From assembly GCF_900100495.1 (NCBI RefSeq), contig NZ_FNCT01000020.1, forward strand, positions 1-64,000: DNA of 64,000 bases, given 5' to 3'. The notes below the pieces were generated by a model, which ran no database searches, was not told where the DNA came from, and saw only the letters and a program-made list of their open reading frames with translations. This document shows positions 1 through 64,000 of this stretch, piece after piece (position 1 is the stretch's first letter; each line of letters opens with the position of its first letter). The DNA comes from Pseudomonas benzenivorans (GTDB lineage Bacteria; Pseudomonadota; Gammaproteobacteria; Pseudomonadales; Pseudomonadaceae). A program made the position numbers and the translations under genes.

Positions 1-26
1 TCGGTATTAACCGAGGCTTTTGAATT

Positions 27-102
27 TGGCTCCGCGACCTGGACTCGAACCAGGGACCCAATGATTAACAGTCATTTGCTCTACCGACTGAGCTATCGCG
101 GA
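27..102 (-). tRNA. tRNA-Asn (anticodon GTT)
   Basis: On the minus strand this reads as a full 76-nt cloverleaf. The acceptor arm TCCGCGA pairs with TCGCGGA, the D-arm carries AGCTCAGT, the anticodon loop is CTGTTAA (anticodon GTT, asparagine), the T-arm has GGTTCGAGTCC, and the 3' CCA is encoded. It lies downstream of the aminotransferase gene on the same strand, but a hairpin terminator and its own promoter lie between them. Confidence 0.97.
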
Positions 103-114
103 ACTACGGAGCGT

Positions 115-142
115 ATCCTACTGATTAAGAAGGGGAAGTCAA
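115..142 (-). promoter_or_regulatory. sigma70-type promoter for tRNA-Asn
   Basis: On the minus strand a -35 hexamer TTGACT (137-142) and a -10 hexamer TAGGAT (115-120) are separated by 16 nt, and the tRNA starts 12 nt beyond the -10. The -35 lies inside the descending arm of the terminator hairpin of the preceding gene. The promoter is inferred from sequence match only. Confidence 0.6.
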
Positions 143-158
143 GTGCTCAGACTTCCCC
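128..158 (-). terminator. Rho-independent terminator of the aminotransferase gene
   Basis: A perfect 9-bp inverted repeat (GGGGAAGTC / GACTTCCCC, 132-140 and 150-158, 9-nt loop) lies 9 nt after the aminotransferase stop. On the minus strand it is followed by the short T-rich tract TTCTT. The T-tract is weak, so efficiency is uncertain. Confidence 0.65.
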
Positions 159-167
159 CCGAGCGGC

Positions 168-1364
168 TCAGAGTACCTGGGCGATGGCCTGGGTGACGGC
201 CGGCAGGTTGCGCTGGTTCAGTGCCGCGACGCAGATGCGTCCGGTACCGACCGCGTAGATGCCGAACTCGCTTTTCAGCCGTTCCACTTGCTCGGCGGTC
301 AGTCCCGAGTAGGAGAACATGCCGCGCTGCTGGGCGACGAAGCCGAAGTCGCGCTTGGCGCCCAGGGCCGCCAGCTGTTCGACCATGGCCAGGCGCATGT
401 TGCGGATGCGTTCGCGCATTTCGCCCAGTTCGGCTTCCCACATGGCGCGCAGTTCCGGGCTGTTGAGCACGGTGGCGACCACGCTGGCGCCGTGGGTCGG
501 CGGGTTGGAGTAGTTGGTACGGATGACCCGCTTGACCTGCGACAGCACGCGGCCGGTTTCGTCTTTCGAGCCGGTGACGATGGACAGCGCGCCGACCCGC
601 TCACCGTACAGCGAGAACGACTTGGAGAAGGAGCTGGAGACGAAGAAGGTCAGCTCGGACTCGGCGAACAGGCGCACGGCGGCGGCGTCTTCCTCGATGC
701 CATCGCCGAAACCCTGGTAGGCGATGTCGAGGAAGGGCACGTGCTCGCGCTCGCGGAGGATCTCGAGTACCGCTTGCCAATCCTCCAGGGTCAGGTCGAC
801 GCCGGTCGGGTTGTGGCAGCAGGCGTGCAGCACCACGATCGAGCGGGCCGGCAGGTTCTTCAGGTCTTCGAGCAGGCCGCCACGGTTGACGCCGTTGCTG
901 GCGGCGTCGTAATAGCGGTAGTTTTGTACCGGAAAGCCGGCGGACTCGAACAGGGCGCGGTGGTTTTCCCAGCTCGGGTCGCTGATGGCGACGGTCGCAT
1001 CCGGCAGCAGGCGCTTGAGGAAGTCCGCACCGATCTTCAGGGCGCCGGTGCCACCGAGGGCCTGGGCGGTAATCACCCGACCGCCCTTGATCAAGGCCGA
1101 ATCGGCACCGAACAGCAGGGTCTGCACGGCCTGGTCGTAGGCGGCGATGCCCTCGATCGGCAAGTAGCCGCGCGGCGCGTGTTTTGCCGTCAGTGCGTTC
1201 TCGGCCTCGGCCACCGCGCGCATCAGCGGAATTCGGCCCTCTTCGTTGGTGTACACACCAACGCCGAGGTTGACCTTGGTGGGGCGGGGATCGGCGTTGA
1301 AGGCTTCGTTGAGGCCCAGGATGGGGTCGCGCGGAGCCATTTCGACGGCAGAGAACAGACTCAT
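168..1364 (-). CDS. tyrB: Aromatic/aspartate amino acid aminotransferase
   Basis: A fold-type I, PLP-dependent aminotransferase of the AspC/TyrB family (398 aa). It exchanges amino groups between aspartate or aromatic amino acids and 2-oxoglutarate in the cytoplasm. The N-terminus has the family pattern (MAPRDPILGLNEAF, then VNLGVGVYTNEEG). The PLP lysine lies in SSSFSKSFSLYGERVG, and the substrate-carboxylate region NYSNPPTHG is present. The start at MSLFSAVEM gives the family's usual length of about 398 aa; an upstream in-frame start would add 14 unconserved residues. It is divergent from uvrB, an arrangement I recall from P. aeruginosa. Whether the main substrate is aromatic or aspartate cannot be decided from sequence. 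Confidence 0.92.
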   Translation of the reverse strand: MSLFSAVEMAPRDPILGLNEAFNADPRPTKVNLGVGVYTNEEGRIPLMRAVAEAENALTAKHAPRGYLPIEGIAAYDQAVQTLLFGADSALIKGGRVITAQALGGTGALKIGADFLKRLLPDATVAISDPSWENHRALFESAGFPVQNYRYYDAASNGVNRGGLLEDLKNLPARSIVVLHACCHNPTGVDLTLEDWQAVLEILREREHVPFLDIAYQGFGDGIEEDAAAVRLFAESELTFFVSSSFSKSFSLYGERVGALSIVTGSKDETGRVLSQVKRVIRTNYSNPPTHGASVVATVLNSPELRAMWEAELGEMRERIRNMRLAMVEQLAALGAKRDFGFVAQQRGMFSYSGLTAEQVERLKSEFGIYAVGTGRICVAALNQRNLPAVTQAIAQVL

Positions 1365-1550
1365 GGATGCGGCAGCTCGGAGGAGGAGGGTGGGTGTTTG
1401 CAACACCCCGCTACGACTGGCGCTAGGGGTTGCGTAAATGGCCCGTTAGTATAACCAGCCAGGTCGCGTGCCGCGACAGCGTGCGCACGCTTTTCACCGG
1501 GTTTGACGTACGCTTTCAGGCGGCGTCACAACCGATTGTCGAGGTCAGTC

Positions 1551-3562
<2,012 letters not shown>

Positions 3563-3566
<4 letters not shown>

Positions 3567-3585
3567 GAGCAGGCTTGCCTGCGAT
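3563..3585 (+). repeat. REP sequence, left partner of the RAYT cassette
   Basis: GTAGGAGC followed by the imperfect palindrome AGGCTTGCCTGCGAT is a Pseudomonas-type REP with the 5' GTAG tetranucleotide. It overlaps the last codon and stop of uvrB. Its reverse complement recurs without mismatch at 4127-4149, on the other side of the transposase gene. Confidence 0.85.
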
Positions 3586-3610
3586 CGACAAGCAAAACAA
3601 AGGCGAAGGA

Positions 3611-4075
3611 ATGCCCAATCACTCCAAACCGCATGCTCACCGCCTGCGGACCGGCCGCTATCCCGAGCCGGGGCGCAGCTATTTGCTGACGACGCTCGTG
3701 CAAGACCGCAATCCCCTCTTCTCTGACTGGCGCTTGGGCCGCCTGCTGGTTCAAGAGCTCAGGCGGGCCGAAGACGAGAGCCTGGTAGTTTCCTTGGCCT
3801 GGGTCGTGATGCCCGATCATCTGCATTGGCTGATCGAGTTGATCGACGGTTCCCTGGAAACGCTCATGCGCCGGGTCAAATCGCGTAGCACCTTGGCGAT
3901 TAACGCTGCCAATGGGCGCTCAGGCCAGCTTTGGCAGCGTGGCTATCACGATCACGCCGTGCGTCGTGAGGAAGACTTTAAAGCGCTTGCACGTTATGTG
4001 GTGGCCAATCCGCTACGTGTCGGGCTGGTCGGTCACATTGGTGATTACCCGCTCTGGGATGCGATCTGGCTGTAG
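3611..4075 (+). CDS. rayT: REP-associated tyrosine transposase (RAYT, Y1/HUH family)
   Basis: A 154-aa single-strand DNA transposase-like protein related to IS200/IS605 TnpA that is thought to recognise and mobilise REP sequences. The metal-binding HUH motif is visible as MPDHLHWLIEL (H-L-H), and the nucleophilic tyrosine is probably the one in GYHDHAVR, followed by the family block ARYVVANPLRVGLV. The N-terminus (RLRTGRYPEPGRSYLLTT) is also typical. The ATG at 3611 follows GAAGGA with almost no spacer, so translation may be weak. It is flanked by inverted REPs and is convergent with the efflux operon. It probably runs as a non-autonomous resident gene rather than as a mobile IS. Confidence 0.9.
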   Translation: MPNHSKPHAHRLRTGRYPEPGRSYLLTTLVQDRNPLFSDWRLGRLLVQELRRAEDESLVVSLAWVVMPDHLHWLIELIDGSLETLMRRVKSRSTLAINAANGRSGQLWQRGYHDHAVRREEDFKALARYVVANPLRVGLVGHIGDYPLWDAIWL

Positions 4076-4088
4076 GCGTTGGCTTTTC

Positions 4089-4149
4089 TGCAGGAGCAGC
4101 CTTGGCTGCGAATGGAGGCCGGAAGCATCGCAGGCAAGCCTGCTCCTAC
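4089..4149 (+). repeat. Inverted REP pair (BIME-like) downstream of the RAYT
   Basis: A degenerate REP in plus orientation (CAGGAGCAGCCTTGGCTGCG, from 4091) is followed after a short linker by a perfect minus-orientation REP (ATCGCAGGCAAGCCTGCTCC, 4127-4149). The latter is the exact reverse complement of the REP at 3563-3585. It sits 7 nt from the 3' end of the efflux transporter gene on the opposite strand and may act as a bidirectional terminator. Confidence 0.85.
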
Positions 4150-4155
4150 AGGAAT

Positions 4156-5706
4156 CTAATGCGCCGCGCCGCCCGTGGAGTTGACCGGCAGCTTCCGGGT
4201 CAGCAGCACCGCGAGCATGCTGATGGTGAGGGCGATGCCGATGCAGTGGAAGGCGTCGTTGTAGGCCATGATCGCCGCCTGCTGATGGGTGATCTCGCCG
4301 AGCCTGGCCAGCGCCGCCTGCTGGCTGCCGAGCTGCTCGGTGAGCAGCGCCAGGCGTTCGGCGACCTGCGGGTTGCTCGGCACCAGGGCCTCGCGCAGGT
4401 AGTCGAAATAGACCTTGGCGCGGCTGTCGAGCAGGGTCGCGAGCAGGGCGATGCCGATGGCGCCGCCGAGGTTGCGCAGGATGTTGAACAGGCTGGAGGC
4501 CGAGCCGGCGTCCTGCGGCTGCACGTAGACCGTGGCGATCAGCGAGATGGTCACCATCACCAGCGGCTGGCCGAGGGCACGGATGATCTGGATATGGTTG
4601 AACTGCTCGCCGGCAAAATCCGGGTTGAGCACCCCGGAGGCGAAGCTGGCCGCACCGAACAGGCCGAAGCCCAGGGCGCACAGTAGCTTCGGCGCGACCC
4701 GCTTCATCAGCAGCGGCACCAGCGGGATCAGGAACAGCTGCGGCACCCCCATCCACATGATCACCTCGCCGATCTGCAGGGCGTTGTAGCCCTGGATCTG
4801 CGCCAGGTACAGCGGCAGCACGTAGATCGAGCCGTACAGGCCCATGCCCAGGCCGACGCTGGAGATGCTCGACAGGCCGAAGTTGCGCTCACGCAGCACA
4901 CCGAGGTTGATCAGCGGGTTGGGCCGCGACAGCTGCAGGATGACGAACAGCACCAGGCTGATTGCGGCGATGCTGCCGAGCCCGGCGATCAGGCTGGACT
5001 CCAGCCAGTCCTTGCGATGCCCTTCTTCGAGGAATACCTGCAGGCAGCCCAGGCCCAGGCCGAGGGTCAGGATACCGGCATAGTCGGTGCGCTTGAGCAG
5101 CTGCCAGTGCGGCGCCTTCTTTTCCAGGCCATAGAGCAGCCCGGCGATCATCAGCAGGCCCGGCGGCACATTGATATAGAAGATGTACTGCCAACCGAAG
5201 TTCTCCGTCAGCCAGCCGCCGAGGCTCGGGCCGATTGACGGGGCGAAGGTCGCGGTCAGGGCGAACAAGGCCATGCCCTTGGCGCGGTGGTGTTCCGGCA
5301 GCTTGATCAGGGTCAGGGTGAACGCCAGGGGGATCAGCGCGCCGCCGGTGAAGCCCTGCAGGGCGCGGAAGGCGATCATGCTCTCCAGGCTCCAGGCCAG
5401 CGAGCAGAGCAGCGAGGACGCGAGGAAGCCGATCGACACCCAGACCGCCAGGCGCCGGGCCGAGAGCAGCTGCACCAGCCAGGCGGTGAGCGGGATCATG
5501 ATGATCTCGGCGACCAGGTAGGAGGTGGAGATCCACGAACCTTCCTCCAGGGTGGCCGACAGCGCACCCTGGATGTCCTTCAGCGAGGCGTTGGTGATCT
5601 GGATGTCCAGCACCGCCATGAAGGCGCCGAGCATGGCGCTGAGCACAGCGAGCCAGTCGCGCCGGCTCGGTTCGCCGCTCGGGCGGATCAGCGCATCAGC
5701 CGCCAT
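4156..5706 (-). CDS. emrB: EmrB/QacA-type MFS drug efflux transporter (DHA2 family)
   Basis: A 516-aa inner-membrane proton antiporter with about 14 predicted hydrophobic segments. The first helix region carries the D-x-x-x-N pattern MAVLDIQITNASLKDI. Other EmrB features are GSWISTSYLVAEIIMIPL, RALQGFTGGALIPLAF and FAPSIGPSLGGWL. The start overlaps the stop of the upstream membrane-fusion protein by 11 nt with no clear ribosome-binding site, so translation is probably coupled. With the adaptor it would form a tripartite pump using an outer-membrane channel encoded elsewhere. Substrates are unknown. Confidence 0.92.
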   Translation of the reverse strand: MAADALIRPSGEPSRRDWLAVLSAMLGAFMAVLDIQITNASLKDIQGALSATLEEGSWISTSYLVAEIIMIPLTAWLVQLLSARRLAVWVSIGFLASSLLCSLAWSLESMIAFRALQGFTGGALIPLAFTLTLIKLPEHHRAKGMALFALTATFAPSIGPSLGGWLTENFGWQYIFYINVPPGLLMIAGLLYGLEKKAPHWQLLKRTDYAGILTLGLGLGCLQVFLEEGHRKDWLESSLIAGLGSIAAISLVLFVILQLSRPNPLINLGVLRERNFGLSSISSVGLGMGLYGSIYVLPLYLAQIQGYNALQIGEVIMWMGVPQLFLIPLVPLLMKRVAPKLLCALGFGLFGAASFASGVLNPDFAGEQFNHIQIIRALGQPLVMVTISLIATVYVQPQDAGSASSLFNILRNLGGAIGIALLATLLDSRAKVYFDYLREALVPSNPQVAERLALLTEQLGSQQAALARLGEITHQQAAIMAYNDAFHCIGIALTISMLAVLLTRKLPVNSTGGAAH

Positions 5707-6745
5707 GCTGGGCGCCGGCGCTGATGTCGACCCTGACCTCGACCGACATGCCGGGGCGGATCAGGCCCTTGAGCGGGTGGTCCGCGGCGAATGTCAGCTT
5801 GACCGGGATGCGCTGCACCACCTTGGTGAAGTTGCCGGTGGCGTTGTCCGGCGGCAGCAGGCTGAACTGCGCGCCGGAGGCGGCGAACAGGCTGTCGACC
5901 CGGGCTTCGATCGGCGTGTCGGGGAAGCTGTCGAAGGTCAGTTCGGCCTTTTGTCCAGGGTGCATGTGGCCGATCTGGGTTTCCTTGAAGTTGGCCTGAA
6001 TCCAGTTGTCCTGGTCCGGCACCAGTGACAGCAGGTAGGCGCCGGCCTGCACGAACTGGCCCTGGCGCGCGGCACGCTGGCCGACGAAGCCGTCAATCGG
6101 GGCGCGGACCTGCGTGCGTGAGAGGTTCAGCTCGGCCTGCGCCAGGTCGGCGCGGGCGCTGGCTATCTGCGCCTCGAGGCGCTTGATCTCGGCCTCGAGG
6201 GTGCCGACCCGCTGGCGCTGGGCCTGCAGGTCCGCCTGCGCCTTGGCCACCTGCGAGCGGGCCACGCGGCTGTCGGCGGCCAGGGTGGTGACCCGCTCTT
6301 CGGAGACATAGCCCGGCTTGCGCAGGGTCTGCGCGCGGGTCAGGTCGATCTGGGTACGGCCCTGGGTGGCTTCGCTCGCCGACAGATCGGCCTGGCTCGC
6401 GGCGATCAGGCTGGCCTGCTGATCCAGCGTGCTGCGTGCTTGGGCCAGCTCGGCCTGGCGGGTGGCGAGGGTGGCCTGGGCGCGCTGTTTGGCGAGTTCG
6501 AAGTCGGCGCTTTCCAGTACCAGCAGCAATTCGCCTAGCTCGACGTGCTGGTTGTCTTGCACCAATACCTGGTCGATGCGCGCGTCGAGCTGGCTGGACA
6601 CCCGGGTGATCTCGCCCTGTACATAGGCGTTGTCGGTGCTTTCGTGGTAGCGCCCGATCAGCAGCCAGTGGCCGGTGAGGGCTGCGGCGATCAGGCCGAG
6701 GACGGCCAGGAAGACGAACAGGCGGCGTTGCAGTTGGGCGGGCAT
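5696..6745 (-). CDS. emrA: HlyD/EmrA-type membrane fusion protein
   Basis: The periplasmic adaptor of the efflux pair (349 aa). It has one N-terminal membrane anchor (LFVFLAVLGLIAAALTGHWL), the biotinyl-lipoyl-like half-motif STDNAYVQGEITRVSSQLDARI, a long alpha-helical coiled coil rich in A, Q and R (about residues 90-200), and the second half-motif RAPIDGFVGQRAARQGQFVQAG. The ATG at 6745 was preferred over a TTG 24 nt upstream; neither has a strong Shine-Dalgarno sequence. It is the first gene of the operon and divergent from a LysR regulator, whose product is the obvious candidate controller. Confidence 0.92.
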   Translation of the reverse strand: MPAQLQRRLFVFLAVLGLIAAALTGHWLLIGRYHESTDNAYVQGEITRVSSQLDARIDQVLVQDNQHVELGELLLVLESADFELAKQRAQATLATRQAELAQARSTLDQQASLIAASQADLSASEATQGRTQIDLTRAQTLRKPGYVSEERVTTLAADSRVARSQVAKAQADLQAQRQRVGTLEAEIKRLEAQIASARADLAQAELNLSRTQVRAPIDGFVGQRAARQGQFVQAGAYLLSLVPDQDNWIQANFKETQIGHMHPGQKAELTFDSFPDTPIEARVDSLFAASGAQFSLLPPDNATGNFTKVVQRIPVKLTFAADHPLKGLIRPGMSVEVRVDISAGAQHGG

Positions 6746-6829
6746 GGCAGGCGCTCGAAGCTCGGGCAATAGTCCGGGGAATCTAGCAGTGTTCCTTTCC
6801 AGGCTGTAGCCGGTAGACTTCAGAAACTT

Positions 6830-6848
6830 TGTTGCTTATGGGGAACAA
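6830..6848. promoter_or_regulatory. Candidate LysR operator between emrA and the LysR gene
   Basis: TTGTT-N9-AACAA (6830-6834 and 6844-6848) is an inverted repeat ending just before the LysR start codon. Interrupted dyads of this kind are common LysR-type binding sites. The LysR gene's probable Shine-Dalgarno sequence GGGGA falls inside it, so binding could also autoregulate. This is inference from symmetry only. Confidence 0.35.
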
Positions 6849-6850
6849 TA

Positions 6851-7771
6851 ATGGGGCTGGATGATGCGCTGATCTTCACCCGGGTGGTCGAGTGCCACAG
6901 CTTTACCCAGGCAGCCCAGGGACTGGGCATGCAGAAGTCCACGGTCAGCCGGCGCATCGCCCTGCTCGAGGAGCGCCTCGGCGTGCGCCTGCTCAATCGC
7001 ACCACGCGCAAGCTGCGCCTGACCGAGGTCGGCCAGGCCTACTACGAGCGCTGCCGGCAGATCATGCTGGATTTCGCCGAAGCCGAGCAGGCGGTGATGC
7101 AACTGCAGCAGGAGCCGTCCGGCTTGCTGCGCATCAGCGCGCCGATCGAATTCGGCCAGCTGTTCCTCGGCCGGGTACTCGGCGAATTCATGCGCCAGTA
7201 CCCACAGATCAGCGCCGAAGTGGAGCTGACCTCGCGGCCTGTCGATCCGGTCGAGGAGGGCGTGGATATCGTCATCCTGGTCGGCCAGCCGCAGGATTCC
7301 ACGCTGATCGCGCGCAAGCTGTTCGAGAGCGAGCGGCGCCTGTGCGCCAGCCCGGATTACCTGGCGCGGCATGGCACGCCGCGTACCGCCGCCGAACTGG
7401 CCGCGCACCGGGCGATCCTGCTGCCCCACGATTCGTCGCGCTACTGGCCGTTGCTCGACGAGAGCATCGCCTGCCAGCGGGTGCTGGCGTGCAACAACAT
7501 CACCTTCGCCCGCGAGGCGGCGCTGGCTGGCGCCGGGATTGCCGGGCTGCCGAGCATGATCTGCGAGCGCGCGATCCAGGGCGGGCGGCTGATCGAGCTG
7601 TTGCCCGGGGCGCGCCTGCCGGTCGGCGAGTTGTACGCGGTCTATCCGTCCCGGCGGTTCCAGGCGATGAAGGTGAAGACCTTCCTCGACTTCCTGATGG
7701 CCAGCCTGCCGGTCGAAGAGGGGCGCCAACTGGAGCGTACGGCGGCAGGCCTGTTAACATCGCCGCCTTAG
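6851..7771 (+). CDS. LysR-family transcriptional regulator
   Basis: A 306-aa cytoplasmic regulator. The N-terminal winged helix-turn-helix spans about residues 1-60 (ALIFTRVVECHSFTQAAQ, MQKSTVSRRIALLEERLGVRLLNRTTR). A linker helix and a substrate-binding domain follow (about 90-300, starting GLLRISAPIEFGQLFL). It belongs to the CrgA/AaeR-like subgroup by its general pattern. It is divergently transcribed from emrAB with about 105 nt between the starts, which suggests local control of the pump. The effector is unknown. Confidence 0.92.
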   Translation: MGLDDALIFTRVVECHSFTQAAQGLGMQKSTVSRRIALLEERLGVRLLNRTTRKLRLTEVGQAYYERCRQIMLDFAEAEQAVMQLQQEPSGLLRISAPIEFGQLFLGRVLGEFMRQYPQISAEVELTSRPVDPVEEGVDIVILVGQPQDSTLIARKLFESERRLCASPDYLARHGTPRTAAELAAHRAILLPHDSSRYWPLLDESIACQRVLACNNITFAREAALAGAGIAGLPSMICERAIQGGRLIELLPGARLPVGELYAVYPSRRFQAMKVKTFLDFLMASLPVEEGRQLERTAAGLLTSPP

Positions 7772-7938
7772 CGTGAGAGTCGCGCAGCGACCCTTCCTTG
7801 TTTCCTTCCCTCACCGGGGGGAGGTGGCGCGCAGCGCCGGATGAGGGAAGCGGGCATGCCGCGACGGCTTTCATGGTTCAGGCGCCACTCGTGGCATGCC
7901 CGTTAATCGGCATTCGTTCCAATTCTTCGAGACTTTCC

Positions 7939-9420
7939 ATGACCACCGTCCGCACCCGTATCGCGCCGTCGCCCACCGGCGATCCGCACGTAGGCACTGC
8001 CTATATCGCTTTGTTCAACCTGTGCTTTGCCCGGCAGCACGGCGGCGAATTCATCCTGCGCATCGAAGACACCGACCAGCTGCGTTCGACCCGCGAGTCG
8101 GAACAGCAGATCTACGACGCCCTGCGCTGGCTCGGCATCGAGTGGAGCGAAGGCCCGGACGTCGGCGGCCCGCACGGCCCCTATCGGCAGAGCGAGCGCG
8201 GCCACATCTACCAGAAATACACCGCCGAGCTGGTGGAAAAAGGCCACGCCTTCCACTGCTTCTGCAGCGCCGAGCGCCTGGACAAGCTGCGCGCCGAACA
8301 GACCGAGGCCAAGCAGACGCCGCGCTACGACGGCCACTGCATGCACCTGGCGCAAGACGAAGTGCAGCGGCGCATCGCCGCCGGCGAACCCAACGTGGTG
8401 CGCATGAAGGTGCCGACCGAAGGTGTCTGCGTGGTGCCGGACATGCTCCGCGGCGAGGTCGAGATCCCCTGGGATCGCATGGACATGCAGGTGCTGATGA
8501 AGACCGATGGCCTGCCGACCTACTTCCTGGCCAACGTGGTCGACGATCACCTGATGGGCATCACCCACGTGCTGCGCGGCGAAGAGTGGCTGCCGTCGGC
8601 GCCCAAGCTGATCCTCCTTTACGACTACTTCGGCTGGGACAAGCCGCAGCTGTGCTACATGCCGCTGCTGCGCAATCCGGACAAGAGCAAGCTGTCCAAG
8701 CGCAAGAACCCGACCTCGATCACCTTCTACGAGCGCATGGGCTTCCTGCCGCAGGCCATGCTCAACTACCTCGGGCGCATGGGCTGGTCGATGCCCGACG
8801 AGCGCGAGAAGTTCAGCCTCGACGAGATGGTCGAGCACTTCGACATCCAGCGCGTGTCGCTGGGCGGGCCGATCTTCGACCTGGAGAAGCTGTCCTGGCT
8901 CAACGGCCAGTGGCTGCGCGAACTGAGCGTCGAGGACTTCGCCGCGGCCGCGCAGAAGTGGGCGTTCAACTCCGACTACATGATGAAGATCGCCCCGCAC
9001 GTGCAGGGGCGGGTGGAAACCTTCAGCCAGATCGCCCCGTTGGCCGGTTTCTTCTTCGCCGGCGGCCTGGCGCTGGACGCCAAGCTGTTCGAGCACAAGA
9101 AGCTCTCGGCCGACCAGGTGCGCCAGCTCATGCAGCTGATCCTGTGGAAGCTGGAGGCGCTGCGCCAGTGGCAGAAGGAGCGGATCACCGGCTGTATCCA
9201 GGCGGTGGTCGAGCACCTCGAGCTGAAACTGCGCGACGCCATGCCGCTGATGTTCGCCGCGGTGACCGGCCAGGCCAGCTCGGTGTCGGTGCTCGATGCC
9301 ATGGAAATTCTCGGCCCGGACCTTACGCGTTTCCGTCTGCGCCAGGCCATCGAGCTGCTCGGCGGCGTGTCGAAGAAGGAAAACAAGGAGTGGGAAAAAC
9401 TGCTGGCGGCGATCGGCTGA
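7939..9420 (+). CDS. gltX: Glutamate--tRNA ligase
   Basis: A class I aminoacyl-tRNA synthetase (493 aa) that charges tRNA-Glu. The HIGH-type signature appears as [18 protein letters not shown] (residues about 9-26) and the KMSKS-type loop as KLSKRKNP. A zinc-type cysteine cluster ([10 protein letters not shown] ... GHCMHL) is visible. The ATG at 7939 was chosen because homology starts at [14 protein letters not shown]; the upstream open frame is unconserved intergenic sequence. The two tRNA-Glu genes that this enzyme serves lie directly downstream. Confidence 0.97.
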
Positions 9421-9495
9421 TCGAGTCGTCCTCGGCAGGTCGGGTAAGTGTTTGTTCTGTCAGCATAAAAAAAGCAGTTGCAGGTGAAAATTTTG

Positions 9496-9524
9496 TTGAC
9501 AGTACCCAGGGGCGCCCTTAACAT
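9496..9524 (+). promoter_or_regulatory. Strong sigma70 promoter of the tRNA-Ala/Glu cluster
   Basis: TTGACA (9496-9501) and TAACAT (9519-9524) are spaced by 17 nt and followed by a GC-rich discriminator (GCGCCCCGTCC) about 18 nt before the first tRNA. The GC-rich discriminator is typical of promoters under stringent control. Confidence 0.75.
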
Positions 9525-9542
9525 GCGCCCCGTCCTTGAGAT

Positions 9543-9618
<76 letters not shown>

Positions 9619-9678
9619 ATCTCGACTCCTCCGGGAGTGCCAGAATCGGCTTCGGTCGATTCACGAAAAGGGTTTTGC

Positions 9679-9754
9679 GTCCCCTTCGTCTAGTGGCCTA
9701 GGACACCGCCCTTTCACGGCGGTAACAGGGGTTCGAGTCCCCTAGGGGACGCCA
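9679..9754 (+). tRNA. tRNA-Glu (anticodon TTC), copy 1
   Basis: A 76-nt tRNA with acceptor GTCCCCT/AGGGGAC, anticodon loop CTTTCAC (TTC), and encoded CCA. It is identical to the copy at 9928-10003. Confidence 0.97.
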
Positions 9755-9803
9755 CTATTTCCAGTCGCAGCATTTCGGTGCTGCAGCCAGACCGCAAGGT
9801 TTC

Positions 9804-9879
<76 letters not shown>

Positions 9880-9927
9880 ATTCCACGACAGGCCAGCCTC
9901 GCGCTGGCCTTGTTCTTCGAAGGTTTC

Positions 9928-10003
9928 GTCCCCTTCGTCTAGTGGCCTAGGACACCGCCCTTTCACGGCGGTAACAGGGGTTCGAGTCCCCTAGGGGACG
10001 CCA
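9928..10003 (+). tRNA. tRNA-Glu (anticodon TTC), copy 2
   Basis: An exact copy of the tRNA at 9679-9754 with anticodon TTC and encoded CCA. It is the last member of the four-tRNA array and is followed by a hairpin terminator. Confidence 0.97.
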
Positions 10004-10030
10004 TTTTCTTACCCGCCCTGCGGGATTTTT

Positions 10031-10066
10031 AAGGGTCATTCCTAACCGAATGGCCCTTTTGTTTTT
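10031..10066 (+). terminator. Rho-independent terminator of the tRNA array
   Basis: The stem AAGGGTCATT / AATGGCCCTT (10031-10058, one G-T wobble) is followed by TTGTTTTT. It lies 28 nt after the last tRNA. Confidence 0.85.
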
Positions 10067-10144
10067 CTGCCTTCGATTTTCCTTCCCCTGTAGCGCTCCG
10101 ACCAGCGGTAGGGTTTTCGGCTTGCCTTAATTTATTACAAGCAT

Positions 10145-10164
10145 AATATTTCAATCGTAATATT
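10145..10164. promoter_or_regulatory. Candidate TetR operator
   Basis: AATATT-N8-AATATT (10145-10164) forms an AT-rich imperfect palindrome just ahead of the TetR Shine-Dalgarno sequence (GGAGG, 10168-10172). Its position fits negative autoregulation. This is an inference from symmetry and location. Confidence 0.4.
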
Positions 10165-10178
10165 TTTGGAGGCCGAGC

Positions 10179-10718
10179 ATGAACGACAAGAAAGCCCAGA
10201 CCCGTGAACGCATCCTCGCTGCGGCGAGTTCCGCACTGATCCGGCGTGGCCCGGCCGAGCCGAGCGTCGGCGAAGTGATGGGCGCCGCCGGTCTGACCGT
10301 GGGCGGCTTCTATGCGCACTTCGAGAGCAAGGATGCGCTGATGCTGGAGGCGTTTCGGCAGTTGCTCGGTCAGCGCCGCGAGCTGCTCAAGCAGATGGAT
10401 AGCGAGCTGCCGGCCGACGAGCGGCGGGCGCTGCTGGCGGCGTTTTACCTGTCGCGCAAGCACCGCGACGCCACCGAACAGGCTTGCCCGCTGCCGAGTT
10501 CGTTGAGCGAGTTGGCGCGCCTGCCCGAGGGTTTCCGCACGGCCTTGGCCGAGCATGTGGAATTGATGGTGGCGCAGCTGGCGGCCAGCCCGGAAGAGGC
10601 GTCCAGGGTGCTCGCCGATATCGCCTTGATGGTGGGTGGCCTGGCGCTGGCGCGGGCGCTGGGCCCCGGAGAGTTGTCCGACCGCGTTCTACGTGCCGCC
10701 AAGGCGGCGATCGTCTGA
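10179..10718 (+). CDS. TetR/AcrR-family transcriptional regulator
   Basis: A 179-aa regulator. The N-terminal helix-turn-helix (about residues 8-55: TRERILAAASSALIRRG, SVGEVMGAAGLTVGGFYAHFESKDALM) is typical of TetR proteins. The C-terminal ligand-binding part is short and helical. GGAGG lies 7 nt before the ATG. The hydrolase gene starts 11 nt after its stop on the same strand, so the two probably form an operon. The inducer is unknown. Confidence 0.93.
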   Translation: MNDKKAQTRERILAAASSALIRRGPAEPSVGEVMGAAGLTVGGFYAHFESKDALMLEAFRQLLGQRRELLKQMDSELPADERRALLAAFYLSRKHRDATEQACPLPSSLSELARLPEGFRTALAEHVELMVAQLAASPEEASRVLADIALMVGGLALARALGPGELSDRVLRAAKAAIV

Positions 10719-10729
10719 GGAGACTGGCA

Positions 10730-11569
10730 ATGAACAACTTGAGTTGGGTGCGTGGCTTCAACGCCACCGTCGGTCGGCTGGCCCCACATACCGTGGCGAG
10801 CAAGCTGCGCCGCGAGTTCATGACCCCGCGCGAGCTGCCGCCCAGGGAGTGGGAGCTGCCGCTGCTCGGCCAGGCCGAGCGCATCACCCTGCGTTTCGGG
10901 CTCTCGGCGCTGCGCTGGGGCAGTGGGCCGGCGGTGCTGCTGATGCACGGCTGGGAGGGGCGGCCGACGCAGTTCGCCGAGCTGATCAAGACGCTGGTAC
11001 GCGCCGGCTACGGTGTGGTGGCACTGGAGGGACCGGCGCATGGGCGCTCGCCGGGGCAGGAGGCGAATGTGGTGCTGTTCGCCCGCGCCCTGCTCGAGGC
11101 GGCCGGCGAAATGCCGCCGCTCAAGGCGGTGATCGGCCACTCGATGGGCGGTGCCAGTGCCTTGTTGGCGACTCAGCTGGGCTTGCGCACCGAGGTCGTG
11201 GTGAGCATCGCCGCGCCGGCGCGGATTCTCACCATGCTGCGGCGCTTCGCCCGTTTCATGGGGTTGCCGGCGCAGGCGCGCGCGCAATTCATTCGCCTGG
11301 TCGAGCAGCATGCCGGAATGCCGGTCGCGCAGCTTGATGTGGCGCGTTACCAGCTGGATTTCCCCGGGCTGGTCGTGCATGCCGCGGACGACCCGATGGT
11401 GCCGTTCAGCGAAGCTGAGGCGATTCATGAGGCCTGGTTCGACAGCCGCTTGTTGCGCCTGGAGCAGGGCGGGCATCAGCGGGTCCTGGCCGATCCGCGC
11501 CTGCAGGCGGCCGTGCTGCAGCTGCTCGGGGAGGTGCGTCACACCCCGTCGAGTGCGCTGGCTTCGTAG
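10730..11569 (+). CDS. Alpha/beta hydrolase
   Basis: A 279-aa alpha/beta-hydrolase-fold protein. The oxyanion-hole region LLMHGWEG and the nucleophile elbow GHSMGGASA (Ser in GHSMG) are visible. The likely acid is in VVHAADDPMVPF and the likely histidine in LEQGGHQRVL. The substrate is not predictable; carboxylesterase or related activity is likely. TGAGGAG precedes the ATG and overlaps the TetR stop. The last 31 nt overlap the 3' end of the diguanylate cyclase gene on the other strand. Confidence 0.88.
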   Translation: MNNLSWVRGFNATVGRLAPHTVASKLRREFMTPRELPPREWELPLLGQAERITLRFGLSALRWGSGPAVLLMHGWEGRPTQFAELIKTLVRAGYGVVALEGPAHGRSPGQEANVVLFARALLEAAGEMPPLKAVIGHSMGGASALLATQLGLRTEVVVSIAAPARILTMLRRFARFMGLPAQARAQFIRLVEQHAGMPVAQLDVARYQLDFPGLVVHAADDPMVPFSEAEAIHEAWFDSRLLRLEQGGHQRVLADPRLQAAVLQLLGEVRHTPSSALAS

Positions 11570-13398
11570 TTTTCCACCCGGTTGCGCCCGGCGGCCTTGG
11601 CCCGGTACAGCGCCTGGTCGGCCCGTTGCAGCAGCCGCTCGCCGTCGGTGTCGTCCGGTATGCAGGCGCAAATGCCGATGCTCAGGCTCAGGCCGATGCT
11701 CTGGCCTGCGTGGCGGCAGGGATGCCGGGCCAGGTCGTCGCGCAGGTGTTCCGCCAGCTCGCGGGCGCCTGGCAGGTCGGTGTCGCACAGGATGGCGACG
11801 AATTCTTCGCCGCCAAAGCGCGCGAGCAGGTCGCCGCTGCGCAAGCGTTGTTGCATGCGCTGGGCGGCGTGGTGCAGGCAGGCGTCGCCCGCCAGGTGGC
11901 CATGGCGGTCGTTGACCTGTTTGAAGTGGTCGAGGTCCAGCATCAGGATCGCCAGCGGGCGCTGGCCACGGATTGCCCGCGCCAGGGCACGCTGCAGTTC
12001 TTCGTTCAGGGTCTGCCGGTTGAACAGGCCGGTGAGGCTGTCCCGGCGGTTCAGTTCGGACAGCTGCTGGTTGGCGCTGGAGAGCTCCGTCAGGGCCAGC
12101 TCCAGCGCCGCGGTACGCTCGCTGACGCGCAGCTCCAGGCCGTCGTTGATCTGTCGTTGCAACTCCAGGCCCTTGGCCTGTTCCAGGCGCAACTGGTGTT
12201 CCTTGGCGAATAGGTGTGCCTGGGCCAACTGCTGCGCGCTCTGTGCCTGGCGGATGCGTGCCGCCAGGGCGATGGAAAACACCGCCAGTTCGATCAGGCT
12301 GCCAATCTGTTGGGCGTGCAGGGTCAGCTGGGAATAGGGCAGCAGGCCGGTGCCGCTGAGAATACTGAACAGGCTGGCGGCAATCAGCACGAACCAGCCG
12401 GCGGCGAACAGCCGGGCGGCTTGAAAGCCCGCGCGCCAGCGCAGCAGGGTGAACAGGCAGGCGAGAATGGCGCCGGCGATGACCAGCGCGAAACTGCCGA
12501 ACAGCGCCGCGCTGTAGGGGCCGAACAGGGCCAGGCCGATGACCGTGACGGTGCAGGCGAGCAGCAGATGGGTGATCCAGGTGAAGAAAGGCGGGCCGCT
12601 CTTGAGGTCGAGCACTCCGTAGGTGAAGAGGATGCCGAACAGCGTGGCGACCGCGGAGCTGAGTGGGAAGCTCAACTGGTGCCAGGCGAGCGCCTGCGGC
12701 CATAGCCATTGCAGGGCGAAGCCGAGCTGGATGAACTGGTAGAGGCCGAAACTGGCGACGAACAGGCTGTACCACAGGTAATTGCGGTCGCGGGTGATGC
12801 CGAAGATCGACAGGTTGTACAGGCACAGCGCCGCCAGCGCACCGAAGAACAAGCCTTGCAGGAGCAGCATGCGTTGCTCCCGGTGGGCGAAGGCCGCAGC
12901 GCTCATCAGGCTGGCGCTGAGGTTGGCCGAGCCATTGGACTGCATGCGCAGGATCAGCTCGCGGCTTTCCCCGGCGGCCAGCCGCAACGGCAGCACCGGT
13001 TGCCGGTGATCGACCCAGCGCGCGGTGAACGGGCGCTGGTCGCCGGCCCGGTAGATGCGCTCGCCGTCCAGGCCATAGGCGTCCAGGTAATCCAGCAGCG
13101 GGTTGCCGATCAGCAGCACCCAATCCATGGCCCGGTTTTCGGGGTTGTGCAGGGTCAGGCGGAGCCAATAGGCGCTGCCGCCGTAGCCGAAGCTGGCATC
13201 GCGGCGGCCGACCGCTTGCCAGGCGGAGTCCGGCAGGCCGCGGACATCGCTGATTGCTGCGCGGCCCGCGGGGTCCTGCCAGACCTGCATGAAGGGACCG
13301 GGCAACACCGGCTGGTCGGTGGCCGGCAGAGACAGCACATCCGCCTGGCTCAGGGCCGGCAGCAACACCAGTAACAGCACGCGTAAGACTGCAATCAA
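11539..13398 (-). CDS. Membrane diguanylate cyclase (7TMR-DISM sensor with GGDEF)
   Basis: A 619-aa protein predicted to make cyclic-di-GMP. It has a signal peptide (LRVLLLVLLPALSQA), a periplasmic 7TMR-DISM extracellular domain (about residues 30-175), seven membrane helices (about 180-385), a coiled coil (about 390-450), and a GGDEF domain (about 455-610). The active-site motif is intact as RFGGEEF (GGEEF at 529-533), and an inhibitory I-site RxxD (RSGD, 520-523) lies five residues before it. Catalytic activity with product inhibition is therefore expected. The periplasmic ligand is unknown. Its 3' end overlaps the convergent hydrolase gene. Confidence 0.93.
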   Translation of the reverse strand: MIAVLRVLLLVLLPALSQADVLSLPATDQPVLPGPFMQVWQDPAGRAAISDVRGLPDSAWQAVGRRDASFGYGGSAYWLRLTLHNPENRAMDWVLLIGNPLLDYLDAYGLDGERIYRAGDQRPFTARWVDHRQPVLPLRLAAGESRELILRMQSNGSANLSASLMSAAAFAHREQRMLLLQGLFFGALAALCLYNLSIFGITRDRNYLWYSLFVASFGLYQFIQLGFALQWLWPQALAWHQLSFPLSSAVATLFGILFTYGVLDLKSGPPFFTWITHLLLACTVTVIGLALFGPYSAALFGSFALVIAGAILACLFTLLRWRAGFQAARLFAAGWFVLIAASLFSILSGTGLLPYSQLTLHAQQIGSLIELAVFSIALAARIRQAQSAQQLAQAHLFAKEHQLRLEQAKGLELQRQINDGLELRVSERTAALELALTELSSANQQLSELNRRDSLTGLFNRQTLNEELQRALARAIRGQRPLAILMLDLDHFKQVNDRHGHLAGDACLHHAAQRMQQRLRSGDLLARFGGEEFVAILCDTDLPGARELAEHLRDDLARHPCRHAGQSIGLSLSIGICACIPDDTDGERLLQRADQALYRAKAAGRNRVENYEASALDGV

Positions 13399-13436
13399 GC
13401 GCTGGCTCTCGGGCGGGAGGTTTCATCACAATTCAA

Positions 13437-13454
13437 TTATTGTGGTGCATTATT
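13437..13454. promoter_or_regulatory. Perfect 6-bp dyad upstream of the diguanylate cyclase
   Basis: CACAAT-TCAATT-ATTGTG (13437-13454) lies 39 nt before the cyclase start in an AT-rich stretch of the divergent intergenic region. It is a possible regulator binding site; no protein can be named. Confidence 0.3.
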
Positions 13455-13576
13455 ACCCGGTCGCGTGACGCACCGATAGCATTGTGCCAACAGGTTATGA
13501 GGCGTGGCGCCTGCGCCAGGGCTGTCCGCACGCGCTGCGCCCGAGCACACAGAGTTTGACGATTAGGAGTTGGCCC

Positions 13577-13696
13577 ATGTGCCTGACGATGGATGAAGTG
13601 TCGCAGCAGGTATCGCCGCTGCCGATCAGGACCGCCAAGCCCGCCATGCCCGCGCCACGCCGCGCGTTGGCCGGCAGCCTGGAGCCGCAGAGATGA
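13577..13696 (+). CDS. Small ORF (39 aa) coupled to the thioesterase gene
   Basis: A 39-codon frame beginning MCLTMDEVSQQVSPLPIRT. It is preceded by a good Shine-Dalgarno sequence (TAGGAG, about 8 nt before the ATG), and its stop overlaps the start of the thioesterase gene in the ATGA configuration. The second half is rich in P, A and R. I do not recognise the protein. The ribosome-binding site and overlap suggest either a real small protein or a translated leader that loads ribosomes onto the thioesterase gene. Confidence 0.5.
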   Translation: MCLTMDEVSQQVSPLPIRTAKPAMPAPRRALAGSLEPQR

Positions 13697-14142
13697 ATTG
13701 GGACTTTGCCAATCCGTTCGTCATCGACATCTGCGTCGCCGCCGACGACATCGACGGCCTCGGCCATGCCAACAATGCGGTGTACGTGAGCTGGCTGGAG
13801 CGCTGCGCCTGGCGCCACTCGCAGCGCCTGGGCCTGGATCTGGCCGAGTACCGCCGGCTCGACCGGGCCATGGCGGTGCTGCGCCACGAGATCGATTACC
13901 TGGCCAGTGCCTACGAAGACCAGGAGTTGCAGATGGCCACCTGGATCGTCGAGTCCGACCAGCGCCTGAAGATGGACCGGCGCTTCCAGCTGATCCGCCC
14001 TGAGGATGGCGCCACCCTGCTGCGGGCCAAGACCACCTTCGTCTGCATCGAGCTGTCCACCGGCAAGCCCAAGCGCATGCCGGTCGAGTTCGTCGAGGGC
14101 TACGGGCGGGCCCTGCAGCCGGCGTTTCCGCTGGAGCTCTAG
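13693..14142 (+). CDS. Acyl-CoA thioesterase (4HBT hotdog fold)
   Basis: A 149-aa hotdog-fold thioesterase of the FadM/YbgC type. The conserved region DDIDGLGHANNAVYVSWLERCAW carries the active-site aspartate-type motif (D-x-x-G-H-x-N-N-x-x-Y). This is followed by the typical MAVLRHEIDYLASAYEDQEL and a C-terminal GKPKRMP. It hydrolyses an acyl-CoA; chain preference is unknown. Its stop TAG (14140-14142) is formed by the CTAG end of a MITE-like fragment, so the natural C-terminus may have been altered. Confidence 0.88.
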   Translation: MNWDFANPFVIDICVAADDIDGLGHANNAVYVSWLERCAWRHSQRLGLDLAEYRRLDRAMAVLRHEIDYLASAYEDQELQMATWIVESDQRLKMDRRFQLIRPEDGATLLRAKTTFVCIELSTGKPKRMPVEFVEGYGRALQPAFPLEL

Positions 14143-14183
14143 CAGACCGTTGAAAAACCACCTGCGTTGCCGATCCTGCGTTA
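14139..14183 (+). mobile_element. Truncated CTAG-ended MITE fragment
   Basis: The first 45 nt match the left end of the full elements at 27676-27821 and 52239-52404 (starting CTAGCAGACCGTTGAAAAAC and continuing through GCGTTGCCGAT). The rest of the element is missing. The CTAG supplies the thioesterase stop codon. Confidence 0.8.
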
Positions 14184-14247
14184 ACGCTCATGGCAGTCGC
14201 CGCCACCCTTGCTGATGAAAGCGGTCTTTCACGCTAATACACCTCCC

Positions 14248-14316
14248 GTAGGAGCGGCGGGGGCGCCTAGCCCATGCCCGCGCAGCTTTTGCTTGGAGAG
14301 CTTTCGCGGGCATGGC
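14248..14316 (+). repeat. REP pair with altered first arm
   Basis: GTAGGAGCGG opens a REP, but the first palindrome arm carries GGGGGCGCCTAGCCCATGCC where related REPs read GGGCATGCC-like sequence. The second arm (TTTCGCGGGCATGGCC) is normal. It lies between the thioesterase and the secreted-protein gene. Confidence 0.65.
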
Positions 14317-14404
14317 CAGGCTCACCAGTAGCCATTTGCCGATCTGCCTGAAAGCGCTCGCGCCAGGGGCATGGCCGGGCCGGGCGCCGAGCGCTAGCCG
14401 GCCG

Positions 14405-14797
14405 CTATCGATCCTGCTGCGGGGCGAGAAACAGCGTCTCGTCGCCGAGCATCACCCGATAGTGCTGGGTTTCGCCCGGGCCGATGAGGATCGAGCGGCT
14501 GCTGGCCAGGCCGCTTCCCGCACACTGCTTGGCTTGCGCCAGCTTTACCCGGAGATTGAGTTCGCCGGGCGCTACCTTCAGCTTCAGCGACTCGCCGGCC
14601 GGCAGGCGCGCCGGCCGCTGTTCCTCCATATGCAGTTCAACGGCGCAGGCATCCGGCACATTGCTGTCGCGCTCGATGATCAGCCGGGCCGTGGGGCGGG
14701 GCGTGGCTGGCCCGCCGGCTTCGCCTGGCGTCAAGGGGGCGGCCTGGCTAAGGCCCGAGCTGAGGTACAGGCAGCCAAGCAGCATCGGGATGCGCAT
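14405..14797 (-). CDS. Hypothetical secreted protein (130 aa)
   Basis: I do not recognise a family. The protein has a clear signal peptide ([21 protein letters not shown], cleavage near residue 19-21). A proline-rich linker is followed by a compact domain with two cysteines (DACAVELH and AKQCAGSG) that could form a disulfide, so a periplasmic or secreted location is likely. GAGG lies 7 nt before the ATG. It is divergent from dusC. Confidence 0.7.
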
Positions 14798-14944
14798 AGT
14801 GGTCCTCGGTGGCTGTGTAGTGTCGAGCATCTTGACTGCCTGGAGCCCCGGGTGTTCCGCCCCGCTGGGGTTGCCCGATGGCGGACATTCCATCGCAGGC
14901 GCCGCGCCGCGTACACTACCGGCCGTTTTTTCGAGAGTCTGCCT

Positions 14945-15928
14945 ATGCAAATCGCCCTGGCGCCCATGGAGGGCCTGGTCGACGAAATCCTCCGCGATGT
15001 GCTGACCCGGGTCGGCGGCATCGACTGGTGCGTGACCGAATTCATCCGTGTGACCGAACGACTGTTGCCCGCTTCGACCTACCGGAAACTGGCGCCCGAA
15101 CTGTTCGGCGGTGCGCGGACGGCGGCCGGCACGCCGCTGCGCGTGCAGTTCCTCGGCTCCGACCCGCAGTGCCTGGCGGACAACGCCGCCTTCGCCTGCA
15201 GCCTGGGGGCGCCGGTGGTCGACCTCAACTTCGGCTGCCCGGCCAAGACCGTGAACAAGTCGCGCGGCGGCGCGGTGCTGCTGAAGGAGCCGGAGCTGCT
15301 GCATGCCATCGTCCGCGAAGTGCGGCGCACGCTGCCGGGGGCGACTCCACTGACGGCGAAGATGCGTCTGGGTTTCGATCACAAGGATTACGCGCTGGAT
15401 TGCGCCCGGGCGCTGGCCGAGGGCGGCGCCGCGCAGATCGTCGTGCATGCGCGGACCAAGGTCGAGGGCTACAAGGCGCCGGCGCATTGGGAATGGGTGG
15501 CGCGGGTGCAGGAGGTGGTCGCGGTGCCGGTGCTGGCCAATGGCGAGGTCTGGACCCTGGACGACTGGCGGCGCTGCCGCGAGATCAGCGGCGTCGACGA
15601 CATCATGCTCGGCCGCGGCCTGGTGGCGCGCCCGGACCTGGCCCGGCAGATCGCCGCGGCGCGGGCCGGGCAGGCGGTGGTCGAGATGGACTGGGCCGAA
15701 CTGCAGCCGCTGCTCGCCGATTTCTGGCGGCAGGCGCGGCGCAAGATGTCGCCGCGCTATGCGCCGGGGCGGCTCAAGCAATGGCTGGCCCTGCTCACCC
15801 GCAGCTATCCGCAGGCGGTCGAACTGTTCGGCGCCCTGCGCCGCGAGAGCGACTGCGCGCGCATCGACGCCTTGCTCGGTGTCACTGCACCGCTGGCCGA
15901 GCGCCAGGCGCGGCTGGCCAGCGCCTGA
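14945..15928 (+). CDS. dusC: tRNA-dihydrouridine(16) synthase
   Basis: A 327-aa flavin-dependent TIM-barrel enzyme that reduces uridine to dihydrouridine in the tRNA D-loop. The catalytic cysteine is C98 in [17 protein letters not shown]. The FMN-contacting start [18 protein letters not shown], the KMRLGF strand and [18 protein letters not shown] are typical of the DusC subgroup, which modifies position 16. Length and start fit the family. Confidence 0.92.
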
Positions 15929-15970
15929 GCCGCATCGATCCGGCGCGCCGCATGCCCGGACACCAAGCGG

Positions 15971-15999
15971 TTGCCGGGCGCGAGCGAGCGGACTAGATT
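15971..15999 (+). promoter_or_regulatory. sigma70-type promoter of tRNA-Ala(CGC)
   Basis: TTGCCG (15971-15976) and TAGATT (15994-15999) are spaced by 17 nt; the tRNA begins 12 nt further on. Sequence match only. Confidence 0.55.
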
Positions 16000-16011
16000 C
16001 AAGGGCATGCC

Positions 16012-16087
<76 letters not shown>

Positions 16088-16092
16088 GATGG

Positions 16093-16127
16093 AAAAGCCA
16101 GGCCTCTCGCGGCCTGGCTTTTCATTT
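16093..16127 (+). terminator. Terminator after tRNA-Ala(CGC)
   Basis: A perfect 12-bp stem AAAAGCCAGGCC / GGCCTGGCTTTT (16093-16104 and 16111-16122, 6-nt loop) with a T-rich end (TTTTCATTTT). The A-rich 5' side makes it usable in both directions. Confidence 0.88.
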
Positions 16128-16211
16128 TCGCGGCCCGGGTGAAATCCGGGAGCCTCATCAGCCATTGACAGTATTCCCGGATTGCATCCGTAGAGGGGCT
16201 CCGGGTGTTTC

Positions 16212-16253
16212 GTAGGAGCGGGCCATGCCCGCGATGCTTTTTGCGGGCATGCC
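16212..16253 (+). repeat. REP pair
   Basis: GTAGGAGCGGGCCATGCCCG followed by a second arm GCGGGCATGCC. It lies at the 3' side of the GFA-family gene, which is on the minus strand. Confidence 0.75.
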
Positions 16254-16263
16254 TTATCGCGGT

Positions 16264-16611
16264 CTAAAGCGCCCGTCCATCGAAATGCTTGACCGGCACG
16301 GCCGCCAGGTCGATGCCCTCCAGGCAGCGGATATTGATCGCCGCCACGGCGTTGCCCTTGGGGTCGGTGCCTTCGCCGAAGGGATGGATGCCGCAGGTGG
16401 GGCAGAAGTGATGCTGGATCACCTGCTTGTTGAAGGTGTAGGTGGCCATCTGGCTCTGCGGGGTGAGCAGCGTCAGCTGGTCGCGCGGCACGAACCACAT
16501 CAGCGAGCCCTTGCGCTGGCAGATCGAGCAATTGCACGCCATCGCCCCATCGATCCGGCCTTCCACCTCGAAGGCCACCTGGCCGCAGTGGCAGCTGCCT
16601 CGGTAATTCAT
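16264..16611 (-). CDS. GFA-family (DUF636/CENP-V) zinc protein
   Basis: A 115-aa glutathione-dependent formaldehyde-activating family protein. The zinc ligands are visible as CHCGQV (near residue 7), CNCSIC (near 27) and [11 protein letters not shown] (near 70). True members bind zinc and may act on S-hydroxymethyl-glutathione, but most homologues have no demonstrated activity. It is a single gene between REP repeats, facing tRNA-Ala(CGC), and divergent from hsdM. Confidence 0.88.
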
Positions 16612-16821
16612 CTCGGCTTCTCCTGTTGGGTGACAAGAGGCAAAAGCTTAGACCCCATTGCGACGGGCGTCTGGCTTGCCGATGAACCTGGCGAATCCAA
16701 GCTTTCGCTGCAACGGCTGTGGGCGTCGAGGCGCGCAGCCGGCATAATCCCCGACCATCAGTTTCCGCCTCGGGCCAGCTCCAGCCCCGCCAGGAAGTCG
16801 TCTTACAAGGATTCGCCGCGC

Positions 16822-18657
16822 ATGAACCAACAAGCCCTGTCCGCCTTCATCTGGTCGGTCGCCGACCTGCTGCGTGGCGATTACAAACAGTCCGAGTACG
16901 GCAAGGTGATCCTGCCGTTCACCGTGTTGCGCCGCTTGGACTGCGTGCTGGAGAAGACCAAGGCGGCGGTGCTGGCCGAGCAGGCCGAGAAGCTCAAGCT
17001 GGTCGCCAACCCCGAGCCCTTCCTGCTGCGCAAGGCCGGGCAGAGCTTCTACAACATCTGCGCAATGGACATGGTCAGGCTGATGGGCGACCCGGACCAT
17101 ATCCGCGACAACCTCTACAGCTATATCCAGGGCTTCTCCCTGCCGGTGCGGGATATCTTCGAGCGCTTCGACTTCTACACCCAGATCGACCGCCTGCATA
17201 AATGCGGGCTGCTCTACCAGGTGGCCGAACGCTTCGCCCAGATCGACCTGCACCCCGAGGCGGTGGACAACATGCAGATGGGCCTGGTGTTCGAGGAGCT
17301 GATCCGCAAGTTCGCGGAGATCTCCAACGAGACGGCGGGGGAGCACTTCACCCCACGTGAGGTGATCCGCCTGATGGTCAATCTGATCTTCATCGAAGAC
17401 GACCAGGTGCTGGCCAACCCCGGCGTGGTGCGCAACCTGTATGACCCGACCGCCGGCACCGGCGGCATGCTGTCGATCGCCGAGGAATACCTGGTCGAGC
17501 ACAACCCGCAGGCGCGCCTGAACCTGCACGGCCAGGAGCTCAACGACGAGTCCTACGCCATCTGCAAGGCGGACATGCTGATCAAGGGCCAGGACGTGGC
17601 CAATATCAAGGCCGGCAACACCCTCAGCGACGACGGCCATGCCGGCAAGCGCTTCGACTATATGCTGTCCAACCCGCCGTTCGGCGTGGAGTGGAAGAGG
17701 GTCGAGAAGGCCATCCGCCAGGAACATGAACAACAGGGCTTCAACGGCCGCTTCGGCCCCGGCCTGCCGCGCGTCTCCGATGGCTCGCTGCTGTTCCTCA
17801 TGCACCTGATCGCCAAGATGCGCCCGGCCAACGAGGGCGGCAGCCGCTTCGCCATCGTGCTCAACGGCTCGCCGCTGTTCACCGGTGGCGCCGGTTCCGG
17901 CGAGAGCGAGATCCGCCGCTATGTGCTGGAGAACGATCTGGTCGAGGCGATCATCGGCCTGCCCACCGACATGTTCTACAACACCGGCATCAGCACCTAC
18001 GTGTGGGTGCTGACCAACCGCAAGCCGGCCCAGCGCAAGGGCCTGGTGCAGCTGATCGATGCATCGAGCTTCTGGCAGAAGATGCGCAAGAGCCTCGGTT
18101 CCAAGCGCAAGGAAATGCCCGACAGCGCCATCGAAGAAATTACCCAGCTATTTGGCCAGTGCGTCGAGGCGCGCCTGGCCACGCTACTGGATGCCGACGG
18201 CAAGGAAGTTGCCCGGCAGATCCTGCGTGACGGTGAAGCCGAACCCAGTGCGCCGGCCGGGGGCAAGGTCAAAGTAGCGCCGCTGTCGCGCCTGCTGTCC
18301 AACCAGGCCTTCGGCTACCAGAACATCACCGTCGAGCGCCCGCTGCGCGACGAGCATGGCACCATCGTTATCGGCCAGAAGGGTAAGCAAAAGGGCAAGC
18401 CACAGCCCGACAGTAGCCTGCGCGACAGCGAGAACGTACCGCTCGGCGAGGACGTGCAGGCCTATTTCAAACGCGAAGTACTGCCCCATGCCCCGGATGC
18501 CTGGATCGATCACGACAAGACCAAGGTCGGTTACGAGATCCCGTTTAACCGGCATTTTTATGTCTTCGAGCCGCCACGGCCGCTGGCCGAGATTGATGCC
18601 GAACTTAAGGGCGTGACCGACCGCATTCTGGCCATGATTGGAGGACTTTCGGCATGA
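16822..18657 (+). CDS. hsdM: Type I restriction-modification methyltransferase subunit HsdM
   Basis: A 611-aa N6-adenine DNA methyltransferase subunit. The N-terminal HsdM_N domain spans about residues 5-140. The SAM-binding motif I is DPTAGTGGM (208-216) and the catalytic motif IV is NPPFG (284-288). It acts as a complex with HsdS (methylase) and HsdR (nuclease). The start follows ACAAGGATTCGCCGCGC. The stop overlaps the hsdS start by 4 nt (ATGA), so the two are translationally coupled. The C-terminal 150 residues are longer than in E. coli-type HsdM. Confidence 0.96.
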
Positions 18658-20012
18658 GTTTTCCGCGTTATCCCGAGTACAAAGACTCGGGAGTGGAGTG
18701 GCTGGGGGCGGTGCCGGGGCACTGGGCTGTGACTCCAATCAAACAACTCGGAAAGCTTAAAGGTGGTGCCGGGTTTCCGCATGCGGAACAGGGGTTAGAA
18801 GACGAGGAAATTACTTTTCATAAAGTAAACGCACTTGCCCGGGCAGGCAGCGATGACGTGCTGGTTCCTAGTGAGAACAGCATTTCTCGTAGCACTGCTA
18901 CGCAGCTAGGCGCTTATATATTTCCGCCGGGCTCCATTGTTTTTGCGAAGGTTGGAGCTGCATTGCTTTTAGGTCGAATACGCATGCTCGGCGTAGAGGC
19001 TTGCATCGATAACAACATGATGGGGTTGAATGTTTTTAGTTCAGAGCACCATGTTGGCTTTGTTAAATATGCAATGAGCCTGGTCCGATTTGACCTGATT
19101 TCCAACCCCGGAGCAGTCCCTTCGCTGAATGAGTCCCAAATTGGAAACTTTCCGCTGGCGGTGCCTCCGTACCAAGAACAACGCTCCATCAGCTCCTTTC
19201 TTGACTACGAAACCGCCAAGATCGACGGCCTGATGGCCGAGCAGGAAAAGCTGATCGCGCTGCTTAAGGAGAAGCGCCAGGCGGTGATTGCCCATGCCGT
19301 GACCAAGGGACTCGACCCGGCGGTGCCGCTGAAGGATTCAGGGGTTGAATGGCTGGGTGAGGTGCCCGCGCACTGGCATGTTATGCCTATCCGACTGGCA
19401 GCAAAATTGGAGTCCGGCCATACCCCAAGCCGTTCACGCCCAGAGTACTGGGATGACTGTTATATCCCTTGGATGACCCTTGCGGACGTATGGCAGATAC
19501 GTAGAGGTAAAGCTGATTACATCTATGAAACCAAAGAAACAGTCAGTGACCTTGGATTGGCAAACTCATCCGCACGCCTACTACCAAAGGGAACTGTGGT
19601 TCTTTCACGCACCGCTTCAGTTGGCTTCTCGGCAATCATGGGCGTCGATATGGCAACAACTCAGGACTTTGCGAACTGGGTGTGTGGGGACAAATTAATA
19701 CCTGAGTTTCTGTTGTTCGTTCTCCGATCCATGGAAGGTGAATTTCGCAGGCTGATGATGGGCTCAACACATAACACAATTTATATGCCTGACATTCAGG
19801 CCTTCAGATTCGTTCTGCCCTCGCTTGAAGAGCAAAGGCAAATCATTGAGCACTGCCAAAGGTTCTCAGTTGAATTTGATGAGCTAATTGATGAAGCTCA
19901 GCGCGGGATTGACCTACTCAAAGAACGCCGCACCGCCCTGATCTCCGCCGCCGTCACCGGCCAGATCGACGTACGCGGCCTGATCAAGGATGAACAGGAG
20001 CAAGCCGCATGA
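18654..20012 (+). CDS. hsdS: Type I restriction-modification specificity subunit HsdS
   Basis: A 452-aa two-domain DNA-recognition subunit. Each half begins with a near-identical block ([16 protein letters not shown] near residue 10 and [16 protein letters not shown] near 228) and has a helical spacer ([20 protein letters not shown] and [20 protein letters not shown]). The two target-recognition domains (about residues 25-185 and 245-400) differ from each other. Their DNA is clearly more AT-rich than the spacers and neighbouring genes, as expected for domains exchanged by recombination. It probably reads a bipartite target. It overlaps hsdM and the next gene by 4 nt each. Confidence 0.95.
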
Positions 20013-20935
20013 GCGATATCCAGCTATTTCGCCTGGGCGCCAATGGCTCCGCCTGCGAGCTGCCCGGCCGCGCGGTGGCGGTGGAAAAGCAGCTGCAGAG
20101 CCTGATCGAAGCGCAGATGGAGTGCTTTCTCGGCGTGCGTTTTCTCGCCAGCGAATACGCCACCGGCAAGACCCACAAGGGCCGGATCGACTCCCTGGGC
20201 CTGGACGAGAACGGCTGCCCGGTGATCGTCGAGTACAAGCGTCATAGCAACGAGAACGTGATCAATCAGGGGCTGTTCTACCTGGACTGGCTGCTCGACC
20301 ACCAGGCCGAGTTCCGCTGGCTGGTGATGGAAAAGCTCGGCAAGCAGGCTGCCGAGCAGATCGAATGGGGCGGCACCCGCCTGCTGTGCATCGCCGCCGA
20401 CTTCACCCGCTACGACCAGCATGCGGTGCAACTGATCCAGCGCAATATCGAGCTGATCCGCTACAAGCTGTTCGGCGCTGAGCTGTTGCTGCTGGAGCTG
20501 GTCAATTCGGTCAGCGTGGCCAGCACCGTGGCTTCGCCCAAGGAGGTCGAGGCCGAACCGGGCAAGCCGGCGCCCGCCAGCAAGGACAAGACCTGGCAGG
20601 AGCAACTGGCCCTGGCGCCGGCGGAGATCGTCGCGCTGTTCGAGCAGACCACCAGCTACCTGCATTCGCTCGGCGACGACGTGCAGGAAAAACCGCTGAA
20701 GCTCTACCTGGCCTTCCGCCGCCTGAAGAACTTCGCCAGCCTGGTGATCCAGCCCAAGCGCCTGCTGCTGTTTCTCAAGCTCGATCCCGACTCGGTGGAG
20801 CTGGTCGAAGGCTTCAGCCGCGATGTGCGCAACATCGGCCACTGGGGCACCGGCGACCTGGAACTGAGCCTGCGCACCCCGGCCGACCTGGAGCGCGCCA
20901 GGCACCTGATCGAACGCAGCTACCAGGAGAATTGA
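20009..20935 (+). CDS. PD-(D/E)XK nuclease-like protein with C-terminal DUF5655 domain
   Basis: A 308-aa protein coupled to hsdS by an ATGA overlap. The N-terminal half resembles NucS/DUF91-type PD-(D/E)XK domains. E35, D61 (in KGRIDSLGL), E75 and K77 (in PVIVEYKR) and Q87 (in VINQGLFY) form an apparently intact catalytic set. A charged linker (about 170-200) leads to a DUF5655 domain (about 200-308) with KNFASLVIQPKRLLLFLKL and RDVRNIGHWGTGDLEL. DUF5655 is found with restriction systems and in proteins annotated as predicted transport proteins; its role is unknown. In this operon a role in restriction or in guarding the system is plausible but not shown. Confidence 0.8.
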   Translation: MSDIQLFRLGANGSACELPGRAVAVEKQLQSLIEAQMECFLGVRFLASEYATGKTHKGRIDSLGLDENGCPVIVEYKRHSNENVINQGLFYLDWLLDHQAEFRWLVMEKLGKQAAEQIEWGGTRLLCIAADFTRYDQHAVQLIQRNIELIRYKLFGAELLLLELVNSVSVASTVASPKEVEAEPGKPAPASKDKTWQEQLALAPAEIVALFEQTTSYLHSLGDDVQEKPLKLYLAFRRLKNFASLVIQPKRLLLFLKLDPDSVELVEGFSRDVRNIGHWGTGDLELSLRTPADLERARHLIERSYQEN

Positions 20936-20942
20936 CCGTTCC

Positions 20943-21042
20943 CGTAGGGTGGGTTAGCGCAGCGTAACCCACCGATGCCGCGCATGCGGCGTGGTGCTGG
21001 CGGGTTACGCCGCCCTGCGGCTAACCCGCCCTACGGGGGCAC
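20943..21042. repeat. GTAGGGTGGGTTA-type palindromic repeat
   Basis: CGTAGGGTGGGTTAGCGCAG opens the element and CTAACCCGCCCTACGGG closes it as the inverse. Two further internal GTAACCC/GGGTTAC arms lie between. This is the main content of the gap between the DUF5655 gene and the toxin-antitoxin pair. A related core lies inside the element at 38255-38542. Confidence 0.8.
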
Positions 21043-21081
21043 AGGTTTGCGCGGGTTTGCCGGATAAACGCAATTGGCTCT

Positions 21082-21489
21082 ATGGTGAGCAGCATGAATA
21101 TCGATGCGTTAGTGGCCCATCTGCACGCCGGGCTGCCCAGCCTGCTGGCGGTCTACCTGTTCGGTAGCCAGGCCAGCGGCACGGCGGGGGCGGAGAGCGA
21201 CCTGGACCTGGCCGTGCTGGTCGCCGGCGAGGTGGAGCCGTTGCGGCTCTGGCAATTGTCCGGCGAATTGGCCGACATCGCCGGGGTACCGGTGGATCTG
21301 CTCGATCTGCGCGCCGCTTCCACGGTGATGCAGTACCAGATCATCACCAGCGGCCGGCGCCTGTGGGCGGCGGATGCCCAGGCGGCGCTGTTCGAGAGCT
21401 TCATCCTCAGCGAGAAAACCGCGCTGGATGGCGCACGGGCCGGCTTGCTGGCGGACATTCAACGGGAAGGACGGGTTTATGGTCGATGA
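21082..21489 (+). CDS. mntA: MntA-type nucleotidyltransferase antitoxin
   Basis: A 135-aa minimal nucleotidyltransferase. The signature GSQ-x(9)-DLD is intact (G28, S29, D40, D42), and a third acidic residue (D72 in VDLLDL) follows. In characterised MntA-HepT pairs the enzyme inactivates the HEPN toxin by transferring AMP groups to a tyrosine. An alternative ATG at 21094 has a slightly better ribosome-binding site (GGTGAG) and would remove four residues. The 3' end overlaps hepT by 11 nt. The pair sits between hsdS and hsdR with palindromic repeats on both sides. Confidence 0.88.
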   Translation: MVSSMNIDALVAHLHAGLPSLLAVYLFGSQASGTAGAESDLDLAVLVAGEVEPLRLWQLSGELADIAGVPVDLLDLRAASTVMQYQIITSGRRLWAADAQAALFESFILSEKTALDGARAGLLADIQREGRVYGR

Positions 21490-21901
21490 CGTGCTGATCA
21501 ACAAGGCCGCCAGCATCGAGCGCTGCGTGGCACGGGCGCGTGAGGAGTACGCCAAAGATCCGGCCAGTTTCGCCAGCGATTTCACCCGCCAGGACGCCGC
21601 CATCCTGAATATCCAGCGCGCCTGCGAGGCGGCCCTGGACATGGGCCAGCACCTGATCCGCCGCGAGCGCCTGGGCGTGCCGCAAAGCGCCCGCGATGTG
21701 TTCGAGTTGCTCGCGCAAGGTGGCTGGGTGGCTGCGCCGCTGGCGGCCGGGCTGAAGAACATGGTGGGTTTTCGCAATATCGCGGTGCATGAATACCAGG
21801 CGCTGCAACTGCCGATCACGGTGGCGATCATCACCCGGCACCTGGATGAGTTCCTGCAGTTCAGCGCAGCCATCCTGCGCCGCGATGCGGGGCAGCCGTA
21901 G
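21479..21901 (+). CDS. hepT: HepT-type HEPN ribonuclease toxin
   Basis: A 140-aa all-helical HEPN protein (DUF86). The catalytic and regulatory motif RX4HXY is complete: R99, H104 and Y106 in RNIAVHEY. In known systems R and H form the RNase active site, and the tyrosine is the residue AMPylated by MntA. The start ATG overlaps the mntA reading frame by 11 nt, so production is coupled. All key residues are intact, so the toxin should be functional if expressed. Confidence 0.9.
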   Translation: MVDDVLINKAASIERCVARAREEYAKDPASFASDFTRQDAAILNIQRACEAALDMGQHLIRRERLGVPQSARDVFELLAQGGWVAAPLAAGLKNMVGFRNIAVHEYQALQLPITVAIITRHLDEFLQFSAAILRRDAGQP

Positions 21902-22015
21902 ACAGAGTGGCTGACGCCGTTTAAAACGCCGCGCGGCTACCGCAGGACAAGCTATTCAATTGGCTATGTTTGCGTTAGCTGTTGCCGGGAGATCTTGACG
22001 AAGAGCACGGAACCT

Positions 22016-22080
22016 GTAGGAGCGGGCTTGCCCGCGATGCTTTTGTGTTACCCGGCTTTCGCGGGCAAGCCCGCTCCTAC
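22016..22080. repeat. REP pair forming a long inverted repeat
   Basis: GTAGGAGCGGGCTTGCCCGC and its reverse complement GCGGGCAAGCCCGCTCCTAC form a perfect 20-bp inverted repeat separated by 25 nt. It lies between hepT and hsdR and could terminate the upstream transcript, which would leave hsdR dependent on its own promoter. Confidence 0.88.
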
Positions 22081-22189
22081 AAAGGCCTACAGCTCGGCGC
22101 AACACCTAATGAGTACATAGCCATTCAATTTGCCACGTAGCCGATCCGGCTGGCTTCGTGGCCCGCAACCAGGACCGGGGAGTTACGGC

Positions 22190-25100
22190 ATGAGCCTGCA
22201 TAAGGAAGTGTCCTTCGAGAACGAGATCTGCGAACAGCTGGCCGCCAGCGGCTGGCTGTATGCCGAAGGCGCTGCGCAGGCCTATGACCGGGCGCGGGCA
22301 TTGTTCCCCGCCGACCTGCTCGACTGGATCAAGACCACCCAGGCACAGGCCTGGGAGGCGCTGGGCAAGAACCATGGCGCGGCGGCCGAGGCGGTGTTGC
22401 TCGAGCGCTTGCGCAAATCCCTGGACGAGCGCGGCACCCTCGACGTGCTGCGCCATGGCATCGAGCTGCTGGGCCTGCGCCAGCCCTTGCAACTGGCGCA
22501 GTTCAGGCCGGCGCTGAGCATGAACCCGCAACTCGGTGCCAGGTACGCCGCCAATCGCCTGCGCGTGGTGCGCCAGCTGCGTTATTCGCTGGCCTGCGAG
22601 AACTCCATCGACCTGGTGCTGCTGCTCAACGGCCTGCCGGTGGCGACCTGCGAGCTGAAGACCGACTTCACCCAGTCGGTGCAGGATGCCGTGGATCAGT
22701 ACCGCTTCGACCGCGAGCCCAGGCCCAAGGGCCGGCCGGAGCCGCTGCTGGGCTTTCCCGGCGGCGCGCTGGTGCACTTCGCCGTGAGCAACCGCGAAGT
22801 GCAGATGACCACCCGCCTGGAGGGTGCGGCGACACGCTTCCTGCCCTTCAACCAGGGCAACGACGGTGGCGCCGGCAACCCGCTCAACCCTGCCGGGCAT
22901 GCCACGGCCTACCTGTGGCAGCAGGTGTGGCAACGCGACAGTTGGCTGGAAATCATCGCCCGCTACCTGGTGGCGCAGAAGGACAAGAAGCAGCAGCTCA
23001 AGTCGATCATCTTCCCGCGTTACCACCAGCTCGACGCCACCCGCAAGCTGCTGGCCCAGGTGCTGGCGGAGGGGCCGGGCGGCAAGTTCCTGATCCAGCA
23101 TTCGGCCGGCTCCGGCAAGACCAATTCGATTGCCTGGGCCGCGCACTTCCTCGCCGATCTGCACGACGCCGAGCAACGCAAGCTGTTCCAGTCGGTGCTG
23201 GTGGTGTCCGACCGCACCGTGCTGGATGCGCAGTTGCAGGAGGCGATTTTCAGCTTCGAGCGCACCACCGGGGTGGTGGCCAGCATCACCGGCGAGTCGG
23301 CGAGCAAGAGCGGCGAGCTGGCCAAGGCCCTGGCCGGCGGCAAGAAGATCGTCGTCTGCACCATCCAGACTTTCCCCTTCGCCCTGAAAGCGGTGCAGGA
23401 ACTGGCGGCCACCGAGGGCAAACGTTTCGCGGTGATCGCCGACGAGGCGCATTCCTCGCAGACCGGCGAGGCGGCCTCCAAACTCAAGCAGGTGCTGTCC
23501 GTCGAAGAGCTGAAGGAGCTGGCCGATGGCGGCGAAGCCAGCACCGAGGACATCCTCGCCGCGCAGATGAGCGCGCGTTCGGCGGACAGCGGCATCACCT
23601 ACGTGGCCTTCACCGCCACGCCCAAGGCCAAGACCCTGGAGCTGTTCGGCCGGCGGCCGAACCCGCAGTTGCCGGCTTCCAGCGGCAACCTGCCGGCGCC
23701 GTTCCATGTGTATTCCATGCGCCAGGCCATCGAGGAGGGCTTCATCCTCGATGTGCTGCGCAACTACACCACCTACAAGACCGCCTTCAAGCTGGCGCAC
23801 AACGGCACGGCGCTGAGCGAGGCCGAGGTGGAACGCAGCCAGGCGCTGAAAGGCATCATGCGCTGGGTCAAGCTGCACCCCTACAACATCGTGCAGAAGG
23901 TGCAGGTGGTGATCGAGCACTTCCGCGAGAACGTGCAGCCGCTGCTGGAGGGCAAGGCCAAGGCGATGGTGGTGGTCTCCAGCCGGCAGGAGGCGGTGCG
24001 CTGGCAGCTGGCGATCGACCAGTACGTCAAGCGCCAGGGCTATCCGATCGGCACGCTGGTGGCGTTTTCCGGCGAGGTGAGCGACCTGGAGTCGGGCGCC
24101 GATCCCTTCAGGGAAAGCAGCCAGGTGCTGAACCCGAACCTGCGCGGCCGCGATATTCGCGAGGCCTTCGCCGGCGACGAATACCAGATCTTGCTGGTGG
24201 CCAATAAATTCCAGACCGGTTTCGACCAGCCGCTGCTCTGCGGCATGTATGTGGACAAGAAGCTCGGCGGCATCCAGGCGGTGCAGACCCTGTCGCGGCT
24301 GAACCGCGCCTACCCGAAGAAAGACACCACCTATGTGCTGGATTTCGTCAACCAGCCGGAGGAGATCCTCGAAGCCTTCAAGGCCTACTACAGCACCGCC
24401 GAGCTGGAGGACGTCACCGACCCGCATCTGGTCTACGACCTGCGCACCAAGCTGGACGGCGCCGGGCATTACGACCAGTTCGAGGTGGAGCGGGTGGTGG
24501 CGGTATTGCTCGACCCGGCGGCGCGGCAGAGTGAGTTGAGCGCGGCCCTGGAGCCGGTGGCCAACCGCCTGCTGGTGCGCTACCGACTGGCGCAGGAGGA
24601 TTGTCGTGCTGCCGAGGCGCGCGCTGACGGCGAGGCGGTGAAGGCGGCCAAGGATGAAATGGATGCGCTGGTGCTGTTCAAGCGCGACATGGGTTCCTTT
24701 CAGCGCCTGTATGCCTTCCTCTCGCAGATCTTCGATTACGGCAACAGCGATATCGAAAAGCGCCAGTTGTTCTTCAAGCACCTGCTGCCGCTGGTCGAGT
24801 TCGGCCGCGAGCGGGAAGGGGTGGACCTCTCCAGGCTGGAACTGGTGCGTTACAAGCTGAAGGACAAGGGCAGCCGCGACCTGCCGCTGGTGAATGGCGA
24901 GTACCCGAAGCTGGCACCGATGAGCGCGGCCGGCAGCGGCCAGGTGCAGGAGAAGGAAAAGCTCTACCTCAGCCAGATCGTCGAGAAGGTCAACGAGCTG
25001 TTCGGCGCCGATACCACCGATGGCGACAAGCTGTCCTGGCTCAACAGCCAGCGCGAGAAGCTGCTGGAGTCCGAGGTCCTGGCGCAGCAGGCGGCGAACA

Positions 25101-25297
25101 ACTCCAAGGAACAGTTCGCCAGTTCCCCCGACCTGACCCGGGTGTTCATCGACGCCCTGATCGACAGCCATTCGGCGCAGAGCAATTTGAGCCTGCAGGC
25201 GCTCAACTCCGAGCAGATCCAGCTCGAGGTGATCAACCTCCTGCTGGGGCCGGCACGGCTGTACGAGGCGCTGCGCGGGCGGGCCGAAGGGGTTTAG
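22190..25297 (+). CDS. hsdR: Type I restriction-modification endonuclease subunit HsdR
   Basis: A 1035-aa motor and nuclease subunit. The N-terminal PD-(D/E)XK nuclease shows D141 and E155-L-K157 (VATCELKTDF). Superfamily 2 helicase motifs follow: Walker A SAGSGKT (305-311), DEAH (418-421), motif III VAFTATPKAKT and a later QTLSRLNRAYP. The C-terminal helical region probably contacts HsdM. The ATG at 22190 follows CGGGGAG, about 6 nt away. It is complete and uninterrupted, so with hsdM and hsdS the restriction system appears intact, although hsdR is separated from hsdS by about 2.2 kb. Confidence 0.96.
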   Translation: MSLHKEVSFENEICEQLAASGWLYAEGAAQAYDRARALFPADLLDWIKTTQAQAWEALGKNHGAAAEAVLLERLRKSLDERGTLDVLRHGIELLGLRQPLQLAQFRPALSMNPQLGARYAANRLRVVRQLRYSLACENSIDLVLLLNGLPVATCELKTDFTQSVQDAVDQYRFDREPRPKGRPEPLLGFPGGALVHFAVSNREVQMTTRLEGAATRFLPFNQGNDGGAGNPLNPAGHATAYLWQQVWQRDSWLEIIARYLVAQKDKKQQLKSIIFPRYHQLDATRKLLAQVLAEGPGGKFLIQHSAGSGKTNSIAWAAHFLADLHDAEQRKLFQSVLVVSDRTVLDAQLQEAIFSFERTTGVVASITGESASKSGELAKALAGGKKIVVCTIQTFPFALKAVQELAATEGKRFAVIADEAHSSQTGEAASKLKQVLSVEELKELADGGEASTEDILAAQMSARSADSGITYVAFTATPKAKTLELFGRRPNPQLPASSGNLPAPFHVYSMRQAIEEGFILDVLRNYTTYKTAFKLAHNGTALSEAEVERSQALKGIMRWVKLHPYNIVQKVQVVIEHFRENVQPLLEGKAKAMVVVSSRQEAVRWQLAIDQYVKRQGYPIGTLVAFSGEVSDLESGADPFRESSQVLNPNLRGRDIREAFAGDEYQILLVANKFQTGFDQPLLCGMYVDKKLGGIQAVQTLSRLNRAYPKKDTTYVLDFVNQPEEILEAFKAYYSTAELEDVTDPHLVYDLRTKLDGAGHYDQFEVERVVAVLLDPAARQSELSAALEPVANRLLVRYRLAQEDCRAAEARADGEAVKAAKDEMDALVLFKRDMGSFQRLYAFLSQIFDYGNSDIEKRQLFFKHLLPLVEFGREREGVDLSRLELVRYKLKDKGSRDLPLVNGEYPKLAPMSAAGSGQVQEKEKLYLSQIVEKVNELFGADTTDGDKLSWLNSQREKLLESEVLAQQAANNSKEQFASSPDLTRVFIDALIDSHSAQSNLSLQALNSEQIQLEVINLLLGPARLYEALRGRAEGV

Positions 25298-25329
25298 CGC
25301 AAGGGATTTTCGTCAGCCTGTCCCGCCCG

Positions 25330-25408
25330 AGATTGCGTCCATATGCGGATGCAATCCGGGAAAGCCGCGAATGGCTGATGACGCTCCGCGGATTGCATCC
25401 GGGCTAGG
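25330..25408. repeat. CGGATGCAATCCGGG-type palindromic repeat
   Basis: CGGATGCAATCCGGG and its inverse GATTGCATCCGGGCTAG face each other. The same family recurs at 33398-33458, with single arms near 16172 and 58313. It fills the start of the 510-nt gap between hsdR and btuB; the rest of that gap holds the cobalamin riboswitch. Confidence 0.75.
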
Positions 25409-25464
25409 GGTACGGAAGTACGTTGACGCCTGCCCGTTCACTCTCTACCCTGCGCGGCTTGCAA

Positions 25465-25672
25465 CAGGTGCCCCCAGCCATGTGCTCGAGGGGTGAAACA
25501 GGGAAGTCGGTGCGTTCGGCGATTCACGCCAACAATTCCGACGCTGCCCCCGCAACGGTAGACGAGTCAAACCAAGCGCTAATCAAGCCACTGTGCGTTC
25601 GCATGGGAAGGTGCGTTTGGTCGCCCGCTGAGGTTTCAGCTGGCCGCTCGTAAGCCCGGAGACCGGCCTGTC
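25465..25672 (+). promoter_or_regulatory. Cobalamin (AdoCbl) riboswitch
   Basis: The hallmark elements occur in order: CAGGTGCCCCCAGCCATGTG with GGGGTGAAACAGGGAAGTCGG, the core GCTGCCCCCGCAACGGTA (25543-25560), a GGAAGGTGCG segment, and the B12 box AGCCCGGAGACCGGCCTG (25653-25670). It lies 135 nt before the btuB start, where adenosylcobalamin binding would be expected to shut off receptor synthesis. Exact boundaries are estimated. Confidence 0.92.
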
Positions 25673-25807
25673 GCAGTCCATGGCATCGCGGAGGGCGCTG
25701 TCTGGCGTGTGGGCTGCGCCGTCCCTGCAGTCCGTGCGTCCCTGGTTCTCCGTATGCCGTTCCCAGCCTGAGTCGCGCGGGTGAGCGCGACGGAGCATAC
25801 GACGAGA

Positions 25808-27679
25808 ATGAGCAAGTCCCTTCCGCGGCCGGTAGCGCTGGCGCTGTCCGCCATGGCCGCGATTTCCCCGGCGCACGCCGCCGAACGCACCGAATTGAAC
25901 GATAAGGTGGTGACCGCCACCCGCACCGCGCAGACCGCCGAGCAGAGCCTGGCGGCGGTGACGGTGTTCGACCGCGCGCAGATCGAGCAGAGCCAGGCCA
26001 AGTCCGTGCCCGAGCTGCTGAAGAAGGTGCCGGGCGTGTCCCTGGCCAACAACGGCGGGCCGGGCAAGAACACCGCGCTCTATATGCGCGGGAGCAACTC
26101 CAACCATGTGCTGGTGTTGATCGACGGCATCAAGGTCGGCTCGGTCAGCTCCGGCGGTGCGGCGTTGCAGGACCTGCCGCTGGAGCTGGTCGAGCGGATC
26201 GAGGTGGTGCGCGGGCCGCGTTCCAGCCTGTACGGCTCGGAGGCCATCGGCGGGGTGATCCAGATCTTCACCCGCAAGGGCGCAGGCGCAGGCGCCAAGC
26301 CGTTCTTCTCCGCCGGCTACGGCACCCACGACAGCTATAGCGGCAGCGCCGGGGTCGCCGGTGGGGACGGCAAGGGCTGGTACAGCCTGGGCCTCAGCGG
26401 CGCCGACAGCGACGGCATCAACGCCAAGGAGCAAGGCGCCAGCGGCTATGAAAGCGATGCCGACGGCTACCGCAACCTGTCCGCTGCGCTGAGCGGCGGT
26501 TACCGCTTCGACAACGGCCTGGAGCTGGACGCCAACCTGCTGCAAGCCAAGTCGCACAACGACTACGACCAGGTCAACCGCACCCGCCGCGCCGGCTTCC
26601 GTGCGCATGCCGATGGCGAGACCCAGGTGGTCGGCACGCGCGCGCGTTTCGCCCCGCTCGATCCCTGGCAGGTGACCTTGCAGGCCGGGCGCAGCGAGGA
26701 CAAGTCCGATGCGTTTCAGGACGGCGACTTCTTCTCGCGCTTCGACAGCCGCCGCGACAGCCTGAGCTGGCAGAACGACCTGAGCCTGGCGCCCGGCCAC
26801 ACCCTGAGCCTGGGCGCCGACTACCAGCGCGACGAGGTCAACGGCAGCACCGCCTATGCCGAGGACTCGCGCGACAACAGCGGCGCCTTCGCCCAGTACC
26901 TCGGCGAGCTCGGCCGGCATGACTGGCAGCTGTCGCTGCGGCGCGACGACAATCAGCAGTTCGGCCGGCACGACACCGGCAATCTCGGCTACGGCTATGC
27001 GTTGAACGACTGGCTGCGCGCGACCCTCAGCTACGGCACGGCGTTCAAGGCGCCGACCTTCAACCAGCTCTACTTCCCCGGCTTCGGCAACCCGGATCTC
27101 GATGCGGAAACCTCCACCAGCCTGGAAGCCGGCCTGGCCGGTCGGCATGGCTGGGGGCACTGGGCGCTGAATGCCTACCGCACCGAGATCGAGAACCTGA
27201 TCGCCAACGTGCGGGTCGACGGCAACCTCAGCGCCGCGGGCGTGGACGAGGCGCGCATTCGCGGCCTGGAGCTGGTGGTCGGCAGCCAGTTGCTCGGCTG
27301 GCAATGGAACGCCAACTACACGCTGATGGATGCCGAGAACCGCTCGCAGCGGGTCAGCAGCGGCGGCATCGCCTATTACGGCAAGGACCTCAACCGCCGG
27401 CCGTCGCAACTGTTCAACCTGGATCTCGACCGTGCTTTCGGCGCCTTCAGCGTCGGTGCCAGCCTGCATGCGCAGGACTCGGCCTACGACGACCTGGAGA
27501 ACCAGACTGAACTGGCCGGCTTCGCCACCCTCGACCTGCGTGGCGAGTATCGCCTGAGCCCCGAGTGGCGCCTGCAGACCCGCGTCGCCAACCTGCTGGA
27601 TGCCGATTACCAGACCGCCGAGGGCTTCAACCAGCCCGGCCAGGCGGTCTACCTGACGGTGCGTTATCAGGCGCTCTAG
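25808..27679 (+). CDS. btuB: TonB-dependent vitamin B12 receptor
   Basis: A 623-aa outer-membrane receptor. It has a signal peptide (about residues 1-25), a TonB-box-like stretch just after it (DKVVTATRTA), a plug domain (about 45-150 with LYMRGSNSNHVLVLIDGIKVG and RIEVVRGPRSSLYGSEAIGGVI), and a 22-strand-type barrel ending in an aromatic-poor terminus YLTVRYQAL. The upstream cobalamin riboswitch and the downstream cob genes identify B12 or a corrinoid as the ligand. A GTG at 25781 could add nine residues. The TAG stop is part of the CTAG end of a MITE. Confidence 0.93.
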   Translation: MSKSLPRPVALALSAMAAISPAHAAERTELNDKVVTATRTAQTAEQSLAAVTVFDRAQIEQSQAKSVPELLKKVPGVSLANNGGPGKNTALYMRGSNSNHVLVLIDGIKVGSVSSGGAALQDLPLELVERIEVVRGPRSSLYGSEAIGGVIQIFTRKGAGAGAKPFFSAGYGTHDSYSGSAGVAGGDGKGWYSLGLSGADSDGINAKEQGASGYESDADGYRNLSAALSGGYRFDNGLELDANLLQAKSHNDYDQVNRTRRAGFRAHADGETQVVGTRARFAPLDPWQVTLQAGRSEDKSDAFQDGDFFSRFDSRRDSLSWQNDLSLAPGHTLSLGADYQRDEVNGSTAYAEDSRDNSGAFAQYLGELGRHDWQLSLRRDDNQQFGRHDTGNLGYGYALNDWLRATLSYGTAFKAPTFNQLYFPGFGNPDLDAETSTSLEAGLAGRHGWGHWALNAYRTEIENLIANVRVDGNLSAAGVDEARIRGLELVVGSQLLGWQWNANYTLMDAENRSQRVSSGGIAYYGKDLNRRPSQLFNLDLDRAFGAFSVGASLHAQDSAYDDLENQTELAGFATLDLRGEYRLSPEWRLQTRVANLLDADYQTAEGFNQPGQAVYLTVRYQAL

Positions 27680-27821
27680 CAGGCCGTTGAAAAACTACCT
27701 ACGTTGCCGATACGGCGTTAAAAACAGGCTCAAAATGCTCATTTACAACCGTAAACTCCGCTTTTTCGCCTGTTTTTGCCTTGTCTCGGCTGCCTCGCCT
27801 ACGTTTTCAACGGCCCGCTAG
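27676..27821 (+). mobile_element. CTAG-ended MITE, full copy 1 (146 bp)
   Basis: It begins CTAGCAGGCCGTTGAAAAAC and ends with the inverse ACGTTTTCAACGGCCCGCTAG, giving terminal inverted repeats of about 20 bp bounded by CTAG on both sides. The interior has the markers TACGTTGCCGATACGGCGTT, CAAAATGCTCATTTACAAC and GTCTCGGCTGCCTCGCC. The last two also occur, in inverse orientation, in the copy at 52239-52404. It has no coding capacity. The left CTAG forms the btuB stop codon. Confidence 0.88.
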
Positions 27822-27899
27822 TGGCGCTGCAGTCGTGTTGCGGTGCGCACGGCCTAGGCGGCCCCGCGCACCCTGGTTGTTCAACCTGGAGATGAATGG

Positions 27900-28064
27900 A
27901 TGAACCTGTCGCTCCCCGTCCAACTGCTGCTCGGCATGGCCCTGGCGGCGCTGCTGCATGGCGGCGTCCGTTCCTGGACGGGAGCGTCGTCCTTGCGTGG
28001 GAGCGGCTTCAGCCGCGAGGCGCCTTTCGCGGCTAAAGCCGCTCCTACAAAGGTGTTGGCATGA
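27900..28064 (+). CDS. Small ORF (54 aa) fused to a REP sequence
   Basis: The frame starts MNLSLPVQLLLGMALAALLHG, a plausible membrane or signal segment, preceded by CTGGAGATGAATGG. After about residue 30 the frame runs through a REP pair (27997-28048), so residues such as GSGFSREAPFAAKAAP are translated repeat. The stop overlaps the cobB start (ATGA). I do not recognise a family. It may be the remnant of a membrane protein gene truncated by REP insertion, now serving as a translated leader of cobB. Confidence 0.4.
   Translation: MNLSLPVQLLLGMALAALLHGGVRSWTGASSLRGSGFSREAPFAAKAAPTKVLA
27997..28048. repeat. REP pair upstream of cobB
   Basis: GTGGGAGCGGCTTCAGCCGC and GCGGCTAAAGCCGCTCCTAC are inverted arms separated by 13 nt. 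It ends 12 nt before the cobB start and lies inside the small ORF. Confidence 0.85.
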
Positions 28065-29356
28065 ACGCAGTACGCCACTGCCCGGCGCTGCTGATCGCCG
28101 CGCCGGCCTCGGGACAGGGCAAGACCACGGTCACCGCCGCCCTGGCGCGGCTGCATGCGCGTCAGGGCAAGCGGGTGCGGGTGTTCAAGTGCGGGCCGGA
28201 TTTCCTCGACCCGATGATCCTCGCCCGCGCCAGCGGCGCGCCGGTGTACCAGCTGGATCTGTGGATGGTCGGCGAGGCCGAGAGCCGCCGCTTGCTCTGG
28301 CAGGCGGCGGGGGAGGCCGACTTGATCCTGATCGAAGGGGTGATGGGCCTGTTCGACGGCACGCCCTCGGCCGCCGACCTGGCGCGGCGCTTCGGCGTGC
28401 CGGTGCTGGCGGTGATCGACGGCTCGGCCATGGCCCAGACCTTCGGCGCCCTGGCCCACGGCCTGGCGAGCTTCCAGCCCGACCTGCCGTTCGCCGGGGT
28501 GCTCGGCAATCGGGTCGGCAGCGTCCGCCATGGCGAGATCCTGCGCGATGCGCTGCCGGCGTCGATGCGCTGGTACGGCGCCTTGCCGCGCCGCGCCGCG
28601 GTCGAGCTGCCCAGCCGCCACCTGGGCCTGGTGCAGGCCGAGGAACTGGCCGACCTGGACCCACGCCTGGAGGCCGCCGCCGATGCCCTGGCCGCCAGCG
28701 CCGACGTCAGCCTGCCGCCGGCGGTGGCGTTCGCCGCGCCGGCGCCGCGTGAGCTTCCGGCCTTGCTGCGGGGCGTGCGCATCGGCGTGGCCCGTGATGC
28801 CGCCTTCGCCTTCCTCTACCAGGCCAACCTCGACCTGCTGCGCGAACTGGGCGCCGAGCTGCGCTTCTTCTCGCCGCTGGCCGACAGCCGCCTGCCCGAG
28901 GTCGACAGCCTGTACCTGCCCGGCGGCTACCCCGAGCTGCACCTGGCGCAGCTCGAAGCCAACCAGGCCATGGCGGCGGCGATCCGCGCCCACCATGGCG
29001 CCGGCAAGCCGATCCATGCCGAGTGCGGCGGCATGCTCTACCTGCTCGAGCGGCTGACCGACCAGCAGGGCGTCAGTGGCCGCATGCTCGGCCTGCTGTC
29101 GGGCACGGCGACCCTGCAGCCGCACCTGACCGCCCTGGCCCTGCAGGAGGTGGCGCTGCCAGAGGGGCGCCTGCGCGGGCACACATTCCACCACTCGGCC
29201 CTGAGCACCGAGCTGGCGCCCATCGCCCGCGGCGAGTGCCCGAACTACCGGCGCAGCGCCGAGGCGGTCTATCGCCAGGGGCGGCTGAGCGCCTCCTATA
29301 TCCACTTCTACCTGGCGTCCGCTCCCGCGGCCGCCGCCGAGTTGTTCAAACCATGA
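28061..29356 (+). CDS. cobB: Cobyrinate/hydrogenobyrinate a,c-diamide synthase
   Basis: A 431-aa ATP-dependent amidase (CobB in Pseudomonas naming, CbiA elsewhere) that amidates the a and c side chains of the corrin ring. The N-terminal P-loop domain has APASGQGKTTVT and FKCGPDFLDP. The C-terminal class I glutamine amidotransferase domain has the catalytic cysteine in HAECGGMLYL and the family block GHTFHHSAL. It opens the cob gene run and overlaps bluB by 4 nt. Confidence 0.95.
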   Translation: MNAVRHCPALLIAAPASGQGKTTVTAALARLHARQGKRVRVFKCGPDFLDPMILARASGAPVYQLDLWMVGEAESRRLLWQAAGEADLILIEGVMGLFDGTPSAADLARRFGVPVLAVIDGSAMAQTFGALAHGLASFQPDLPFAGVLGNRVGSVRHGEILRDALPASMRWYGALPRRAAVELPSRHLGLVQAEELADLDPRLEAAADALAASADVSLPPAVAFAAPAPRELPALLRGVRIGVARDAAFAFLYQANLDLLRELGAELRFFSPLADSRLPEVDSLYLPGGYPELHLAQLEANQAMAAAIRAHHGAGKPIHAECGGMLYLLERLTDQQGVSGRMLGLLSGTATLQPHLTALALQEVALPEGRLRGHTFHHSALSTELAPIARGECPNYRRSAEAVYRQGRLSASYIHFYLASAPAAAAELFKP

Positions 29357-30003
29357 GCGAGCAGGCCTTCAGTCCCGAGGAGCGCGCGGCGGTCTATCGG
29401 GCCATCGCCGAACGCCGCGACATGCGCCATTTCCACGGCGGCGAGGTGGCGCCGGAGCTGCTCGCGCGCCTGCTCGAGGCGGCGCACCAGGCGCCCAGCG
29501 TCGGCCTGATGCAGCCCTGGCGCTTTATCCGCATCACGCGCCCGGCGCTGCGCCAGGCGATCCATGGCCTGGTGGAGGAGGAGCGGCTGCGCACCGCCGA
29601 GGCCCTGGGCGAGCGCAGCGAGGAATTCATGCGGCTCAAGGTCGAGGGCATCCTTGAGTGCGCCGAGCTGCTGGTGGTGGCCCTGATGGATGGCCGCGAG
29701 GCGCATGTGTTCGGCCGCCGCACCCTGCCGGAGATGGACTTGGCCTCCATGGCCTGCGCCATCCAGAATCTCTGGCTGGCCGCCCGCGCCGAGGGGCTGG
29801 GCCTGGGCTGGGTGTCCTTGTTCGAGCCGCAGACGCTGGCCACGCTGCTGGGCATGCCGGCCGGCAGCAAGCCCATGGCGCTGCTCTGCCTGGGGCCGGT
29901 GGCCGAGTTCTACGCGGCGCCGATGCTGGTGCAACAGGGCTGGGCCGCGCCGCGGCCGCTGCGCGAGCTGCTGTTTCAGGATCGCTGGGGGAAGCATGAA
30001 TAG
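29353..30003 (+). CDS. bluB: 5,6-dimethylbenzimidazole synthase
   Basis: A 216-aa flavin-destructase that converts FMNH2 and oxygen to 5,6-dimethylbenzimidazole, the lower ligand of B12. Typical blocks are RRDMRHFHGGEV, APSVGLMQPWRFI and the C-terminal GLGLGWVSLFEPQ. It overlaps cobB by ATGA. Its stop TAG lies in a leftover MITE end (30001-30030), so the C-terminus (RWGKHE) may have been set by that insertion. Confidence 0.94.
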   Translation: MSEQAFSPEERAAVYRAIAERRDMRHFHGGEVAPELLARLLEAAHQAPSVGLMQPWRFIRITRPALRQAIHGLVEEERLRTAEALGERSEEFMRLKVEGILECAELLVVALMDGREAHVFGRRTLPEMDLASMACAIQNLWLAARAEGLGLGWVSLFEPQTLATLLGMPAGSKPMALLCLGPVAEFYAAPMLVQQGWAAPRPLRELLFQDRWGKHE

Positions 30004-30030
30004 CAGGCCGCTGAAAAAAGCAGGCGAGGC
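30001..30030 (+). mobile_element. Solo MITE end between bluB and cbiB
   Basis: TAGCAGGCCGCTGAAAAAAG followed by CAGGCGAGGC matches the first 30 nt of the element at 52239 with only a few differences. It provides the bluB stop codon, and its GAGG (30026-30029) lies 7 nt before the cbiB start, in Shine-Dalgarno position. Confidence 0.75.
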
Positions 30031-30036
30031 CCGGGC

Positions 30037-30945
30037 ATGAGCCTGGTCCTCAGCGCACTGGCCGGCGTGGCCCTGGATGCGGCATTGGGCGAGCCACGGC
30101 GCTGGCATCCGCTGGTGGCCTTCGGCCGCCTCGCCGAGCGCCTCGAACAACGCTTCAACCCGGCCGGGCGCGGCTGGCGCAGCCACGGCGTCACGGCCTG
30201 GTGCCTGGCGGTACTGCCACTGACCCTGCTGGCCGGGCTGCTGGCCCAGTTGCCGCTGGTTGGCTGGCTGCTGGAGATCCTCGCCCTGTATGCCGCCCTC
30301 GGCTTGAAGAGCCTCGGCCAGCATGCCCAGCCGGTGGCCCAGGCCCTGCGCCTGGGCGACCTGGCCCTGGCGCGCCGGCGCGTCGGCTATCTGGTCAGCC
30401 GCAACAGCGCCGCGCTGGATGCCACGGGCGTGGCCCGCGCCGGCAGCGAATCGGTGCTGGAAAACGGCTCGGATGCGGTGTTCGCCGCGCTGTTCTGGTT
30501 CCTCGTCGCCGGCGCGCCGGGGGTGGTGCTGTATCGCCTGAGCAATACCCTGGACGCCATGTGGGGCTACCGCAATCAACGTTTCGAGCGCTTCGGCTGG
30601 GCCGCGGCGAAGATCGACGATGCGCTCAACTATATTCCGGCGCGGCTGGTGGCACTGACCTACGCGCTGCTCGGTAAGACCGCCCTGGCGCTACGCTGCT
30701 GGCAGCGCCAGGCGCCGCAGTGGGACAGCCCGAATGCCGGCCCGGTGATGGCCGCGGGGGCCGGCGCCCTGGGCGTCAGCCTGGGCGGGCCGGCGGAGTA
30801 CCACGGCGAGGTGCACCTGCGCCCGCAACTGGGCGAAGGCCCGCCGCCGCAGGCACGGGACATCGAGCGGGCGCTGAACCTGGTGCACGCCGGCGTGCTG
30901 CTGTGGCTGGTGCTGTTGCTGGTGGCGGAGGTGTACCGTGTTTGA
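30037..30945 (+). CDS. cbiB: Adenosylcobinamide-phosphate synthase
   Basis: A 302-aa inner-membrane protein (CobD in Pseudomonas naming) that joins aminopropanol phosphate or aminopropanol to adenosylcobyric acid. Characteristic segments are [20 protein letters not shown] near the N-terminus, [15 protein letters not shown], and [38 protein letters not shown]; several hydrophobic helices are visible. Its ribosome-binding site appears to come from a MITE remnant. It overlaps the next gene by 8 nt. Confidence 0.94.
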
Positions 30946-31945
30946 ACAGGGCGGGCTTGAACATGGCGGCCGCCTGCGCGCGGCGGCGCTGCGCTTCGGC
31001 ATTCCCCTGGCCGACTGGCTCGACCTGTCCACCGGCATCGCCCCTTACGGTTGGGCGCTGCCGGCGATCCCGGCAGCGGCCTGGACGCGCCTGCCGGAGC
31101 TGCACGACGGCCTGGAAATCGCCGCCCGCGATTATTACGGGGTCGCCAGCCTGCTGCCGGTGGCTGGTTCCCAGGCGGCGATCCAGGCCTTGCCGCGGCT
31201 GCGCCGCGACGCCCGGGTCGGCCTGCTCGCGCCGGCCTATGCCGAGCACGCCGCGGCCTGGCGCCGCGAGGGGCATCGCCTGCTGGAGCTCAGCGAGGCC
31301 GGCATCCCTCGCGCCCTGGAGCGCCTCGACGTGCTGCTGCTGGTCAACCCGAACAACCCCAGCGGGCGGCGTTTCGCCCCCGCGCAGTTGCTCGCCTGGC
31401 ACGCGCGCCTGGCCCAGCGTGGCGGCTGGCTGGTGGTCGACGAGGCATTCATCGACTGCACCCCCGCGCACAGCCTGGCGGCGCACAGCGACTTGCCGGG
31501 GCTGATCGTGCTGCGCTCGTTCGGCAAGTTCTTCGGCCTGGCCGGCATCCGCCTGGGGTTCGTCCTGGCCCAGCCGGCGCTGCTCGAGCAGCTGGCCGAG
31601 CTGCTCGGACCCTGGGCGGTCAGCGGCCCGGCGCGGGCGGTGGCCACGGCCTTGCTGCAGGACCAGGCGGGGCAGCAGCGCCAGCGTCAGCGCCTGCTGG
31701 CCGATGGCGAGCGCCTGGCCGTGCTGCTGGGCGCCCAGGGGCTAACCCCGACCGGCGGCTGCGCGCTGTTCCAGTTCTGCTGCACGCCCAGGGCCGCCGA
31801 GCTGCACGAGTTTCTCGCCGGCAACGGCATCCTCACCCGCCTGTTCGACAGCCCGCGCAGCCTGCGTTTCGGCCTGCCCGCCGACGAGCCGGGCTGGCAG
31901 CGCCTGGAGCAGGCTTTACAGGTATTCACCAAGGAGTCCGCATGA
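30938..31945 (+). CDS. cobD: Threonine-phosphate decarboxylase (CobC/CobD)
   Basis: A 335-aa PLP enzyme of fold type I that produces (R)-1-amino-2-propanol O-phosphate for the aminopropanol arm. Visible are the N-terminal [16 protein letters not shown] and [11 protein letters not shown], the [10 protein letters not shown] loop, DEAFIDCTP, and the PLP-lysine region [17 protein letters not shown]. The start is GTG and overlaps cbiB by 8 nt. It is called CobC in the older Pseudomonas nomenclature. Confidence 0.92.
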
Positions 31946-33393
31946 CCACTCTGATGGTCCAAGGCACCACCTCCGACGCCGGCAAGAGCACCCTGGTGAC
32001 CGCGCTGTGCCGCTGGCTCAAGCGCCAGGGCGTGGCGGTGGCGCCGTTCAAGCCGCAGAACATGGCGCTCAACTCGGCGGTCACCGCCGACGGTGGCGAG
32101 ATCGGCCGCGCCCAGGCGGTGCAGGCCCAGGCCGCCGGCCTGGCGCCGCACAGCGACATGAACCCGGTGCTGCTCAAGCCCAACAGCGACACCGGCGCCC
32201 AGGTGATCATCCACGGCCGCGCCATCAGCAGCATGGAGGCCGCGGCCTACCACGACTATAAGCAGGTGGCGATGCAGGCGGTGCTGGCGTCGCATCGGCG
32301 CCTGTGCGCCACCTATCCGCTGCTGCTGGTGGAAGGGGCCGGCTCGCCGGCGGAGATCAATCTCAGGGCCGGCGATATCGCCAACATGGGCTTCGCCGAG
32401 GCAGTGGACTGCCCGGTGATCCTGATCGCCGACATCGACAAGGGCGGGGTGTTCGCCCATCTGGTCGGCACCTTGGCCTTGCTCTCGGAGAGCGAGCAGG
32501 CGCGGGTCTGCGGCTTCGTGATCAACCGCTTTCGTGGCGATATCGGCCTGTTGCAGCCGGGCCTGGACTGGCTGGAGCGGCGCACCGGCAAGCCGGTGCT
32601 CGGCGTGCTGCCCTACCTGATGGACTTCCACCTGGAAGCCGAGGACGCCATCGACGTGCGCCAGAGCGCCAAGGCGGCCGAGGCGCTCAGGGTGGTGGTG
32701 CCGGTGCTGCCGCGGATCAGCAACCACACCGACTTCGACCCGCTGCGCCTGCACCCGCAGGTCGAGCTGAGCTTCGTCGGCCCCGGCCAGCCGATTCCCC
32801 CGGCCGACCTGATCGTCCTGCCCGGCTCGAAGAGCGTGCGCGCCGACCTGGCCTACCTCCGCGCGCAGGGCTGGGACGCGGCCATCCACAAGCACCTGCG
32901 CTACGGCGGCAAGCTGCTGGGCATCTGCGGCGGCCTGCAGATGCTCGGCCGGCTGATCGACGACCCACATGGCCTGGAGGGCGCGCCCGGCAGCAGCCCG
33001 GGCCTGGGCCTGCTGGAATTCGCCACCGTGCTGGAGCCGGAGAAGCAGCTGCGCAACGTGCGCGGCCGCCTGTGCCTGGAAGGCGCGCCGGTGTGCGGCT
33101 ACGAGATCCATGCCGGGGTCAGCAGCGGGCCGGCGCTGGAGGTCGCGGCGGTACAGCTGGACGACGGCCGTGGCGACGGCGCGCTCAGCGCCGATGGCCA
33201 GGTGCTCGGCACCTACCTGCATGGGCTGTTCGAGTCGAGCGCGGCGTGCAGCGCGCTGCTGCGCTGGGCCGGGTTGCGCGCGGTGCAGCAGGTGGACTAC
33301 CAGGCCCTGCGCGAGCGCGACATCGAGCGCCTGGCGGATATGGTCGAGGCGCATCTGGATACCGACCGGCTGCGGCAGCTATGCGGTTTGTAA
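31942..33393 (+). CDS. cobQ: Cobyric acid synthase
   Basis: A 483-aa amidase (CobQ/CbiP) that amidates the b, d, e and g carboxylates of adenosylcobyrinic acid a,c-diamide. The P-loop is [13 protein letters not shown] at the N-terminus, followed by [13 protein letters not shown]. The glutaminase domain has the cysteine in [12 protein letters not shown] and the histidine in YLHGLFES. It overlaps the decarboxylase gene by 4 nt. A 203-nt repeat-filled gap separates it from cobU. Confidence 0.96.
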
Positions 33394-33397
33394 TCCG

Positions 33398-33458
33398 TAG
33401 CCCGGATGCAATCCGGGGCGCTCTATCGGCGCTCTTCCCGGATTGCATCCGGGCTAAC
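33398..33458. repeat. CGGATGCAATCCGGG-type palindromic repeat
   Basis: GTAGCCCGGATGCAATCCGG and its inverse CCCGGATTGCATCCGGGCTA form a long stem with a short middle section. It belongs to the same family as the repeat at 25330-25408. It directly follows cobQ and could attenuate transcription into cobU. Confidence 0.85.
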
Positions 33459-33478
33459 AGCGATGCGGTTCTAATTCC

Positions 33479-33575
33479 CTCGCCCCTCTGGGGAGAGGGC
33501 CAGGGAGAGGGGGCTGTCTTAGGCTCCGCTCAGGTCGCTCCCCTCACCCCAACCCTCTCCCCAAGGGGAGAGGGG
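33479..33575. repeat. CCCTCTCCC-type inverted repeat
   Basis: TCGCCCCTCTGGGGAGAGGG and the later block CCCTCACCCCAACCCTCTCC / AAGGGGAGAGGG form interlocking palindromes. The same family occurs at 60181-60303. It completes the cobQ-cobU gap. Confidence 0.75.
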
Positions 33576-33596
33576 GTTAATCGTTGAGGTTTTGAT

Positions 33597-34118
33597 ATGC
33601 ATGAACTGATCCTCGGCGGCGCCCGTTCCGGCAAGAGCCGCCTGGCCGAGCGCCTGGCCGGCGAGTCGGGACTGGCGGTCACCTATATCGCCACCGGCCA
33701 GGCGCTGGACAGCGAGATGGCTGCGCGTATCCGCCAGCACCGCGCCCGGCGGCCGGCGCACTGGAGTTTGCTGGAAGAGCCGCTGGAGCTGGCCCGGGTG
33801 CTGCGCGAGAACGCCGCCGCAGAGCGCTGCCTGCTGGTCGACTGCCTGACCCTGTGGCTGAGCAACCTGCTGATGCTGGACGACCCGGCGCGCCTGGATG
33901 CCGAGCGCGAGGCCTTGCTGGCCTGCCTGGGCGAGCTGCCGGGGCGGGTGATCCTGGTCAGCAACGAAACCGGCCTGGGCGTGGTGCCGCTGGGCGAGCT
34001 GAGCCGCCGCTATGTGGACGCCGCCGGTTGGCTGCACCAGGCGCTGGCCGCGCAGTGCCAGCGGGTGCTGTTCAGCGTGGCGGGCTTGCCGATGGTGTTG
34101 AAGGGGGAGGCGTTATGA
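33597..34118 (+). CDS. cobU: Adenosylcobinamide kinase / guanylyltransferase
   Basis: A 173-aa bifunctional enzyme (CobP in Pseudomonas naming) that phosphorylates adenosylcobinamide and then transfers GMP to form AdoCbi-GDP. The P-loop is [15 protein letters not shown]. Other blocks are [34 protein letters not shown] and [19 protein letters not shown]. The next gene starts within its last codons (4-nt overlap). Confidence 0.95.
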
Positions 34119-35170
34119 GTCTGCACTGGTGGCAGAACCCCTGCCAGCCGCTGGATCACGTGGCGCGCGGCAAGGCCCTGGCGCGCCAGCAGCAGTTGAC
34201 CAAGCCGGCCGGCTCGCTCGGCCAGCTGGAGCGCCTGGCGGTGCAGCTGGCCGCGCTGCAGGGGCGCGAGCGGCCGAGCGTCGAACAGCTGTGGATCGGC
34301 ATCTTCGCCGGCGACCATGGAGTGGTCTGCGAGGGCGTGTCGGCCTACCCGCAGGAAGTCACCGGGCAGATGCTGCGCAATTTCGTCGCCGGCGGCGCGG
34401 CGATCAGCGTGCTGGCCCGGCAGCTGGATGCGGCGCTGGAGGTGATCGACCTGGGCACCGCGCTGCCGCTGGACGAGTTGCCCGGCGTGCGTCACCTGCG
34501 GGTCGGCGCCGGCACCCTGAATTTCCTGCAGGGCCCGGCGATGACCTGCGCCCAGGGCCTGATTGCCCTGGAGGCGGGGCGCGACAGCGTGCGGCGTGCG
34601 CAGCAGGCCGGCGCCGAGCTGTTTATCGGCGGCGAGATGGGCATCGGCAACACCACTGCCGCCACGGCCCTGGCCTGCTGGTTGCTGGCGTGCCCGGTGG
34701 CCGCGCTGGTCGGCCCCGGCACCGGGCTGAATGCCGCCGGCGTCGCGCACAAGCAGGCGGTGATCGAAGCGGCGCTGGCCCTGCACCGCCCGGCGATCGG
34801 CGAGCCTTTCGAGGCGCTGCAACGCTTGGGCGGTTTCGAGATCCTCGCCCTGGTCGGCGCCTACCTTGCCTGCGCCCAGCAGGGCCTGCCGGCCTTGGTC
34901 GACGGCTTCATCTGCAGTGTCGCGGCGCTGGCGGCGGTGCGCCTCAACCCGGCCTGTCGCGACTGGCTGCTGTTCGCCCACTGTGGCGCCGAGCCGGGAC
35001 ACCGGCGCGTGCTGCAGGCGCTTGAAGCCGAGCCGTTGCTGCACCTCGGCCTGCGCCTGGGCGAGGGCAGTGGCGCCGCCCTGGCCGTGCCGCTGTTGCA
35101 ACTTGCCTGCCGACTGCACAACGAGATGGCCACCTTTGCCGAGGCGGCGGTGGCGGAGCGACCGGCATGA
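34115..35170 (+). CDS. cobT: Nicotinate-nucleotide--dimethylbenzimidazole phosphoribosyltransferase
   Basis: A 351-aa enzyme that makes alpha-ribazole phosphate from nicotinate mononucleotide and dimethylbenzimidazole, the product of BluB. Diagnostic segments are [33 protein letters not shown] and the glycine-rich [15 protein letters not shown]; the catalytic glutamate is expected near [19 protein letters not shown]. It overlaps both neighbours by 4 nt. Confidence 0.96.
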
Positions 35171-35742
35171 CCCTGAGCCTGGAGTTGCTGCGCCACGGCG
35201 AGACCGAGCAGGGCGGCGGCCTGCGCGGCAGCCTCGACGATGCCTTGACCGAAAAGGGCTGGGCGCAGTTGCGCGCCGCGGTGGCGGACGCCGGCCCCTG
35301 GGATCGGCTGATCAGCTCGCCGCTGCAGCGCTGCGCTCGCTTCGCCGAGGAACTGGCCGCGCAGCGCGACTTGCCGCTGGAGCTGGAAGCGGGCCTGCAG
35401 GAACTGCATTTCGGAGCCTGGGAAGGGCGCAGCGCCGCCGAGCTGATGGCGAGCGACGCCGCGGCCTTGGGGCGCTTCTGGAGCGATCCCTACGCCTTCA
35501 CCCCGCCCGGCGGCGAGCCGCTGGCGGACTTCGAGGCGCGCGTGCTGGGCGCGGTGCAGCGCCTGCAGCTGCGCTATGCCGGCGAGCGCCTGCTGCTGAT
35601 CACCCACGGCGGGGTCATGCGTCTGCTGCTGGCGGGCGCGCGCGGCCTGCCGCCGGCCGACCTGCTGCAGGTCGAGGTGGCCCACGCCCAGCGCTTCCAC
35701 CTGCAACTGGACAGGTTCGGCCGCCTGCAGGAGTTGCCATGA
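35167..35742 (+). CDS. cobC: Alpha-ribazole phosphatase (histidine phosphatase family)
   Basis: A 191-aa member of the histidine phosphatase superfamily. The phospho-accepting histidine is in [11 protein letters not shown] and the second histidine in [13 protein letters not shown]. The family glutamate lies in [13 protein letters not shown]. In this context it most probably dephosphorylates alpha-ribazole phosphate or the cobalamin phosphate. It overlaps cobT and cobS by 4 nt each. Confidence 0.9.
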
Positions 35743-36473
35743 CCGCGCTGCTGATCGCCCTGCAGTTCCTCACCCGCATTCCGGTGAACCTGGCGGACAG
35801 GCCGACGCCGGAGCAGGTCGGCCGCTCGTTGCTCTGCTATCCGCTGGTGGGGCTGCTAATCGGCGGCTCACTGTTCGCCCTGCTGCAGCTGCTCGACAGC
35901 GCCCCGCCCATGCTGCAGGCGGCGCTGCTGCTGGCGATCTGGGTCGGGCTGAGCGGCGGCCTGCACCTGGACGGTCTGGCCGACAGCGCCGACGCCTGGG
36001 CCGGCGGCTTTGGCGATAAAGAACGCACCCTGGCGATCATGCAGGATCCGCGCAGCGGGCCGATCGCCGTGGTGGTGCTGGTGTTGCTGCTGCTGCTCAA
36101 GTTCGTCGCCCTGGCCGCCTTGCTCGAGGCGGGCGCGGGCCTGGCGCTGCTGCTGGTGCCCTGGCTGGCGCGCGCGCTGCTGCCGCTGTTGCTGCTGACC
36201 ACGCCCTATGTGCGTGTCGGCGGCCTGGGCCAGGCCCTGGCCGAGCACCTGCCGCGCCGCCAGCTGCCCTGGGTGCTGGTGGCGCATGCCGCGGCGCTGC
36301 TGCTGTTCGGCTGGACGGGCGTGCTGGCCGTGCTGGTGGCCGCCGCGCTGTTCGTCTGGCTGCGCCGGCTGATGCTGCAGCGCCTGGGCGGCACCACCGG
36401 CGATACCGCCGGGGCCCTGCTGGAGCTGGCCGAGTGCGGGGTGCTGGTGGCCCTGGCTCTGGTGCCGGTTTGA
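35739..36473 (+). CDS. cobS: Adenosylcobinamide-GDP ribazoletransferase (cobalamin synthase)
   Basis: A 244-aa integral membrane enzyme (CobV in Pseudomonas naming) that condenses AdoCbi-GDP with alpha-ribazole to complete the nucleotide loop. The N-terminal ALQFLTRIPV, the acidic metal site GGLHLDGLADSADAWAGGFGDKERTLAIMQDPRSGP, and GGTTGDTAGALLELAE are diagnostic. Six or more hydrophobic helices are visible. It is the last gene of the cob run. Confidence 0.95.
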   Translation: MTALLIALQFLTRIPVNLADRPTPEQVGRSLLCYPLVGLLIGGSLFALLQLLDSAPPMLQAALLLAIWVGLSGGLHLDGLADSADAWAGGFGDKERTLAIMQDPRSGPIAVVVLVLLLLLKFVALAALLEAGAGLALLLVPWLARALLPLLLLTTPYVRVGGLGQALAEHLPRRQLPWVLVAHAAALLLFGWTGVLAVLVAAALFVWLRRLMLQRLGGTTGDTAGALLELAECGVLVALALVPV

Positions 36474-36498
36474 CTCCTCGATGGCGATCCCTGATGCC

Positions 36499-36701
36499 GT
36501 AGGGTGTATATGGACTCCTAGGCCGTGCGCAACACCTGTTGCCGTCGCGCATTGGCCTGCGTGCGCAGCAAAGATCGCGTCCCCCGGTGCGCATGGCGCA
36601 CCCTACGCCAGGCATCTCGGCACTACCACCCCGTAGGGTGTGCCGTGCGCACCACTGACAACCGGGTGCCTGGTGCGCATGGCCTAGGCGGCCCCCTACC
36701 G
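36499..36701. repeat. Two GTAGGGTG...GCGCAC palindromic repeats
   Basis: The first (36499-36594) opens with CCGTAGGGTGTATATGGACT and closes with GGTGCGCATGGCGCACCCTA. The second (36632-36701) opens with CCGTAGGGTGTGCCGTGCGC and closes with GCGCATGGCCTAGGCGGCCC. They occupy the first half of the 455-nt gap between cobS and the MFS gene. In the second half (about 36702-36916) I see nothing recognisable except the AAGGA ribosome-binding site of the MFS gene. Confidence 0.75.
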
Positions 36702-36928
36702 AACTGTTACGCCGGTTTAGTGGCCGGCTGTGTTTGGTCCCTGCGCCATGCCGGTATATACAGCCTGCATGTTGCCGCCCGTGAACCCAGTCGCGGCGCG
36801 TCAGCCGCACCCTGTGCACTTGGCCAATAGCTCGGTGGTGAGCGGCCGGCCCTGGTGCTGGACGAGTCGGCACGGCTCGACCAATATTTTCGCGAACCGG
36901 CAGGATTGCCCGCAAAGAAGGATGAAGC

Positions 36929-38137
36929 ATGACTTCCATATGGCGTACCAGTGGCTGGGTGTTGCTCGGCGCATCGCTGATCCTGGCGCTGTCGCTGGGC
37001 ATTCGCCACGGCTTCGGCCTGTTCCTGGCACCGATGAGCGCCGAGTTCGGCTGGGGGCGCGAGGTGTTCGCCTTCGCCATCGCCCTGCAGAACCTGGTCT
37101 GGGGCCTGGCCCAGCCGTTCGCCGGCGCCCTGGCCGACCGCTTCGGCGCGCAGCGCACGGTGCTGGTCGGCGGCGTGCTGTATGCCGTCGGCCTGGGGCT
37201 GATGGGCCTGGCGGACTCGGCCTGGTCGCTGTCGCTGAGCGCCGGTCTGCTGATCGGCATCGGCCTGTCCGGCACCTCGTTCTCGGTGCTTCTCGGCGTG
37301 GTCGGCCGCGCCGTGCCGGCGCAGCAGCGCAGCATGGCCATGGGCATCGCTGCGGCGGCGGGTTCCTTCGGCCAGTTCGCCATGCTGCCGGGCAGCCTGG
37401 GCCTGATCGGCTGGCTCGGCTGGTCGGCGGCACTGCTCGCCCTCGGTCTGCTGGTGGCCTTGATCGTGCCGCTGGCGGCGATGATCAAGGACAATCCGCT
37501 GCCGACGCAGGGCCACGAGCAGAGCCTGGGCGAGGCGCTGCGCGAGGCCGGTGGCCATTCGGGGTTCTGGCTGCTGGCGCTGGGCTTCTTCGTCTGCGGC
37601 TTCCAGGTGGTATTCATCGGCGTGCACCTGCCGGCCTACCTGGTCGACCAGCACCTGCCGGCGATGGTCGGCACCACGGTGCTGGCGCTGGTCGGCCTGT
37701 TCAACATTTTCGGCACCTATATCGCCGGCTGGCTCGGCGGGCGCATGGCCAAGCCACGTCTGCTCAGCGCGTTGTACCTGGCGCGGGCGGTGGTGATCGG
37801 CGCCTTCGTCATGGCGCCGCTGACGGTGTGGAGCGCCTACGCCTTCGGCATCGCCATGGGCCTGCTGTGGCTGTCCACAGTGCCTTTGACCAACGGCACG
37901 GTGGCGACCCTGTTCGGCGTGCGCAACCTGTCGATGCTCGGCGGCATCGTCTTCCTCTTCCACCAGCTCGGCGCCTTCCTCGGCGGCTGGCTGGGCGGCT
38001 ACCTGTACGACCAGACCGGCAGCTACGAGCTGGTCTGGCAGATCGCGATCCTCCTCAGCCTGATGGCCGCGGCGTTGAACTGGCCGGTGCGCGAGCAGCC
38101 GGTGGCGCGCCTGCAAGGCGCCGGAGCCGTGGCGTGA
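36929..38137 (+). CDS. MFS transporter
   Basis: A 402-aa major facilitator with about 12 predicted membrane helices. The loop 2-3 motif is GALADRFGAQRTVLVGG and the N-terminal helix contains LALSLGIRHGFGLFLAPMSAEFGWGRE, typical of the monocarboxylate/oxalate-formate-type subgroup. The substrate is unknown. It follows the cob genes, a position I recall as conserved in P. aeruginosa, so a link to corrinoid metabolism is possible but unproven. AAGGA lies about 7 nt before the ATG. Confidence 0.88.
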   Translation: MTSIWRTSGWVLLGASLILALSLGIRHGFGLFLAPMSAEFGWGREVFAFAIALQNLVWGLAQPFAGALADRFGAQRTVLVGGVLYAVGLGLMGLADSAWSLSLSAGLLIGIGLSGTSFSVLLGVVGRAVPAQQRSMAMGIAAAAGSFGQFAMLPGSLGLIGWLGWSAALLALGLLVALIVPLAAMIKDNPLPTQGHEQSLGEALREAGGHSGFWLLALGFFVCGFQVVFIGVHLPAYLVDQHLPAMVGTTVLALVGLFNIFGTYIAGWLGGRMAKPRLLSALYLARAVVIGAFVMAPLTVWSAYAFGIAMGLLWLSTVPLTNGTVATLFGVRNLSMLGGIVFLFHQLGAFLGGWLGGYLYDQTGSYELVWQIAILLSLMAAALNWPVREQPVARLQGAGAVA

Positions 38138-38256
38138 GCACGAAAGCCTGGCTGGGCGCCGGGCTGCTGGCCGGCGCCGTCGTGCTGGCTCTGATCGTCT
38201 GGGGCTGGCGGCAGGGCGGCCTGGCTGTGCTGCAGCTGGGTTTGGGTGCCTGCTAG
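38134..38256 (+). CDS. Small single-pass membrane protein (40 aa)
   Basis: A GTG-started frame overlaps the MFS stop codon (GTGA). The product, beginning MSTKAWLGAGLLAGAVVLAL and continuing IVWGWRQGG, has one hydrophobic helix followed by a basic residue. The stop TAG overlaps the first bases of the 288-bp inverted-repeat element (38255-38542), so the original C-terminus may have been longer. I do not recognise a family. Coupling to the transporter suggests an accessory peptide. Confidence 0.5.
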   Translation: MSTKAWLGAGLLAGAVVLALIVWGWRQGGLAVLQLGLGAC

Positions 38257-38542
38257 TGTCCTGCCAATCCTGAAATGTCGGATAGCTGTAGGGTGGGTGG
38301 GGCCGCCTAGGTCGGGCCGCGCAGGTTAGCGGCGCCAACCTCCAAACGATCAGACACCGCCATCGTGGTGCGCCGCGTAACCCACCAGGCGATATTCTTG
38401 CGTTGCGCCGATGGTGGGTTACGGCGCAACGGATCTTGTTGGTTCATCGCTATCGGCGGCGTGCGCCTAACCCACCCTACAGGGGATCGCGGTACAGGGG
38501 TAAGACCGCGATTAGCCGACATTTCAACGGTGTCGTGACACT
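38255..38542. mobile_element. 288-bp element with 27-bp terminal inverted repeats
   Basis: The left end (38255-38281) starts AGTGTC and ends TGAAATGTCGG. The right end (38516-38542) is the inverse, CCGACATTTCA to GACACT; the outer 6 and inner 11 bases are identical, with differences in the middle. It has no coding capacity. The interior holds GTAGGGTGGGT palindromes and the motif GGGGCCGCCTAGG. It fills most of the 415-nt gap between the small ORF and the lipase gene. Confidence 0.65.
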
Positions 38543-38616
38543 AACTGTGAACGCTCGGTAGCCGACCCTTCACCCATCTGGGCGATGGGCCGGTCACGTA
38601 CACCTCCTTAGACTCG

Positions 38617-38632
38617 TGGCACGCCGGACGCA
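38617..38632 (+). promoter_or_regulatory. Candidate sigma54 (-24/-12) promoter of the lipase operon
   Basis: TGGCACG-CCGG-ACGCA has the GG (38618-38619) and GC (38630-38631) elements at the correct 10-nt spacing, with a perfect -24 box and a weaker -12 box (AC instead of TT). Transcription would start about 30 nt before the lipase ATG. Sigma54 control is reported for lipA of P. alcaligenes. The same bases also belong to a hairpin (38618-38647). Confidence 0.45.
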
Positions 38633-38647
38633 GTCTCCCGGCGTGCC
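38618..38647. repeat. Perfect 10-bp inverted repeat before the lipase gene
   Basis: GGCACGCCGG and CCGGCGTGCC are separated by 10 nt. There is no T-tract after it, so it is unlikely to be a simple terminator. It may be a regulator-binding dyad or an mRNA 5' hairpin. Confidence 0.7.
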
Positions 38648-38671
38648 CACAAGAACAACAAGGAGGCACCC

Positions 38672-39598
38672 ATGCGTCGCGTTATCAGCACAGCCCTGGC
38701 CGCCCTGGCCCTGGCCGGCGCCGTCGAGGCCCAGGCCGGCTACACCCAGACCAAGTACCCGATCGTCCTGGTGCACGGCATCACCGGGTTCGACACCATC
38801 GGCGGCCTGGTCAACTACTTCCATACCATCCCCTGGAACCTCGAGCGCGACGGCGCCAAGGTCTATGTCGCCAGTGTCGCCGCGTTCAACGACAGCGAGC
38901 AGCGCGGCGCCGAGCTGGCCCGGCAGATCGTGCCCTGGGCCGGCGCCAATGGCGGCAAGGTCAACCTGATCGGCCACAGCCAGGGCTCGCCGACCTCGCG
39001 GGTGGCGGCATCCCTGCGCCCCGACCTGGTCGCCTCGGTGACCTCGATCAACGGGGTCAACAAGGGCTCCAAGGTCGCCGACGTGGTGCGCGGGGTGGTG
39101 CCGCCGGACAGCGCCATCGAAGGCGGCGCCGCGGCCATCGCCAACGCCCTCGGGGCGGTGATCAACCTGCTGTCCGGCAGCGACAACCCGCAGGACGGCC
39201 TGGCCGCCCTGGAGACCCTGACCACCCCCGGTACCGCGGAGCTGAACAGCCGCCATCCCTGGGGGGTGAACAACGCCAGCTACTGCGCCAAGTCCAGCGA
39301 AGTGCACAACGTGCGCGGCTACGACATCCGTTACTTCTCCTGGACCGGTAACGCCGCCTACACCAACCTCTTCGACGCGGTCGACCCGTTCCTGGCGATC
39401 ACCGGCCTGGCCTTCGCCGGCGAGAAGAACGATGGCCTGGTCGGCGTCTGTTCGACCTACCTGGGCCAGGTGCTCGGCGACAGCTATCACATGAACCATG
39501 TCGACGCGATCAACCACCTGTTCGGCATCCGCGGCTGGACCGAGCCGGTGTCGCTGTATCGCCAGCACGCCAATCGCTTGAAGAACAAGGGCGTCTGA
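38672..39598 (+). CDS. lipA: Secreted triacylglycerol lipase (family I.1/I.2)
   Basis: A 308-aa secreted lipase with a signal peptide (MRRVISTALAALALAGAVEAQA). The oxyanion-hole block YPIVLVHGITGFD is followed by the nucleophile elbow GHSQG with S103. The catalytic acid is D254 (KNDGLVGVC) and the histidine is H276 (MNHVDAIN). C205 and C260 correspond to the conserved disulfide. The C-terminus SLYRQHANRLKNKGV is typical. It needs the foldase encoded next for folding and is expected to leave through the type II secretion system. GHSQGS replaces the GHSHGG of P. aeruginosa LipA. A strong GGAGG precedes the start. Confidence 0.95.
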   Translation: MRRVISTALAALALAGAVEAQAGYTQTKYPIVLVHGITGFDTIGGLVNYFHTIPWNLERDGAKVYVASVAAFNDSEQRGAELARQIVPWAGANGGKVNLIGHSQGSPTSRVAASLRPDLVASVTSINGVNKGSKVADVVRGVVPPDSAIEGGAAAIANALGAVINLLSGSDNPQDGLAALETLTTPGTAELNSRHPWGVNNASYCAKSSEVHNVRGYDIRYFSWTGNAAYTNLFDAVDPFLAITGLAFAGEKNDGLVGVCSTYLGQVLGDSYHMNHVDAINHLFGIRGWTEPVSLYRQHANRLKNKGV

Positions 39599-39642
39599 GC
39601 ATCTTGCGGGCTGCGTCGTGCAGCCCGCCATCCGGAGGTCGC

Positions 39643-40710
39643 ATGCCTTTGCCTGTGCGTTTCTTCGTGCTGACGGCCGTGCTGGTCGTCGGCGCCGCCG
39701 GCCTGACCCTCTACTGGCAATGGCCGGCCGCCATTCCGGCCGCTGCCGGCCAAGCCGTCACGGCTGCTCCGCCCGCGACCCCGCCCAGCCCCCTGGTGCC
39801 CCAGCCAACGCCCGCCGTGGCCGAGCGTGCGGTGGCCCAGCCGCTGCTGCCGGAGATGGCCGGCACCGAGGTCGATGGCGAGCTGCAGACCGACAGCGCC
39901 GGCAATCTGCAGCTGAGCCTGGGCGTGCGCGACTACTTCGATTACTTCCTCAGCGCCGCCGACCAGGCCGGCCTGGAACGGGCCGTCGAGGCCCTGCTGG
40001 CCGACGCCGGCGGGCGTCTGCAGGAACCGGCGCTGGGCCAGTTGATCGGCCTGCTGGGCGATTACCTGGACTACAAGCGCGCCAGCCTGGCGCTGCTGCA
40101 ACAACCGCTGAGCGCGCAACAGCAGGCCCGCCCGCAGGAGCAGATGGCCGCCCTGCAGCAGGCCTTCGACAGCCTGGCGCAGCTGCGCCGCACGCATTTC
40201 TCGGCCGGCGCGGTCGAGGCGCTGTTCGGCGCCGAAGAAGCCTATGCCCGTTACACCCTCGACAGCCTGGCGCTGCTCGGCCGCGACGACCTGGGCGAGC
40301 AGGCCAGGGCCGCGGCGCAGCAGCGCCTGCGCGAACAACTGCCGGCGGCCCTGCGCGCCAGCGAGGAGCGGCAGAGCCAGGCGCTGGCGCAGCAGGCGCA
40401 GAGCGAACGGCTGTGGCGCGAGGGTGCCAGCGAGGAACAGGTGCGCGAGTTCCTCGCTCTGACCTATGATCCGCCGACGACCGAGCGCCTGCTCGCCGAG
40501 CAACGCGATGAGCGCGCCTGGCAGCAGCGTTACGCCGCTTATCGAGACGAACTGGCCAGCCTGCAGGGCGATGGCCTCAGTCCGGCGGACCGGCGCCACG
40601 AGCAGCAACGCCTGCGCCAGCGCCTGTTCGGCGCCGCAGACCAGCACCGGGTGGACACCTATGACGCGATTGCCGCCAAACAGCAGGACGCCGCCCGGCC
40701 CCGGCCCTGA
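39643..40710 (+). CDS. lifO: Lipase-specific foldase (lipase chaperone)
   Basis: A 355-aa steric chaperone anchored in the inner membrane by an N-terminal helix (FFVLTAVLVVGAAGLTLYW), followed by a P/A-rich linker (about residues 28-65). The diagnostic RxxFDY(F/C)LSA motif is present as RDYFDYFLSA. The C-terminal part is a long series of charged helices that wrap the lipase. The start follows GGAGGTCGC. It lies 44 nt after lipA, so the two form the usual operon. Also named LipB, LipH or Lif. Confidence 0.95.
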   Translation: MPLPVRFFVLTAVLVVGAAGLTLYWQWPAAIPAAAGQAVTAAPPATPPSPLVPQPTPAVAERAVAQPLLPEMAGTEVDGELQTDSAGNLQLSLGVRDYFDYFLSAADQAGLERAVEALLADAGGRLQEPALGQLIGLLGDYLDYKRASLALLQQPLSAQQQARPQEQMAALQQAFDSLAQLRRTHFSAGAVEALFGAEEAYARYTLDSLALLGRDDLGEQARAAAQQRLREQLPAALRASEERQSQALAQQAQSERLWREGASEEQVREFLALTYDPPTTERLLAEQRDERAWQQRYAAYRDELASLQGDGLSPADRRHEQQRLRQRLFGAADQHRVDTYDAIAAKQQDAARPRP

Positions 40711-40725
40711 CCGCAGGCCGGGCCG

Positions 40726-42510
40726 ATGAGCCTGGAGCAGCAGGAACGGCTGCTGCTGGCGCAACAGCGCCGGGGCTATCGCCGCCTGCGTTTCATTCCC
40801 GCGCTGGAGCAGGGCTTTGTCGAGCACCGGGTCCAGCGGGTCCGTCGCCGGCTGCTGTTGATCGTCTGCACCGCGCTGCTGTTTCAACTGGTCTACACCG
40901 CCCTGGACCTGACCCTGATGCCGTTGGCGGTGGGCCTGTCGGTGTTGCCGTTGCGCCTGCTGGCGCTGCTCGGGGCGGTTGCCGGATTCTTCTACTGCCG
41001 GCGTGCGCAGAGTCCGCCGTCGCGCGTGCTACTGGCCTACAGCGGCGCCTATGCGCTGAATGGTGCCTGCGTCGCGGCGATCATCCACCTGTGTTGGGCC
41101 CAGGGCGTGGCCATGCCCTACGACGGCCTGTTCCTGATCCTGCTGTTCGGCTATGTGCTGCTCGGCGTCTCGTTCCGCGCCGCGAGCCTGTCCGCCTGGG
41201 GCTTCTGCGGCCTGTTCCTGGGGCTCGGGCTGCTGCTGACCGAGCCGGGCGGGGCGTTGGCCTACCAGGGCCTGTTCCTGATCTGCGCCAACCTGCTCGG
41301 CAGTGCCGGCGCCTACCTGCAGGAGCACGGCCAGCGCGGCGCCTGGCTCAACCTGCGGCTGCTCGACCTGGCCCGCCAGCGTGCCGAAGCCGACGACGCG
41401 CGCAAGCTGCGCCTGCTCGCTGCCGCCAGCCACGACCTGCGCCAGCCGCTGAACGCCATGGGCCTGTATGCCCAGCACCTGCTCGAGCAGAGCCGCGAGC
41501 CGGGCATGCGCCGGGTCAGCCGGCGCCTGGCGACCTCGGTGGAGCAGCTCAGCCGGTTGTTGCAATCGCTGCTGGACTATACCCGCCTGACCCTGCCCGG
41601 CGGCGTGCAGCCGCGGCCGGAAGCCTTCGCCCTGCGCCCGCTGCTCGAGCGCCTGGGCGCGGAGACCCGCGGTGAAGCCGAGAGCCAGGGCGTCGAACTG
41701 CAGTTGCACTGTGCCGACCTCTGGGTGCGCAGCGATCCGCTGCTGCTGGAGCGGGTGCTGCGCAATCTGCTGAGCAATGCCCTGCGCCATGCCCAGGCGC
41801 GGCGGGTGTCGATCGGGGCGCGGGACGACGCCGGCGCGGTGCTGCTGGAAGTCGCCGACGACGGCCGCGGCCTGAGCGAGGCAGAACAGGCTCAGGTGTT
41901 CGAGGAGTTCCGCCAGCTGGACAATCCCGGGCGCAATGCCGAGCGCGGCCTGGGCCTGGGCCTGGCCATCGTCCGGCAACTGGCGGCCCTGCTCGAGCAT
42001 CCGCTGCAGCTGCACTCCAGCCCCGGCCAGGGTACGCGCTTCAGCCTGCGCCTGCCGGCGGCGGCCGCCGGCGAATGGCGCCCGCGCCCGCCGGTCGCCG
42101 CGGCCCTGAGCGGGCGCATCCTGGTGCTCGAGGACGATCGCGAGGGCCGCGAAGCCCTGTCCGGTCTGTTGCAGCGCTGGGGCTGCGAGGTCTGCGCCTG
42201 CGCCGATCTGCCGGACGCCTTGGATCGCCTGGAACAGGCGGCGCCGCAGTTGCTGATCAGCGACTACCGGTTGGCCGCGGCGGAGGACGGCTTGCGCGCC
42301 ATCGAGCGCTTGCGCGAGGCGGCCGGGCGGATGCTGCCGGCGCTGCTGATCAGCGCCGATCTCAGCCCCGAGCTGCAGGAGCGCTGCATCCCCGCGCACG
42401 TCACCCTGCTCGGCAAGCCGCTGCTGCCGGCGCGTCTGCGCCAGGCCCTGGCGGTGCTGCTGCCGGCTGCGTCGGAGCTGGCGCGAACCGCGCAAGCGGG
42501 GCGGCAATAG
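40726..42510 (+). CDS. Hybrid sensor histidine kinase with C-terminal receiver
   Basis: A 594-aa membrane kinase. About six hydrophobic segments (residues 42-200) precede a HisKA domain with the phospho-acceptor H236 in AAASHDLRQPLN. The ATPase domain has N351 in LRNLLSNALRH, DDGRGL and GLGLGLAIV. A receiver domain (about 465-580) has D513 in LISDYRL. The signal is unknown. It starts 15 nt after the foldase gene and is probably co-transcribed with the lipase, which is unusual. A LuxR-type response regulator lies convergent just downstream and is the likely partner. Confidence 0.92.
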   Translation: MSLEQQERLLLAQQRRGYRRLRFIPALEQGFVEHRVQRVRRRLLLIVCTALLFQLVYTALDLTLMPLAVGLSVLPLRLLALLGAVAGFFYCRRAQSPPSRVLLAYSGAYALNGACVAAIIHLCWAQGVAMPYDGLFLILLFGYVLLGVSFRAASLSAWGFCGLFLGLGLLLTEPGGALAYQGLFLICANLLGSAGAYLQEHGQRGAWLNLRLLDLARQRAEADDARKLRLLAAASHDLRQPLNAMGLYAQHLLEQSREPGMRRVSRRLATSVEQLSRLLQSLLDYTRLTLPGGVQPRPEAFALRPLLERLGAETRGEAESQGVELQLHCADLWVRSDPLLLERVLRNLLSNALRHAQARRVSIGARDDAGAVLLEVADDGRGLSEAEQAQVFEEFRQLDNPGRNAERGLGLGLAIVRQLAALLEHPLQLHSSPGQGTRFSLRLPAAAAGEWRPRPPVAAALSGRILVLEDDREGREALSGLLQRWGCEVCACADLPDALDRLEQAAPQLLISDYRLAAAEDGLRAIERLREAAGRMLPALLISADLSPELQERCIPAHVTLLGKPLLPARLRQALAVLLPAASELARTAQAGRQ

Positions 42511-42530
42511 CCGCGCGGGCGTGGCTTTTT
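42509..42530 (+). terminator. Terminator after the hybrid kinase gene
   Basis: AGCCGC / GTGGCT (6 bp with one wobble, loop GCGGGC) is followed by TTTTT. It starts inside the kinase stop codon. Confidence 0.6.
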
Positions 42531-42554
42531 GTATCGTGGGCATGGGACTGGCGC

Positions 42555-43166
42555 CTACAGCCAGCCGCGCTGGCGCGCGGCACTGACGCAGGCGGTGCGG
42601 GTGTGCACCTCGAGTTCCTGGAACAGCGCCTTCAGGTGGGTCTTCACCGTGTCTTCGGACAGCCCCAACTGGCGGCTGATGGCCTTGTTCGGCAAGCCGT
42701 CGGCGAGCAACAGCAGGATCTCCTGCTGGCGTGGTGTCAGTGGGGCCTTGTCGCGGGGCACCGGCAGCGTTTCGCCGAGCAGCACGCGGGTCACCGCCTG
42801 GCGCAGGGCGTCGCCATCGGCGCTCTTCGGGATAAAGCCCAGGGCGCCGGCGGCCAGCGCCGCCTGGGCGTCCAGGCTGGAATCGCTGGCGCTGAGGATC
42901 GCCACCGGGGTCATGCGCCCTTGCTGTTGCCAGCGTTGCAGCAACTCCAGGCCGGGCACGTCCGGCAGGCGCAGGTCGAGCAGGATCAGGTCGAAGTCGC
43001 GCTGGCGCAGACAGCTTTCGGCTTCGGCGGCATTCTGCGCGGTATGGATCTGCAGGCCCGGGCTGAGCGGGGCCAGGGCCAGGCTGAGGCCGTCGAGGAA
43101 GATCCGGTGGTCATCCACCAGCAACAGGCAGAGGTGTTCGGGTAGGGCGGTACAGAGTGCGGTCAT
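42555..43166 (-). CDS. NarL/FixJ-type response regulator
   Basis: A 203-aa two-domain regulator. The receiver has D18-D19, phospho-acceptor D64 (ILLDLRLPDVPG) and K114. The C-terminal LuxR-type helix-turn-helix (about 143-200) contains LTPRQQEILLLLADGLPNKAISRQLGLSEDTVKTHLK. It is convergent with the hybrid kinase, so it is likely to receive phosphate from it. Target genes are unknown; the neighbouring lipase operon is one candidate. Confidence 0.92.
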   Translation of the reverse strand: MTALCTALPEHLCLLLVDDHRIFLDGLSLALAPLSPGLQIHTAQNAAEAESCLRQRDFDLILLDLRLPDVPGLELLQRWQQQGRMTPVAILSASDSSLDAQAALAAGALGFIPKSADGDALRQAVTRVLLGETLPVPRDKAPLTPRQQEILLLLADGLPNKAISRQLGLSEDTVKTHLKALFQELEVHTRTACVSAARQRGWL

Positions 43167-43279
43167 GGCTGTCTCGCGCGGCGTGTTCTTGTTTTTCGCT
43201 CGCCGCGCGATTGTAGCCTAAAGCGTTGGCTGGATTGGCTGCGTCAGTTCACCTGTGCCGCCAAGCCAGGGCCTGGCCG

Positions 43280-43759
43280 TCAGGCGACCCGGCTGAGGCT
43301 GCCGATGCAGCGCTGCCAGGCCCTGATGAAATCGCGCGGGCGTGCGTGGGGCTGAAACACCCGGCACCAGATCCGCGCCAGGCCGAGCAGGTCGTCGGCC
43401 GCCGGCAGCTCGGTGGTGGCGGTTTCGATCAACAACCAGGCGATGGCGGTGGCGTAACGCAGGTTGACCGTCAGCTCCAGGTGTGGCGCGGCCAGGAAAG
43501 CGTGCTGGCTGGCCAGGCCGCGAACCTGGCTGGCCAGGTCCGGATCGCGGGCCAGGTGGCAATCCCAGAGCTGCTGGTGGTGCCGTTCGGAGATGCGGTA
43601 GAGGCCGTGGCCGTGACTGTCGTGGAGTGCAGCACCGAGCCCCGATTGACTGGCGGCGGCGCCCAGCAGCAGGGCTTCGGCGGAAGTTGAGTGGCGCCCC
43701 AGGTAAATCAGTGTGGGGCGGATGACGTGCTGGCACAACTCACTGGCGGCAATTCCCAT
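43280..43759 (-). CDS. Conserved hypothetical protein (159 aa)
   Basis: I do not recognise a named family. The protein begins MGIAASELCQHVIRPTLIYL and is predicted soluble and mostly helical, with scattered W, H and C (ERHHQQLWDCHLARD, ARIWCRVFQPHARPRDFIRAW). The start is supported by GAGGG about 5 nt upstream. A perfect 11-bp inverted repeat lies 30 nt before the start. The composition matches the surrounding chromosome. Confidence 0.65.
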   Translation of the reverse strand: MGIAASELCQHVIRPTLIYLGRHSTSAEALLLGAAASQSGLGAALHDSHGHGLYRISERHHQQLWDCHLARDPDLASQVRGLASQHAFLAAPHLELTVNLRYATAIAWLLIETATTELPAADDLLGLARIWCRVFQPHARPRDFIRAWQRCIGSLSRVA

Positions 43760-43789
43760 ATGGCCCTCGCGAAAGAGGACCGGTGGGGC

Positions 43790-43835
43790 CGGGGCGCGTG
43801 GCAGCTTCTGGTTGTTCTGATAAAGGCCCCACCGG
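43790..43835. repeat. Perfect 11-bp inverted repeat before the hypothetical gene
   Basis: CCGGTGGGGCC (43790-43800) and GGCCCCACCGG (43825-43835) are separated by 24 nt. It lies in the untranslated upstream region of the 43280-43759 gene. The remaining gap to the sulfurtransferase gene (43836-44011) is AT-rich with no clear feature. Confidence 0.6.
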
Positions 43836-44011
43836 GAGCGGGGTTAGCCGCTCATGTTGAAGTCTAGTGCGACCTTTGAGCTGTAAAGTTATGTTTTTAA
43901 ATTGTTTTCGGCTTTAGGTTATTGCCTATATTCCCCTTGGTGCTTAGGCCAGGCGAGTTCGCAAGCCGTTTGCCAAGCCGTTTCGGGTCCAGGCAGAACG
44001 GCGATTCCCGG

Positions 44012-44866
44012 TTAGTCGCCGGTTGCGACGGGCCGCGCCGGGTCGGTGATCCACTCGCTCCAGGAACCGGCATACAGCGGCGCCAGCGGGTAGCCGGCGA
44101 GGCACAGGGCAAACAGGTTGTGGCAGGCGGTGACCCCGGAGCCGCAGTAGGCCACCAGCGCGCTGGCCGGGCGCTCGCCGAGTTGCGCGGCGAAGCGCTG
44201 GCGCAGTTGCGCGGCCGGGAGGAAACGGCCGTCGCTGCCGAGGTTGTCGGTGAACGCCGCGCACTGGGCGCCGGGGATATGCCCGGCGACCGGGTCCAGC
44301 GGTTCCACCTCGCCGCGAAAACGCGGCAGGGCACGGGCGTCGAGCAGGCACAGTTCGGGGTGGCCGAGGCGCTGTTGCAGCTCAACCGCGTCGACCAGCA
44401 GGCTGGCATCGGGCTGGCCGGCAAAGGTGCCGGGGGCAGGGCTTGGCTGCGCCTGGGTCAGTGCGAAACCGGCCGCGCGCCAGGCCTGCAGGCCGCCGTC
44501 GAGCAGGTAGACGCCGTCGCGCTTGCCCAGCCAGGCCAGCAGCCACCAGGCGCGGGCGGCAAAGGCGCCGGGGCCGTCGTCGTACAGCACCACCTCGCTG
44601 GCGTCGTGCAGGCCCCAGGTGCGCAGGCGCTCGAGCAGCGCCTGCGGCTCCGGCAGCGGGTGGCGGCCGGTCACGCCCTTGCTGACTGGGCCGGAGAGGT
44701 CGCGCTCGAGATCGGCGAACTGCGCGCCGGCGATGTGCCCCTCGGCGTAGCTGCGTTGACCGTAACTCGGGTCATCGAGGGCGAAGCGGCAGTCGAGAAT
44801 CAGCAGCCCGGGGCGCTCCAAGCGGGCATGCAGGTCGTGGGCGGTGATCAGTTGGGCGAGGGGCAT
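44012..44866 (-). CDS. sseA: 3-mercaptopyruvate sulfurtransferase
   Basis: A 284-aa two-domain rhodanese-type sulfurtransferase. The N-terminal inactive domain has DCRFALDDPSYGQRSYAEGHI; the C-terminal catalytic domain carries the cysteine in AYCGSGVTACHN. The loop CGSGVTA, uncharged after the cysteine, indicates mercaptopyruvate rather than thiosulfate as substrate. The ATG at 44866 has AGGA 8 nt upstream; the alternative at 44875 has none. Confidence 0.9.
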   Translation of the reverse strand: MPLAQLITAHDLHARLERPGLLILDCRFALDDPSYGQRSYAEGHIAGAQFADLERDLSGPVSKGVTGRHPLPEPQALLERLRTWGLHDASEVVLYDDGPGAFAARAWWLLAWLGKRDGVYLLDGGLQAWRAAGFALTQAQPSPAPGTFAGQPDASLLVDAVELQQRLGHPELCLLDARALPRFRGEVEPLDPVAGHIPGAQCAAFTDNLGSDGRFLPAAQLRQRFAAQLGERPASALVAYCGSGVTACHNLFALCLAGYPLAPLYAGSWSEWITDPARPVATGD

Positions 44867-45064
44867 GACGGGCATCCTGGGTCCGATTGAGGGCTGCGGG
44901 CATGATAAACCCGGCTCTGCGGCCGATGAACAGCGATTGAACTAGGCTGAGCGCAAAGCGCGAACAGCCGGCCGGTCGCGCCGCTGAATAACGGCATGCG
45001 CCAGGCCGGACCAGCCCGTGGGGGGCGTGAGTCGTGTGCCGATTGCTCGTGCATCGAGGTGTCT

Positions 45065-45790
45065 ATGCATCCGCTGATGGTTGTCGTGGCGTGTACCTTG
45101 CTGGCGGGCATGGCCATGCCATTCGGCGCGGTGCTCGCCAGCGTCGAGCGCATTCGCCCGCGCTGGTTGGAGGCCGAGTTCAGGCATAGCGTCATGGCTT
45201 TCGGTGGTGGTGCGCTGCTTGCGGCGGTGGCCCTGGTGCTGGTGCCGGATGGTATGGCCCACCTGAGCCCGGGCGCGGCGGCGCTGTATTTCTGCCTGGG
45301 CGGAGCCGCCTTTATGGGACTGGATATCCTGCTCTACAAAATGCAGACCTCTGCCAGCCAACTGGTGGCGATGCTTACCGACTTCATTCCGGAGTCCTTG
45401 GCACTCGGCGGAGCCTTCGCCCTGGGCGGGCATAACGCCTTGTTGCTGGCAATTCTGATGGCCCTGCAGAATGTGCCGGAAGGCTTCAACGCCTACCGGG
45501 AGCTACGCGGCTTATCCTCGTACGGTCGACCCCGCATCATCCTGATGTTCGCCACCATGGCCCTGCTCGGACCTGTCGCGGGGGTGGCCGGCTACCTGTG
45601 GCTGGCGGACTATCCGACGCTGATGGCCGCCGTCATGCTGGCGGCCTCCGGCGGCATTCTCTATTCGATGTTCCAGGACATCGCCCCCCAGGTGCCGCTG
45701 AAAAAGCATTGGGCACCGCCCCTCGGCGCCCTGTTGGGTTTCGCGCTGGGCATAGTCGGTCACATGCTCGTGCTGAGCCGGGCGGTATGA
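45065..45790 (+). CDS. ZIP-family metal transporter
   Basis: A 241-aa integral membrane protein with about eight helices. The metal-binding helix IV region is MLTDFIPESLALGGAFALGG and helix V is LLAILMALQNVPEGFNAYREL; both are ZIP signatures, although the usual first histidine is replaced by aspartate (D-F-I-P-E-S). It probably imports or moves zinc or another divalent metal. Initiation at MHPLMVVVACTLL matches the first helix. Confidence 0.82.
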   Translation: MHPLMVVVACTLLAGMAMPFGAVLASVERIRPRWLEAEFRHSVMAFGGGALLAAVALVLVPDGMAHLSPGAAALYFCLGGAAFMGLDILLYKMQTSASQLVAMLTDFIPESLALGGAFALGGHNALLLAILMALQNVPEGFNAYRELRGLSSYGRPRIILMFATMALLGPVAGVAGYLWLADYPTLMAAVMLAASGGILYSMFQDIAPQVPLKKHWAPPLGALLGFALGIVGHMLVLSRAV

Positions 45791-45853
45791 CGGGGGACGC
45801 CGCTGCTGTATGTTGCCCCCTTTTCAGCGGGCGCAGCCCAGGATGAGACTTCC

Positions 45854-46534
45854 ATGAAGCGCTTTGTATTGCTGGACACGGCCCAGATTCCGGGAGGCGC
45901 CGGGGCGCTTTGCCTGTTCGAGTACGGCGAGGATTTCGTGATCAAGATCGCCGGCGGCGACGGTGGTCAGTTGATGAACACTCGCATGCACGGCTCCGAG
46001 GATGCGTTGGCGGCGATTCCCTGCAGGAAAGTCGCCGGGCGCCCGCAGCCGCGGGTATTGATCGGCGGCTTGGGCATGGGCTTTACCCTGGCCTCGGCGC
46101 TGCAGCACCTGGGGGCGGATGCCGAGGTGGCGGTGGCCGAACTGGTGCCGGGGGTGGTCGAGTGGAACCGCGGGCCGTTGGGCGCCAAGTCCGGCTATCC
46201 GCTGCTGGACCCGCGCACCCGGCTGATCCAGGGCGATGTAGCCGAGGAGCTGAAGGCGGCACGGCAGGCCTACGACGCGATCATGCTGGACGTGGACAAC
46301 GGCCCCGAGGGCCTGACCCAGAGGGTCAATAGCTGGCTGTACTCGGCCGAAGGCCTGCGCCGCTGCCAGCAGGCCCTGCGGCCCAAGGGTATCCTCGCGG
46401 TGTGGTCGGCCAGCGCCGACCGCAGGTTCTCCGACAAGCTGCGCAAGTCCGGCTTCCGGGTCGAGGAGGTGCAGGTCTACGCCCACGGCAACCGGGGCAC
46501 GCGCCACACCATCTGGATCGCCGAGAAGCTGTAG
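45854..46534 (+). CDS. Spermidine synthase-like methyltransferase-fold protein
   Basis: A 226-aa Rossmann-fold protein of the spermidine synthase-like group. The nucleotide-binding motif is VLIGGLGMGFTLASALQ, followed by VAELVPGVVEWNRGPLG and the active-site-like strand YDAIMLDVDNGPEGLT. These resemble SpeE, but the overall sequence is shorter and lacks the N-terminal beta domain, so polyamine synthesis is doubtful. It is a single gene. Confidence 0.8.
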   Translation: MKRFVLLDTAQIPGGAGALCLFEYGEDFVIKIAGGDGGQLMNTRMHGSEDALAAIPCRKVAGRPQPRVLIGGLGMGFTLASALQHLGADAEVAVAELVPGVVEWNRGPLGAKSGYPLLDPRTRLIQGDVAEELKAARQAYDAIMLDVDNGPEGLTQRVNSWLYSAEGLRRCQQALRPKGILAVWSASADRRFSDKLRKSGFRVEEVQVYAHGNRGTRHTIWIAEKL

Positions 46535-46602
46535 CCGCGGGGGCCAATCCCGGGCCCGCGAAGCGGTTTATCCCTAGCCGCTCGCGGGCACAGGGTTGCG
46601 GC

Positions 46603-47664
46603 TCAGCGGATCTGCAGCTTGCCGATGCGGTCGTTATCCAGGCTGCCGAGGTACAGGTAGTCGCCCACCGGCTTGACCGAGGTGACCATGCGCAGGTGGC
46701 TGCCGCTGGTGTCGTGCAGGCTGCGGACGATCTCGCCGCGCTCGTTGAGCGCGATGGCGAAACCGTAGGGAATCGCCTTGGGCCACAGCGCCCGCGGCAG
46801 CTTGGCCAGCTGCGCCTTGAGCCAGGGGTGGCGATGCAGGACGTCGGCGTCGGCCTTGCGCGGGGTCGGCAGGGCGACCCAGAAGGTGCCGGCGCGGTCG
46901 CCTTGCAGGTTGTCCGGCAGGCCCGGCAGGTTGTCGATGAAGATGTCGTGGCTGCCGGCCTTGTCGCCCTTGAGCCAATAGCGGGTGATGCGGTAGCGGT
47001 AGGTTTCGTTGACCAGCACGAAGTCCTCGGCGGCCGACAGCGCCACACCGTTGGCGAAATACAGGTCTTTCAGCAGCACACGGGTTTCTCCGCTGCTCGG
47101 GTCGTAGCTGAGCAGGCGGCCGTGCGGGCGGGCCTCGAGCAGGTCGAGCAGGTAGTCCGGCTGCTCGAAGCGCGAGGAGGCGTCGCTGAAATAGATGGTG
47201 CCGTCGCCGGCGATGTCCAGGTCGTCGGTGAACTTGAAGGGCACGCCGTCGGCTTCGGTGCTCAGCACCTTGATCTGCCCCTGCGCATCGATGGCCAGCA
47301 GGCCCTTGTAGGCGTCGGCGACGATCAACTGGCCGGCGGCATCGAAATCCATGCCCAGCGGACGGCCGCCGGTGTCGGCGAAGGTCTCCAGGCTGCCGTC
47401 GGCGCCGAGGCGCACGATGCGCCCGTCATGCAGGCCGCTGTAGAGCCGGCCCTGGGCATCCACGGCAGTGTCCTCGGGGCCCTGGACCTGGCCGAGGCCG
47501 AGCAGTTCGGCCTTCATCAGCGTGTCGTTGGGCTCCAGCACCCCGCTCATCGCGGGCGCGGGTGGCGCCTGCCAGGCCAGCGGCTCGATCGGGCTGGGGG
47601 TGGCGGCGAGGTAGAGCGCCGCGGCGGCGATCACCAGGGCGAGCAGGCCAAGCAGTTTCTTCAT
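46603..47664 (-). CDS. SMP-30/strictosidine-synthase-like beta-propeller protein
   Basis: A 353-aa protein with an N-terminal membrane anchor or signal (LLGLLALVIAAAALYLAA) and a six-bladed propeller. Typical blocks are GPEDTAVDAQGRLYSGLHDGRIVRLG, GRPLGMDFDAAGQLIVADAYKGLL and the strictosidine-synthase-like ITRYWLKGDKAGSHDIFIDNLPGLPDNL. It may be a periplasmic lactonase or esterase; the substrate is unknown. AGGGA precedes the ATG at 47664. Confidence 0.85.
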   Translation of the reverse strand: MKKLLGLLALVIAAAALYLAATPSPIEPLAWQAPPAPAMSGVLEPNDTLMKAELLGLGQVQGPEDTAVDAQGRLYSGLHDGRIVRLGADGSLETFADTGGRPLGMDFDAAGQLIVADAYKGLLAIDAQGQIKVLSTEADGVPFKFTDDLDIAGDGTIYFSDASSRFEQPDYLLDLLEARPHGRLLSYDPSSGETRVLLKDLYFANGVALSAAEDFVLVNETYRYRITRYWLKGDKAGSHDIFIDNLPGLPDNLQGDRAGTFWVALPTPRKADADVLHRHPWLKAQLAKLPRALWPKAIPYGFAIALNERGEIVRSLHDTSGSHLRMVTSVKPVGDYLYLGSLDNDRIGKLQIR

Positions 47665-47800
47665 TATTCTTGTTCCCTGTATGGATAGGTTAAGCAAGCG
47701 CCGCGCAGGATAGCGCTTCTGTCTCATGCCGCGCATCGTGAATGCCCGGCTATGTGGCGTGGCGATATATACTGCGCGCCATTCTTGAGGGGAGCGCCGC

Positions 47801-48934
47801 GTGGCTATCGATATTCACTGGATCCTTGACGACGCCGGCCTGGCGCAGCATTGCGCCGCCTGGCGGCGGCTGCCCTTCGTCGCCGTGGACACCGAGTTCA
47901 TGCGGGTCGACACCTTCTACCCGATCGCCGGCCTGTTGCAGGTCAGCGAGGGCCAGCGGGCCTACCTGATCGACCCGCTGCTGATCCGCGACTGGGCGCC
48001 GTTCGCCGCATTGCTGCAGGATCCGGCGGTGGTCAAGGTGCTGCATGCCTGCAGCGAGGATCTGGAAGTCTTCCTGCGCCTGACCGGCAGCCTGCCGACG
48101 CCGCTGTTCGACACCCAGCTGGCCGCCGGCTACCTCAACCTGGGCTTCTCCATGGGCTATTCGCGCCTGGTGCAGGCGGTCCTGGCGATCGAGCTGCCCA
48201 AGGGTGAAACCCGCTCCGACTGGCTGCAGCGCCCGCTGTCGGCGACGCAGATCAGCTACGCCGCCGAGGATGTGCTGCACCTGGCCGAGGTCTATAGCGC
48301 GCTGCAAGGGCGACTCACGGCGCAGAAGTACGCCTGGGTGCTGGAGGACGGCGCCGAACTGGTGGCCAACCTGCGCCGCGAGGTCGACCCGGCTGAGGCC
48401 TACCGCGAGGCCAAGCTGGCCTGGAAGCTGTCCCGCCAGCAACTGGCGGTGCTGCGAGAACTGTGTGCCTGGCGCGAACGCGAGGCGCGCGCGCGCAACC
48501 AGCCGCGCAACCGCATCGTCCGCGAGCATTCGCTGTGGCCGCTGGCGCGCAACCAGCCCGACAACCTGGTGGCGCTGGCGCGGATCGACGACATGCACCC
48601 GAAGACCGTGCGCCAGGACGGCGAGTTCCTCCTCAAGCTGATCAGGGACGCCGCCGCCACGCCGCCGGCCGACTGGCCCGCGGCGTTGCCCGAGCCGCTG
48701 CCGGTGGATGCCGCGGCGCTGCTGAAGAAGCTGCGCGCGGTCGGCCAGCGCGAAGCCGAGCGGCTGGACATCGCCCCCGAGCTGATGCTGCGCAAGAAGA
48801 CCCTCGAAGCCCTGCTGAAAAGCGGCTACCCCCATGGCCCCTACCAGTTGCCGGACTCGCTGCGTGGCTGGCGCCGTGAATTGATGGGCCAGGCGTTGCT
48901 CGATTGCCTGGCCAGTGAAGGAGAATCCGTGTGA
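47801..48934 (+). CDS. rnd: Ribonuclease D
   Basis: A 377-aa 3'-5' exoribonuclease that trims tRNA and other small RNA 3' ends. The DEDD residues are visible in [23 protein letters not shown] and the late [14 protein letters not shown]. An HRDC domain follows (about residues 205-290). The start is GTG, supported by GAGGGGAG about 7 nt upstream. It overlaps ycgL by 4 nt (GTGA). Confidence 0.95.
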
Positions 48935-49224
48935 AACGCATCTGCTCGATCTATAAAAGCCCGCGCAAGAACGAGATGTACCTCTACGTGCTGAAGAGCG
49001 ATGCGCTGGGGCGCGTGCCGGAAACCCTGCTGGCGGCCTTCGGTCCGCCGATCCACACCTTCGACATGGTGCTCACGCCGCAGCGCACCTTGGCCCGCGA
49101 GGACATCCACAAGGTGCTGGACAACCTCGAGCAGCAGGGCTACCACCTGCAGATGCCGCCGCCGGAAGAGGAATACATCGAGCACCTGCCGGATGAGCTG
49201 CTGCGCCGCAACGACCCGGTCTGA
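48931..49224 (+). CDS. ycgL: YcgL-family protein
   Basis: A 97-aa member of the small YcgL family, beginning [20 protein letters not shown] and containing [15 protein letters not shown] and [10 protein letters not shown]. The function is unknown. The GTG start overlaps the rnd stop, with GGAG just upstream. The rnd-ycgL pairing is conserved in gammaproteobacteria. Confidence 0.92.
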
Positions 49225-49248
49225 CGGCCCTGTTCGAGGAACCACCGC

Positions 49249-50181
49249 ATGCGCCTGCTGATCGCCGAAGCCGACCACGCCACCTACGCCGAACTGTTGC
49301 GCCAGGCGGCGCCGGAACTCGAACTGCATGGCAGCGCCGATCCCGCCGAACTGGCGCGCTGGGCCGCCAGTTGCCCGTTGTGGCTGGGCCAGCCGGACCT
49401 GCTCGCCGCCGTGTTGCGCCAGGGCCACCCGCCGCAGTGGCTGCAATCGACCTGGGCCGGCATCACCCCCTTGCTGGCCGCAGATCTGCCGCGCGATTAC
49501 CGGCTGAGCCGCGCCGTGGGCATCTTCGGCCAGGTGATGGCCGAGTATGTGCTGGGCCACCTGCTGGCCCACGAACGCCAGCTGTTCGCGCGCCTGGCCG
49601 CGCAGGTCGAGCAGCGCTGGGAGCAGCGCCTGCCGCACAGCCTGGCCGGGCGCCGGGTGCTGATCGTCGGCACCGGCGATATCGGCCAGAGCGTGGCGCA
49701 GTTTCTCGCGCCGTTCGGCGTCGAACTGTACGGCGTGGCCAGCCGGGCGCGGGTGCTGCCGCCCTTCGTCGAAGTGGTCGGCCTGGATGCGCTGCCGCGC
49801 CTGGCCGGCGAGGCCGATTACCTGGTCAACCTGCTGCCGGATACCCCGGCCACCCGCGATATCTACGACGCCGCGCTGTTCGCCCGGCTCAAGCCCAGTG
49901 CGCTGCTGATCAATGCCGGGCGTGGCGTGGCGCTGGTCGATGCCGACCTGGTCGCGGCGCTGGAGCAGGGGCGGCTGGCCGGCGCGGTGATCGATGTCTG
50001 CCGCCAGGAGCCCTTGCCGCCCGGCCATCCGTTCTGGACCGCAGCGCACCTGCTGCTTACCGGGCACAGCTCGGCGCCGACCGAGCCGCGCCTGATGGCC
50101 CAGCTGTTCCTCGACAACCTGGCGCGCTATCGCGCTGGCCGCGAGTTGCGTGGCGCGGTGGACTTCACCCGCGGTTATTGA
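49249..50181 (+). CDS. D-2-hydroxyacid dehydrogenase (GhrA-like)
   Basis: A 310-aa NAD(P)-dependent oxidoreductase. The nucleotide-binding [10 protein letters not shown] lies near residue 140. The catalytic arginine is in [12 protein letters not shown], and the probable acid-base pair is the glutamate in [13 protein letters not shown] and the histidine in LTGHSSAP. It probably reduces glyoxylate, hydroxypyruvate or a related 2-oxoacid. It lies 24 nt after ycgL. Confidence 0.88.
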
Positions 50182-50234
50182 CCAGGCTACGGAACTTGCT
50201 GTCTCAGAATCATTGGTTCGGAGCCCTCGACGGG

Positions 50235-50294
50235 TAGGGTGCGCCGCGCGCACCAATGACCGTGGGTGCTTGGTGCGCACGGCGCACCCTACGC
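50235..50294. repeat. GTAGGGTGCGC-type palindromic repeat
   Basis: GTAGGGTGCGCCGCGCGCAC and the inverse GTGCGCACGGCGCACCCTAC form a long imperfect stem. It is a clean version of the family at 36499-36701 without the CCTAGG insertion. Confidence 0.8.
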
Positions 50295-50392
50295 TGATGC
50301 ATTGCTGCCGGCCATTCGGCGTCGCGGCCTTGGCCGGGCGCCGGCGCCGCGCTAGACTGCCGGCCTTTTCGCCCCTCACCCGTACCCTCGCC

Positions 50393-50842
50393 ATGGCCGC
50401 CAAAGTCGAACCCTTCTGGAAACGCAAAACCCTCGACCAGCTCGATCAGGACGAGTGGGAGTCGCTGTGCGACGGCTGTGGCCTGTGCTGCCTGCAGAAG
50501 CTCGAGGACGAGGACGACGGCAGCGTCTACTACACGCGCATCGCCTGCAAGCTGCTGGACCTGCAGACCTGCCGCTGCACCGATTACCCGAATCGCAGCC
50601 GCTTCGTGCCCGACTGCATCCAGCTCACCCCGGCCCAGGCCGACCAGTTCCAGTGGCTGCCGCCGACCTGCGCCTACCGCCTGGTCAGCGAGGGCAAGGA
50701 CCTGCTGTTGTGGCACCACCTGGTCTGCGGCGACCCGCAGGCGGTGCATGTCGAACGCATTTCCCAATCCGGGCGCATGCTCAGCGAGACCAGCGTGGCC
50801 GAGGACGACTGGGAAGAGCACCTGATCTTTCGCGCCGGCTGA
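50393..50842 (+). CDS. ycgN: YcgN family cysteine-cluster protein
   Basis: A 149-aa UPF0260 protein. Its cysteine cluster CDGCGLCC near residue 27, followed by [25 protein letters not shown] and [10 protein letters not shown], resembles the YkgJ-type putative Fe-S or zinc-binding module. The function is unknown. It starts at [14 protein letters not shown], the usual family start. Confidence 0.9.
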
Positions 50843-50953
50843 CAGCCGGCGGCAGACTCCGCGTCGCGAGCCACGGCAATGGAGTTGAATTGTCCGGCCC
50901 CTGGCCGGTCTATCGATGAGTCAAAACGTCCCGCCAACAAGGAGTTGCCCCTC

Positions 50954-52183
50954 ATGCCGATTCGTCGTGCGCTGCTGTCCGCCTGTGTCCTGTGCCTGAG
51001 CGCCCCGTTGTGGGCGGCGACCGAGAAGGTCGACCTGGACTATCGGGTGCGCTTCCTGCCGGACAGCGATCAGGCCGAAGTCAGCCTGACCCTGGAGGAG
51101 GGCGAGCGGGTCCGCAGCCTGGATTTCGACCTGGGCGAGCAGGGCTACTACAGCGACTTCAGCGCCGACGGCGAATGGACCCAGGACGGTCCCGGGCGTG
51201 GGGTCTGGCAGCCGGCGAAAGGCGAAGCCAAGCTGAGCTACCGGGTGCGTGTCAGCCGCCCGCGGGGGGAAGACCGGTTCGACGCGCGGATGACCAAGGA
51301 CTGGGCCTTGCTGCGTGGCGACGACCTGGTCCCCAGCGCCGTATTGCGCCAGCAGGGCAAGACCGAACTGGTCGCGCGCCTGCAGTTCGAACTGCCGGAG
51401 GGCTGGCGCAGCGTGGAGACCGGTTGGCCGCGCATCGGCAAGAACAGATTTCGCATCGACAACCCGCAGCGCAAGTTCGACCGGCCGACCGGCTGGATCA
51501 TCGCCGGCAAGCTCGGCACCCGGCGGGCCAAGCTCGGTGAGACCAACGTGGCGGTCGCCGCGCCGATCGGCGAGGGCATGCACCGCATGGACATCCTCAC
51601 CCTGCTGACCTTCGTCTGGCCGCAGTTGCAGGAGGTGTTCCCCCGCGATCCGGCCAAGTTGCTGATCGTCGGCGCCGGCGATCCGATGTGGCGTGGCGGG
51701 CTGTCGGCGGGCAACTCCTACTACATGCATGCCGCCCGCCCGCTGGTCAGCGAGAACGGCACCAGTTCGCTGATGCATGAACTGGTGCATGTGTTCAGCC
51801 GTATCCAGCATCGCCACCGCAGCGACTGGGTCACCGAAGGCCTGGCCGAGTACTACGCCATCGAGCTGATGCGCCGCGCCGGCGGCTTGAGCGAGGAGCG
51901 TTACCAGAAGGTCCGCGAGCAACTGATCGACTGGAGCCGTCCGGTGAAGAGCCTGCGCGGCGACCGGGTCAACGGTGCGGTGACCGCCCGTGCGGTGTTG
52001 CTGCTGCAGGAGCTGGACCGGGAGATCCGCCAGAAGACCAAGGACAACCAGCCGCGCTCGCTGGACGACGTGACCCGCGGCCTGATGCGCCTGGACAAGG
52101 TCAGCACCAAGGACCTGGTCGAAATCAGCGAACGGGTCATGGGCGCGCCGTCCGAGGTGCTGGATACGGCGCTGCTGAAGTAG
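50954..52183 (+). CDS. Secreted M61-like metallopeptidase
   Basis: A 409-aa exported protein with a signal peptide (ALLSACVLCLSAPLWA). An N-terminal beta-rich domain leads to a gluzincin-type zinc site HELVH (275-279), with a downstream glutamate in VTEGLAEYY (about 295-299). This suggests an M61-type glycyl aminopeptidase or related protease in the periplasm. The ATG at 50954 has AAGGAG about 10 nt upstream. It is followed by a MITE. Confidence 0.82.
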   Translation: MPIRRALLSACVLCLSAPLWAATEKVDLDYRVRFLPDSDQAEVSLTLEEGERVRSLDFDLGEQGYYSDFSADGEWTQDGPGRGVWQPAKGEAKLSYRVRVSRPRGEDRFDARMTKDWALLRGDDLVPSAVLRQQGKTELVARLQFELPEGWRSVETGWPRIGKNRFRIDNPQRKFDRPTGWIIAGKLGTRRAKLGETNVAVAAPIGEGMHRMDILTLLTFVWPQLQEVFPRDPAKLLIVGAGDPMWRGGLSAGNSYYMHAARPLVSENGTSSLMHELVHVFSRIQHRHRSDWVTEGLAEYYAIELMRRAGGLSEERYQKVREQLIDWSRPVKSLRGDRVNGAVTARAVLLLQELDREIRQKTKDNQPRSLDDVTRGLMRLDKVSTKDLVEISERVMGAPSEVLDTALLK

Positions 52184-52238
52184 CCGAACGGCGGCTGTGA
52201 GGTCTCGGCGGGCTTGCGCAATGCTTGCTGGCTAGACC

Positions 52239-52404
52239 CTAGCAGGCCGTTGAAAAACGTAGGCGAGGCAGCCGAGGCTAGGAAAAAACAGGCCAAAAAA
52301 GCGGAGTTTACGAGTTGTAAATGAGCATTTTGACTGGGCGCGCATACGAGCCTGTTTTTAACGACGCATCGGCAACGCAGGTAGTTTTTTCAACGGCCTG
52401 CTAG
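52239..52404 (-). mobile_element. CTAG-ended MITE, full copy 2 (166 bp)
   Basis: The left end CTAGCAGGCCGTTGAAAAAC and the right inverse TTTTTTCAACGGCCTGCTAG form terminal inverted repeats of about 20 bp. Read on the minus strand its interior matches the copy at 27676-27821 with an extra stretch of about 16 nt (CGTATGCGCGCCCAGT). The right CTAG gives the stop codon of the SPOUT methyltransferase gene on the minus strand. Confidence 0.88.
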
Positions 52405-52868
52405 AACCTGGGCCCGGACTTGGTGTTATTGCCCTTGGCCAGGCGGTCGTAGAGCACCACGTTGACCGTGGCGGCGAGATTCATGCAGCCCTGGGTCGGC
52501 ACGTACACCACGTCCTCGCACCAGGCGCGGATGCTCTTATCCAGCGAGCCGTCTTCCGGGCCGAAGATATAGATCGCCCGATCCGGGTGGGTGTACTCCG
52601 GCAGCGGACGGGCGCCCTCGACCAGTTCCACGGCGACCGGGGTGCAGCCCAGCGGGATGATCTTCTGCAGGTCGTCGATGGCGATCAGCGGAATGTCCAG
52701 GTGGACGCGCTTGGTGTCGGTGACGAAGTCGCGGGCGCGCTCGTAGCGCTTGCCGGTGTAGAACACCGAACTGACCCCGTAGCAGCCGGCGGCGCGCATC
52801 ACCGCGCCGACATTCTCCGGAGATTTCGGGTTGAATAGACCAATGCAGCTGTATCGTTTGTTCGCCAT
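52401..52868 (-). CDS. SPOUT-family RNA methyltransferase
   Basis: A 155-aa TrmH/SpoU-type 2'-O-ribose methyltransferase with the alpha/beta knot. Visible are SPENVGAVMRAAGCYG (motif 1), IYIFGPEDGSLD (motif 2) and GCMNLAATVNVVLYDRL (motif 3). The target is probably tRNA or rRNA. The start is MANKRYSCIGL. The stop TAG comes from the end of the adjoining MITE, so the last residues (KSGPRF) may differ from relatives. Confidence 0.88.
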   Translation of the reverse strand: MANKRYSCIGLFNPKSPENVGAVMRAAGCYGVSSVFYTGKRYERARDFVTDTKRVHLDIPLIAIDDLQKIIPLGCTPVAVELVEGARPLPEYTHPDRAIYIFGPEDGSLDKSIRAWCEDVVYVPTQGCMNLAATVNVVLYDRLAKGNNTKSGPRF

Positions 52869-52924
52869 GGGACCGGCCGTGCGGGCAAAGGGCGCAGTAT
52901 AAGGCGTACGGACGAGCCGAAGGC

Positions 52925-53299
52925 TTACTCTTTGCTTTTGAGCAGGGCGGCCAGGTCGGCGAAGGCCTTGTGCGTCACCTTCGGCCCTTGCTGGCTGGCG
53001 GTCGAGCCTTCGCTGAAGTACTGCTGGTCGGTGTAGCGGGAATGCTCGTTGTCGTGGCAATACAGGCACAGCAGTTCCCAGTTGGAACCGTCCTGCGGGT
53101 TGTTGTCGTGGTTGTGGTCGCGGTGGTGCACGGTCAGCTCGCTCAGGCGCTTGCCGGAAAACTCGCGGCCGCAGCGGCCACAGACATGCGGGTACATTTT
53201 CAGGGCCTTGTCCCGGTAGCCTTCTTCACGACTGCGCTGGGCCTCGGCGAGGATGCGGTCGAGCTTGGCGGTGGGCGAGGGGGATTTGTCCGTGCTCAT
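52925..53299 (-). CDS. yajD: YajD-family HNH nuclease
   Basis: A 124-aa HNH-type protein. Zinc ligands HVCGRCG and LLCLYCHDNEH bracket the HNH core LTVHHRDHNHDNNPQDGSNW. Nuclease activity is expected from the intact motif, but a biological target is unknown. The C-terminus is a short helix rich in lysine and glutamate. Confidence 0.9.
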   Translation of the reverse strand: MSTDKSPSPTAKLDRILAEAQRSREEGYRDKALKMYPHVCGRCGREFSGKRLSELTVHHRDHNHDNNPQDGSNWELLCLYCHDNEHSRYTDQQYFSEGSTASQQGPKVTHKAFADLAALLKSKE

Positions 53300-53439
53300 A
53301 AGAGGTTGTGTCCATTGCTGTGCGTCGGTGCTTAGCGGCAGTTTAGCCCCGCCGGCGGTCGCTGAGAACCGCCGGGCGGGCACTTCCGGACCGGTGCGTG
53401 GCCCAATAAGCTGTGATTCTCCCTCGAAGGAGCTGGCCG

Positions 53440-53775
53440 ATGCGACTGCCGAACATGATCCTGGCGGGCCTGCTGGCCCTGGGCGGCGCGGTGCTCACCG
53501 CGCAGGCCGGTCGCTTGCCGGCGCCCGCCGAGCGCGCGGCCGGCGCGCCGGGCACGCCTACCCCGCAACCCTTCAGCCAGCAGGTGCCGCGCAACCTGCC
53601 GAGCACTGCGCCGAACAACCCACCGTTGCTCAACGACGGCACGGGCTACAAGGGCGGGCGATTCAACCCGCGGAGCGACAACCTGGCCCCGCCAGACGCC
53701 GAATTGCCGCTGCTGCAGGAGCAACTGCGGCGCAATACGCAGGGCCTGCAGCCGGGCAGGCGCGGCGCCGATTGA
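53440..53775 (+). CDS. Hypothetical secreted protein (111 aa)
   Basis: I do not recognise a family. It has a signal peptide (MILAGLLALGGAVLTAQA) followed by a proline- and asparagine-rich, low-complexity mature part (TPTPQPFSQQVPRNLPSTAP, NNPPLLNDGTGYKGG). No cysteines are present in the mature part. The start has a good GAAGGAG about 8 nt upstream. The stop lies directly against the stop of the convergent cNMP-binding gene. Confidence 0.7.
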   Translation: MRLPNMILAGLLALGGAVLTAQAGRLPAPAERAAGAPGTPTPQPFSQQVPRNLPSTAPNNPPLLNDGTGYKGGRFNPRSDNLAPPDAELPLLQEQLRRNTQGLQPGRRGAD

Positions 53776-54249
53776 TCAGATCTGCTGCTCGACCAGTTGC
53801 CCATCGACCATGCGCAGGCGTTTCGACATGCCCACGGCGATGGCGCGGATGACCTGGGCGGCCGACTTGGGTGCTTCTTGCAGCATCTTCTCCAGCGAGT
53901 CCTTGGCCAGGATCAGCAGGGTGCAGTCGCTGACCGCCACGCAGCTGGCGGAACGTCTTTCGCCATCCAGCACGGCCATCTCACCGAAGGCACGGCCCTT
54001 GCGCAGCTTGGCGATCTCCACCGTCTCGCCGCTGGAGTTGGTCTTGCGGATCGACACCGCGCCGAAATGGATGATGCACATGAAGGTGCCGGCATCGCCT
54101 TCGCTGCAGATGAGCGCGTCCGGTTCATAGCTGCTGATGTTGAAATAGCCGGCAGCGCTGAGCACTTCGCTCGGCTGCAGGCTGTTGAACAGGCCGCAGT
54201 CGAGCAGCATGTCGCGGATTTCATCGATCAGCTGGGAATGGTCTGGCAT
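53776..54249 (-). CDS. Cyclic nucleotide-binding domain protein
   Basis: A 157-aa protein made almost only of a CNMP-binding beta-roll (about residues 20-135). The phosphate-binding cassette region is RKGRAFGEMAVLDGERRSASCVAVSD, with the typical G-E and R-x-A pattern. No DNA-binding domain follows, unlike Crp. It may respond to cAMP or c-di-GMP and act through another protein. Confidence 0.85.
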   Translation of the reverse strand: MPDHSQLIDEIRDMLLDCGLFNSLQPSEVLSAAGYFNISSYEPDALICSEGDAGTFMCIIHFGAVSIRKTNSSGETVEIAKLRKGRAFGEMAVLDGERRSASCVAVSDCTLLILAKDSLEKMLQEAPKSAAQVIRAIAVGMSKRLRMVDGQLVEQQI

Positions 54250-54359
54250 GGGCACTCTGCTACAGGACGGGGAAGGGCATGATGCTGCGCAGACGACGTT
54301 AGCCGTCTCGCCCAGGCTTGCCAACTGCCACTCGCCGGAAGCTGTGACCGCGCGCTCAC

Positions 54360-56408
54360 TCAGGCCGCCTCGCGTCCGAGCACCTTGAGCAAAAAGGCAT
54401 ATTCCAGCGCCACGTCCCTGAGCGCCTGGTAGCGCCCGCTCATGCCGCCATGGCCGGCGCCGAGATCGGTCTTGAGCAGCAGCAGGTGCTCGTCGGTCTT
54501 GCTGGCGCGCAGCTTGGCCACCCACTTCGCCGCCTCCCAGTACTGCACGCGACTGTCGTTGTAGCCGGCGACGGCGAGAAGCGCCGGGTAGGCCTGGGCC
54601 TTGACGTTCTCGTAGGGCGCGTAGCCCTTGATCCGCTCGAACACCTCCGGCTCGTGCGGGTCGCCCCATTCGTCGTACTCGGTCACGGTCAGCGGCAGGT
54701 CGGGGTTCTGCATGGTGTTGAGCACGTCGACGAAGGGCACCTCGGCGATGGCCGCGGCGAACAGTTGCGGGCGCAGGTTGAGCACCGCGCCGATCAGCAG
54801 GCCGCCGGCGCTGCCGCCGCTGATGGCGAGCTGCCCGGGGCTGGTGTAGCCGCCGGCGATCAGGTGCTCGGCGCAGGCGATGAAGTCGTCGAAGCTGTTC
54901 TGTTTGTGCTCCAGCTTGCCGGCGCGGTACCAGGCCTCGCCCAGTTCGCCGCCGCCGCGCACATGGGCGATGGCGAAGACGAAGCCGCGCTCGAGCAGGC
55001 TCAGGCGGGCATGCGAGAACCAGGGGTCGAGGCACTCGCCGTAGGCGCCGTAACCGTAGAGGTAGAGCGGAGCGGGCTGCCCCGCCTGGAGCACCTCGCG
55101 CCGGGCCACCAGGCTGATCGGCACCTGAGTGCCGTCCGCGGCGGTGGCCCAGAGGCGCTGGCTGACATAGGCCTCGGCGTCGAACGGACCCTCCACCGGG
55201 GTCTCCTTGAGCACCTGCTGCTCGCCGCTGGCCAGGGTCAGCTGGCGGATCTGCGCCGGGCGGTTGAGCGCCTCGTAGCGCAGGCGGATCACCGGACTGC
55301 TGAATTCCAGATGGTCCTGCACATACAGGCTGTAGGCGGCATCCGGCAGGTCCACCCGGTAGCTGGCTTGCCCCTGACCCTGCACTTCGATGATTGGCAG
55401 GCCGCCCTCGCGCAGGCTGAGCACCAGCGCGCGGTCGTTCAGGCTGAGGTCTTCGAGCATCACCTGCGGGTCATGCGCACGCAGTTCCTGCCAGTGCTCG
55501 CGCGTCGGCGTGGCTGCACTTTCCTTCACACAGAACAGGGCGAAGTTGATCCCGCTCTGGTTGCTGCGGATCAGCCAGGCCCAGTCGCCGTCGAGCTTGC
55601 CGTGGTCGACATAGTACTCGTGGCCCTCCTCGCGGGTTGCCAGGCAGCGGAATGCCTCCTGCGGCGTGTCGGCATCGAGTATCCAGGCCTCGCTGGTGGT
55701 CTTGCTGCCCAATGCCAGCACCAGTTGGCGCTCGGAGCTGCTGCGGTAGCAGTTGAGGAAGAAGCGCCCGTCGCTTTCGTGGAACACCAACTCGGCGTCG
55801 TCGCTACCGAGGCGATGGCGATAGAGCTTGTGCGGCCGGTGGGTGTCGTCCAGCTCGCCGAAGAACAGGGTCTGGCTGTCGTTGGCCCAGGTCATGCTGC
55901 CGTCGCAATCGGCGAAGGGCAGCGCGCGGATGGCGCCGCTGGCCAACTCCTTGACGAACAGTTGGTAAACCTCATCGCCGCTGGTGTCCAGGCTGTAGGC
56001 CAGGCGCTGGTGATCCTGGCTGATGCTGAAGGTGCCGAGCGACAGATAGCCGCCACCCGCCAGGGCATTCGGATCGAGCAGCAACTGCTCGGCGCTTTCA
56101 TCGACCACGAGCGAGCCATCGGCCGGGCGTGGGCAGCGATAGTGCCGCGGGTATTCGTCGCCGGCGCTGGTGCGCTGGTAGTACAGGTAGGGGCCCCAGG
56201 GCGCGGGCAGCGACAGGTCGGTCTCGCGGATGCGGCTCTTGATCTCCTGGAACAGCGTTTCGCGCAGTTCGCGCTGTTCGGCCAGTTCGGCCTCCAGGTA
56301 GGCGTTCTCCGCCGCGAGATGGTCGAGTACCTCCCGGCTGTCGCGGTTCTCCAGCCAGCGGTAAGGGTCGGCGCCGGGCTCGGTGCGGGCGATCGGGGCG
56401 TGCGGCAT
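54360..56408 (-). CDS. ptrB: Oligopeptidase B (S9A serine peptidase)
   Basis: A 682-aa prolyl-oligopeptidase-family enzyme that cleaves small peptides after basic residues. The N-terminal propeller (about residues 60-400) gates a C-terminal alpha/beta-hydrolase domain. The nucleophile is in [11 protein letters not shown], the aspartate is in [13 protein letters not shown] and the histidine in [11 protein letters not shown]. The P1-binding [12 protein letters not shown] is also seen. The start [20 protein letters not shown] fits the family. Confidence 0.94.
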
Positions 56409-56518
56409 GCAGCAACTCCATGAACAGGTGGGGCAGACGGCGGAAGCGCCGGGCCGCGCAAAAGCCGTTATCATAAGCCGCACTTTGTCCGAGCCGCCAT
56501 GTCAGGTACTGCAGCTTT

Positions 56519-56989
56519 ATGATCGACAACGACTATCAACTCGCTTGGGCCATCTATGCCGTCGCCGCCCTCGGCTGCCTGCTGGTCTGGTTCCGCTTGA
56601 CCGGCTGGATGTGGCGCTACCTGCGCGAGCCCCTGCGCCTGCTGGTGGCGGTGCTGCTGCTGACCCCGACCATCGTCGATCCGGCCAAGGAACTGTTCGC
56701 CCCGGCGCTCGCCATCACCGCGATGGACCTGCTGCTCAAGGTGGGCAACAACGCCTGGCGCGCCGTGGCCGACCTGGCCCTGTACGGCCTGATCGCCCTC
56801 GCCCTGTACCTGTTGTTCGTGGCCATTCGCTGGCCGTTGGAGCGCTGGTGGAAGGGCCGTCGCGGCCCGGCGCCGGCCGCCGACGGGGACGACCAGCCGA
56901 CCTTGCGCGAGCTGATGCAGCGCGGCGCCGACGAAGCCGGCGACGGCCGCAGCGAGCGGCGCGGCCGGCGGGTCGAGCCCCGGCTCTGA
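56519..56989 (+). CDS. Conserved inner-membrane protein (156 aa)
   Basis: The protein has two to four hydrophobic segments (AWAIYAVAALGCLLVWF, LLVAVLLLTPTIVDP, DLALYGLIALALYLLFVAI) and an arginine-rich C-terminal tail. It resembles small MCR_0457-type hypothetical proteins. The function is unknown. It is divergent from oligopeptidase B with a gap of about 110 nt. Confidence 0.8.
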   Translation: MIDNDYQLAWAIYAVAALGCLLVWFRLTGWMWRYLREPLRLLVAVLLLTPTIVDPAKELFAPALAITAMDLLLKVGNNAWRAVADLALYGLIALALYLLFVAIRWPLERWWKGRRGPAPAADGDDQPTLRELMQRGADEAGDGRSERRGRRVEPRL

Positions 56990-57089
56990 TCGCAGCGGTC
57001 GCTCGAGCGCTTGAGCCGGCGCGCCGCGGCATAGCTTGCGCCGGGCGCTAGAGCCGTTCAGCATGGGCTTTTCCGCGCAAGGAGGGCTT

Positions 57090-57536
57090 ATGGACTGTGT
57101 GTTCTGTGCGATAGCCGGCAACCGCTTGCCGGCGCATCGGCTCTACGAGGACGAGGATTTCGTCGTCCTGCTGGATATTTTCCCCATGCGCCCGGCCCAT
57201 GTGTTGATCGTCAGCCGCGAACATGCGCCTCTGCTCAAGGACCTCTCCGGCAGCGCCCGCGAGCGCCTGCTCGGCCTCACCGAGCGGGTGGCGCTGGCCT
57301 TGCGCAGCGCGGGTTACGGCGTCGATGGGCTCAACCTGCTGATCAACGACGGCCCGGCGTCCAACCAGCACGTGCCACACCTGCATCTGCACCTGATTCC
57401 GCGGCGTTCCGGCGACCTGCCCAGGCTGCTCTGGCGCCTGCTCACGCGCTTCCTGCCGCTGGGGCGCGGGCGCCTGGAGGCACGCCTGCAGCGGCAAGCC
57501 GAGCAGTTGCGCGATGTCCTGGCGAGGAGCTCCTAG
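57090..57536 (+). CDS. HIT-family nucleotide hydrolase/transferase
   Basis: A 148-aa histidine-triad protein. The N-terminal zinc-like pair MDCVFCAIAGNRLPAHRLYEDE and the triad HVPHLHLHLIPR are intact. It probably hydrolyses nucleotide phosphoramidates or similar. AAGGAGGG lies about 5 nt before the ATG at 57090. The amidotransferase gene starts 2 nt after its stop. Confidence 0.92.
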   Translation: MDCVFCAIAGNRLPAHRLYEDEDFVVLLDIFPMRPAHVLIVSREHAPLLKDLSGSARERLLGLTERVALALRSAGYGVDGLNLLINDGPASNQHVPHLHLHLIPRRSGDLPRLLWRLLTRFLPLGRGRLEARLQRQAEQLRDVLARSS

Positions 57537-57538
57537 GC

Positions 57539-58312
57539 ATGTGTGAATTGCTCGGCATGAGCGCCAACGTACCCACCGACATCGTCTTCAGTTTTACCGG
57601 GCTGATGCAGCGCGGCGGACGCACCGGCCCGCATCGCGACGGCTGGGGCATCGGCTTCTATGAGGGGCGCGGCCTGCGCCTGTTTCAGGAGCCGCGGGCG
57701 AGCAGCGAGTCGGAAGTGGCGCAGCTGGTGCAGCGCTACCCGATCAAGAGCGAGGTGGTGATCGGCCATATCCGCCAGGCCAATGTCGGCCGCGTCTGCT
57801 TGGCCAACACCCACCCGTTCGTGCGCGAGATGTGGGGGCGCAACTGGTGTTTCGCGCATAACGGCCAGTTGGCCGACTTCTGCCCGGCGGCGGGGTTCTA
57901 CCGGCCGATTGGCGATACCGACAGCGAGGCGGCCTTTTGCGACCTGCTCAACCGCCTGCGCACGGCATTTCCCGAGCCGGTGCCGGTAGAGTTGCTGCTG
58001 CCGAGCCTGATCGGCGCCTGTGCGGCGTATCGCAAACACGGCGTGTTCAACTGCCTGCTCAGCGACGGCGACTGGTTATTCAGTTTCTGCTCGAGCAAGC
58101 TGGCGCACATCACCCGGCGCGCGCCGTTTGGCCCGGCGCAGTTGAAAGACGCCGACGTACGGGTGGACTTCCAGGCCGAAACCACGGCCAACGATGTGGT
58201 CACGGTGCTGGCCACCGAGCCGTTGACCGCCAACGAGCGCTGGAGCCTGTACCGGCCCGGCGAGTGGCGGCTATGGCGCGGCGGCGAGTGCCTGGCCCAC
58301 GGCAACCTGTAA
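57539..58312 (+). CDS. Class II glutamine amidotransferase (YafJ-like)
   Basis: A 257-aa Ntn-type amidotransferase domain protein. The nucleophile is Cys2 (MCELLGMSANVPTD), exposed after methionine removal. RDGWGIGFYEG, IGHIRQANVG, NTHPF and FAHNGQL are conserved class II blocks. There is no synthase domain, so the acceptor is unknown. It is coupled to the HIT gene. Confidence 0.92.
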   Translation: MCELLGMSANVPTDIVFSFTGLMQRGGRTGPHRDGWGIGFYEGRGLRLFQEPRASSESEVAQLVQRYPIKSEVVIGHIRQANVGRVCLANTHPFVREMWGRNWCFAHNGQLADFCPAAGFYRPIGDTDSEAAFCDLLNRLRTAFPEPVPVELLLPSLIGACAAYRKHGVFNCLLSDGDWLFSFCSSKLAHITRRAPFGPAQLKDADVRVDFQAETTANDVVTVLATEPLTANERWSLYRPGEWRLWRGGECLAHGNL

Positions 58313-58358
58313 CCCGGATTCAAGCCGGGAAACTGCGATCGGGGTATGGGGGAAAAGG

Positions 58359-58883
58359 ATGTTTCGAAGCTATCTACGCCTGGCGCTGTTTGCCCTGGGC
58401 CTGTTGGTCGGCGTGCAGGTGCCGGGGTTTGTCGATGACTACGGCAAGCGCGTCGAGGCGCATCGGCTGGAGGCGCAACAGGCGCTGAAAGGTTTCCGCG
58501 AAACCGCCAAACGCTTCTTCAAGGGCGACCTGGACGCGCTGGTGGCGCACTACCGGACCAGCGACGATCCGGTGATGCGCAGCGATGCGCAGAGCGTCGC
58601 CGTGCTGGTCGAGCGGGCCAACTGGCTGGAGCGCGAGTGGCAAGCCATGCAGGGCCCCTGGTATGCCCAGGTCTGGCACCTGGCGGTAGTGGGCGATCGG
58701 CAACTGTTGCAGGAAACCTATGACGCCTACCGTTATCAGGTGTTGCTAGTGCCGGAGGCCATCGCCTGGGGGATCGCCTGCGCCTTGCTGCTGGCCTGGC
58801 TGGTGGAGGGGCTGCTGCTGATGATCGGCGTGTTGCTGGGAATCGGCCGCAGCCAGCAGGTGCAGCAGCGGCATTGGCGCTAG
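58359..58883 (+). CDS. DUF2937 family membrane protein
   Basis: A 174-aa protein with an N-terminal membrane segment (LALFALGLLVGVQVPGFV), a periplasmic helical middle (about 25-115), and a C-terminal helix pair (IAWGIACALLLAWLVEGLLLMIGVLLGIG). It matches the general form of DUF2937 proteins. The function is unknown. GGGGAAAAGG precedes the ATG. Confidence 0.8.
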   Translation: MFRSYLRLALFALGLLVGVQVPGFVDDYGKRVEAHRLEAQQALKGFRETAKRFFKGDLDALVAHYRTSDDPVMRSDAQSVAVLVERANWLEREWQAMQGPWYAQVWHLAVVGDRQLLQETYDAYRYQVLLVPEAIAWGIACALLLAWLVEGLLLMIGVLLGIGRSQQVQQRHWR

Positions 58884-58975
58884 GATCGCTTTTGTGGGAG
58901 GGGCTTTAGCCCTGACAGCTAGCGGCGAGCACTGTCGTAGGCAAGCCCGCGCCTCCACGGGCCTGCGTCAGGGCC

Positions 58976-60154
58976 TTACTTGGAGAGGAACTTCATGCCG
59001 TCTTCCAGGCCCTGCAGGGTCAGCGGGTACATCTGCTCTTCCAGCAGTTCGCGGATGATGTTGGTCGAGGCGGTGTAGCCCCAGGTGTCCTTGGGATAGG
59101 GGTTGATCCAGATGAGCTTCTTGTATTTCTCCATGAAGCGCTTGATCCAGACATAGCCCGGCTCCTCGTTCCAGTGCTCGACGCTGCCGCCGGCCTGGGT
59201 GATCTCGTAGGGCGCCATGGCCGCGTCGCCGACGAACACCACCTTGTAGTCGGCGCCGTACTTGTGCAGCAGGTCCTGGGTGGAGAAGCGCTCGGAGGTG
59301 CGCCGCAGGTTGTTCTTCCACACCGACTCGTACACGCAGTTGTGGAAGTAGAAGTACTCCAGGTGCTTGAACTCGGTCTTGCAGGCCGAGAACAGCTCCT
59401 CGCAGACCTTGATGTGCGCATCCATCGAGCCGCCGATGTCGAACAGCAGCAACAGCTTGACCGTGTTGCGCCGTTCCGGGCGCATCTGGATATTCAGCAG
59501 GCCGCCGTCCTTGGCGGTGTGGTCGATGGTGCCGTCCAGGTCCAGCTCGTCCTGGGCGCCCTGGCGGGCGAACTTGCGCAGGCGGCGCAGGGCGATCTTG
59601 ATGTTGCGCGTGCCGAGTTCGACCTGGTCGTCGAGGTTCTTGTACTCGCGCTGGTCCCAGACCTTGACCGCCTTGCCCTGGCGCTGGCCGGCATCGCCGA
59701 CGCGAATGCCTTCCGGGTTGAAGCCGCCGGAGCCGAACGGGCTGGTGCCGCCGGTGCCGATCCACTTGTTGCCGCCGGCATGGCGTTCCTTCTGTTCCTC
59801 CAGGCGCTTCTTGAACTCCTCGATCAGCTTGTCCAGGCCGCCGAGGGATTCGATCCTGGCGCGCTCCTCGTCGGAGAGCGAACGCTCGAACTCCTTGCGC
59901 AGCCACTCGTCGGGAATCAGCGCCTCGATGTGCTGGTCGAGGTTCTGCAGGCCCTTGAAGTAGGCGCCGAAGGCCCGGTCGAACTTGTCGAAGTGCCGTT
60001 CGTCCTTGACCAGGATGGTGCGGGCGAGGAAGTAGAACTCGTCCATGTCGGCGAACACCACGTTGTGCTTCAGCGCGTTGATCAGGTCGAGCAGCTCGCG
60101 CACCGACACCGGCACCTTGGCCGCGCGCATTTCGTTGAACAGGTTGAGCAGCAT
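58976..60154 (-). CDS. VWA-domain (CoxE-like) protein
   Basis: A 392-aa cytoplasmic von Willebrand A-type protein that is the usual partner of a MoxR ATPase. The N-terminal helical part (about 1-200) begins MLLNLFNEMRAAKVPVSVRELL. The VWA domain has a MIDAS-like LLLFDIGGSMDAHI, where the first serine of DxSxS is glycine. A later segment reads KVVFVGDAAMAPYEI. It probably acts with the AAA protein encoded upstream in remodelling or metal insertion. The client is unknown. Confidence 0.88.
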   Translation of the reverse strand: MLLNLFNEMRAAKVPVSVRELLDLINALKHNVVFADMDEFYFLARTILVKDERHFDKFDRAFGAYFKGLQNLDQHIEALIPDEWLRKEFERSLSDEERARIESLGGLDKLIEEFKKRLEEQKERHAGGNKWIGTGGTSPFGSGGFNPEGIRVGDAGQRQGKAVKVWDQREYKNLDDQVELGTRNIKIALRRLRKFARQGAQDELDLDGTIDHTAKDGGLLNIQMRPERRNTVKLLLLFDIGGSMDAHIKVCEELFSACKTEFKHLEYFYFHNCVYESVWKNNLRRTSERFSTQDLLHKYGADYKVVFVGDAAMAPYEITQAGGSVEHWNEEPGYVWIKRFMEKYKKLIWINPYPKDTWGYTASTNIIRELLEEQMYPLTLQGLEDGMKFLSK

Positions 60155-60180
60155 AAGCGTGCCCTCAGGCAGTCCAGATT

Positions 60181-60303
60181 ACAGTCCCCTCTCCCTTGAG
60201 GGAGAGGGTTAGGGTGTGCAGGCGACACCGAGTGGCTGGTCGGGCGCTCACCATTAGGCCAGTTCACCCCTCACCCCAGCCCTCTCCCCGGAGGGGAGAG
60301 GGG
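60181..60303. repeat. CCCTCTCCC-type inverted repeats
   Basis: AGTCCCCTCTCCCTTGAGGG and CCCTCTCCCCGGAGGGGAGA are two short hairpins of the same family as 33479-33575. They fill the gap between the MoxR and VWA genes and may reduce read-through between them. Confidence 0.75.
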
Positions 60304-60312
60304 GTTTAAAAC

Positions 60313-61158
<846 letters not shown>

Positions 61159-61292
61159 CGGAAAATCCTCGAACGGTGACGGCCGGGGCAATACCCGCGG
61201 GTTCAGTATTTGAAAAGCCGACTATAACGCGCCGCCCCGGCGACTGTGAACGCAGACGGGGCATTCAGTCACTGAATGGCGGATCACGCCTT

Positions 61293-61334
61293 GGCCGTCC
61301 AGTGCGGCTCTGGTCTGCGCCGCACTGGACGGCC
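61293..61334. repeat. Perfect 15-bp inverted repeat upstream of cysK
   Basis: GGCCGTCCAGTGCGG (61293-61307) and CCGCACTGGACGGCC (61320-61334) are separated by 12 nt. A second small dyad ATTCAG-TCA-CTGAAT lies at 61262-61276. No T-tract follows. It could be an mRNA leader hairpin or a terminator-like barrier between the divergent MoxR and cysK units. Confidence 0.8.
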
Positions 61335-61395
61335 ATCGATGCGGGTCTTAGGCTTGGGCGTCTTATTCCGCCAGCCCTCGCACAAGGACACCGCC

Positions 61396-62370
<975 letters not shown>

Positions 62371-62692
62371 TCCCGGGTTCGGTGAGCCTGCTGGCCAGGC
62401 TCCCTGCTTGCCGCTATAGTCCCCGCACTTCGGTTTTCATTTCGAGCCTCGCATGCCTTGCCGCCGCGCCCCGCACCGTTCGTTCGACGCCTGCCCGCTT
62501 ATGCCGGCAAGTCTCGCGTGCCTGGCCGTGGCGCAACTCCCGCCACCACCTGTAAGCCCTCCGCCGGGCTGCTCGGCCCCGCCGCCCAGCGCGGCCTGAG
62601 GCCACGCCGCTAGCCGGCGCCCCCTGACTCCGCCTCGCTCGCTCATCGCTCGATGAGGCGGTCTCTATTTGCCTGTTACAGGTGGCAATTCA
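62371..62692 (+). other. Long untranslated leader before the EamA gene
   Basis: This 322-nt stretch holds no gene I can support. It contains GAGCCTG-CTGGC-CAGGCTC just after cysK (no T-tract), pyrimidine-rich sequence, and near its end the inverted repeat CCGCCTC / GAGGCGG (62628-62663 area), followed by TCTCTATTT. A 48-codon frame starting at 62454 is proline-rich and has no ribosome-binding site. It may be a structured regulatory leader; I cannot assign it to a known class. Confidence 0.35.
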
Positions 62693-63559
62693 ATGAATCG
62701 GTGCAATCGAGACACCCTGGCCGCATGCGGCTCGACGGGACTGTTCGTGCTGCTGTGGAGCAGCGGCGCGATCGTGTCCAAACTGGGCCTGGCGCATGCC
62801 ACGCCCTTCGCTTTCCTGCTGTTGCGTTTCACCGTCGCCCTGCTGGCGTTCCTCCTGTTGATGCGGCTGTTGCCGCTGCACCTTCCGGCCCGCTCGGGGA
62901 CCAGGCTGTATGCCCTGGCCACCGGCGTGCTGCTGGTCGGCGCCTATCAGGTGTTCTATCTGCTGGCGTTGGCGCAGCAGGTCACGCCCGGCGTGATGGC
63001 GACCCTGCTCGGCGTGCAGCCGATCCTCACCGCGGTGCTGCTGGAGCGCGGCCTGGCGCTGGCGCGCTTGTGCGGACTGCTGCTCGGGCTGCTTGGGCTG
63101 GTGCTGGTGGTCTACCAGGGCATCGGCCTGTCCGGGCTGTCCTGGGCCGGCATGCTCTGCGGTCTGTTGGCGCTGGCGAGCATCACCGCGGGCACCATCA
63201 TGCAGAAGGGCATCCGCGACAATCCGCTGGGCAGCCTGCCGATCCAGTACCTCGCCGGACTGCTGCTGTGCGTGGTGGTGGTGCCGTTCCAGCCCTTCGA
63301 ACTGGAGCGGGTGGCCGGTTTCTGGCTATCGCTGCTGTGGATGGCGCTGGTGATCTCGGTGGCGGCGACCCTGCTGCTGTACCGGTTGATCGCCCGGGGC
63401 AACCTGGTCAACGTCACCAGCCTGTTCTACCTGGTGCCGGCGGTGACCGCGCTGCTCGACTACCTGGTATTCGGCAATCGCCTGGCAGCGTTGAGCCTGC
63501 TGGGCATGGCGCTGATCGTCCTCGGCCTGGTCTTCGTCTTCCGCCAGGCGCCGCGCTAG
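62693..63559 (+). CDS. EamA/DMT-family transporter
   Basis: A 288-aa inner-membrane protein with ten predicted helices formed by two EamA repeats (about residues 10-140 and 150-285). Typical segments are FVLLWSSGAIVSKLGLAHATPF, TPGVMATLLGVQPILTAVLLE and SLFYLVPAVTALLDYLVFG. It probably exports an amino acid or metabolite; the substrate is unknown. AGGTGG lies 8 nt before the ATG. Its 3' end overlaps the next gene, on the opposite strand, by 4 nt. Confidence 0.9.
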   Translation: MNRCNRDTLAACGSTGLFVLLWSSGAIVSKLGLAHATPFAFLLLRFTVALLAFLLLMRLLPLHLPARSGTRLYALATGVLLVGAYQVFYLLALAQQVTPGVMATLLGVQPILTAVLLERGLALARLCGLLLGLLGLVLVVYQGIGLSGLSWAGMLCGLLALASITAGTIMQKGIRDNPLGSLPIQYLAGLLLCVVVVPFQPFELERVAGFWLSLLWMALVISVAATLLLYRLIARGNLVNVTSLFYLVPAVTALLDYLVFGNRLAALSLLGMALIVLGLVFVFRQAPR

Positions 63560-64000
63560 GCCGGGTTAGCAGTTTCCGGTGCCGGTCGCACGACCGGCGC
63601 CGGCCTGACCACCAGCCACAGCGCCACGGCGATCAGCACACCGCCGTACAGGTAGGCCCAGGACAGCGGCTCGTCCAGCAGCAACGCGCCCCACAACACG
63701 CCGAACGGCGGAATCAGGAAGGTGGTGGTCGACGCCTTGATCGGGCCGATGTCGGTCAGCAGGCGGAAATACAGGACATAGGCGAAGGCCGTGCAGATCA
63801 GCCCGAGCCCGGCCAGCGACAGCCACACCTCCGCACCGCCCCAACTGAGCGGCGGCTGCAGCAGCAACGCGCCGCCGAACGGCAGCAGGAGGAACAGGCT
63901 GGCGCCGCACAGACTGCTGAACGCAGTCAGGCGGTTATCCAGGCCGCCCTGCTGGCCGATCCAGCGGCGGGTGAGGAAGCCGGCGAAGCCGTAGCAGGTG
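63556..64000 (-). CDS. EamA/DMT-family transporter (partial at window edge)
   Basis: The C-terminal 147 residues of a second EamA transporter, open to the end of the window on its 5' side. Visible are GLGLICTAFAYVLYFRLLTDIGPIKASTTTFLIPPFGVLWGALLLDEPLSWAYLYGGVLI, which is the second EamA repeat, and a short polar tail. It is convergent with the previous EamA gene. Confidence 0.88.
   Translation of the reverse strand, partial: TCYGFAGFLTRRWIGQQGGLDNRLTAFSSLCGASLFLLLPFGGALLLQPPLSWGGAEVWLSLAGLGLICTAFAYVLYFRLLTDIGPIKASTTTFLIPPFGVLWGALLLDEPLSWAYLYGGVLIAVALWLVVRPAPVVRPAPETANPA

Follow-up and report, generated by a model that had tools for sequence, protein, structure and literature searches.

The 286-bp unit between an MFS transporter gene and a lipase-like gene of Pseudomonas benzenivorans is very probably a non-autonomous IS630-type MITE with a REPIN-like pair inside, moved in trans. 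In the window, the whole 64,000-nt stretch of DNA analyzed here, the mobile unit probably spans positions 38256-38541 and is flanked by TA (38254-38543 with both TAs included). Its ends are inverted, GTGTC on one side and GACAC on the other.

The element and its insertion site

The features of the region are as follows.

36929-38137, + strand: MFS transporter gene (NCBIfam matches below curated cut-offs)
38134-38256, + strand: small ORF of 40 aa overlapping the end of the MFS gene, its stop codon being the insertion site (41-codon relatives in L160 and L156)
38254-38255, unstranded: left TA, putative target duplication; completed by the element's first G, it gives the TAG that stops the small ORF
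38256-38281, + strand: left terminal inverted repeat (21 of 28 positions common to the right end, TA included)
38288-38388, + strand: left GTAG-tagged REP hairpin of the core (boundaries by eye)
38296-38323, + strand: an additional 28 bp within the left REP arm, made up of two related 14-bp units (from the alignment of copies)
38411-38480, - strand: right GTAG-tagged REP hairpin, in the opposite orientation to its left counterpart in the core (boundaries by eye)
38486-38512, unstranded: small palindrome ATCGCGGT..ACCGCGAT in the right arm (by eye and alignment)
38516-38541, - strand: right terminal inverted repeat (21 of 28 positions common to the left end; inner part coding in related IS)
38542-38543, unstranded: right TA, putative target duplication (from the sequence)
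38672-39598, + strand: lipase-like gene (one weak NCBIfam lipase match, below cut-off)
39604-40710: lipase-chaperone-like gene, 3' of the lipase-like gene (NCBIfam match below curated cut-off)

A repeat search of the window scored the inverted ends as a 31-nt pair that is 74% complementary. When the left and right 28-nt ends are aligned from the TA, 21 of 28 positions are identical with the TA included: TAGTGTC and TGAAATGTCGG complete, plus three in between. Compared with the left end, none of the window's 1,913 other TA-anchored 28-mers scores above 17/28, and the end pattern with up to three mismatches occurs at 16 places in the organism's own genome versus one for the reversed control. Therefore, the pairing of the ends is beyond chance. 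The unit appears to have no transposase gene of its own, the longest interior ORF being 71 aa, as in a MITE. The initial annotation had placed terminal inverted repeats here with TA on both sides, and both stand.

That annotation also had the element ending the small ORF. The TAG formed at the left end is indeed the stop codon, but the ORF is not truncated, since orthologues without the element stop at the same place. Relatives of the ORF (L160:1315-1440 and L156:1303-1428) are conserved, hydrophobic, 40-41 aa in length and overlap the end of the MFS gene; a Pfam search with the small ORF gave no matches. Window positions 37800-39300 were searched against 29 genomes, of which 28 matched, mostly in the MFS part. 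The MFS and lipase-side matches are 88 bp apart in a Pseudomonas MAG (G719) and 60 bp apart in P. taeanensis (G722), the element being absent from both. In these two genomes the ORF is 41 codons long, stop excluded, and terminates at the endpoint of the window ORF, the C-termini being GIC-TAG in G722, GVC-TGA in G719 and GAC-TAG in the window, where the G is supplied by the element. Truncation of the small ORF by the element is rejected, as the G719 and G722 versions already end there; the stop is regenerated and the conserved 40-41-aa ORF is not cut short. Judging from the right flank, the stop codon before insertion was probably TAA. It counts against the IS630-type MITE reading that in the two empty places the alignment of the right flank stops short of the insertion point.

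In G118 and G720 the MFS and lipase-side matches are about 661 and 604 bp apart, and in G118 the lipase is preceded by another gene. The upstream region was read in five of the seven loci around the empty place, all but L158 and L162, which came out in the opposite orientation. It differs in L163, and in L155 and L159 the lipase follows another gene. The sequence TCACCCATCTGGGCGATGGGC, found at window positions 38568-38592 and downstream, 5' of the lipase-like gene, is kept in L155, L156, L159 and L160 and may be a regulatory site.

Target preference and a candidate IS630 partner

The comparison of target sites used 41 distinct paired elements, the false pairings L005 and L143 having been dropped and three plasmid IS loci left out. 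TA is kept at both outer ends in 29 of the 41, and the sites of those 29 are CTAG (23), TTAG (3), CTAA (2) and CTAC (1). In the window CTAG accounts for 40 of 974 NTAN sites, a rough background only, as the elements come from several phyla. IS630 itself prefers a CTAG target. The window element's own site is CTAA, not CTAG, which counts against the IS630 reading. A P. borbori copy (L077) lies at the centre of a palindrome, GCCTGC-TA-GCAGGC. The TA flanks suggest that the element duplicated its TA target. ISY100, of the IS630 family, inserts at TA in vitro with duplication of the TA (PMC2170065).

A search for PF13358 (DDE_3) gave 15 matches in six of the nine end-bearing genomes. At three of these 15 loci the match is bounded on either side by the ends, with one mismatch at most.

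L142, P. dryadis, 214-1430: complete IS, ends on both sides
L143, Prolixibacteraceae, 881-2089: ends on both sides, CA in place of TA on the left
L147, Prolixibacteraceae (same genome as L143), 1368-2568: ends on both sides

The P. dryadis IS belongs to the IS630 family and measures 1,217 bp, counting one TA at either end. The transposase gene is in two frames, which join at a stretch of A with a C behind it, and the Pfam domains in L142 and L143 are HTH_32 and DDE_3. Against the NCBIfam IS630 model the second frame scores 172.5 bits in L142 and 169.3 bits in L143 (cut-off 100), and the first frame 58 and 61 bits, under that cut-off; the L142 first frame also matches IS481 and ISNCY models weakly. 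The transposases of the related IS end in RLYP(T/S)F, and these residues are encoded by the inner part of the right end. Among plasmids, 659 records carry a relative of the second frame, one of them annotated ISPna1, and TAGTGT ends lie on both sides of ISPna1 (L248) and of copies in Azotobacter and Caballeronia.

Agreement between IS ends and window ends reaches 23/28, with 20-22/28 for the P. dryadis IS. The terminal repeats thus appear to be shared with IS630-family IS, weakly so for ISPna1 itself: the ISPna1 and Azotobacter ends agree with those of the window at only 16-19 of 28 positions, little above the chance best of 17, which counts against the IS630 reading. It also counts against this reading that the likeness of the element to the IS is limited to the ends, that L143 has CA at its left end, and that L149, whose second frame is 57% identical, has no such ends in the stretch searched. 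A further point against it is that a PF13358 search of the organism's own genome (G000), an assembly of 44 contigs, gave zero matches. As no IS630 transposase was detected there, the element looks orphaned, or its partner lies in contig gaps. A remnant MITE need not have such a partner beside it, though the lack of one bears on whether the element can still move. In P. dryadis (L142:190-215) the complete IS630 abuts a MITE end and shares CACTAGTG with it, as if the IS had inserted into CTAG at the edge of the MITE.

The element was probably moved by the IS group of ISPna1 and P. dryadis L142. Under this scenario, an IS630-family transposase of that group (HTH plus DDE), supplied in trans, would bind the 28-bp ends and excise the unit by a predicted cut-and-paste reaction. 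The unit would then be joined to a TA, preferably within CTAG, and the TA duplicated. The target TA here would be that of the small-ORF stop codon, and frame and stop would have survived because the insertion TA was the stop codon's own. The inverted GTAG-tagged REP pair would travel inside the shell, the REPIN having possibly been captured and later amplified along with it.

The REP core, its copies and other interiors

The core consists of two inverted GTAG-tagged palindromic REP units, REPIN-like, and GTAGGGTGGGT is present at 38288 (+) and 38480 (-). With the 288 bp as query, the own genome yielded 55 matches at E <= 10. The copy at C36:106217-106478 has the core and both ends; there are both ends with a degenerate right outer end in the copy from C32:241622, and a truncated copy at C36:66405-66532; the genome thus holds at least two further copies with both ends plus one truncated. 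The core also occurs free of the ends (C33:79776-79940, C30:645633-645797 and C16 up to 85174), and a free-standing GTAG-tagged REP pair like it, one arm with one mismatch, lies at window positions 20944-21034. Of 95 near genomes, the own one included, five match the 288 bp at E <= 1e-8, and the four others (G001, G008, G012 and G014) match only positions 70-227, the core without the ends.

The initial annotation had noted that the palindromes inside also stand alone in the genome, which these free pairs bear out. Its suggestion of a repeat nested in, or carried by, a MITE gains support from the copies, from the IS630 with similar ends and from the places without the element. It had proposed looking for other genomic copies, for an IS with such ends and for an empty site in relatives, and had staked the idea on a second copy or an IS with similar ends existing in Pseudomonas; further copies, the P. 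dryadis IS and the empty orthologous places in P. taeanensis and the Pseudomonas MAG were all found.

The same ends also surround other interiors. Several of the 16 end-pattern places in the own genome hold a different REPIN (GTGGGAGCGGC..GCCGCTCCCAC, about 146 bp). One such copy (L073), used as query, gave 56 own-genome matches: six run essentially end to end (query 1-5 to 142-144), and 26 other places, by our own count, match only inside 23-137, mostly the REPIN without ends. In P. dryadis a third REP-like interior, itself with GTAGGAGCG..CGGCTCCTAC units, lies between the same ends. Copies from Comamonadaceae, Chlorobiota, Prolixibacteraceae and Desulfosediminicola (162-186 bp) contain hairpins and, by eye, no GTAG REP.

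An alignment of seven copies (A1, 304 columns) points to a mosaic history. The 28 extra bases in the left REP arm are found in the window copy only; two copies have 14 and four have none. The right arms of the own C36 copy and of the P. borbori copy (C56) are unlike those of the remaining copies. Among the seven copies having the right-arm palindrome, in which core orientation was compared, the REP core is flipped relative to the MITE arms in the own copy from C32:241622 onward (L031), while the window copy, L093, L090, L078, L076 and L133 agree. These arm swaps and the core flip suggest recombination at the REP cores. The 14-bp unit (GTCGGGCCGCGCAG or GTGGGGCCGCCTAG) is inserted at one same point of two kinds of GTAG REPs, twice in tandem in the window copy. 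Its pattern GGGCCGCSYAGG has 132 occurrences in the own genome versus 16 for the reversed control. Among 29 distinct contexts taken from 30 loci, 22 have GTAGG no more than 40 bp upstream.

There are three Y1_Tnp matches in the own genome. One RAYT-like match (C37:67949-68116, L187) is surrounded by six GTAGGGTG(C/T)G REPs, whose sequence is a sister of the core's and not the same, and another (C21:25399-25728, L186) by three GTAGGAGCGGGCC REPs. The match in the window (3686-4003, L185; 36.8 bits) falls within an 882-aa open frame.

The distribution of the ends is wide but patchy. A scan of genome contigs for the exact degenerate end pattern gave 27 stretches, some of which (e.g. L084, L096) have a single end only in the stretch read. 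Within Pseudomonas they come from P. dryadis, P. borbori, P. taeanensis, P. daroniae and Pseudomonas MAGs, and further afield from Desulfosediminicola, from one Comamonadaceae MAG and from MAGs of Gemmatimonadota, Bacteroidota, Chlorobiota and Prolixibacteraceae. The end pattern matches 6 of 298 genomes of the genus, the own one included, and 1 of 398 in a sample of the phylum, the own one only. Twelve genome handles, picked for having hits and partly representing the same genome twice, have 2 to 46 ends each, with a single control hit in one handle. Plasmids gave zero matches to the element; with sister copies and a 34-nt end as queries, short partial matches turned up in 1, 1 and 3 plasmid records and are taken for REP parts or chance. 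Viral contigs gave zero exact matches to two end patterns. In a Prolixibacteraceae MAG (G725) several contigs start or stop no more than about 100 bp from where an element ends, as would happen if assembly broke at the repeats.

Alternative explanations and related systems

The whole 286-bp unit might instead be a REPIN cluster moved by a RAYT, a tyrosine transposase, with the outer repeats incidental. The three Y1_Tnp matches in the own genome, that on C37 amid its six REPs, and the core without ends in the own genome and in 4 of 94 other relatives are as expected under this explanation. However, the ends enclose several unrelated interiors, have TA and CTAG flanks and bound IS630 genes, making a RAYT origin improbable for the unit as a whole. 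The CTAG target also raised the possibility that the MITE belongs to a different DDE family that uses CTAG-like sites, such as IS5, for which there is a precedent in MITEPsy1 of P. syringae, tentatively assigned to IS5, with a CTAG or YTAA target and a 4-nt duplication (PMC3189936). This origin, slightly less probable still, was set aside because IS630 transposases exist with these very ends.

It is least likely of all that the unit is a structured regulatory element under selection between the MFS and lipase units, its mobility past or irrelevant. The element does lie between two co-directional units, and its strand folds strongly, at -84.8 kcal/mol, whereas 200 shuffles average -55.3 kcal/mol and none does as well (z = -6.87). 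Yet G719 and G722 lack it at the orthologous position, its copies are found at unrelated loci, and Rfam gave zero matches for the window stretch of the element. On five related loci, Rfam gave just two sub-threshold matches to microRNA models, both in L083.

Discussions of how REPINs spread and persist usually centre on RAYT enzymes. A group of IS630-type MITEs may act as REPIN carriers in Pseudomonas, with at least three REP-like interiors, offering a second, RAYT-independent route of spread in which core recombination swaps arms and can flip the cargo; we put this forward tentatively and consider it rather doubtful. If true, DDE-type ends have repeatedly enclosed REPINs and the repeats can also ride an unrelated transposition machine. 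A TA/CTAG preference, moreover, can place an insertion in a stop codon of a GC-rich genome and leave the gene unbroken. Should only the ordinary part hold, the outcome is a further IS630-type MITE family, spread widely but patchily across taxa. The MITE itself is of an ordinary kind, and the modest novelty lies in one set of DDE-type ends with differing REPINs. The literature titles and abstract openings surveyed describe no REPIN inside an IS630-type MITE, and the papers searched for ISPna1 do not mention it; neither is proof of absence.

Of the known systems, the ISPna1 group of IS630 (Polaromonas naphthalenivorans CJ2 plasmid pPNAP02, L248) has TAGTGTC..GTCA ends and TA flanks in a CTAG context, as here. 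End identity with the window element is 16-18/28 for ISPna1 and 20-22/28 for the P. dryadis IS. The group differs in having a transposase gene, a two-frame HTH/DDE one in the relatives L142 and L143, which the window element is without. The RUP elements of Streptococcus pneumoniae are short MITEs related to IS630-Spn1, with IS630-like ends and target duplications (PMC3049150); RUP is a simple 107-bp AT-rich repeat, whereas the window element holds a GC-rich REP pair. ISY100 (IS630/Tc1-mariner) uses the mechanism proposed here, cut and paste into TA (PMC2170065), but is an autonomous IS of a different subgroup. The double inverted repeats of P. putida and P. fluorescens have degenerate GTAG units beside unrelated stem-loops in hundreds of copies and belong with tyrosine-transposase genes; the main text describing them mentions neither IS630 nor GTAGGGTGGG (PMC3733652). 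REPINs and GTAG REPs associated with RAYT likewise have two inverted GTAG-tagged REP units, as in the core (PMC3116915, PMC3733652), but the window pair instead sits within the ends of a DDE-type element.
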